Positions 1-35,400 of a stretch of DNA of 35,400 bases are shown here, one piece after another. The DNA lies in contig JAITVG010000229.1 of the NCBI GenBank assembly GCA_031285925.1, positions 1 through 35,400 of the forward strand, given 5' to 3'. The position numbers were made by a program, and so were the translations under genes. How positions within the stretch are numbered: the stretch's first letter is position 1; each line of letters starts with the position of its first letter. Source of the stretch: Tannerellaceae bacterium (GTDB lineage Bacteria; Bacteroidota; Bacteroidia; Bacteroidales; Tannerellaceae). A model generated the notes under the pieces. The model was not told the origin of the DNA. It did no database searches and saw nothing but the letters and a program-made list of their open reading frames with translations.

Positions 1-63
1 TATTCATCTATCAAATTCACGTTAAATAAATTAAAAATCATCTTTTCTCCAATAGAAACTCCT

Positions 64-71
64 TATCTTTG
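64..71 (+). promoter_or_regulatory. Bacteroidetes -7 element TAnnTTTG (TATCTTTG)
   Basis: tatctttg immediately upstream of the ATG at 78; matches the Bacteroidetes sigma-ABfr -7 consensus. Confidence 0.6.
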
Positions 72-77
72 CGAAAG

Positions 78-521
78 ATGAAGAAGATGTATACATATTT
101 ATTTGTTACGCTGATGGCCATTCTGGTATTTTACGGAGGGGCGGGAGTAAATATTGCGTCTTTTTGTTGCCAGGACTGCCGGTCGGAAGGATTGGAAGTA
201 TTAGCCGGCGATAAATGTTGCGAGATACACGGGCATAGCCATGAATTGGAACATGAAACGATAGAGCATGCTGATGTTTCCTTAAGTCATTCCAATGAGA
301 TGTGCTGCCGTATGAGCCGGATTTCTTTCGATTGGGGATTTGAAAAAGTTTCCGTCGAAAGTCCTCAACCTGTTACTTTAGATCTGCTGACCGATGACGG
401 GATATCAACTATATCCGTAATTCCGCTTCCTGTCGTTAAAGAAATAATGCCCGTAATACCTAAAGGGCCTCCACTCCCGCCCAGGGATTATCTTTCTACT
501 CTTACCACTCTTTTAATTTAA
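78..521 (+). CDS. Small exported Cys/His-rich protein, possibly HYC_CC_PP-like, metal-associated
   Basis: N-terminal hydrophobic signal, FCCQDC, KCCEIHGHSHELEH and CC motifs, C-terminal PPLPP; directly upstream of TonB receptor and HMA genes. ATG at 78 preferred over the TTG at 69. Confidence 0.6.
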   Translation: MKKMYTYLFVTLMAILVFYGGAGVNIASFCCQDCRSEGLEVLAGDKCCEIHGHSHELEHETIEHADVSLSHSNEMCCRMSRISFDWGFEKVSVESPQPVTLDLLTDDGISTISVIPLPVVKEIMPVIPKGPPLPPRDYLSTLTTLLI

Positions 522-623
522 CTTCCGTACAGTTTTGTAAGCCGTCGGCTTATAAAAGCTATGTCGTTTCTATAATGAACGCATGGCCCATAGAAAACAG
601 AAGTTAAATTCAGAAGAAAAAAA

Positions 624-2828
624 ATGTTGAAACAATTATATTTATGGATAGCCGGCTGTATCTTTTGCGCTTCACCCGCTTTGGCGGATGGAACAATTAA
701 AGGATATGTGCTGGATGAAGCCGAACAACCTGTTATCGGAGCAAATGTATATTGGGAAGGAACGCAAGAAGGAACTGCTTCCGATATCAATGGCTATTTT
801 GAACTGGAACAGAAAGAAAATACCCGCCGGTTGGCCGTTAGTTATATCGGATATGCAACTTCTGTGACAACGGTTGCAGATATGAGTACGCCTGTACGCA
901 TTATCCTGAAAGGAGAAATAGAACTGGAAGAGGTGCTTGTCAGTGAACGCCGGATGGGGACGATCGCATCGCGTACCAGCGTGTTGCAAACGCAAAAGAT
1001 CACTTTCGACGAGATTTGCCGGGCAGCCTGCTGCAACCTGGCGGAAAGTTTTGAAACAAATCCTTCAGTAGATGTATCTTATGCCGACGCAGCTACAGGA
1101 GCGCGCCAGATTAAATTATTGGGACTGTCGGGTACTTACGTACAGATGCTTACCGAGAATTATCCCAACTTCCGGGGTGCGGCATCGCTTTACGGTCTGG
1201 ACTATGTGCCCGGTGCATGGATGGAAAGTATTCAGGTATCCAAAGGGACGTCTTCCGTGAAAAACGGATACGAAGCCTTGGCCGGACAAATCAACGTGGA
1301 ATTTTAGAAACCTCCTACGGCGGATATATTTTCCGCAAACGCTTTTCTTAGCGATGCCGGACGTTACGAGGGAAACGCGGACGCCTCTTGGCATATCAAC
1401 GACAAAGTTTCGACCGGTCTGCTGGTTCACTATTCGAACGACAGTGAGCAACACGACGGCAACGACGACGGCTTCCTGGATATGCCCCTAAAGGAACAGG
1501 TGAATTTAATGAACCGCTGGTATCATATCACCAACAAATACGTCGCCCAGTATGGCGCTCGCTACCTGCATGAAAACCGTACGGGCGGACAGCTGACTAA
1601 ACTTCCGGATCCCTATCAGATCAAGTTTCGGACAAACCGTGTGGAAGGATATACCAAACAAGCATATATAATCGATCCCGACAAGGTGGAAAGCGCCGCG
1701 TTGATACTGTCCGGCTCCTATCACGAACAGCAGTCGATGTACGACCGTACACCATATAATGTATATCAGAACAACGTCTATGCAAGTTTGCTGTATGAAA
1801 AGGAATTTACACCGATGCATAGCCTAAGCACGGGATTGAGCCTGAATTACGACGGCTTCAATGAAAACCTGGTACAGTCTGCGCAGCGGCAACTCTACGA
1901 CCGTACGGAAGTTGTCCCCGGCGCCTACGTGCAATACACCCTGAACCTGAACGACAAACTCATCCTGCTTACCGGAATACGCGCGGATTACAGTTCCCTG
2001 TACGATTTCTTCGTTACTCCCCGCGTACATTTAAAGTACAATCCGACCGAATGGTTGCATGTCCGGGCTTCCGCAGGTAAGGGATTCCGTACACCCAATG
2101 TACTGGCGGAAAACAATTACCTGCTTTCCAGCAGCCGGAAGATGAAAATCGCCGACAATCTCGATCAGGAAGAAGCATGGAACACCGGTGTTAATCTATC
2201 CTTTTATATTCCGTTGTTTGGAAAGGAACTCACATTGAACGGAGAATGGTATTACACGAATTTTCTGAAACAGGTAGTCGTAGATATGGACAGCGACCCG
2301 CACGCCGTGCGCTTTTATAACCTGGCCGGGAAATCATATTCTAACAGCTATCAGGTGGAAGCTACCTACCCCTTCTTCAGGGGATTCACTCTCACGGCGG
2401 CCTACCGCTATACCGATGCGCAAACGGACTACAACACTGCGGAAGGCCTTAAAAGATTGAAGAAACCCTTGCTCAACGACTACAAGGGATTGATTACGGC
2501 CTCTTACCAAACACCGCTGAAGAAATGGCAATTCGACCTGACCGGCCAGTTCAACGGCGGCGGACGGATGCCGACTCCCGATAAGGCAAGCCCGCTATGG
2601 AATAATACTTTTGAATCCCATCAGGTATGGAATGCCCAAGTCACGAAGTACTTCCGTAAATGGTCGGTATATGTCGGTTCCGAAAACATGTTTAATTACA
2701 CGCAACCCAATCCGGTCATCGACGCAGCCACTCCACGTAGCGGCAATTTCGACGGCACAATGGTCTGGGGACCGGTTCACGGAAGGAAGATCTATATCGG
2801 TCTGCGTTTTAATATCCAACGTTTATAA
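624..2828 (+). pseudogene. TonB-dependent outer membrane receptor (carboxypeptidase-regulatory-like N-terminal domain, plug, beta-barrel) interrupted by an in-frame TAG at 1305-1307
   Basis: ORFs 624..1307 and 1482..2828 are in the same frame and 1308-1481 is open in that frame (KPPTADIFSANAFLSDAGRYEGNADASWHINDKVSTGLLVHYSNDSEQHDGNDDGFLD), so the only lesion is the TAG; GYEALAGQINVEF plug motif and C-terminal barrel GRKIYIGLRFNIQRL. Confidence 0.85.
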
Positions 2829-2861
2829 ATAATAATTATTCACCATTTAATTCAAACAGTT

Positions 2862-3176
2862 ATGAAACGAGTTATTTTAGTTATGATGTGCGCACTTTGC
2901 GCTTTTTCCTTCACTTATGCCCAAGATGCAAAAGAGAAGAAGAACAACAAGAAAACAGTGACTTTCGCAATCGAAGGTATGCACTGCGCGGATTGTGTGA
3001 AAAAGATAGAAAAGAACATCGCATTCGAAAAGGGAGTAACCGACCTTAAATGCGATCTGCCGACTAAAAAGGCGGAAGTAACCTACCGCGCGGACAAAAC
3101 GACGGAAGATAAAATCGCCGCCGCTTTTCAAAAGATCGGTATGGAAGCAACTGCGGTGAAAGGCGAAAGCAAGTAG
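2862..3176 (+). CDS. Exported heavy-metal-associated (HMA) domain protein
   Basis: Signal peptide then VTFAIEGMHCADCVKKIEKNI (GMxCxxC HMA motif). Confidence 0.85.
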   Translation: MKRVILVMMCALCAFSFTYAQDAKEKKNNKKTVTFAIEGMHCADCVKKIEKNIAFEKGVTDLKCDLPTKKAEVTYRADKTTEDKIAAAFQKIGMEATAVKGESK

Positions 3177-3179
3177 AAA

Positions 3180-3280
3180 AAATCATCTAATTGCCTTTGC
3201 AAAACCATTTAGATGATTTTAAAAATCATTTAGATGGTTTTGGAAAGGCATTTAGACAATTTTCGGAAAACATTTAGATG
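3180..3280. repeat. Four CATTTAGAYR units spaced 21/22/22 bp plus a hairpin, between convergent genes
   Basis: CATTTAGATG at 3206, 3227, 3271 and CATTTAGACA at 3249; AAATCATCTAA (3180-3190) is the reverse complement of TTAGATGATTT (3209-3219). Confidence 0.7.
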
Positions 3281-3282
3281 GA

Positions 3283-4128
3283 TTATCCGTTCAACAATTT
3301 ATACTCTTCTTCCTCTGATGGGGGGATCAGATCTTCAGGCAAATCGGATACACCGAAATTCTTATAATCGGTCAGCAGATTGCCTGCATCTTTTTCGGCT
3401 TCGGTCTTTTCAACCATCTGGGTTTCCATGCCTTCGGCCGCTTCATGTATATCTTCGGCAATAAATATGTACTTGCCGTACCATTTATTAAAGGTGTCGG
3501 CGTCCAATTCCATTTCAGTCATCAATAAATCACGAACGGCCGGTTCCAACGCTTCGGCAGCAATAGCGCTTTGACGAGCGGCGCTATACTTGCGCATCGT
3601 GGTTTGCCATTCTTTTCTCAATTCGGGAATTTCTTTTATCCCCTGCCCGATAACATGAGGCCCCAAGTCTTTTACGGGTTTGATATAAGAAAAGGCTTTC
3701 AATCCCAAATTGGGAAGCGCCAAAGCCGCAGTTGCCGTTTGCAAGCTAAGCGCAGTAGCGTCCAGCGCAATTTGCGTGCCGATAAGGACAGCATGTGCCG
3801 CCTGCCACCGTCCCATACCTTCGCTCAGAAATTTATTGCCGACCGAATCGATCATGCACTTCAAAAGATAGTCTTTACCTCCTGCGGAAAAAGCAACTTC
3901 CCGGTATTGATACGTTGCAAGATCGGATCTGTAAGTCGAAATCAAGTTATACAGCGAATCGCAGGACGACAGGTAGGCATCGATGTCTTTATCACCCGAC
4001 GGCTTCGGCATTTCCCATACAAACGTCTTTTCCTTCTTACTTTTTTTCTGGGCGACCACAGACTCCGGAAATACAAGTAACAATCCTAATACTGCCGCAA
4101 AGGCAACTAATACATGTTTAGTTCTCAT
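3283..4128 (-). CDS. Exported protein of unknown function (last gene of the tubulin-like operon)
   Basis: Start MRTKHVLVAFAAVLGLLLVFPESVVAQ looks like a signal peptide; same-strand tight cluster. Confidence 0.7.
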   Translation of the reverse strand: MRTKHVLVAFAAVLGLLLVFPESVVAQKKSKKEKTFVWEMPKPSGDKDIDAYLSSCDSLYNLISTYRSDLATYQYREVAFSAGGKDYLLKCMIDSVGNKFLSEGMGRWQAAHAVLIGTQIALDATALSLQTATAALALPNLGLKAFSYIKPVKDLGPHVIGQGIKEIPELRKEWQTTMRKYSAARQSAIAAEALEPAVRDLLMTEMELDADTFNKWYGKYIFIAEDIHEAAEGMETQMVEKTEAEKDAGNLLTDYKNFGVSDLPEDLIPPSEEEEYKLLNG

Positions 4129-4159
4129 AATTGATATTGTTTTAATTGTTAATAAAATA

Positions 4160-5533
4160 TTATTCAAATACTATTTCTGTCGTTGTACTGCTGATGGCAT
4201 ACGATTCTTTGTCGCCAAAAAAATAAAGGTAAGCCGGTGGCGCAGTTTCAAAAACCAGACGGAACGAACCGTCATCGCGCGTAAGCCCCAACGGTTCATC
4301 CTTTTTATTTGTCTTCGGCTTCTTTTCCGTAGCCGATGCGTAAATCGGGATTCCTCCCCCACCGGGATGTTTACCGGTGATTACCTGATACTGCACCAAT
4401 ACGGTGTCTTCCTTCATATTCAGCGGATGATTATCCAGTTTTGTGTCTAATGTTGTAATACGTTCGGCATATATCGACGCGCCGGGTGCGTATTCCAACA
4501 CCTTTTGATAAGCGCGGATAGCTCCACGCAAGTAGACAAATACACTATCGGCTGTAAATCCTTCTTCGCGTTCAATTCTTGCTCCTTGCCTTTCGAACTT
4601 TTCGGCATAAAACAGAAATCTGCGCGCCGAACTCATTTTACCCAATCGTTCTTCCAGTTCGCCTCTTCGATCTATCGGACAATTCACATGGCTCCGCGCG
4701 TCCTCCCAGGCATTGGCGGCCGCGAAAAAGTCGGATTCGTTTTCTTTGGCCACCGCTTTGGCCACCACCTCATCGAATGAGAGTTCTTTCTCGATTACCT
4801 TCACATTGCTTACAACCGTATAACTATACGATTTCTTATATTCCAAATCCCCTCCCAGGTCAATGGGAATAGCCGTGCGGTTATCTACCTTTATATTGAA
4901 TACCGGATGTTTTACAAAAGTGGTTGTCGGCATTGCCTCATCAAGCGAGAAGGCGATACTGTATTCCGTCAGTACGCCGTCCCGGTTTATCGAAGCCGTC
5001 ATATTCGTCCCGTTCATTGTCACAGCCTCTCCGTTCGAGAAGCAGACGGCGCCGTTGCATTCAATGGTAAGCTTCTGTACTTCGGACAAGAATGTCACTT
5101 TGGCCGCTTTTGATTCGGGATACACGCGGTCGCCATTCCTTTCGATCGTGAGGAAGTTTTCGTTAAACGTACCCACATAGGCTTTCCCTTCCCACAGCGT
5201 GAGCTTCGCCTCTTCCTGTCCTGCCGGTAAACGGAGTATCAGCGTTGTTTTAATAAACTCATCTTCATAATCTTCAGGGAAAGCATAATCAATCGTGTAA
5301 CAGAATGTCCCGTCCTCCGCCGCTGTTTTTACGCCCTCTTCTTCTCCCGAACTATGCTGCATGGTCATTTTATCGCTATTGGAATAAACGATAATCTTCA
5401 CCCGGCCGGGAGCAACAGTGATTGCCGGATCTTCCTTAAAGTCGATAAACGTGGTTCTTTGCGCATGTGCATCCATCCCTGCTACCCCTGTGAGGAGTAT
5501 CAATAATACAATATGAAATATCTGTTGCATCAT
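4160..5533 (-). CDS. Exported protein of unknown function, helical TPR-like middle region and beta-rich C-terminal domain
   Basis: Signal peptide MMQQIFHIVLLILLTGVAGMDAHAQ; long continuous ORF in operon. Confidence 0.75.
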   Translation of the reverse strand: MMQQIFHIVLLILLTGVAGMDAHAQRTTFIDFKEDPAITVAPGRVKIIVYSNSDKMTMQHSSGEEEGVKTAAEDGTFCYTIDYAFPEDYEDEFIKTTLILRLPAGQEEAKLTLWEGKAYVGTFNENFLTIERNGDRVYPESKAAKVTFLSEVQKLTIECNGAVCFSNGEAVTMNGTNMTASINRDGVLTEYSIAFSLDEAMPTTTFVKHPVFNIKVDNRTAIPIDLGGDLEYKKSYSYTVVSNVKVIEKELSFDEVVAKAVAKENESDFFAAANAWEDARSHVNCPIDRRGELEERLGKMSSARRFLFYAEKFERQGARIEREEGFTADSVFVYLRGAIRAYQKVLEYAPGASIYAERITTLDTKLDNHPLNMKEDTVLVQYQVITGKHPGGGGIPIYASATEKKPKTNKKDEPLGLTRDDGSFRLVFETAPPAYLYFFGDKESYAISSTTTEIVFE

Positions 5534-5543
5534 ACGATCAGAT

Positions 5544-6545
5544 TTACAAGTCGATTACAAAATCACCCGTAGTGAAGATTTCTTCCTTAGCGATTTCTTC
5601 CGTACGGTTGCTGTTCATCCAGCGCGGTTGCCAGGTACGCACATGAATCTGCACCTCATCTTTGTTGCGAAAATCCCATAGCATAAACAGATAGCCGTCA
5701 TCACTGTATCCACTGCTATTCGCGTAAAGCTGATGCACCGTCACTCCATAAAAGCCTTCCATCTTCGGATTCGGATGCTTGACAACCTTAACTTCATCAA
5801 AATTCACATTGATCCATTTGTTTACGGCAAAGCTGCGTTTCAGGTTGGCAATGTATTCCTGCTTGCCCTGCTTCTTGTAAGTTACCTTATCGTATGTAAC
5901 TCCCGCTCCGTCGGTCTTCTTCACTTTAGTCACCACTCCGGTGATGATCAAAGCGTCCTCGCTGAATATGTTTTCCAAAAACACGATGTCTTCTTCATTG
6001 TAGGCCGTGCGAAACTGCTCTACGTAGGAAAGTATCTCCTGCCGGCGGGCTACTTCCGTCACTGTCTTTCCCTTTTTCATCACGTCCTGATAGATCGTGG
6101 TACTTAATGTAAAATTCAAACGTTCAATCTTTCCGTTCGCATCATAATTGATCACAGCTTCCTGGTAATTATCATCCAATGTTTCTCCCATCGGTTTAAT
6201 GATCAACGGGATCCGGCGTACCTGATAGCCACTGCCGTTATTGAGGCACGACTGAAGCACTTCCGATTCGTTGCAATAGAAATGTGTATTCTCCCATAGC
6301 GCATTCAAGCCCCGTTCGGCTGTTTCGGAGAGTTCCATGAGTGCCAGATTCAAGGCTCTGTTTTCCTTAAATGCCCGGTTGATTTCCGTAAGCAATCTGC
6401 CGGTAGACATTTCTATTTTAGCCTTCAATCCTGCATTATACAAACCATCAACGATTTCCAGTTTAACGTCATCCTGGGCTTGAACGGGAAGTGCTATCAG
6501 TGCTATTGCAACTGCCAGCACCCAACTTAAAATAGTTCTTTCCAT
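5544..6545 (-). CDS. Exported protein, possible NTF2/SnoaL-like domain
   Basis: Signal peptide ending PVQAQ; segment EQFRTAYNEEDIVFLENIFSEDALIITGVVT resembles NTF2-like folds. Confidence 0.65.
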   Translation of the reverse strand: MERTILSWVLAVAIALIALPVQAQDDVKLEIVDGLYNAGLKAKIEMSTGRLLTEINRAFKENRALNLALMELSETAERGLNALWENTHFYCNESEVLQSCLNNGSGYQVRRIPLIIKPMGETLDDNYQEAVINYDANGKIERLNFTLSTTIYQDVMKKGKTVTEVARRQEILSYVEQFRTAYNEEDIVFLENIFSEDALIITGVVTKVKKTDGAGVTYDKVTYKKQGKQEYIANLKRSFAVNKWINVNFDEVKVVKHPNPKMEGFYGVTVHQLYANSSGYSDDGYLFMLWDFRNKDEVQIHVRTWQPRWMNSNRTEEIAKEEIFTTGDFVIDL

Positions 6546-6588
6546 TATCTTATCTTTTTACCTGTTAATTATTCAGTAACTATCTTTC

Positions 6589-7593
6589 TCATTTTATTCC
6601 TGTTTTCTTTTCGGGGGTTGTATTTTCCCCATTCAGTTCGCCAAACAGTGATGAGATATTGTGTGTAGGGACAAACAGGGTGATGTCGCCTGCTATGGTA
6701 CCTTTCTTTTCGCCCAAAAGCGCGTAAGGCACCTCAACATTCATCACATGATTATATTTCAACACCGTGTTTACGGCAAACACATACGCTTTCACACAGT
6801 CGGTATCCAATGCTTCAATGCCTGCATACAGCCTGCAACCACGAACTTCCGCATACTTTATCCACGAACGCAGCGGAACCGTAAACCGATCCTTTTTCAA
6901 TCCGTACCGGCGAACCGTAAGATCGACCGACAGATCACAATCCATCTCTCCGGAGAGCAGAAGGTTGAACACACTCTCCGCCGGATGATCCTTGCTGAAC
7001 ACCAACCGTTTGTTGCCCTTCACTTCTTCATAGTAAAGATGATTGTTGATTTCTTCCATATAATAGGCATCGCCTGTTTTCATATAATAACCGCTTGCCA
7101 ATTTCTTCAGTTCTCCGCCTGCAAGCGGCACCGACGGTTCCACATATCGTAATGTCGAGAGTTCCGAAACAAATGCATTTTCCAGCTCTTTCAGGTTCAT
7201 TCCGGTCAGCAACCGGCACGAAGCCGGGAAAGAAAGTTCGATCAGCAGCAGCGATTCATTCGCAAACGATACGGTATAACGGTTTTCCCTCTCGGAGAAG
7301 TTCATGGCTGTCTGTTCGTCGATAAGGTTCAAATGATGCAGACCGCCTTGAAGAATCCGTACATCGTCGCGTTCCATCCTTGATTTCCTTTCGGCAGCCG
7401 GCATGCTTTGGAGTTGAGTCAGGTAGCGTTCCGTAAAGTCGTAGGCCACAAGGGCATAAGGAATATCGGAAGAAACGGAAACTACCGACTCGCGGAGTTT
7501 TCCGGTTCCCCAATTTCCTGTTTGCTGTCCCCAAGCAATGAACGGGAACAGCAAAAGGAGCATACGGACAGTCTGAATAGCCGGCTTCCTCAT
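6589..7593 (-). CDS. Exported protein of unknown function
   Basis: Signal peptide MRKPAIQTVRMLLLLFPFIAWGQ; start ATG overlaps upstream stop as TAATG. Confidence 0.7.
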   Translation of the reverse strand: MRKPAIQTVRMLLLLFPFIAWGQQTGNWGTGKLRESVVSVSSDIPYALVAYDFTERYLTQLQSMPAAERKSRMERDDVRILQGGLHHLNLIDEQTAMNFSERENRYTVSFANESLLLIELSFPASCRLLTGMNLKELENAFVSELSTLRYVEPSVPLAGGELKKLASGYYMKTGDAYYMEEINNHLYYEEVKGNKRLVFSKDHPAESVFNLLLSGEMDCDLSVDLTVRRYGLKKDRFTVPLRSWIKYAEVRGCRLYAGIEALDTDCVKAYVFAVNTVLKYNHVMNVEVPYALLGEKKGTIAGDITLFVPTHNISSLFGELNGENTTPEKKTGIK

Positions 7594-8450
7594 TACGGAA
7601 TGATCACTTCTTTATTTCCATCGCTCTTATACCACGTACCGGTAGTGAGATGACCGTCCTCAAAGATACCAATCACCTTTTCGCCTGCTTTCGCTTCGCG
7701 CTTCTTCACATCGCGCGGTTCGATGATATGTGTGGTTTTAAATGTAAGCACTCCGTTATCATCGTTCATCAAGCCATTCTTCATGCGTCCTTTGTAGACG
7801 GCATAACCCAGGTCTTTGGTTATGATGCCGTTGCTATCGCCTCCATTACCGCCATTACCACTTTCAGATACAACAACTTCTATTTCAGCTTTTGTCTGTG
7901 AACGGTCTGCCACGGCTGCGATAATGGCTTTACCTGCTGCAAGCGCTGTAACGATACCATCCTGTGATACCGTAGCCACCGCTTCATTATCCGATTTCCA
8001 TACAATGGATTCATTCGCATTAGCGGGATGGCAATTGATATTCAACTGTTTCGTTTCATCCTTTTTCAGTTTCATATCCTGTGCCGTTTCCATAAATGTT
8101 ATGTCGGTTATATTTATTTTAGCTACGTTAATGGGATCCCCTCCCGGTTTCGGAGGAGGAGGTGGAGGAGAAGGAGGGTCACCACCCATAAACATAAAAC
8201 CGACCGCTCCGCCTCCCAAAATCACCACGGCCGCAATGATCCCGAATATCAGTTTCATGTTCGCACCTTTTTTAGGTGGAGGAACCATACGTAACGGTTC
8301 TTTACACTCTTCGCATACGAAATCCTGCGCAGCCCTTACAGCCTGTACTTCCTTACTTTCAAACTTCGGGCAGGGTTTTCCCTCTCCGTCTTTGTCTCGA
8401 TTGGTGCAGATACCATATTTGTATCTGTCGTGTTCACTCGATCTTGCCAT
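7593..8450 (-). CDS. Zinc-ribbon-like / TM helix / Pro-rich linker / Big_2-type Ig-like domain / MORN-like C-terminus
   Basis: CTNRDKDGEGKPCPKF..FVCEECKEPL; LIFGIIAAVVILGGGAVGFMFM; PPSPPPPPPKPGG; KKDETKQLNINCHPANANESIVWKSDNEAVATVSQDGIVTALAAGKAIIAA; YKGRMKNGLMNDDNGVLTF. Confidence 0.75.
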   Translation of the reverse strand: MARSSEHDRYKYGICTNRDKDGEGKPCPKFESKEVQAVRAAQDFVCEECKEPLRMVPPPKKGANMKLIFGIIAAVVILGGGAVGFMFMGGDPPSPPPPPPKPGGDPINVAKINITDITFMETAQDMKLKKDETKQLNINCHPANANESIVWKSDNEAVATVSQDGIVTALAAGKAIIAAVADRSQTKAEIEVVVSESGNGGNGGDSNGIITKDLGYAVYKGRMKNGLMNDDNGVLTFKTTHIIEPRDVKKREAKAGEKVIGIFEDGHLTTGTWYKSDGNKEVIIP

Positions 8451-8457
8451 AACTATT

Positions 8458-11400
8458 TTATCTCTTGTTTATTAATTCGATTGCTTTCGTTGCTTCCGTA
8501 GCATATTGCTGATACTTGGCCGATGTCGGGCTTGCACATTCCCTGCTTACATATTCACGCATCACTACTTTCACCGCTTCCACCATAGCTGAACGTTCGC
8601 TCATCTTCAAATCCGGATTTTTAAGGAGTGCGTCTACCTTTTCCTTGATGGTATCGAGCACTTCTTCCGTCAGCTCCTCGCTGGTGAGTATATCCGTAAA
8701 CCGGGGAGCGATGAGTGTTACTATCTCGGAGCCAAACATATCGGTCGTCACAATACACCAACCCTTTTCTTCACGCATATTTTCGCGAATAGCCAAAACA
8801 TTGTTGGCGACAGCTATAAACAGATAAGGAATAAACTCTTGCGGTGAAATCCTCCTTTCGCCCATCAATTCAGGCAAATCTGTTCCGTCGCCTTCGCTGT
8901 GGAGCAGGATACGGGCTTCTCTGGCTTCGGTTTCGTTCCTGTTGTTCACCATGTCGTTGTAGGCACGATCATAGTAAGGCAACCAGGAGATGGCACGCAT
9001 TGGGAAGCAGCAACGAACGGAAACGATTGTAATCTCATTCATTCGCGAGCCGGATGTGTCAAACTGAATGATACTGCCCGGCGTTGCATTACCAAAAGCT
9101 CCCCGGAAGGCCGATTTTAGTCTATCGGCAAATACTTTGAGCGACTCGTTTCCCTCGTCCGCAGGCATCGATACAAGAATCGTCTTGCGATTGATGGATT
9201 CGGGCTGAGCCACCGGATTGGGATTATTATTCAATGCTTTCGACAGTTCTCCATCATCGAGTTTCAGGAACGTGCCGCTCTTTTTAATAACATCATTAGC
9301 AAAATTGCGTATATCTGTTTCGGTGAGCAGCACTTTCTGCAATTGTTGCAGTACGTTCAGTCCCAATATTTTGTCATGCTGATAGTCTTGATCATGCTTT
9401 TCGCGCACTCTCGGGCTAAGCTCGGTATCGAAGATATCGAAAATGACATCATCGTTCGTTGTGTCCGCCAATTCACTGAAGTGCGCATACGTGCGATTAC
9501 CGGCAATAGCTTTACGGATATTTCCTGCCCATGTTTCCTGCTGGTTCTTGTCCAAAATAAGCGCCTGTTCTATTTTTAGCATCTTCTCATCTTCGCTCAC
9601 TTCAACAATAGCGCCCGACAAATCAGCTATTCCTTTCGTATTCTTATTACGGTCGGCAATGCGTTTCTCGGCAGCGTCCATCGATACAAGCAATACGCCG
9701 ATGAACCGGCTGACTTCCGCACTAAACTCTTCAAACACTGCACGAAGCTTGCCCAGCAACTTGCCTTCAAATTCGTAAGCCACTCGCTGAGTGCGCAGCG
9801 TATAGAGGTCTTTCATAATCAACTGATGGTCGGAATACAGACGGGGCGACTTCCCTGTAGCGCGTTGCAGCAACGACAAGTTGTTGAAGTCGTAATTGTT
9901 AGCGTCGGCATCGCCTTTATTCAAACTAATCCTTTCGTCTACTCCGGCAATATCCGCTTCTATCCGGTCCTTGCGATTCCTGATATAAGTCAGCACCGTA
10001 TTACAGATGTTCAGTAAATCTTCCAGCGAGAGAAAACCTTCATACCACTTCGTATACAGATCCCTTTCTATACGTTCTATAATATACCGTGCCTGTTCTC
10101 TCAGCAATTGGTCATTCCCTTTGTCCTGATAGTAAGGTTCAACTCCCTGCCTGTTGCGAAATGCAGTATTATACGTTTCGGCACAGTGATTTTCAAGGAA
10201 CCGCAACGGTTCCGGATCTACCCCCCTAGCGGCATCATAAGAGTAATCGTTAGTGATCTCACTCCAAAAAGTTTCTATCCTGCTGCAATATCTGTCGGTA
10301 TCAAATATTCTTTCTTCCAGCATCAGGTGGCTGTCGTCGAGCCTCCATTCGCGCAGATTCCTATCATTAATATACAATTCGCGATAGTCTTTGCGGGCAG
10401 ATTCCTTCACGAATCCAAAGTCTTCTTTGAAATTGTTGTATTGCATCTGAAGCAATACACGTTCGCCGATGGTGTAGGTGATATGTTCCAGTATACGCTT
10501 TTCCGGATAGATGATGCGCTTGATACCAAACGTACTGATGGCTTTGGTGCGGGCGCGTTCTTTGTCGTTGCCTCTTAACTTTTCGCTGTATTCTACACAG
10601 AAATCGTTAATGTTTTCCAGGCTGAAAGAGCGCAGGAAGCCGTCTGTCGTACCATTCTTTTCTTCGAGGAAAAGACGGAAATACACCGTATCCGCCAACA
10701 GTTGGGGAAGCTCCGTAAACGAATTAACCACTACTCCGTTTTCATTGACGTTGGAATAAAGCATCAATCCGAACTGTTTGTTGGGAGTGATATTTAAGTT
10801 TACATGTTCGTCGCCGCGAATAACATCCGAAGGCAAGAAACGACCGACATTGAGTGCGCTCAACTCCCTCAGTGCCGCATAGCCGTTCTGATGATAACGT
10901 CCGGCCTGGCATCCTGCCGGAATATCCAGCTCGGGCACCATGGCGTAGACCATAATATTGGCATGTCTATAAGCTTCTTGCGCACGGGTTTGTGCAATGA
11001 CGTCAATGATTGAACCCGAACCTGTTCCACCCGCCAATCCGGTGAAGATATGAATATTGAGGCTATCATTGTTTGTAATATCCCTTACCTTATCATATTG
11101 TCCTCTAAGAGCAGCGAGATAACTGTTGCAATTGGCAGCAAACAGGATACGTCCGGCACGGCGTTTCTGCCCGGCAGCGGCTCCTACCTCGCCCAGTGTA
11201 TTTTTCATCGAAGCGCCATTTCTCACGATAGTCTTCAGGCCGGGGAAACTGGAAACATTGTCCAATATCTGCTTCAAGTCTACCGTCTTAATATCTACAA
11301 ACTCGCTTTCCGTGAATGAGGCATCCTTGCCCATCACCCGGAATGAAGGATCGCCGGGTGCCATCATCTCACGTGTAGAGTCCACGTATACAAAGCCGAT

Positions 11401-11535
11401 AGCCAGCTTTGCACGGTCGTCATCGTTTGGAAACTCCTGAAAAATACGCTTGCGGATAGCTTTCAGCACTTTGCCGCCTGTACCGCCTAAACCTACCAGA
11501 ATGTGGTTTGGGTTGGTGAGATCTAATCTGTCCAT
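8458..11535 (-). CDS. Tubulin-like (FtsZ/tubulin superfamily, Tub_2-like) protein, 1025 aa
   Basis: N-terminal ILVGLGGTGGKVLKAIRKRI nucleotide-binding loop and GLAGGTGSGSIIDVIAQ, matching the tubulin/FtsZ GGGTG(S/T)G signature. Confidence 0.8.
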   Translation of the reverse strand: MDRLDLTNPNHILVGLGGTGGKVLKAIRKRIFQEFPNDDDRAKLAIGFVYVDSTREMMAPGDPSFRVMGKDASFTESEFVDIKTVDLKQILDNVSSFPGLKTIVRNGASMKNTLGEVGAAAGQKRRAGRILFAANCNSYLAALRGQYDKVRDITNNDSLNIHIFTGLAGGTGSGSIIDVIAQTRAQEAYRHANIMVYAMVPELDIPAGCQAGRYHQNGYAALRELSALNVGRFLPSDVIRGDEHVNLNITPNKQFGLMLYSNVNENGVVVNSFTELPQLLADTVYFRLFLEEKNGTTDGFLRSFSLENINDFCVEYSEKLRGNDKERARTKAISTFGIKRIIYPEKRILEHITYTIGERVLLQMQYNNFKEDFGFVKESARKDYRELYINDRNLREWRLDDSHLMLEERIFDTDRYCSRIETFWSEITNDYSYDAARGVDPEPLRFLENHCAETYNTAFRNRQGVEPYYQDKGNDQLLREQARYIIERIERDLYTKWYEGFLSLEDLLNICNTVLTYIRNRKDRIEADIAGVDERISLNKGDADANNYDFNNLSLLQRATGKSPRLYSDHQLIMKDLYTLRTQRVAYEFEGKLLGKLRAVFEEFSAEVSRFIGVLLVSMDAAEKRIADRNKNTKGIADLSGAIVEVSEDEKMLKIEQALILDKNQQETWAGNIRKAIAGNRTYAHFSELADTTNDDVIFDIFDTELSPRVREKHDQDYQHDKILGLNVLQQLQKVLLTETDIRNFANDVIKKSGTFLKLDDGELSKALNNNPNPVAQPESINRKTILVSMPADEGNESLKVFADRLKSAFRGAFGNATPGSIIQFDTSGSRMNEITIVSVRCCFPMRAISWLPYYDRAYNDMVNNRNETEAREARILLHSEGDGTDLPELMGERRISPQEFIPYLFIAVANNVLAIRENMREEKGWCIVTTDMFGSEIVTLIAPRFTDILTSEELTEEVLDTIKEKVDALLKNPDLKMSERSAMVEAVKVVMREYVSRECASPTSAKYQQYATEATKAIELINKR

Positions 11536-11565
11536 AATACTATTTATTTAATTGTTAATTATTAA

Positions 11566-12144
11566 TTATATCCTGCGATGCGCCCGCGGACGGACATGTG
11601 CACCGTTACTCCGGCGCGGTGAAGAAACTGCCGGTCGCTGCCCTCTGTTCCTGCCGCCTCCGCCATTTGCCGCAGCATCCAATGCCACTACGCCCGCAAA
11701 ACATACAATGATCCCACCCAGCGCCCATGCAGCATGCCGCCACATAAACCGGTTGATGGCGCTGCTGATGCAGGTCAATAAAAAGGTTTTCATGTCGGTT
11801 CCCTGCATTTGCGCGGTGATAAATTCGTCGGCTGCGGTGGCCGCTATCTCTTTCAGGTAGGGTTTCAGAAAAGTATATTCATCGACAAGATCGCTCCAAT
11901 CGGTTGCCCTGCCGACAGTTGCGCTCAGCACTTCCATGTCGGTCAGCATACTTTTAGCCCTTGCGCCGCCGATGATAGCCGCAAAATGGAACGAAAGGAA
12001 GATGAAAAGGAAAATGCCTGCCAATCCTGTTTGCCAAACAGGCATCTTTGTTAAAGCGTTTATTAAAAAGGCGGCAAGGCCGGCAACTAATATCCCGGCC
12101 AATATGCCCCAAAAAAGCGCTGCTGCAAAACCAAAAAACATCAT
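11566..12144 (-). CDS. Integral membrane protein with Arg-rich C-terminal tail (first gene of the operon)
   Basis: Several hydrophobic segments (LFWGILAGILVAGLAAFLI, GIFLFIFLSFHFAAII, AWALGGIIVCFAGVVAL) and tail SSPRRSNGAHVRPRAHRRI; ORF track starts at a GTG at 12150, ATG at 12144 preferred. Confidence 0.65.
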   Translation of the reverse strand: MMFFGFAAALFWGILAGILVAGLAAFLINALTKMPVWQTGLAGIFLFIFLSFHFAAIIGGARAKSMLTDMEVLSATVGRATDWSDLVDEYTFLKPYLKEIAATAADEFITAQMQGTDMKTFLLTCISSAINRFMWRHAAWALGGIIVCFAGVVALDAAANGGGGRNRGQRPAVSSPRRSNGAHVRPRAHRRI

Positions 12145-12612
12145 AACCACCCTCCCTGCCTAACTTTTAGTTTCAAATATGGCACCGGCGTATTGCACAG
12201 CGGAGGCTGTACCATGCTTGGAGCAGGCAAAACACAGCACACTTTACAGGGTTGTAAAGCGCAAAAAATAAGGAATAAAATAAATAATAAGGGGATACTT
12301 ATACTACCTCTCTCTCTCTAAGAAATAACCGGAACAAACCAACACAAGAGTGTTAATTAATCCCAATTTAAAGAAGTAGTTTGTGCCGGACAGATACATA
12401 ACTATTGTGTATTACTCTTTTGAAAAGCAAAGAAAGTGAATAATTCGGAATTTCGGAATACTGATTATGAAAAAATATTATCTGCGGGGCAAAAAAGCAC
12501 GATTATACCTGTTTTTCCATGCAGTGAGTGACTACATGGCCGATTAGCCTAACACACGCGCACACAAGATATTACGTAATGTTAAAAAGTGTTTCTATAT
12601 ATAGTACGCGCT

Positions 12613-12652
12613 CGTAGTACCTATACAACGGCGCCGTAGTATAGGTAGTACG
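12613..12652. repeat. 40-bp near-perfect palindrome
   Basis: cgtagtacctatacaacggcgccgtagtataggtagtacg; self-complementary except two mismatched pairs. Confidence 0.85.
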
Positions 12653-12670
12653 AAGAAATAGTATATATAG

Positions 12671-12992
12671 CCTGTATTATTCATTCTCTCTTTATTTCAG
12701 CGAGTGTAGCGAGTGGCCGCAGGCCTGTCTTTTGCCGTCATGCTTTAGCTGACGGTTAATTATTTCCGGCTTCAAAGCCGGTTCCTCTGTGGGTTTCAAC
12801 CCCTTTACAAGATTAAACACAGAGGCACGGAGAGCATGTTGTGAACCGGAGAACACGGAGTTTTGCGTGCCATGGCACGCCTCTGTGTCCTTTCAACTTT
12901 GTGTCCCCGTGTCCTCCGCGTTGAATTGACAGCAAAAGACAGACCTGCGGCCACGAGCTACGCTCGCTGAAAAAGAGTATGAATAATGCAGG
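12671..12992. repeat. Long imperfect inverted repeat (arms 12671-12740 and 12927-12992) with nested hairpins
   Basis: CCTGTATTATTCAT..TTTCAGCGAGTGTAGCGAGTGGCCGCAGGCCTGTCTTTTGCCGTCA versus the reverse complement of the right arm CCTGCATTATTCAT..TTTCAGCGAGCGTAGCTCGTGGCCGCAGGTCTGTCTTTTGCTGTCA. Confidence 0.85.
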
Positions 12993-13035
12993 ATAGAAGG
13001 CTGTAGTTAGTATATATAGAACTACTCTGACTACT

Positions 13036-13800
13036 CTAACTACTTGACAATCTTCTTCTGAACTCGGCGCATACGATGGCTGTCGCCATCGCTACGTTCA
13101 ACGACTCCGAGGTGTCTTTCCCTGCAGGATAGTCGGGGATGAATAGCTTTTCGTTCACCAGCGAGGCTATGGCCGGGCGTATTCCGTTCCCTTCGTTTCC
13201 CATAACGATAAATCCGTTCGGGGAAAGTTCCCGGTGATACATGTTGTCGCCTTCCGGGAATGTGCCGTACACGGGAATGCCGGCTTCTTTCTGTTTGGTC
13301 AGATAAGGCTCCGGATCGGTGTAATGCACTTTCACTCGCGCCAAACTTCCCATCGTGGCCTGCACCACTTTGGGATTGAAAACATCCGCCGTGTCCGGGC
13401 TGCAAACAATGTGTTCGATGCCAAACCAGTCCGCCGCGCGTATGATCGTGCCCAGATTACCGGGATCCTGCACGCCGTCGAGAACAAGAACCAGTTGGTT
13501 CTCCGGAGATATATCGCCGATCGGCCATTGGGGTTGCCTGAACACGGCGATCACATCCTGCGGGTTCTTCAATAAACTTGCCTTCCGGATGTCTTCCTCG
13601 TCGGCAATCAGAAGTTCGCGTGCCGGAATATTTCCCTGCGTCGCCATCCAGGACGGTTTGGCGATGATCAATTCGCTGTCGAAAGCGTACAGCATATCTG
13701 CAACGAGCTTATTGCCTTCCGCGATAAAAACGCCATCTTCGTTGCGGCACTTCTTGCTGTCCAGCGAGCGGATATATTTTAATTTGTTCTTACTGACCAT
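13036..13800 (-). CDS. TrmH/SpoU-family RNA methyltransferase
   Basis: LDGVQDPGNLGTIIRAADWFGI, GFIVMGNEGNGI and SLNVAMATAIVCAEF SPOUT motifs. Confidence 0.9.
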   Translation of the reverse strand: MVSKNKLKYIRSLDSKKCRNEDGVFIAEGNKLVADMLYAFDSELIIAKPSWMATQGNIPARELLIADEEDIRKASLLKNPQDVIAVFRQPQWPIGDISPENQLVLVLDGVQDPGNLGTIIRAADWFGIEHIVCSPDTADVFNPKVVQATMGSLARVKVHYTDPEPYLTKQKEAGIPVYGTFPEGDNMYHRELSPNGFIVMGNEGNGIRPAIASLVNEKLFIPDYPAGKDTSESLNVAMATAIVCAEFRRRLSSS

Positions 13801-13855
13801 ATTGCGTTTCTCATTATTTCAAAAACAAAATTAGGGGATTTAATTTTAATTCAAG

Positions 13856-13871
13856 TACATTTGCAAATGTA
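13856..13871. promoter_or_regulatory. Divergent -7 elements forming a 16-bp perfect palindrome TACATTTGCAAATGTA
   Basis: TACATTTG fits TAnnTTTG on both strands between divergent genes. Confidence 0.5.
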
Positions 13872-13880
13872 AATGAAAGT

Positions 13881-16223
13881 ATGATGAAGGTTCTCCCGCG
13901 TATCGTTTGCTTGGCTGTATTCCTGATTGTGTCGGCTTCTTGCACTACAACAAAGTTCGTGGAAGACGATCATTACCTGCTGGATAAGGTCGTTATAGAA
14001 TCCGACAACGTTGATTTCAGCACTTCCGAATTGAACTCATATATACGCCAGCAACCCAATTTCAAACTGTTCGGCCTGGTAAAATGGCAGTTGTATGTCT
14101 ACAACTGGTCGGGGCGCAACGAAAATAACTGGTTCAATAAACAGTTGAGAAGGATAGGGGAAGCTCCCGTGATCCTCGATTCCCTGATGGTGGAGCAGTC
14201 GCAAACGGAGTTAAGGCGTTTTCTTCTCAATAAAGGATATATTAACGCGGATGTTTCTTCGTCGGTCGATACTGCCCGGAGAAAGAAAGCGGCAGTTACT
14301 TACCGCGTCATATCCAACGAACCCTACCGGATAGGAAACTACAACTCGAAGTTGGATGACAGCCGCATCGACAGTATCGCTCACCTGACCCCGCGCAGAA
14401 GGTCGGCATTGGCCGGCGCTTTTCGTTCCGCACAGCAAAATCTTACGCCTCTGGTCAGAGAAGGGAATTTATTCGACAGGGATGTGCTCGATGAAGAAAG
14501 GCAACGGATCACTTCCCTGTTGCGGCGCAGGGGATACTACGCCTTTAACCGTGATTACCTGGGCTATTTGGCCGACAGTACGCGTAGCCGGCATTTGGTG
14601 GATGTCGATATGCAATTGAAGCCTTTCCGCAGATTCAATCCGGACGGTTCCGCCACGGAAGAACCTCACCGGCAATACTATATAAATAATGTATCCATAC
14701 TGACCGACTATAACGTGATGGACGACAATTCAAGCACGCGCTTTATTCCGACAGATACGGTAAAAAACAACGCGCTGACTATTATCTACGGGCAGAGCGG
14801 AAGGACTTTGCGCCCCGGCATATTGCGCGATGCGGTCTATCTTTCATCGGGGCAACTGTATAATGAACGAAATGTGGAACAAACCTATTCCGCACTTACG
14901 TCATTGCGGGCACTGAAAAACGTAGGCCTGCGCTTTACCGAATATGAGGAGAACGACACCTTAAAGCTGGATTGTGTCATACAGACTTCTTTTTCCCAAC
15001 CGCAAAGTGTCGGTTTCGATGTGGAGGGAACGAACAATGCCGGCGATTTGGGATTCGCTTCCGGTCTGACTTATCAGCATCGCAACCTGTTCAGAGGCGG
15101 CGAGGTGTTTTCGGCACGCATACGCGGGGCTTATGAATCGCTGGGCGGTTCGGACAGTTATTGGGAATACGGCGGAGAGGCTTCCGTTTTGTTTCCCCGT
15201 TTTCTTTTCCCGTTCCTTGATTACGACTTCAAGCGAAGTTTGAGGGCTTCCACGGAATTGCGCCTGAGCTACAACAAGCAGGATCGCCCGGAGTATGAGC
15301 GTTCTATTTTCTCCGGATCATGGAACTACATCTGGCAGGACAGGAGCAATGTGCTGGCGCGCCACACGTTGAAATTGCTGGATGTGGATTATGTTTTACT
15401 TCCCTCTATCGATCCGGGATTTAAGAACAGCCTTCCCGAAGCTCTTCTGCGGTATAATTACACGAACCAGTTTATTGTTTCCACCGGATATATCTATTCG
15501 TTTAATAATTATTCCTCGCAAAATCGGATGCGAAATACACATTCTCTGCGTGTTTCCGTAGAAACGGCAGGAAATGTACTGTATGCCTTATCCAATCTGA
15601 CAAAAGCATCGAAAGACGCGAACGGGCGTTACAGTTTATTCGGCACGAACTACTCGCAGTTTGTAAAGGGGGATATTGATGCAGGCCGCGGAATTGTGCT
15701 GGACAACCGGAGCCGTCTGGCTTTTCACATAGGAGTAGGCGTAGGCACGCCTTATGGAAACGCGGAGATGCTGCCTTTCGAGCGGCGTTACTTTTCAGGA
15801 GGGGCGAACAGTGTGCGCGGTTGGTCTGTTCGCGAACTCGGGCCGGGAAGCATGGCGGTTACCGACACCACAAGTTTTGCCTATCAGGTAGGCGATGTCC
15901 GCTTGGATATGAATGTGGAGTATCGCACGAAACTGTTTTGGAAATTCGAGTTGGCCGCCTACATCGACGCCGGTAACATCTGGACGATCCGGCCTTATAC
16001 CGACCAGCCCGACGGCAACTTCGATTTCTCACGCTTTTATAAAGAGATAGCCGTATCCTACGGATTGGGATTGCGCCTGGACTTCGATTTCTTCCTGCTC
16101 CGTTTCGACACCGGCTTCAAAGCCTATAATCCGCAGGAACGGGGAAGCAGGCGATGGGCTGTCGCCCACCCCAACTTCGGAAAGAACTTTGCCTGGCATT
16201 TTGCCGTCGGTTACCCGTTCTGA
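13881..16223 (+). CDS. BamA/TamA (Omp85) family outer membrane protein with lipobox, TamL-like
   Basis: VFLIVSASCTTTKF lipobox; POTRA-like N-terminus; barrel motif RYFSGGANSVRGWSVRELGPGS; C-terminal FAWHFAVGYPF. Confidence 0.85.
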   Translation: MMKVLPRIVCLAVFLIVSASCTTTKFVEDDHYLLDKVVIESDNVDFSTSELNSYIRQQPNFKLFGLVKWQLYVYNWSGRNENNWFNKQLRRIGEAPVILDSLMVEQSQTELRRFLLNKGYINADVSSSVDTARRKKAAVTYRVISNEPYRIGNYNSKLDDSRIDSIAHLTPRRRSALAGAFRSAQQNLTPLVREGNLFDRDVLDEERQRITSLLRRRGYYAFNRDYLGYLADSTRSRHLVDVDMQLKPFRRFNPDGSATEEPHRQYYINNVSILTDYNVMDDNSSTRFIPTDTVKNNALTIIYGQSGRTLRPGILRDAVYLSSGQLYNERNVEQTYSALTSLRALKNVGLRFTEYEENDTLKLDCVIQTSFSQPQSVGFDVEGTNNAGDLGFASGLTYQHRNLFRGGEVFSARIRGAYESLGGSDSYWEYGGEASVLFPRFLFPFLDYDFKRSLRASTELRLSYNKQDRPEYERSIFSGSWNYIWQDRSNVLARHTLKLLDVDYVLLPSIDPGFKNSLPEALLRYNYTNQFIVSTGYIYSFNNYSSQNRMRNTHSLRVSVETAGNVLYALSNLTKASKDANGRYSLFGTNYSQFVKGDIDAGRGIVLDNRSRLAFHIGVGVGTPYGNAEMLPFERRYFSGGANSVRGWSVRELGPGSMAVTDTTSFAYQVGDVRLDMNVEYRTKLFWKFELAAYIDAGNIWTIRPYTDQPDGNFDFSRFYKEIAVSYGLGLRLDFDFFLLRFDTGFKAYNPQERGSRRWAVAHPNFGKNFAWHFAVGYPF

Positions 16224-16240
16224 CAGCAGGGATTTTTACC

Positions 16241-17896
16241 CTACTTCCTATCCTTGTCGCGTATTTCCACCCGCCGTATTTTTCCGCTGATCGTCTTCGG
16301 AAGTTCGTCCACGAACTCGATTACGCGCGGGTATTTGTACGGGGCGGTTACTTTCTTCACATGACTTTGAAGTTCCTTTACCAACTCTTCGCCGGCCTTG
16401 TCTTTGTATTCTTTCGACAGGATAATCGTTGCTTTCACGATTTGCCCGCGGATTTCATCCGGAACACCCGTAATGGCACATTCCACAACCGCCGGATGTG
16501 TCATCAGTGCACTTTCTACTTCAAACGGGCCGATACGGTAGCCGGAGCTTTTAATCACATCGTCCGTGCGACCGACAAACCAGAAATATCCGTCCTCATC
16601 GCGCCATGCCACGTCGCCGGTATGGTAGATGCCGTCGTAACAGGTAGCGTCCGTCAGCGCCTTGTCGCGATAATATTCCTTGAACAGTCCGAGAGGACGC
16701 CCGTTGGAATAGCGCACTACGATCTCGCCCTGCTCACCGTCTTCTGCCGGAGTACCGTCGCCCCGGAGCAGATCTACATCGTACTGCGGATTGACCTTGC
16801 CCATCGAACCCGGTTTCGGTTCAGTCCAGGGGAAAGTACATACGGTCAGGGTCGTTTCGGTCTGCCCGAAACCTTCCATCAGCTTGATCCCCGTCAATTT
16901 AAGAAAAGCCTCGAACACCGCCGGGTTCAGCGCTTCGCCGGCAATCGTGCAGTATTTCAGCGACGAAAGGTCGTACTTCGTCAGGTCTTCCCGTATCAGG
17001 AAGCGGAAGATCGTCGGGGGAGCGCAAAGAGAGGTGATGCCATATTCCTGTATCATCTGTAACATGTCTGCCGGATTGAATTTCTCATGGTCGTAAACGA
17101 ATACGGTTGCCCCGGCAATCCATTGCCCGTAGAGTTTTCCCCACACGGCTTTTCCCCATCCGGTATCGGCAATGGTCAGATGAAGGCTGTCTGAATGCAG
17201 GTTGTGCCAGTAGCTTCCGGTGGTGATATGCGCCAGAGGATAAGTGAAATCGTGCGCCACCATCTTGGGATTGCCCGTCGTGCCGGAAGTGAAATACATA
17301 AGTGAAATATCCTCATTCGTATTCACATTTTCCGGACGGGAGAAAGGCTGTGCGCTTTCGATCCCTTTATGAAAGTCGTTGAACCCTTCGGGTATTTCCG
17401 GGCCGATGGAAACCAATTGTGTTACAGTCGGCGATTCCGGCATTGCTTCCGTCACTTGCCGGGTAACGTTTTCTTCGCCCACGCAGACAATCATCTTTAT
17501 GTCCGCCGCATTGTTGCGGTATACAATATCTTTTTTAGTAAGCAAATGCGTGGCCGGAATAACGACAGCCCCAAGTTTATGCAGGGCAATTATCGAAAAC
17601 CAGAACTCATACCGGCGTTTCAGCACAAGCATCACCATGTCGCCCTTCCCGATGCCCAGCGAGCGGAAGTAGGAAGCAGTCCGGTCGGAATACTTTTTTA
17701 TATCCGCGAAAGAGAAATCTATATGTTCCCCCCGGTCGTTTGTCCAGCAGAGTGCCCGCTTGTCCGGGTCTTTTTCCGCCCATGCGTCTACCACGTCGTA
17801 TGCGTAATTGAAGTTTTCGGGAATATTTACTTTGAAATTAGCTGCGAAATCGTCCTGCGAAGCGAACGTTGTACGGTTTAAAAATCTATCTAACAT
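16241..17896 (-). CDS. AMP-binding acyl-CoA synthetase
   Basis: YFTSGTTGNPKMVAH, GFGQTE, YHTGDVAWRDEDGYFWFVGRTDDVIKSSGYRIGPFEVE and PKTISGKIRR motifs. Confidence 0.92.
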   Translation of the reverse strand: MLDRFLNRTTFASQDDFAANFKVNIPENFNYAYDVVDAWAEKDPDKRALCWTNDRGEHIDFSFADIKKYSDRTASYFRSLGIGKGDMVMLVLKRRYEFWFSIIALHKLGAVVIPATHLLTKKDIVYRNNAADIKMIVCVGEENVTRQVTEAMPESPTVTQLVSIGPEIPEGFNDFHKGIESAQPFSRPENVNTNEDISLMYFTSGTTGNPKMVAHDFTYPLAHITTGSYWHNLHSDSLHLTIADTGWGKAVWGKLYGQWIAGATVFVYDHEKFNPADMLQMIQEYGITSLCAPPTIFRFLIREDLTKYDLSSLKYCTIAGEALNPAVFEAFLKLTGIKLMEGFGQTETTLTVCTFPWTEPKPGSMGKVNPQYDVDLLRGDGTPAEDGEQGEIVVRYSNGRPLGLFKEYYRDKALTDATCYDGIYHTGDVAWRDEDGYFWFVGRTDDVIKSSGYRIGPFEVESALMTHPAVVECAITGVPDEIRGQIVKATIILSKEYKDKAGEELVKELQSHVKKVTAPYKYPRVIEFVDELPKTISGKIRRVEIRDKDRK

Positions 17897-17900
17897 ATTA

Positions 17901-18455
17901 TTATAGTATGATTGCTAAAAATTTAACTTCCTGACTGTCCAAAGCCTTCATCCCGTGAGGCAGTTCCGAATTGAAATAGATGCTGTCGCCGGCTTCCAGT
18001 ATCAGGTCTTTCCCGCTGATCTGCAACAGCAGCCGGCCGCTGATCACCATATTATATTCCTGTCCCTGATGTGAATTGAGATTTACAGGCTCGCCCTCGG
18101 GCTTGGGATGTACGGTCACCAAGAACGGATCGGCCTTTCGCCCGGCAAAACCTGCCGCAAGCGACTGATATTTGTAGGCTTTGGTACGTTCCACCGCGAT
18201 ACCTTTCCCGCGGCGGGTAATAAAATAAGAACTCATTTTAGGCTCGTTGCCAAACATTAACGTGGTCAGTTCCACACCAAAAGCCTGCGATATCCGGTGC
18301 AGGATACTTACGGAAATATCAACCGTACCGCTTTCCATCTTCAAGTATTCTTCCTTACTCAGATGCGCTTCGCGCGCCATCTCTTCCGGAGATAATTCCA
18401 ATGCGTCGCGCAATCCGGCAAGGCGATCGGCAATCTGTTTAATCTGTTCGTTCAT
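17901..18455 (-). CDS. XRE-family HTH transcriptional regulator with C-terminal cupin domain
   Basis: N-terminal HTH (LSPEEMAREAHLSKEEYLKMESG) and cupin SHQGQEYNMVISGRLLLQISGKDLILEAGDSIYFNSELPHGMKAL. Confidence 0.9.
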   Translation of the reverse strand: MNEQIKQIADRLAGLRDALELSPEEMAREAHLSKEEYLKMESGTVDISVSILHRISQAFGVELTTLMFGNEPKMSSYFITRRGKGIAVERTKAYKYQSLAAGFAGRKADPFLVTVHPKPEGEPVNLNSHQGQEYNMVISGRLLLQISGKDLILEAGDSIYFNSELPHGMKALDSQEVKFLAIIL

Positions 18456-18491
18456 TTGCAGTGATTTATTATATTAATAATTTTCCAAGCA

Positions 18492-18499
18492 CAAATATA
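18492..18499 (-). promoter_or_regulatory. Putative -7 element (TATATTTG on minus) for the XRE-cupin/acyl-CoA synthetase pair
   Basis: caaatata on plus, 37 bp upstream of the ATG at 18455. Confidence 0.5.
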
Positions 18500-18625
18500 G
18501 AATAAAGATTCTTTCAATTTTTCACCTCTCCTTTCAATCCGCCGGATCTACCCGGAAATTTTAACTAAAACAACAGCATGAATGCCTGCCTTTTTCCCGC
18601 TTTTTTCTCGCCTGCTTACAATTTG

Positions 18626-18712
18626 AAACACAGAGGCAAAGAGATACGTTTTTTTTATTATTCTGATAATGAGCAAAATAAAAAATTCCGTATCCGCTGT
18701 GCCTCTGTGTTT
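18626..18712. repeat. Inverted repeat AAACACAGAGGCA..GATACG / CGTATC..TGCCTCTGTGTTT
   Basis: Arms 18626-18648 and 18689-18712; the CACAGAGGCA core also occurs inside the 12.8-kb structure. Confidence 0.75.
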
Positions 18713-19040
18713 AATCCCCCTCTTCACGGAGTAAAAAATGAAAAGCCGGCAAAAAAAGAGCGAAAAAGAAGCTTTTCCACCCTGTTTTTTGCCTTTCGGC
18801 GCCTAAAAAAAACGAAAAATGAAAAAAAGCGTAACTGCGGATGCCGGAAGGCTGTTAAACAGCGTGAATCCGTTGTTTAACGCACCCTCCCCTGCCGTTA
18901 AACAGCGAGAAGTATCGGAGTGTACACAGGGATTTGCCGCGTTTAACAACTTTTTCGGCCGTGCTTAACACGGAGGTCTTTTTGCCTGCGCCGGAGAAAT
19001 CGAAAACGGAGATTTACGTGCCGATAGAATAGCAACCGGC

Positions 19041-19685
19041 TTACTTCGACCACTCTAAGTAGTCATCGAACGTACGCTGTTCAAAGTTTGGAATAACAGT
19101 ATGCACCCTGTCTTTCAGCGTTTCCGCGGGATTACTTGTAGAAAGCCCTATCACGCGCATACCGGCTGCATTGCCTGCCGCTATTCCGGCAAAGGAATCT
19201 TCAAACACGAGGCATTGACCGGGAGATACTCCCAGGTCGGAAGCGGCAAGCAGGTAGCACATCGGGGCGGGCTTTCCTGCGGTAATCCTGTCGGCCGTAA
19301 CTACCGTATCGAACAATTCCTTCATTTCGTACATCTCAAAAGCGCGCTCGATCTTCCATTGGGCGGAACTTGTAACCAGTCCCACCACTACACCTTCCGA
19401 ACGGATCAATTTCAGGAACTCGAATGAACCCGGCATCAGCGGCATGGGCATAATCCGCTCGAACGCTTCGGCTTCCCGCCTTACTCTTTGTTGAAATTCC
19501 TCCGGATAAACGGAAAACCATTCCTGCATGATATGCTCCATGGTAGTTCCCTTTATCAAATCTGCAAAATCGGGAATGTCCAGACCGTAGCGCTCAACAG
19601 CTTCGTTCCAATACACGTCGTAGACCGGTTCCGTATCTACAATTACACCATCGAAATCAAATAGTGCGATTTTCCTGTTTTCCAT
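19041..19685 (-). CDS. HAD-superfamily hydrolase (beta-phosphoglucomutase-like)
   Basis: KIALFDFDGVIVDTEPVYD, VGLVTSSA and CLVFEDSFAGIAAGNAAGMRVIGL; start at MENRK preferred over 19778. Confidence 0.9.
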   Translation of the reverse strand: MENRKIALFDFDGVIVDTEPVYDVYWNEAVERYGLDIPDFADLIKGTTMEHIMQEWFSVYPEEFQQRVRREAEAFERIMPMPLMPGSFEFLKLIRSEGVVVGLVTSSAQWKIERAFEMYEMKELFDTVVTADRITAGKPAPMCYLLAASDLGVSPGQCLVFEDSFAGIAAGNAAGMRVIGLSTSNPAETLKDRVHTVIPNFEQRTFDDYLEWSK

Positions 19686-19752
19686 TATCTTTTTCTGTAT
19701 GAATTCAGGGGCGAAGTTAAGGCGAAATATTAAACTGAGAAAAATTAGAAGC

Positions 19753-19768
19753 TTTTTATCTAAGTTTG
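19753..19768 (+). promoter_or_regulatory. Putative promoter -7 region, first copy of 16-mer TTTTTATCTAAGTTTG
   Basis: TAAGTTTG fits TAnnTTTG; identical 16-mer at 19929-19944. Confidence 0.45.
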
Positions 19769-19806
19769 TAGTCTTCATTGAAAACTAAAAAATTGAAGAC
19801 TAAATT

Positions 19807-19983
19807 ATGAAGACTATCCAAACAGATTTGCAGAGTGGCCTGATTATTCCGGGCGAATATGAGTCCGGCACCTTCCGATTTCTCTACAAAACTTTGATTT
19901 TCTTATCCGACGCGCTTATAAATCGCTATTTTTATCTAAGTTTGCCGGATACCATTCAAGAGAAGAAAGATGAAAAAGATTAA
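19807..19983 (+). CDS. Possible 58-aa small ORF overlapping the start of the next gene
   Basis: MKTIQTDLQSGLIIPGEYESGTFRFLYKTLIFLSDALINRYFYLSLPDTIQEKKDEKD*; preceded by a TAnnTTTG element; below the ORF-track length cutoff. Confidence 0.2.
   Translation: MKTIQTDLQSGLIIPGEYESGTFRFLYKTLIFLSDALINRYFYLSLPDTIQEKKDEKD
19929..19944 (+). promoter_or_regulatory. Putative promoter -7 region, second copy of TTTTTATCTAAGTTTG
   Basis: TAAGTTTG 25 bp upstream of the ATG at 19970. Confidence 0.55.
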
Positions 19984-20191
19984 TATCACAAGTTTTGTGT
20001 TACTGGCTTATCTGATTGTGATGAGTGTGATCGGCTGGCCGGGAAGAATCGGCGCCAAGTTGGCGTACAGCGATTATTATTGTATGATCGGCGCCACTTT
20101 GCTTGTTATCGTGTTGTTGCGTCTGGTTCAAATCCGGCGTTTGAAAGTGAGAAAAAAAGAAAAAGAAAATAACAACAGTTATGAACATTAA
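19970..20191 (+). CDS. Small membrane protein, two predicted TM helices
   Basis: SFVLLAYLIVMSVIGWP and MIGATLLVIVLLRLVQI; overlaps the start of the downstream gene. Confidence 0.6.
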   Translation: MKKINITSFVLLAYLIVMSVIGWPGRIGAKLAYSDYYCMIGATLLVIVLLRLVQIRRLKVRKKEKENNNSYEH

Positions 20192-21230
20192 AACAGGCGA
20201 TAAAGTCCGGTTCCTTAATTCTGTCGGCGGAGGAATCGTTCGCAGCTTCAGAGGGAAAGATCAGGTTTTGATTGAGGATGAAGACGGTTTTGAAATACCG
20301 GCGCTGATCCGGGAGTGCGTGGTGATAGAAGAAAACACGTCGCAGGTACAAAAGAAAAAACAGGCGCCGCCACAGCCTCCTGTCGCTGTCGCACCGCCCG
20401 AACCGAAAGAATTGCCCGTAGTGGAAACCCCCGAAGGAGAACGATTGAATGTATCGCTGGCCTTTCTGCCGGTCGATCCCAAAACTTTTACGCAAAGCGG
20501 CTATGAAGCCTACCTAATCAACGACAGCAACTACTTCCTGTTCTACAACTACATGAACCGCCGGCATAACAGCTGGTACAGCCGCTCCAGTGGAACCGTC
20601 GAACCCAATACGCGCATATTCATGGAAGAGTTCGGCAAGGAGGATTTGAATGAACTGGAAAGGATATGTATTCAGTTTATTGCCTTCAAGAAAGATAAGC
20701 CTTATTCGCTGAAGAATGCGGTTTCCGTGGAGTTGCAACCGGACACGGTCAAGTTTTATAAAATCCATTGCTTCACGGCCAATGATTTCTTTGATGAAGA
20801 CGCACTGGTATTTCCGGTAGTGCGCAACGATATTCCCGAAAGGGAGTTGTTGGTCTCCGCCGCCGATATTCAGGAAGCGATGCTGCAAAAAGCAAAGGCC
20901 GACCGCACAATGCCCCGCCCTGTTCAAAAAAAGAAACAGCCGGACAACCCGGTCGTAGAAGTGGATTTGCACATCAACCAACTGTTGGACACGACCGCCG
21001 GCATGAGCAATTCCGACATGCTCAACTACCAGTTGGATAAATTCCGCGAAACCCTCTCCGCCTGCGCTTCGCGAAAAGGGCAAAAGATCGTTTTCATCCA
21101 CGGGAAGGGCGACGGAGTGCTGCGCAAGGCGATCGAAACCGAATTGAAAACAACGTACAGGAATTATTCTTACCAGGATGCCTCCTTCCGTGAATACGGA
21201 TTCGGGGCGACGATGGTGACGATCAGATAA
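20181..21230 (+). CDS. DUF2027 domain protein with C-terminal Smr domain
   Basis: KVRFLNSVGGGIVRSFRGKDQVLIEDEDGFEIPAL; C-terminal VEVDLHINQLLDTT..KIVFIHGKGDGVLRKAIETEL (Smr). Confidence 0.88.
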   Translation: MNIKTGDKVRFLNSVGGGIVRSFRGKDQVLIEDEDGFEIPALIRECVVIEENTSQVQKKKQAPPQPPVAVAPPEPKELPVVETPEGERLNVSLAFLPVDPKTFTQSGYEAYLINDSNYFLFYNYMNRRHNSWYSRSSGTVEPNTRIFMEEFGKEDLNELERICIQFIAFKKDKPYSLKNAVSVELQPDTVKFYKIHCFTANDFFDEDALVFPVVRNDIPERELLVSAADIQEAMLQKAKADRTMPRPVQKKKQPDNPVVEVDLHINQLLDTTAGMSNSDMLNYQLDKFRETLSACASRKGQKIVFIHGKGDGVLRKAIETELKTTYRNYSYQDASFREYGFGATMVTIR

Positions 21231-21231
21231 C

Positions 21232-21702
21232 ATGAAGGAAATCGAACGAAAATTTCTGGTAACGGGGGACTTCCGCGAAAATATGCTCCAATCGGAGCGC
21301 TTCGTGCAAGGGTATATTTGTGCCCAACCGGAGAAAACCGTGCGTGTACGCATGGCCGGGCGCAAAGGATTTCTTACGATCAAAGGGGCTTCCGACGAAA
21401 AGGGATTGAGCCGGTTTGAATTTGAAAGGGAAATCTCGCCGGGCGAAGCCGAAGAACTGTTCAAACTATGCGAACCCGGCATGATCGAAAAAGTGAGACA
21501 CCAGGTAAAAGAAGGAAACCACGTCTGGGAAGTCGATATATTCCACGGAGCAAATGAAGGCCTGGTATTGGCCGAAATCGAACTGCAATCCGAGGACGAA
21601 TCTTTTGAATTGCCCGCCTGGATCGGTAAAGAAGTGACGGGCGACAGGAGGTACTACAATTCAATGCTTGCCAAACATCCTTTTTCTCTCCGAAAAGAAT
21701 AA
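21232..21702 (+). CDS. CYTH-domain protein (triphosphate tunnel metalloenzyme family)
   Basis: MKEIERKFLV N-terminal ExExK-like motif, VRVRMAGRKGFLTIKG, WEVDIFHGANEGLVLAEIEL. Confidence 0.9.
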   Translation: MKEIERKFLVTGDFRENMLQSERFVQGYICAQPEKTVRVRMAGRKGFLTIKGASDEKGLSRFEFEREISPGEAEELFKLCEPGMIEKVRHQVKEGNHVWEVDIFHGANEGLVLAEIELQSEDESFELPAWIGKEVTGDRRYYNSMLAKHPFSLRKE

Positions 21703-21719
21703 AAAAACAATACATAACC

Positions 21720-23879
21720 ATGAAGAAAATCATTTTATTACTCGCCGCAGCAATCCTTTCACTGCCTGTCGCAGCCGACGAAGGCATGTGGATGCTGTCC
21801 CTGCTTAAACAGCAAAAGTATGCCGACATGCAACGCCTCGGCCTGAACCTGAGCGCGGAAGACCTTTACAGTCCTGACGCTTCTTCGCTGAAGGACGCCG
21901 TTGTTCATTTCGACGGGGGATGCACCGCAGAGGTCGTTTCGTCTGCCGGCCTGCTCCTTACCAACCATCATTGCGGGTACGATCAGATCCAGCAACACAG
22001 CACGGTGGAAAACGATTATCTGACCAACGGCTTTTGGGCAACTTCCCGCGAGAAGGAATTGCCTAATCCGGGATTGGCCGTCACCTTCATCGAAGCGATA
22101 GACGACGTGACGGACTATGTGAAGAAAGAACTGGAAAAGGATACCGATCCGAACAGCATGAATTATCTCTCCCCGCTTTATCTTAACAACCTGGCCAAAG
22201 CAAAGGCGGGAGAAGCCTTTTTGCAGAACAATCCGGGAATGTCGGTCGAGATTCGCGCGTTCTATGGCGGCAATCAATATTATATGTTCACGAAAAAAAC
22301 CTATTCTGACGTCCGTTTGGTGGGCGCTCCGCCTTCTTCCATCGGTAAATTCGGCGCGGATACCGACAACTGGACATGGCCTCGCCACACGGGCGATTTC
22401 TCCGTGTTCCGTATTTACGCCGACGCCAACGGCAATCCTGCCCCGTATGCCGAAACCAACGTACCTTTGCATCCGAAGAAATGGTTGAAAATATCGCTGA
22501 AGGGAGTGGGGGAGAATGATTTTGCCATGATGATAGGCTTCCCGGGGGCGACAAAGAAGTATTACACCTCATGGGAAGTTGAAGAACGGCGCAACATTGA
22601 TAACGCAGTGCGCATAAATATGCGCGAACTTCGCCAGCGCGTTATGCTCGACGAAATGTTGAAGGATCCCGAAATACGCATCCGCTATTCCGCGAAATAC
22701 GCCGCCTCGACCAATGCTTACAAGAATGCCATCGGAAGCAACTGGGCGATCGACAAGAGAAACTTCGAGCAGGTGAAAAGAGAAGAACAGGAACATTTGG
22801 CGGCCTGGGCAAAAGCCGCCGGAAAGACGGAATATCCGGACGCCCTGAAGGCGATGGAGAAGATAGTGAGCGACCGCAAAGACCTCCGCTACCGGCTGTG
22901 GATGTTGGACGAAGGCATCATGCGCAGCATTGAGTTTGCACAAGCCCCGGTTAAAACGGATGACTTGGCCGAAGCGATAAAAAACAAAGACAAAACGGAG
23001 CTGAGCAAGCAGTTGGCAGTTCCGGAAACGGCTTATCGCCGGTTTGCCGATAAGGATTATTCGCCGGAGGTGGATAAAAAGATCGCGAAAGCGATGCTTG
23101 CGGAGTACCGCAGATTAATTCCCGCCACATCCCAACCGGCTTATTTTGCCGAAATAGATAAACGTTTCAAAGGCAATACCGATCTATTTATCGATCACCT
23201 GTTCGACAATTCCATCTACGGAAGCGACGCCAACTTCAACCGCTTCAAGAGCCGTCCGTCGGTCAAAGCACTGAAAGAAGACCCCATGATCCTGTTTGCG
23301 CAATCCATAGCAGAAGAATATAAGGCATTGAATCAGGCCTTGCAGGGTTTCAACGCCGCTTATGCCAGCGCCCATCGCTCCTACGTGAAAGGCTTGCTGG
23401 AAATGGAAAAGGGAAAAATGAACTTCCCCGATGCCAATTCAACCATGCGCCTCACTTATGGCCAGGTAAAGGGATATGCACCCCGCGACGCCGTTTACTA
23501 CAACGCGCAAACAACGCTGGAAGGCGTAATGGAAAAGGAAGATCCGGAGAATTGGGAATTTGTAGTGCCCGAAAAGCTGAAAGAACTGTACCGCGCCAAA
23601 GATTTCGGTCGCTATCAAACGGCCGACGGCCGGATGCCCGTGGCATTTGCGGCAACAACACACTCCACAGGCGGCAATTCGGGAAGCCCGGTGTTGAACG
23701 CCGACGGCGAACTTGTCGGCATTAACTTCGACCGCAACTGGGAAGGTGTAGGCGGAGATATCCAATACCTCCCCGACTATCAGCGAAGCATCATCGTGGA
23801 TATCCGCTACGTACTGTTCATTATGGACAAATATGCCGGGGCAGGCTATTTGCTGAATGAAATGGAATTGGTGGAATAA
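21720..23879 (+). CDS. S46-family dipeptidyl-peptidase, DPP11-like
   Basis: TNHHCGYDQIQQHS catalytic His region; TGGNSGSPVLNADGELVGINFDRNWEGVGGDIQY catalytic Ser region, FDR motif. Confidence 0.92.
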   Translation: MKKIILLLAAAILSLPVAADEGMWMLSLLKQQKYADMQRLGLNLSAEDLYSPDASSLKDAVVHFDGGCTAEVVSSAGLLLTNHHCGYDQIQQHSTVENDYLTNGFWATSREKELPNPGLAVTFIEAIDDVTDYVKKELEKDTDPNSMNYLSPLYLNNLAKAKAGEAFLQNNPGMSVEIRAFYGGNQYYMFTKKTYSDVRLVGAPPSSIGKFGADTDNWTWPRHTGDFSVFRIYADANGNPAPYAETNVPLHPKKWLKISLKGVGENDFAMMIGFPGATKKYYTSWEVEERRNIDNAVRINMRELRQRVMLDEMLKDPEIRIRYSAKYAASTNAYKNAIGSNWAIDKRNFEQVKREEQEHLAAWAKAAGKTEYPDALKAMEKIVSDRKDLRYRLWMLDEGIMRSIEFAQAPVKTDDLAEAIKNKDKTELSKQLAVPETAYRRFADKDYSPEVDKKIAKAMLAEYRRLIPATSQPAYFAEIDKRFKGNTDLFIDHLFDNSIYGSDANFNRFKSRPSVKALKEDPMILFAQSIAEEYKALNQALQGFNAAYASAHRSYVKGLLEMEKGKMNFPDANSTMRLTYGQVKGYAPRDAVYYNAQTTLEGVMEKEDPENWEFVVPEKLKELYRAKDFGRYQTADGRMPVAFAATTHSTGGNSGSPVLNADGELVGINFDRNWEGVGGDIQYLPDYQRSIIVDIRYVLFIMDKYAGAGYLLNEMELVE

Positions 23880-23908
23880 ATACAGGGGAAAAAAGGGCTG
23901 ACACTACT

Positions 23909-24092
23909 TGCAGCCCGGGCTGCAACCTGTTCCGAGGCCTCGGAAATACTTTCAGCCCGGGCTGCAACCTGTTTCGAGGCTTCGGAAGTACTTTCAGCCC
24001 GGGCTGCAACCTGTTTCGAGGCTTCGGAAGTACTTTCAGCCCGGGCTGAAACCTGTTTCGAGGCCTCGGAAGTACTTTCGCCCCGGGGCGAA
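23909..24092. repeat. Tandem repeat of exact 42-bp period, five palindromic cores
   Basis: CAGCCCGGGCTG at 23911, 23953, 23995, 24037 and CGCCCCGGGGCG at 24079; each spaced exactly 42 bp with a second palindrome (CCGAGGCCTCGG type) between. Confidence 0.95.
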
Positions 24093-24239
24093 AGATGTTA
24101 TTTAATTTTTTTCTACCTCTCCATTATAATCGGAAATATTTGCGTTCCTTTATAGTCTGAAAAGCCTGCCGGGAGCGAAACAAAGCGGATGCTCTTCTTT
24201 TTTGCCCGAACAAAATATACTTACTTAATATATTCTCAC

Positions 24240-25787
24240 ATGGAAAATAAAAAACAGTCTTTAAAAATGAGCCGTCGTGCGTTCCTTTCTACCACTGCGG
24301 CAATAGGGGCTTTTACGATTGTCCCCAACCACGTGTTTGCTGCCGGGAAGAAAGGCATGGTGGCGCCCAGTGATAAAATCCGCATGGTGCATATCGGCTG
24401 CGGCACGGAGGGGCTTTCCGAACTCGATGCGTTGCTGAAAGCTCCCGCCATCGAAATCGTAGGAGTGGCCGACCCCAACCGTGAAAGCTACGATTATATT
24501 CACTGGAGCGAAAACGGTTTGCGCAACCAGATGCGCAGCCTGATCGGCGAACCCGGATGGAAAGAGGGCATCAAGGGGATTCCCGGAGGGCGGAATGTGA
24601 TGAAAGAGGTAGTGGAGATATATTATCGCAAAAACCGCCCGAACTACAAGGGCACGATCCGGGCAATGGAAGATTATCGCGAATTGCTGGATGAGATGAA
24701 AGATGTGGATGCCGTAAAGATCATGTCGCCCGACCATCAGCACGCCTATCAGGCACTGGATTGTATTGCCCGCGGCAAACATGTCATCATGCACAAACCG
24801 CTGGGCAATAAAATGACCGAGGCCATGAAGGTGGTAGATGCCGCACGCGCCTCGAAGCTCTCTACCCACATGATGGCCTACAATGCGTTTGGCGACGGCA
24901 ATATGGATCAGATCAAAAAGTGGATCGACGCCGGAGCGATCGGCAAACTCCGTGAAATACACAACTGGAGCAACCGCCCCGTATGGCCGCAATATCCGCT
25001 TGTCCCAACCGATACGCCTCCTGTTCCCGACGGGTTCAACTGGAATTTGTGGTTAGGCCCGGCAGAGATGCGTCCTTACAATCCCCAATATACCCATGCC
25101 ACTTTCCGCGGCTGGTACGAATTTGGTGCAGGCGCTATTGCCGACATGGGTTATTACAGCCTCTGGTCAGTGTTCGATGCCCTGAAGCTGGATTCGGCCA
25201 TATCGGTAAGCACCCGCTTCTCGCGCGTGGTAGGATTGAGAAACAACGTGCCTTCAACAATCATCAATGACTATTCATACCCGATGGCCGCCGCCTACCG
25301 TTTTGAAGTGCCCTGCAAAGACGGCTCGGGTTCGATCATCCTTCAGTGGCACGACGGCGGCATGAAACCCCAGCGTCCCGAAGGATATGAAGAAGACGAC
25401 CTGCCCATCGAAGGCATGATGTTCATTGGCGACAAAGGCGCTATCGTATCGGGATTCCTCAAGGAAGACCCCCGCATCGTAGGCGCTCGTGCGAAAGATT
25501 ATGCCGGTATTAAAGGCCACCCAATGCCCGAACATCCCCGCAGTGCGCTGCCCGACGGCACCGAGCGCTGGTTGCAGCAATGGATAGACGGCTGCCGGGG
25601 GAAGGGCAAAGGCCCCGGTTCGTTCGAATATGCCAAAGAAGTGAACGAAACATTCAATCTGGGATCGGTATCGCTGATGAGCAACGGTAAGAAACTGATA
25701 TACGACCCCAAAACTCGCCGGATCACCAACGATGAGAATGCAAACCGCTTATTGACACGCAACATTCGCAACGGGTGGGAGATGTAG
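24240..25787 (+). CDS. Gfo/Idh/MocA-family oxidoreductase with Tat-type signal
   Basis: SRRAFLSTTAAIGAFTIVPNHVFA; IRMVHIGCGTEGLSELDALLKAPAIEIVGVADPN; GKHVIMHKPLGNKMTEAMKVVDAA. Confidence 0.88.
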   Translation: MENKKQSLKMSRRAFLSTTAAIGAFTIVPNHVFAAGKKGMVAPSDKIRMVHIGCGTEGLSELDALLKAPAIEIVGVADPNRESYDYIHWSENGLRNQMRSLIGEPGWKEGIKGIPGGRNVMKEVVEIYYRKNRPNYKGTIRAMEDYRELLDEMKDVDAVKIMSPDHQHAYQALDCIARGKHVIMHKPLGNKMTEAMKVVDAARASKLSTHMMAYNAFGDGNMDQIKKWIDAGAIGKLREIHNWSNRPVWPQYPLVPTDTPPVPDGFNWNLWLGPAEMRPYNPQYTHATFRGWYEFGAGAIADMGYYSLWSVFDALKLDSAISVSTRFSRVVGLRNNVPSTIINDYSYPMAAAYRFEVPCKDGSGSIILQWHDGGMKPQRPEGYEEDDLPIEGMMFIGDKGAIVSGFLKEDPRIVGARAKDYAGIKGHPMPEHPRSALPDGTERWLQQWIDGCRGKGKGPGSFEYAKEVNETFNLGSVSLMSNGKKLIYDPKTRRITNDENANRLLTRNIRNGWEM

Positions 25788-25844
25788 CCTGCATTATTCA
25801 TACTGAATTAGCGAGCGCAGCGAATGGTTTCAGGCCTGTCTTTT
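25788..25844 (+). repeat. Dispersed copy of the 12.7-kb inverted-repeat arm
   Basis: CCTGCATTATTCATACTGAATTAGCGAGCGCAGCGAATGGTTTCAGGCCTGTCTTTT; starts on the base after the TAG of the upstream CDS. Confidence 0.75.
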
Positions 25845-25849
25845 AATTA

Positions 25850-25898
25850 GGGCTGAAAGCACGAAACCGTATATCTCCGTGTTTCGTGCTTTCAGCCC
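25850..25898 (+). terminator. 18-bp perfect stem hairpin, probable terminator
   Basis: GGGCTGAAAGCACGAAAC (25850-25867), 13-nt loop, GTTTCGTGCTTTCAGCCC (25881-25898), then tcctttta. Confidence 0.65.
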
Positions 25899-25946
25899 TC
25901 CTTTTATCCCCGTATATAGCCTCAAAAGGCACGGTTGTTTTTTTCT

Positions 25947-26056
25947 GATACTTCGGCAAAATAGTTCACATACCCCTTTAATTTCTATGATATTTCTTTA
26001 TAACTTGCTGCGGTTTATATGTAGAGTTGGCCGGAAAGAGAAATATCATTGTCAAA
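25947..26056 (+). repeat. Leader repeat, copy 1 (upstream of first DUF5018-like pair)
   Basis: AAAATAGTTCAC..ATTTCTATGATATTTCTTTATAACTTGCTGCGGTTTATATG..AGTTG and GAGAAATATCATTGTCAAA shared with 27452-27535 and 27749-27766. Confidence 0.8.
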
Positions 26057-26075
26057 TACATAAATTATATGCCTT

Positions 26076-26600
26076 ATGAAAACAAACATTTTAAAAGTTG
26101 CTGCAATCATGATAATGTTAGCAGGAGAATTTGCTTGCACAAACAATGAAGATACGGATGAAAATAACATGGTTTCAATCAAAATCCAATGTAATTCTAC
26201 AAACGTTGTTGATCCCAATATTGCATCATTTGCACTTCCTGGTATCGTCGATGCAGTATGCACTGAACACCTACCATATCCTAATTATGGTGGAATTCCG
26301 GAAGCATGGAGTCCTCACTTATGGACTATATATTTGGTTTTATCAAAAGGAACTGATCGCACCAAGCTTGCTCCAATCATTACCTTGGCGCCAAACGTAA
26401 AAATCACACCAGTATCAGGTATGGTGTGTGATTTCACCAATCCGGTAGAATGGATTCTAATTGCACCGGATGGATCAACAGTCAATTATCAGGCTACAGT
26501 TTTTGTTATAGGTGATCCTTATCGGCATATAGAGTATGATAATGATGGAAATCAGATTATTACAGTAATTTATCCGGATGATCCACATTATCCATATTAA
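26076..26600 (+). CDS. Putative lipoprotein with DUF5018-like domain (unit 1, gene A)
   Basis: MLAGEFACTN lipobox-like; EHLPYPNYGGIPEAWSPHLWTIYL..IITLAPNVKITP..DFTNPVEWILIAPDGSTVNY. Confidence 0.75.
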   Translation: MKTNILKVAAIMIMLAGEFACTNNEDTDENNMVSIKIQCNSTNVVDPNIASFALPGIVDAVCTEHLPYPNYGGIPEAWSPHLWTIYLVLSKGTDRTKLAPIITLAPNVKITPVSGMVCDFTNPVEWILIAPDGSTVNYQATVFVIGDPYRHIEYDNDGNQIITVIYPDDPHYPY

Positions 26601-26627
26601 TTGAACAAGCAAAGCAAATAAAACAAT

Positions 26628-27446
26628 ATGAAATCACAAATTTTAAAATTCATCGCGATTATAGCTGTCTTGACAACAGGAAGTTTTTTCTCATCGGCGC
26701 AAAACAGCGAAACAGCCTTGTCTTCGGTTAATAATTTTGTGTCCTCATCAACCGCATTTGCAATTGATAAAAACATCATATCATTTGAAGTTGCCAACCT
26801 TGTTGATAAAATAATCTATGAACACACGCCGTATTCTAATTATGGTGGAATCCCGGAAGCATGGAGCCCTCACTTCTGGACAATAACACTGATTATGGCC
26901 AAAGGGACTGATGTTACCTCTCTTACCCCAGTCATCACTTTGGCACCCGGCGCTACCATAACATTGAAACATGTCGGTGTACAGGATTTCTCGCAACAGG
27001 TTGAATATACCGTAATTTGCGAGGATGGTTCAACCGTCACTTATTTATTTAGGGCTTATACACAAGAAAACACACGTGCAATAGGCTCAATTATAGTAAA
27101 TAAATCTCCCATTGGCGGGGGATTGACTTCTAATATTGGAATTACGTATTATGATGACAGGAATCACTTTTCGTGTAATGCAAGTCCCAACCCGGGATAT
27201 AGGTTCGAACGCTGGTATGTTAATGGTTCGCCAAAAGGGACTAATGTGCGCTTTAGTGATAAAATCCCTTTGATTAATGGAACAGGCACGCTCACCGCAG
27301 TATTCGCTCCTATAATATATTATACGGTTAGCATCTTTAGCAACGACACAAATAAAGGAACAGTATTTGGAGGAGGTACGGTCGTTGCTGGTGGAAGCTT
27401 ACACCTTTCCGCAACGCCTAGATCAGGATACGCATTTGATGGATGA
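26628..27446 (+). pseudogene. Exported DUF5018-like + InlB B-repeat-like protein, C-terminally truncated (unit 1, gene B)
   Basis: Parallel to 28419..30107 up to ATPRSGYAFDG, where paralog Trp (TGG) is TGA; homology ends within a few bases at the duplicated leader. Confidence 0.65.
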
Positions 27447-27451
27447 TATCA

Positions 27452-27535
27452 ATACCTATCGACAAAAATAGTTCACTTTCCCTTTGATTTCTATGATATT
27501 TATTTATAACTTGCTGCGGTTAATATGTGAAGTTG
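27452..27535 (+). repeat. Leader repeat, copy 2 (upstream of second DUF5018-like pair)
   Basis: AAAAATAGTTCAC..GATTTCTATGATATTTATTTATAACTTGCTGCGGTTAATATG..AGTTG, near-identical to 25947-26029. Confidence 0.8.
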
Positions 27536-27648
27536 CTTGAGAATCGCTTGTGGTATGCTTTACAAAGCATAAACCCACTAATTGGCGCACGGCCAACTTG
27601 CAGATATTCAGATTATTGTAAGTATTTGAACTATTTATATAATAAAGT

Positions 27649-27792
27649 ATGAAGACAAACAAACCAACTGCACATTTCCGGCAGGTACAACAAGGTTGTA
27701 ACCGGCAGGCAACGGTTAGGGTTCCGTTGATGTCAAAAAAAAACGGGGGAGAAATACATTGTCAAACAAATGATATGAAATGGATTTGTTAA
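27649..27792 (+). CDS. Possible 47-aa ORF or gene remnant in the segment inserted in leader copy 2
   Basis: MKTNKPTAHFRQVQQGCNRQATVRVPLMSKKNGGEIHCQTNDMKWIC*; reads through a poly-A tract into the leader repeat. Confidence 0.2.
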   Translation: MKTNKPTAHFRQVQQGCNRQATVRVPLMSKKNGGEIHCQTNDMKWIC

Positions 27793-27830
27793 GCAACAGT
27801 AAGTAACTATAAACATAAAAAATTGGACTT

Positions 27831-28367
27831 ATGAATTTACAGACATTTAAACTCGTAGCGCTTATGGTGCTTATTTCAGGATGCTTTTCCTGTACAAACG
27901 ATTTGGATGATCCTACTCCTCCAGTGGAAGGAACTTTTCCACTGGAAAAATTCGATGTAATAAACCCGGGGGAAAAATCATCTTCATTTGCGATTGACAC
28001 TAATGTGGTTTCATTCGCGGTTCCTAATACTGTTAGGGCAACAGCATATGAACATCTCCCGATACCCGGTTATGGAGGCCCAAATGCATGGAGTCCTCAC
28101 TATTGGAGAATACATCTGTTTATGGCAGAAGGTACCGATATTACCTCTCTTGCTCCAATTGTAACTTTGGCGCCCGGTGTAACCATAACGAAAATAGAGT
28201 GGGGATATCACAAAGAACCGGGTTTCCCGGAATCGGAACAGGTTAATTATACCGGAATTACTGATGTCGGTGTACAAGATTTTTCTAAGCCGGTTCATTA
28301 TACTGTAATTAAATCGGATGGCTCAACTATAACCTACAAGTTTTTGGCAATTACAATAAGTGATTAA
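27831..28367 (+). CDS. Putative lipoprotein with DUF5018-like domain (unit 2, gene A)
   Basis: LISGCFSC lipobox; YEHLPIPGYGGPNAWSPHYWRIHL..DFSKPVHYTVIKSDGSTITYKF. Confidence 0.8.
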   Translation: MNLQTFKLVALMVLISGCFSCTNDLDDPTPPVEGTFPLEKFDVINPGEKSSSFAIDTNVVSFAVPNTVRATAYEHLPIPGYGGPNAWSPHYWRIHLFMAEGTDITSLAPIVTLAPGVTITKIEWGYHKEPGFPESEQVNYTGITDVGVQDFSKPVHYTVIKSDGSTITYKFLAITISD

Positions 28368-28418
28368 ACTATTTTTCAAAGATAACTGAACAAAACAACA
28401 GTAATAAAACCACTAAAA

Positions 28419-30107
28419 ATGAAGCCGCAATTTATTAAATTCGTAGCATTTATAGCGCTTTTAACAGGGAGTTTTTCTCTCTCGGCTCAAAGACTCAATC
28501 CTTCATTCGCTATTGATGAAAACATCACCTCATTTGAGGTCGCCAATCTCGCCGATAAAATAGTATACGAACATCTCCCGAAACCTGGTTATGGAGGGCT
28601 AAATGCATTCAGTCCTCACCACTGGAGAATAACGCTGATTATGGAAGAAGGCACCGATGTTACTGCCCTTTCTCCAATCATTACATTGGCTCCCGGGGCA
28701 ACCATAACGTCGGTGCATGCTCGTGTACAGGATTTTTCACAGCAAGTTGATTATACCGTAATTGCAGAGGATGGATCTACGGTTACCTATAAGGTTTCGG
28801 CTTATGCACAAAAACAAACGCGGGCAAGTCAAACAATTATTATACTCTGTAGTCCTCCTTCCGGGGGAACTACGAATCCTGCGGAAGGAATTTTTCATTA
28901 TCATGATGACATGATTCCCTTTGTTTGTATGGCATATCCCGCTAATGCATATCGGTTCGACTCTTGGGAAATTCATGGTCAGAGGCATGATACTTCCCTG
29001 AGCAATCCATTCTATGGACGTTTACCAGGCTATCATGTTACCTTCTATGCTATATTTGAACCTGCCGTACAAAATACATATACAGTGATTGTCCAAAGTG
29101 AAGACACAAATAGAGGCACAGTATCCGGCGGTGGAACCTGCTATCAGGGCGGCACTGTATCTGTTTCAGCATCACCTAAAGCCGGATGGAAATTTGAGGG
29201 ATGGTATTTAAACGGGGTAAAAGTATCCGGATCGGCAAGTTTCAATTATACTCCATCTGCATCTTGTACTTTAATTGCTAAATTCAGTTCACTCCCTATC
29301 TCTCCCTCCCTCTCCGGCCCTTCACTTGTCTTGAACAGCGGCAGTACATACACTTTAACCGGAGGCAGCGGAGGAACCGTAACTTGGACATACAGTTCAA
29401 ACCTGCGAATGCGAAGTAGCAGTAACACTTCTATTACCGTTGAATCGTTATCAACCAGTGCTGGTACCGGATGGATCCAGGCCTCGGTTGGCGGTATTTC
29501 TACTCCGCGTTATGAAGTTTGGGTGGGCAAGCCGGTTATCACAGGAATATTCGGAGAAACACTTATTACACATCCGGAAGAATACGGTTTTTATTACTAT
29601 GCGCAATACAACGAAAAGGCTTCTATTACAAGCTTCGATTGGGTATTTATGCAGGGGATTGACCCAACATTTTGGAGTAGTACTTCAAAGAGCTGGATTT
29701 ACAACTTTATCGATGATGGCAGTTACCAGCTATGTGTACGTGCTACCAACGCAAACGGAACCGGAAATTATTATCCTATCTCAATCACCGTAGACTTTCC
29801 CGGCATGAGTCCATCACCGCCATCCGCCTACCGTATATCTCAAGATCCCGCATCCAATGAATTGACTGTAACCCCGGATACGTCGGTTTCGCAATTAGCT
29901 CCTCTTTCGCCTTCAAGTGGAGCAGCGAGCAATTATACGGTTTACCTGTATAACGCCGGCGGAGCAGTTGTGAAGCAGGCTGTTTCACAGCAAGGCGGGG
30001 AAGTGCGGCTCGATGTGTCGGGATTACCCAATGGAATTTATTATTTGTTGATAGATACCGGCGACGGTTCCAAACCGGAATCGCATAAGATTATTATCAA
30101 TCATTGA
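28419..30107 (+). CDS. Exported DUF5018-like / InlB B-repeat-like / PKD-like protein with T9SS type A-like C-terminal domain (unit 2, gene B)
   Basis: SFEVANLADKIVYEHLPKPGYGGLNAFSPHHWRITL; DTNRGTVSGGGTCYQGGTVSVSASPKAGWKFEGWYLNG; C-terminus YTVYLYNAGGAVVKQAVSQQGGEVRLDVSGLPNGIYYLLI..HKIIINH. Confidence 0.8.
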   Translation: MKPQFIKFVAFIALLTGSFSLSAQRLNPSFAIDENITSFEVANLADKIVYEHLPKPGYGGLNAFSPHHWRITLIMEEGTDVTALSPIITLAPGATITSVHARVQDFSQQVDYTVIAEDGSTVTYKVSAYAQKQTRASQTIIILCSPPSGGTTNPAEGIFHYHDDMIPFVCMAYPANAYRFDSWEIHGQRHDTSLSNPFYGRLPGYHVTFYAIFEPAVQNTYTVIVQSEDTNRGTVSGGGTCYQGGTVSVSASPKAGWKFEGWYLNGVKVSGSASFNYTPSASCTLIAKFSSLPISPSLSGPSLVLNSGSTYTLTGGSGGTVTWTYSSNLRMRSSSNTSITVESLSTSAGTGWIQASVGGISTPRYEVWVGKPVITGIFGETLITHPEEYGFYYYAQYNEKASITSFDWVFMQGIDPTFWSSTSKSWIYNFIDDGSYQLCVRATNANGTGNYYPISITVDFPGMSPSPPSAYRISQDPASNELTVTPDTSVSQLAPLSPSSGAASNYTVYLYNAGGAVVKQAVSQQGGEVRLDVSGLPNGIYYLLIDTGDGSKPESHKIIINH

Positions 30108-30193
30108 TGCTCTCTTTTGGGGAGGTTGATGGGGCTACCCATAATGTTCTGAAGAGACAATAGTAATAATTATATATAAAACAATAATTTAAT

Positions 30194-31177
30194 ATGACAA
30201 CAAGACGTAACTTTCTTCGTAATTCGGTGCTGGGCGCAGCCGCTGTGGTTGCTTCAACCCCCGCCGCAAACAGGGCAATGGCCGCAACGGCGGCAGTAAA
30301 CAGGGGAGCTTTCAAGCCATTGCGCATTTCCATGCTTTCCTACTCGTTCCACGGACTGGTAAAGGCCGGCATGATGGATATTTTCCACTTTTTTGAAACC
30401 TGCAAATACCGTTACGGCCTGGATGCCGCCGACTTGTGGACAGGCATGTTTACCGGCACGGAAGATGATTTCATCGACAAAGTGTATTCCGCTCTCGAAG
30501 ACCGCCAGCTGGTGGTTCCGAATATTGCCGTCGACGGCGCACATATCATGCACGCCGGCGGCGACGATCCGAAAGAACTTCGTGCCAGGCAAGACCGCTA
30601 TATGCAGATCGGCAAGCGATTGGGTGTTGGTTTTATTCGCTTCGACGCAGGCCCTTACATGCTTAACGGGCGCAAGGAAGAAGACGGTTGGACGAATGAA
30701 GAGTTCGATTTCATCGTGAAACGCTACAAGGAGTTGGCGCAGGTTGCTTACGACTACGGATTTAAGGTAGGCGCCGAAAACCACTGGGGGCCGGAAGCCT
30801 ATTGGAGCCATACGGAAAAACTGATCAAGGCCGTCGATCATCCCGGTTTCGCTATCTGTATGCACTTTGGCGGATGGCGCGGCACGCCCGCCGAAAATAT
30901 TGCCGCTGAAAAGGCCGCAGCCAAATATGTTGCCCACACCCATATCCCGTGGGATACGTGCGAAGATCCGAATTTACCCAAACGCCTGTCGGTCTTGCGC
31001 GAAGCCGGCTATGAGGGTTATTACAGCGTTGAGCAACATTCGGCGCAAAACGAATACAACCTGGTTGAAGCCCAGTTGGGAAGAGTGACGGCTGTGCTCA
31101 CCAGTTGGAACCGCGGCCGCGACGGCGAACTGTATCCTCCCCGCTCCGAAGACCCGAACAAGCAAGTGCCCTGGTAA
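30194..31177 (+). CDS. Sugar phosphate isomerase/epimerase (xylose isomerase-like TIM barrel) with Tat-type signal
   Basis: MTTRRNFLRNSVLGAAAVVASTPAANRAMA; GAENHWGPEAYWSHTEKLIKAVDHPGFAICMHFGGW; KYVAHTHIPW; EGYYSVEQH. Confidence 0.88.
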   Translation: MTTRRNFLRNSVLGAAAVVASTPAANRAMAATAAVNRGAFKPLRISMLSYSFHGLVKAGMMDIFHFFETCKYRYGLDAADLWTGMFTGTEDDFIDKVYSALEDRQLVVPNIAVDGAHIMHAGGDDPKELRARQDRYMQIGKRLGVGFIRFDAGPYMLNGRKEEDGWTNEEFDFIVKRYKELAQVAYDYGFKVGAENHWGPEAYWSHTEKLIKAVDHPGFAICMHFGGWRGTPAENIAAEKAAAKYVAHTHIPWDTCEDPNLPKRLSVLREAGYEGYYSVEQHSAQNEYNLVEAQLGRVTAVLTSWNRGRDGELYPPRSEDPNKQVPW

Positions 31178-31208
31178 TCGTATTATTCCTGAAAAAAAGA
31201 AGCTGAAT

Positions 31209-31265
31209 TGCATATTTATTCAATCGCTTCCTGTATATTTGCACCCGGTTTTGCATAAATATACA
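31209..31265 (+). promoter_or_regulatory. argR promoter (TATATTTG 31234-31241) flanked by two putative ArgR boxes
   Basis: TGCATATTTATTCA (31209-31222) and TGCATAAATATACA (31252-31265), ARG-box-like imperfect dyads, upstream of the ATG at 31268. Confidence 0.65.
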
Positions 31266-31267
31266 TA

Positions 31268-31717
31268 ATGAACGGTAAAAAGGAACGGTTGGAGGCTATC
31301 CGCCAAATTATACGGAAGGAGATGGTCGGTAATCAGGAAGAACTGCTCAACAAACTGAATGAGAATGGTTTTTCCACTACCCAGGCTACGCTTTCGCGCG
31401 ATATTAAGCAGCTTAATATCGTCAAAATCGCCGGCAGCGGAGGCAACTATGTGTATCGCCTGCCCGATTCCACCCTGTTAATACAATCGAAAGGGGAACA
31501 GGCAAGTCATCCCGGAATAGAATTTTCGGGTAATCTGGCTGTGCTTAAAACACGTCCGGGCTATGCCATGGGGATTGCTTCGGACATAGATTCCCATGCC
31601 TCCAACCAAATACTTGCTACCATTGCCGGTGACGACACGATACTTGTCATTCCGCGCGATGGCGTTTCCCGAAATGAGGTAGTGGAGGCGTTGAAACGGT
31701 TTAGTAGCAATCGATAA
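31268..31717 (+). CDS. argR: Arginine repressor ArgR
   Basis: [49 protein letters not shown]-terminal [16 protein letters not shown]. Confidence 0.95.
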
Positions 31718-31732
31718 TTGATAATTGACAAG

Positions 31733-32299
31733 ATGGAAGAAAAGATTGAGATAGACGTAATGGTAGCCGATGCCTCGCATGAGGTATACGTGGACGAGAT
31801 TCTGGACACGATCGAGGCGGCGGCCAAAGTGCGAGGCACAGGTATTGCCAGGCGTACGCATGATTATCTGGCAACAAAGATGAAAGAAGGCAAGGCGATA
31901 ATCGCTTTGGCCGGAGAAGACTTTGCCGGATTTACTTACATTGAATCCTGGGGAAACAAACAATATGTGGCTACTTCCGGTTTGATCGTGCCCGAAAAGT
32001 TTCGCCATCAGGGAATCGCCAAGCGGGTAAAGGAAGCCTCCTTCGCGTTAGCCCGGCTGCGATGGCCGAAAGCGAAGATATTCAGCCTGACTTCCGGTGG
32101 AGCAGTGATGAAGATGAATACGGAACTTGGATATCTTCCGGTCACGTTCAATGAACTGACGGATGATGAAGCCTTCTGGCGCGGATGCGAAGGCTGCGTC
32201 AATCACGACGTGCTGATTCGTACCGGACGTAAATACTGCATTTGCACGGCCATGCTGTTCGACCCGAACGATCCGCACCGTGCCGGAAAAACAAAATAA
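31733..32299 (+). CDS. GNAT-family N-acetyltransferase of the arginine operon
   Basis: AFAGFTY-like acceptor region (GEDFAGFTYIESWGNKQYVATSGLIVPEKFRHQGIAKRVKEASFALARLRWPKAKIFSLTSG); ATG at 31733 preferred over TTG at 31718. Confidence 0.85.
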   Translation: MEEKIEIDVMVADASHEVYVDEILDTIEAAAKVRGTGIARRTHDYLATKMKEGKAIIALAGEDFAGFTYIESWGNKQYVATSGLIVPEKFRHQGIAKRVKEASFALARLRWPKAKIFSLTSGGAVMKMNTELGYLPVTFNELTDDEAFWRGCEGCVNHDVLIRTGRKYCICTAMLFDPNDPHRAGKTK

Positions 32300-32323
32300 A
32301 CAATTAATAAACTGCATAAGGAC

Positions 32324-33526
32324 ATGAAAAAGAAAGTTGTTTTAGCATTCAGTGGAGGCTTGGATACCTCTTTCTGCGCTATGTATCTATCCAAAGAGAA
32401 AGGTTATGAAGTATATACCGCCCTGGCCAACACCGGCGGTTTTACGGACAAGGAATGTAAGGCGATCGAAGAAAGAGCGTACAAACTGGGAGCGGCGAAA
32501 CACGTGACGATCAACGTCGAACAGGAATACTACGACAGGAGTATCAGGTACATGGTATTCGGAAACGTGCTGCGCAACGGAACTTATCCCATTTCGGTAA
32601 GCTCTGAACGTATTTTTCAGGCACTTGCCATTATTGACTACGCAAAGGGAATCGGAGCGCAAGCCGTTGCGCATGGAAGCACGGGCGCCGGAAACGATCA
32701 GGTTCGCTTCGACCTTACTTTCGAGGTGATAGCTCCGAATATAGAGATTATTACTCCAACCCGCGACATGAACCTGAGCCGTGAATACGAAATCAACTAC
32801 CTGAAGGAACACGGCTACGAAGCCGACTTTGTGAAAATGGAATATTCCATCAACAAGGGACTTTGGGGAACCAGTGTCGGCGGAAAAGAAACACTGCACT
32901 CCAACCAAACATTACCCGAAACCGCTTATCCTTCCCAACTGGAAGCCGAAGAAGAAATCGAAGAAGACATGTTCATCGACTTCGAGAAAGGCGAGATCAC
33001 AGGTGTAAACGGCGAGAGGTTTGAAAGCCCTGTGGATGCGATCCGTAAAGTGGAAGAACTGGGCAATCGCTGGGCGATCGGACGCGACATGCACGTGGGC
33101 GACACGATCATCGGAATAAAAGGACGTGTAGGTTTTGAAGCTGCCGGCCCGCTTCTGATCATCAACGCGCACAAGATGCTGGAAAAGCACACCCTGACCA
33201 AATGGCAACAGTACTGGAAAGATCAGATCGGAAACTGGTACGGCATGTTTCTGCATGAAGCGCAATATCTCGAACCGGTCATGCGCGATATGGAAGCGTT
33301 CCTTGAAAGCAGCCAGCGCAATGTGACCGGGCGCGTAATCATCACGTTGCGCCCTTACACATACACACTGGTCGGCGTGGAAAGCGATCACGACCTGATG
33401 AAAAGTGATTTCGGCGTATACGGTGAAGAGCAAAAAGCGTGGACGGCCGACGACGTGAAAGGCTTTACGCGAATTCTGGGCAATCAAATGAAGATATATT
33501 ATAATGTGAACGGCGAAGAGAATTAA
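32324..33526 (+). CDS. argG: Argininosuccinate synthase
   Basis: KKKVVLAFSGGLDTSFCAMYL, AHGSTGAGNDQVRFDL, YSINKGLWGTSVGGKET. Confidence 0.95.
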   Translation: MKKKVVLAFSGGLDTSFCAMYLSKEKGYEVYTALANTGGFTDKECKAIEERAYKLGAAKHVTINVEQEYYDRSIRYMVFGNVLRNGTYPISVSSERIFQALAIIDYAKGIGAQAVAHGSTGAGNDQVRFDLTFEVIAPNIEIITPTRDMNLSREYEINYLKEHGYEADFVKMEYSINKGLWGTSVGGKETLHSNQTLPETAYPSQLEAEEEIEEDMFIDFEKGEITGVNGERFESPVDAIRKVEELGNRWAIGRDMHVGDTIIGIKGRVGFEAAGPLLIINAHKMLEKHTLTKWQQYWKDQIGNWYGMFLHEAQYLEPVMRDMEAFLESSQRNVTGRVIITLRPYTYTLVGVESDHDLMKSDFGVYGEEQKAWTADDVKGFTRILGNQMKIYYNVNGEEN

Positions 33527-33544
33527 CTCAATTAGTGAAATATT

Positions 33545-34513
33545 ATGATACGTACAGGGATCATTGGCGGTGCAGGATATACGGCGGGTGAATTGATTCG
33601 CCTGCTGATTAATCACCCCGATGCGGAAATTGTATTTGTAAACAGCAGCAGCAACGCCGGCAACAGGATTGCGGACGTACATGGCGGGCTGTTCGGAGAA
33701 ACTGATCTTGTATTTACAAGTGAACTGCCTTTTGATCAGATAGACCTCCTGTTTCTATGTTCGGCGCACGGGGACTCAAAGGTATTCATGGAGAGCCATG
33801 CCATTCCCGAACATGTTAAAGTAATCGATTTGAGTACGGATTACCGGATAAAGAGCGATACGCATGAATTTATCTACGGACTTCCGGAACTGAACCGCCG
33901 GGCGATATGCAAATCCAGATATGTCGCCAATCCGGGATGCTTCGCCACCTGTATTCAATTGGGAGTACTCCCGCTGGCCAAGCATCTGATGCTAAATTCG
34001 GAGTTGCACGTAAACGCAATCACAGGCTCTACGGGCGCCGGCGTAAAACCCTCTTCAACCACTCATTTCAGTTGGAGAAACGATAACATATCCATATACA
34101 AACCATTCACGCACCAGCATCTGGAAGAAATCGGCCAAAGCCTGCACCAGTTGCAGAACAGTTTCAACAGCCGCATCAACTTCATTCCTGTACGCGGAAA
34201 CTTCTCCCGCGGCATTTTTGCCACGATATACACGGACTGCAAGGTGAGCCTGAGTGAAATCACCCGCATCTACGAAGAATACTACGACGACCATTCGTTC
34301 ACTTTCATCACGGACAGGAATCCGGACATGAAGCAAGTAGTCAATACGAACAAATGCCTCATCCATCTGGAGAAACATGGCGACAAACTATTAATCATCT
34401 CCATGATCGACAATCTGCTGAAAGGTGCAAGCGGGCAGGCCGTCCACAACATGAACCTGCTGTTCGGCCTGGAAGAAAAAGTAGGACTGCACTTAAAACC
34501 CACAGGGTTTTAA
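33545..34513 (+). CDS. argC: N-acetyl-gamma-glutamyl-phosphate reductase (or N-succinyl analogue)
   Basis: IRTGIIGGAGYTAGELIRLLINHPDAEI, YVANPGCFATCIQLGVLPL, DNLLKGASGQAVHNMNLLFG. Confidence 0.95.
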   Translation: MIRTGIIGGAGYTAGELIRLLINHPDAEIVFVNSSSNAGNRIADVHGGLFGETDLVFTSELPFDQIDLLFLCSAHGDSKVFMESHAIPEHVKVIDLSTDYRIKSDTHEFIYGLPELNRRAICKSRYVANPGCFATCIQLGVLPLAKHLMLNSELHVNAITGSTGAGVKPSSTTHFSWRNDNISIYKPFTHQHLEEIGQSLHQLQNSFNSRINFIPVRGNFSRGIFATIYTDCKVSLSEITRIYEEYYDDHSFTFITDRNPDMKQVVNTNKCLIHLEKHGDKLLIISMIDNLLKGASGQAVHNMNLLFGLEEKVGLHLKPTGF

Positions 34514-34540
34514 GTAATTAACAATAAATAATTATCAATA

Positions 34541-35400
34541 ATGCAATTATTCGACGTATACCCTCTATTCAATATAGAAATAGTAAAAGGCCTCGGATGC
34601 AAAGTCTGGGACACGGATGGGACAGAATACCTTGACCTGTATGGCGGACATGCCGTCATATCGGTTGGGCACAGCCACCCCGTTTATGTAAAGGCCATCA
34701 CCGAACAGGTGAACAAACTCGGCTTCTATTCCAATTCAGTCATTAACCACCTCCAGCAGCTACTTGCAGACAAACTTGGCAAAGCCTGCGGATACGACGA
34801 CTATTCGCTTTTCCTTATCAATTCGGGAGCCGAAGCCAATGAAAATGCACTGAAACTTGCCTCTTTTCACAACGGAAAGAAACGGGTATTGGCCTTTGAA
34901 CACGCATTCCACGGACGTACTTCCGCCGCAGTGCGGGTGACCGATAACCCGAAGATCATCGCTCCCGTCAATGAAGACCTGGCCGTAACCTATCTCCCTC
35001 TGAACGACGCCGAAGCCGTGGAAGCGGAATTAAAGAAAGGGGATGTTTCTTCCGTAATCATCGAAGGTATACAGGGAGTAGGCGGTATCCAATTGCCCAA
35101 AGATTCATTCATGCAGGATTTGCGCGCCCTGTGCACCCGCTATGAAGCCTGCCTGATCTTGGACGAAATTCAATCGGGCTATGGAAGAAGCGGAAAGTTC
35201 TTCGCCCATCAATATGCCGGCATCAAACCGGATCTAATTACGGTAGCCAAAGGAATCGGCAACGGATTCCCGGTGAGCGGACTGCTGATCAGCCCGATGT
35301 TTAAGCCTGTCTACGGCATGTTGGGCACCACATTCGGCGGAAACCACCTGGCCTGCGCCGCCGCAATTGCCGTGCTGGACATATTCGAAGAAGAAAAACT
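34541..35400 (+). CDS. argD: Acetylornithine/succinylornithine aminotransferase, truncated by the window end
   Basis: MQLFDVYPLFNIEIVKGLGCKVWDTDGTEYLDLYGGHAVISVGHSHP..NSGAEANENALKLA..AFEHAFHGRTSAA..LILDEIQSGYGRSGKFFAHQ..VAKGIGNGFP; no stop before 35400. Confidence 0.93.
   Translation, partial: MQLFDVYPLFNIEIVKGLGCKVWDTDGTEYLDLYGGHAVISVGHSHPVYVKAITEQVNKLGFYSNSVINHLQQLLADKLGKACGYDDYSLFLINSGAEANENALKLASFHNGKKRVLAFEHAFHGRTSAAVRVTDNPKIIAPVNEDLAVTYLPLNDAEAVEAELKKGDVSSVIIEGIQGVGGIQLPKDSFMQDLRALCTRYEACLILDEIQSGYGRSGKFFAHQYAGIKPDLITVAKGIGNGFPVSGLLISPMFKPVYGMLGTTFGGNHLACAAAIAVLDIFEEEK

What the first reader, a model, noticed from the sequence alone, without database searches (positions are those of the whole stretch)
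3283..12150. Seven-gene operon built around a giant tubulin-like protein: candidate undescribed envelope system
Seen: seven same-strand ORFs with tiny gaps or overlaps (7593 genes share TAATG; 8450/8458 gap 7; 5533/5544 gap 10; 11535/11566 gap 30). Order: polytopic membrane protein, 1025-aa tubulin/FtsZ-superfamily protein, zinc-ribbon/TM/Ig-like/MORN fusion, then four proteins with signal peptides. It couples a cytosolic GTPase-like filament candidate to a membrane protein, a membrane-spanning adaptor and periplasmic/envelope partners. Knowledge: Makarova and Koonin described divergent FtsZ/tubulin families predicted to act in membrane remodelling with vWA, GTPase and OmpA partners; I see no vWA or OmpA gene here, so this is either a Bacteroidales variant or a distinct system. 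Function is inference.
Basis: partly seen in the sequence, partly recalled or inferred. Interest (0 to 1): 0.8.

Follow-up and report, generated by a model that had tools for sequence, protein, structure and literature searches.

The report
Tubulin-like GTPase on envelope module
A gut-type bacterium carries a horizontally spread set of seven genes that couples a giant bacterial cousin of tubulin, through one membrane-spanning adaptor, to a set of cell-envelope proteins; in other genomes the same envelope set is wired instead to an immune-type TIR domain or a protein kinase, so it looks like an interchangeable sensor-and-effector device rather than only a skeleton.

Summary
Confirmed: seven same-strand genes. 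The 1025-aa protein is a tubulin-superfamily protein (Pfam Tubulin_2, E=3e-55; all 50 listed structure matches are tubulins/CetZ/TubZ, from a low-confidence model) and belongs to the published FtsZl1 family; the host keeps a normal FtsZ. The tubulin gene is followed by the adaptor (g5) and g4 in all 20 Bacteroidota loci of this type long enough to show both, and by g3 in all 19 long enough; an eighth gene (cl4), usual between g4 and g3, is deleted in the window, leaving a six-codon remnant. The vWA gene of classical FtsZl1 operons is absent. New: the adaptor is a zinc ribbon, one membrane helix and a MORN-like outer domain, and both halves are swapped. The same helix-MORN half occurs with a TIR domain (two genomes) or a protein kinase (one), followed by the same envelope genes and without tubulin; the zinc-ribbon half occurs beside the tubulin with PBP-OmpA or TPR outer halves. 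Best reading: a modular trans-envelope sensor/scaffold whose cytosolic output is a tubulin-like GTPase, TIR or kinase. The architecture is well supported; the function (envelope-stress or conflict response versus membrane remodelling) is inference. Patchy, horizontally moved.

The parts
11566..12150 (-). g7: small membrane protein (194 aa, about 4 hydrophobic segments, Arg-rich tail), first gene; found upstream of the tubulin gene in 11 loci
8458..11535 (-). TUB: 1025-aa FtsZl1/Tubulin_2-family protein; T1-like GLGGTGGK at residues 15-22, T4 signature AGGTGSG at residues 168-174; long helical C-terminal part
   Evidence: PF13809 E=3.1e-55; family alignment; Foldseek matches to CetZ/TubZ/tubulin
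7593..8450 (-). g5 adaptor: cytosolic zinc ribbon, one TM helix, Big_2 domain (optional in relatives), C-terminal MORN-like periplasmic domain
6589..7593 (-). g4: secreted protein of unknown fold, conserved partner; also present in TIR-type and tubulin-less loci
6546..6591 (-). remnant of deleted gene cl4 (LPP20-like secreted protein in relatives): first six codons MRKIVT then a stop
   Evidence: window against L038 junctions
5544..6545 (-). g3: secreted protein with C-terminal NTF2-like (Cds6_C/DUF4440-like) domain; best conserved envelope partner (80% to L038)
4160..5533 (-). g2: variable last-slot secreted protein (weak profile similarity to other last-slot proteins); the slot holds PEGA, FGE-sulfatase or Fib_succ_major proteins in relatives
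3283..4128 (-). g1: secreted protein, found with g2 in 4 loci (ORF listed from TTG 4167; likely ATG start 4128)

Best explanation
This is a vWA-less, Bacteroidota-type FtsZl1 system that works as a modular trans-envelope sensor/effector. Shown by sequence: a conserved envelope module (g4, usually cl4, and g3, plus a variable ligand-binding-like last protein), an inner-membrane adaptor (g5) with its N-terminus predicted in the cytosol and its MORN-like domain in the periplasm, and a cytosolic output that is exchanged between loci: a zinc ribbon with a giant tubulin-like GTPase (window type), a fused TIR domain, or a fused protein kinase. Inferred: the zinc ribbon is the docking site for the tubulin-like protein; a change sensed in the periplasm or outer membrane by g3/g4/cl4 and the variable protein is passed through the adaptor and switches nucleotide-dependent assembly of the tubulin-like protein on the inner face of the membrane, which scaffolds or seals the membrane or halts growth, in place of NAD+ cleavage (TIR) or phosphorylation (kinase).
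For: Gene order conserved over many divergent loci with tiny gaps. The adaptor's TM/MORN half is homologous in TIR-TM-MORN (L115_08: TIR_2 3.5e-14, adaptor-profile domain E 1.6e-19; L128_09: TIR_2 4.6e-6, domain E 2.6e-16) and kinase-TM-MORN (L114_06: Pkinase 4.7e-28, domain E 7e-17), found with a profile built from tubulin-type members only, each followed by g3, with g4 in L114 and L115 and cl4 in L114. In 277 Bacteroidales genomes the MORN-like domain occurs 7 times: 4 beside the tubulin, 2 in TIR and 1 in kinase proteins, and nowhere else. Conversely, the zinc-ribbon/TM half goes with the tubulin but with other outer halves: PBP-OmpA (L120_04) and TPR (Paraburkholderia L153_17). The adaptor follows the envelope genes in divergence pattern (g5-g4 r=0.85, g4-g3 r=0.88, TUB-g3 r=0.22), consistent with a swappable output. 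FGE-sulfatase proteins sit in the last slot of both a tubulin-type and a TIR-type locus. Patchy and mobile distribution.
Against: No experiment. Only three non-tubulin adaptor loci were found, and one TIR match is just under Pfam's cut-off. PADLOC does not recognise any of the seven proteins. Co-divergence shows shared history, not contact. The zinc ribbon binding the tubulin is inferred from co-occurrence. Kinase and TIR outputs are also compatible with developmental or stress signalling, and the tubulin could still be a structural filament. GTP binding and polymerisation are untested.
Confidence: 0.5

Rival explanations
1. Membrane-remodelling cytoskeleton, as Makarova and Koonin proposed for FtsZl1: the giant tubulin-like protein forms inner-membrane filaments, anchored through the adaptor to the periplasm, that bend or bud membrane or make vesicles.
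For: Tubulin superfamily membership; membrane and envelope partners; published proposal (PMC2875224); an OmpA-type peptidoglycan-binding domain on a related adaptor.
Against: The same envelope genes and adaptor tail occur with TIR or kinase and no tubulin; patchy, accessory distribution (12 of 125 family genomes); T6-H7 elements not identifiable in the family (PMC2875224).
Confidence: 0.25
2. Anti-phage or inter-bacterial conflict system: envelope proteins sense injection or damage and the tubulin-like GTPase is the abortive or membrane-guarding effector, in line with tubulin-containing GTPase-centric conflict systems predicted by Kaur et al. 2020.
For: Exchange of the output with TIR, a known immune NADase domain, and with a kinase; the operon of the closest relative lies about 200 bp from an AriA/AriB (PARIS) pair (E 3.5e-58 and 3.9e-70); FGE-sulfatase proteins in the variable slot, a domain Kaur et al. 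list among effectors/interactors (PMC7159879); patchy, horizontally moved.
Against: No PADLOC model matches the seven proteins; one defence neighbour is anecdotal and flanks of several other loci look like housekeeping genes; the DO-GTPase core of the Kaur systems is absent; TIR and kinases are not only immune.
Confidence: 0.2
3. Organiser of a surface appendage, motility or secretion function, as suggested for the cyanobacterial Tubulin_2 protein Sll0445.
For: Interruption of sll0445 impairs phototactic motility, with co-fractionation with pilus proteins (PMC9880817).
Against: A distant family member with different neighbours (FtsA-like and DivIC-like genes); no pilus, gliding or secretion gene in the window operon or conserved in the relatives' operons.
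Confidence: 0.05

Closest known systems
FtsZl1 family systems (Makarova and Koonin 2010, PMC2875224; Pfam PF13809 Tubulin_2)
   Same: Giant protein with N-terminal FtsZ-like domain, T4 glycine loop and helical C-terminal part; operon with membrane/envelope partners; coexists with normal FtsZ; a Bacteroides caccae member is listed by the authors
   Different: No vWA, GTPase or OmpA gene in the window; instead a zinc-ribbon/TM/MORN adaptor and the g4-cl4-g3 module, none of them described in the paper's main text (its supplementary tables could not be read)
GAP1-N2 GTPase-centric conflict systems with tubulin (Kaur et al. 2020, PMC7159879)
   Same: Tubulin-family protein with C-terminal helical extension beside membrane-spanning and zinc-ribbon components and extracytoplasmic ligand-binding-like domains; FGE-sulfatase-type domains occur
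   Different: No protein identified as DO-GTPase or FNIII; the paper restricts its tubulin theme to firmicutes and actinobacteria; outputs here are exchanged on one adaptor
Classical vWA-FtsZl1 loci of Bacteroidales (L014, L015, L049, L079)
   Same: Tubulin_2 protein in an operon with membrane proteins
   Different: They carry a vWA-like (MIDAS-type) gene upstream and no zinc-ribbon/TM adaptor
Synechocystis Sll0445-0447 (PMC9880817)
   Same: Tubulin_2 domain; the only mutant phenotype found for the family in the papers held
   Different: Neighbours are FtsA/actin-like and DivIC-like proteins; phenotype is motility and photosystem function

Membership tests
FtsZl1 / Tubulin_2 | N-terminal FtsZ/tubulin-like domain with the GGGTG(S/T)G-type T4 loop | tested here: met
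   PF13809 E=3.1e-55, residues 12-360; AGGTGSG with G169-G174 invariant; Foldseek of residues 1-365 gives tubulin-superfamily structures in all 50 listed rows, CetZ 1.6e-4 best, on a low-confidence model
FtsZl1 / Tubulin_2 | Long protein with central coiled coil and mostly helical C-terminal domain | tested here: inconclusive
   Low-confidence model shows long helices at 504-537 and 593-642; no coiled-coil predictor was run
FtsZl1 / Tubulin_2 | Present beside a conventional FtsZ in the genome | tested here: met
   PF00091 search of the own genome finds a 4.6e-47 match on another contig
FtsZl1 operon with vWA, GTPase, OmpA | vWA-domain gene in the operon | tested here: not met
   No vWA match in any of the seven proteins
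FtsZl1 operon with vWA, GTPase, OmpA | P-loop GTPase or protein kinase in the operon | tested here: not met
   No such match
FtsZl1 operon with vWA, GTPase, OmpA | OmpA-like partner | tested here: not met
   None in the window; but the zinc-ribbon/TM half of the adaptor is fused to PBP-OmpA in L120_04
FtsZ/tubulin GTPases | GTP binding, GTPase activity, filament formation | not testable with these tools
   Needs purified protein
GAP1-N2 tubulin conflict systems (Kaur 2020) | DO-GTPase and FNIII protein | tested here: not met
   No GTPase or FNIII match in Pfam or NCBIfam
GAP1-N2 tubulin conflict systems (Kaur 2020) | GAP1 protein | not tested
   No model of GAP1 was named or used here
Known anti-phage defence systems (PADLOC-DB 2.0.0) | Match to a component model | tested here: not met
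   No credible match for the seven proteins or cl4
ZnR/TIR/kinase-TM-MORN adaptor family (defined here) | One TM helix followed by the MORN-like domain, with adjacent g4/g3 genes | tested here: met

The most novel reading that the evidence does not exclude
A tubulin-superfamily GTPase used as an interchangeable effector of a trans-envelope receptor: the same periplasmic sensor module plugs into a TIR domain, a protein kinase or a giant tubulin, making nucleotide-driven polymer assembly the output of a bacterial envelope immune or stress receptor.
Probability: 0.3. Interest if true: 0.88.

Novelty: new variant of a known kind. Interest (0 to 1): 0.66.

Why it matters
The FtsZl1/Tubulin_2 family has been known since 2010 with hardly any function attached. 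The swap of a tubulin-like GTPase for TIR or kinase domains on one shared adaptor and envelope module gives a concrete mechanistic constraint: the tubulin occupies the output slot of a transmembrane device, and the zinc ribbon of the adaptor is the predicted docking site. That makes an old open question (what these divergent tubulins do) testable with two-protein interaction assays and single-operon genetics in Bacteroidales such as Bacteroides sp. GM023 or Parabacteroides acidifaciens, where closely related complete operons were found.

Tried and rejected
AlphaFold2 of the whole 1025-aa protein (pLDDT 36) was unusable; the N-terminal 365 residues were also low (pLDDT 42, pTM 0.51) but good enough for fold matching. 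The alignments were kept to three sequences because the structure tool names related-loci loci and not genome-search loci as acceptable. PDB sequence searches with profiles of TUB, g3, cl4 and g4 found nothing credible. Phage, viral-contig and plasmid searches: no relatives in phages or viral contigs, one on a Paraburkholderia megaplasmid, so no sign of phage or plasmid carriage in Bacteroidales. GC content of the operon does not stand out, so no compositional mark of an island. The exact empty site could not be defined: four same-genus genomes keep the upstream TrmH-BamA pair without the operon beside it, but the downstream flank is not next to it there. Idea that cl4 is essential: rejected, absent from the window, L044 and L142-L144. 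The known-defence idea: no PADLOC match. Chance-ORF explanation: rejected by conservation. Rfam: no RNA family in the window. I could not read the supplementary files of PMC2875224, so parts of this gene context may be listed there under lineage-specific families.
Full report
Observation. I name them in transcription order g7 (membrane protein), TUB (1025 aa), g5 (adaptor), g4, g3, g2, g1. Two starts need adjusting: g1 most likely begins at 4128, and g7 at an ATG two or three codons inside the listed GTG, judged against relatives. The upstream flank is a TrmH-type methyltransferase and a divergent BamA-like gene; the downstream flank is a convergent heavy-metal-associated protein and a TonB receptor (gene names from sequence inspection).

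The large protein. Pfam gives Tubulin_2 (PF13809) at E=3.1e-55 over residues 12-360 and a weak PF00091 hit over the T4 region. The family alignment keeps the T1-like loop GLGGTGGK and the T4 loop GLAGGTGSG. AlphaFold2 with the three sequences admissible was poor (pLDDT 36 for the whole, 42 for residues 1-365), but the fold search of the N-terminal model returned tubulin-superfamily structures in nearly all of the 50 listed rows, led by CetZ and TubZ. The model is weak, so this supports the Pfam result and is not proof on its own. The same genome has a conventional FtsZ elsewhere. The protein is therefore a member of FtsZl1, described by Makarova and Koonin in 2010, who list a Bacteroides caccae member and note that T6-H7 could not be identified and that filament formation is uncertain (PMC2875224).

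Distribution. Relatives are patchy: 12 of 125 genomes of the same family, 17 of 393 in the order, about half of them full-length matches, 6 of 396 in the phylum sample including the window's genome and one family member. The window's closest relative found is Bacteroides sp. GM023, named in another family (82%), while a same-genus genome has only a 37% relative and three other same-genus genomes have none. In four same-genus genomes the upstream TrmH-BamA pair is intact without the operon beside it. This fits horizontal movement. No relative is in the phage or viral collections; one is on a Paraburkholderia megaplasmid.

The conserved unit. In 21 Bacteroidota loci the tubulin gene is followed by g5 (in L048 with one extra ORF between); g4 follows in all 20 and g3 in all 19 where the contig continues. 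g7 precedes the tubulin in 11 loci and g2-g1 follow in 4, the window included. A gene of 230-305 aa, cl4, lies between g4 and g3 in 14 loci. The window lacks it, but just after the g4 stop it keeps ATGAGAAAGATAGTTACT, matching the start of cl4 in L038 (ATGAGAAAGATAATTACT), and then runs into a stop and the g3 start. So cl4 was lost by a deletion, unless the assembly has collapsed it. cl4 and the g3 C-terminal domain are fused into proteins of about 600 aa in several genomes (LPP20 E=2.5e-8 plus a sub-threshold Cds6_C in L118_06), which suggests that they work together.

The adaptor and its exchanges. g5 has four invariant cysteines (C15, C27, C46, C49), basic residues and then one TM helix, an optional Big_2 domain, and a MORN-like C-terminus. 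By the positive-inside rule the zinc ribbon is cytosolic and the MORN-like domain periplasmic (inference). A profile of tubulin-type adaptors alone found three proteins without any tubulin neighbour: L115_08 (TIR-TM-MORN), L128_09 (TIR-TM-MORN) and L114_06 (protein kinase-TM-MORN), with domain E-values of 1.6e-19, 2.6e-16 and 7e-17 for the outer part and Pfam matches of 3.5e-14, 4.6e-6 (just under cut-off) and 4.7e-28 for the inner part. Each is followed by g3, L115 and L114 also by g4, and L114 by cl4 too. A dedicated search of 277 Bacteroidales genomes with the MORN-like domain gave exactly seven hits: four tubulin-type, two TIR, one kinase. In the other direction, the zinc-ribbon/TM half sits beside a related tubulin with a PBP-OmpA outer part in L120_04 and with a TPR outer part in Paraburkholderia L153_17. 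Every zinc-ribbon adaptor found lies beside a tubulin, and none of the TIR or kinase adaptors does. Classical vWA-type FtsZl1 loci in the same order (L014, L015, L049, L079) lack the adaptor.

Other support. Pairwise identities correlate strongly among adaptor and envelope genes (g5-g4 0.85, g5-g3 0.83, g4-g3 0.88) and less with the tubulin (TUB-g5 0.62, TUB-g4 0.40, TUB-g3 0.22), as expected if the output can be exchanged. The last slot of the operon is variable: PEGA, Fib_succ_major and FGE-sulfatase proteins in relatives, with an FGE-sulfatase protein in both a tubulin-type locus (L071_05) and the TIR-type locus L128. The window's g2 has no Pfam match but by profile comparison belongs with other last-slot proteins.

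How it most likely works. The architecture supports a device in which envelope proteins report or anchor through the MORN-like domain, and the cytosolic end carries the output. In TIR and kinase versions the output is expected to be NAD+ cleavage or signalling, or phosphorylation. In the window version the zinc ribbon is predicted to hold the tubulin-like GTPase at the inner membrane, where nucleotide-dependent assembly would scaffold, seal or arrest. The stimulus is unknown; envelope damage or invasion is my inference. Published readings of the family are membrane remodelling (PMC2875224) and, for tubulin-containing GTPase systems, biological conflict (PMC7159879). The one family phenotype I found is impaired phototaxis in a cyanobacterial mutant (PMC9880817). 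The closest relative's operon is followed within about 200 bp by an AriA/AriB pair, which favours conflict but is a single case; PADLOC knows none of the window proteins.

Verdict. The supplementary tables of the 2010 paper were not available to me.

Noticed in passing
window 624-2828: A TonB-dependent receptor gene is split into two ORFs (624-1307 and 1482-2828) by what looks like a frameshift and stop near 1302, next to a heavy-metal-associated (HMA) protein; an assembly error or a pseudogene.
   Followed up: partly
window 26076-30107: Four tandem paralogous secreted ORFs (174, 272, 178 and 562 aa) with shared N-terminal domains in a stretch that is partly of low GC (38%).
   Followed up: no
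L038 19262-21170: AriA/AriB (PARIS-type) defence pair directly downstream of the closest relative's operon in Bacteroides sp. GM023.
   Followed up: yes
L047 9283-14586: Tandem duplicated tubulin-like genes: a 719-aa copy with the same N-terminus just upstream of the 1035-aa copy; L045 has a further 376-aa divergent copy downstream of its operon.
   Followed up: no
L076 8935-12063: Tubulin-like gene interrupted (755 aa plus 265 aa), while the rest of the operon is intact.
   Followed up: no
L110 5940-11674, L111 6670-12641, L113 6107-11942: g4-g3 pair without tubulin or adaptor, preceded by a secreted Sel1-repeat protein of about 700 aa and followed by a TPR-like protein: a purely envelope arrangement of the module.
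   Followed up: partly
L118 8444-10285, L119 8295-10181, L121 6685-8574: Proteins of about 600 aa fusing an LPP20-like N-terminus (cl4-like) to the g3 C-terminal NTF2-like domain, common in Bacteroidales away from any tubulin gene.
   Followed up: partly
L115 14473-15720: A second TIR protein (TIR plus TPR) encoded divergently beside the TIR-type locus.
   Followed up: no
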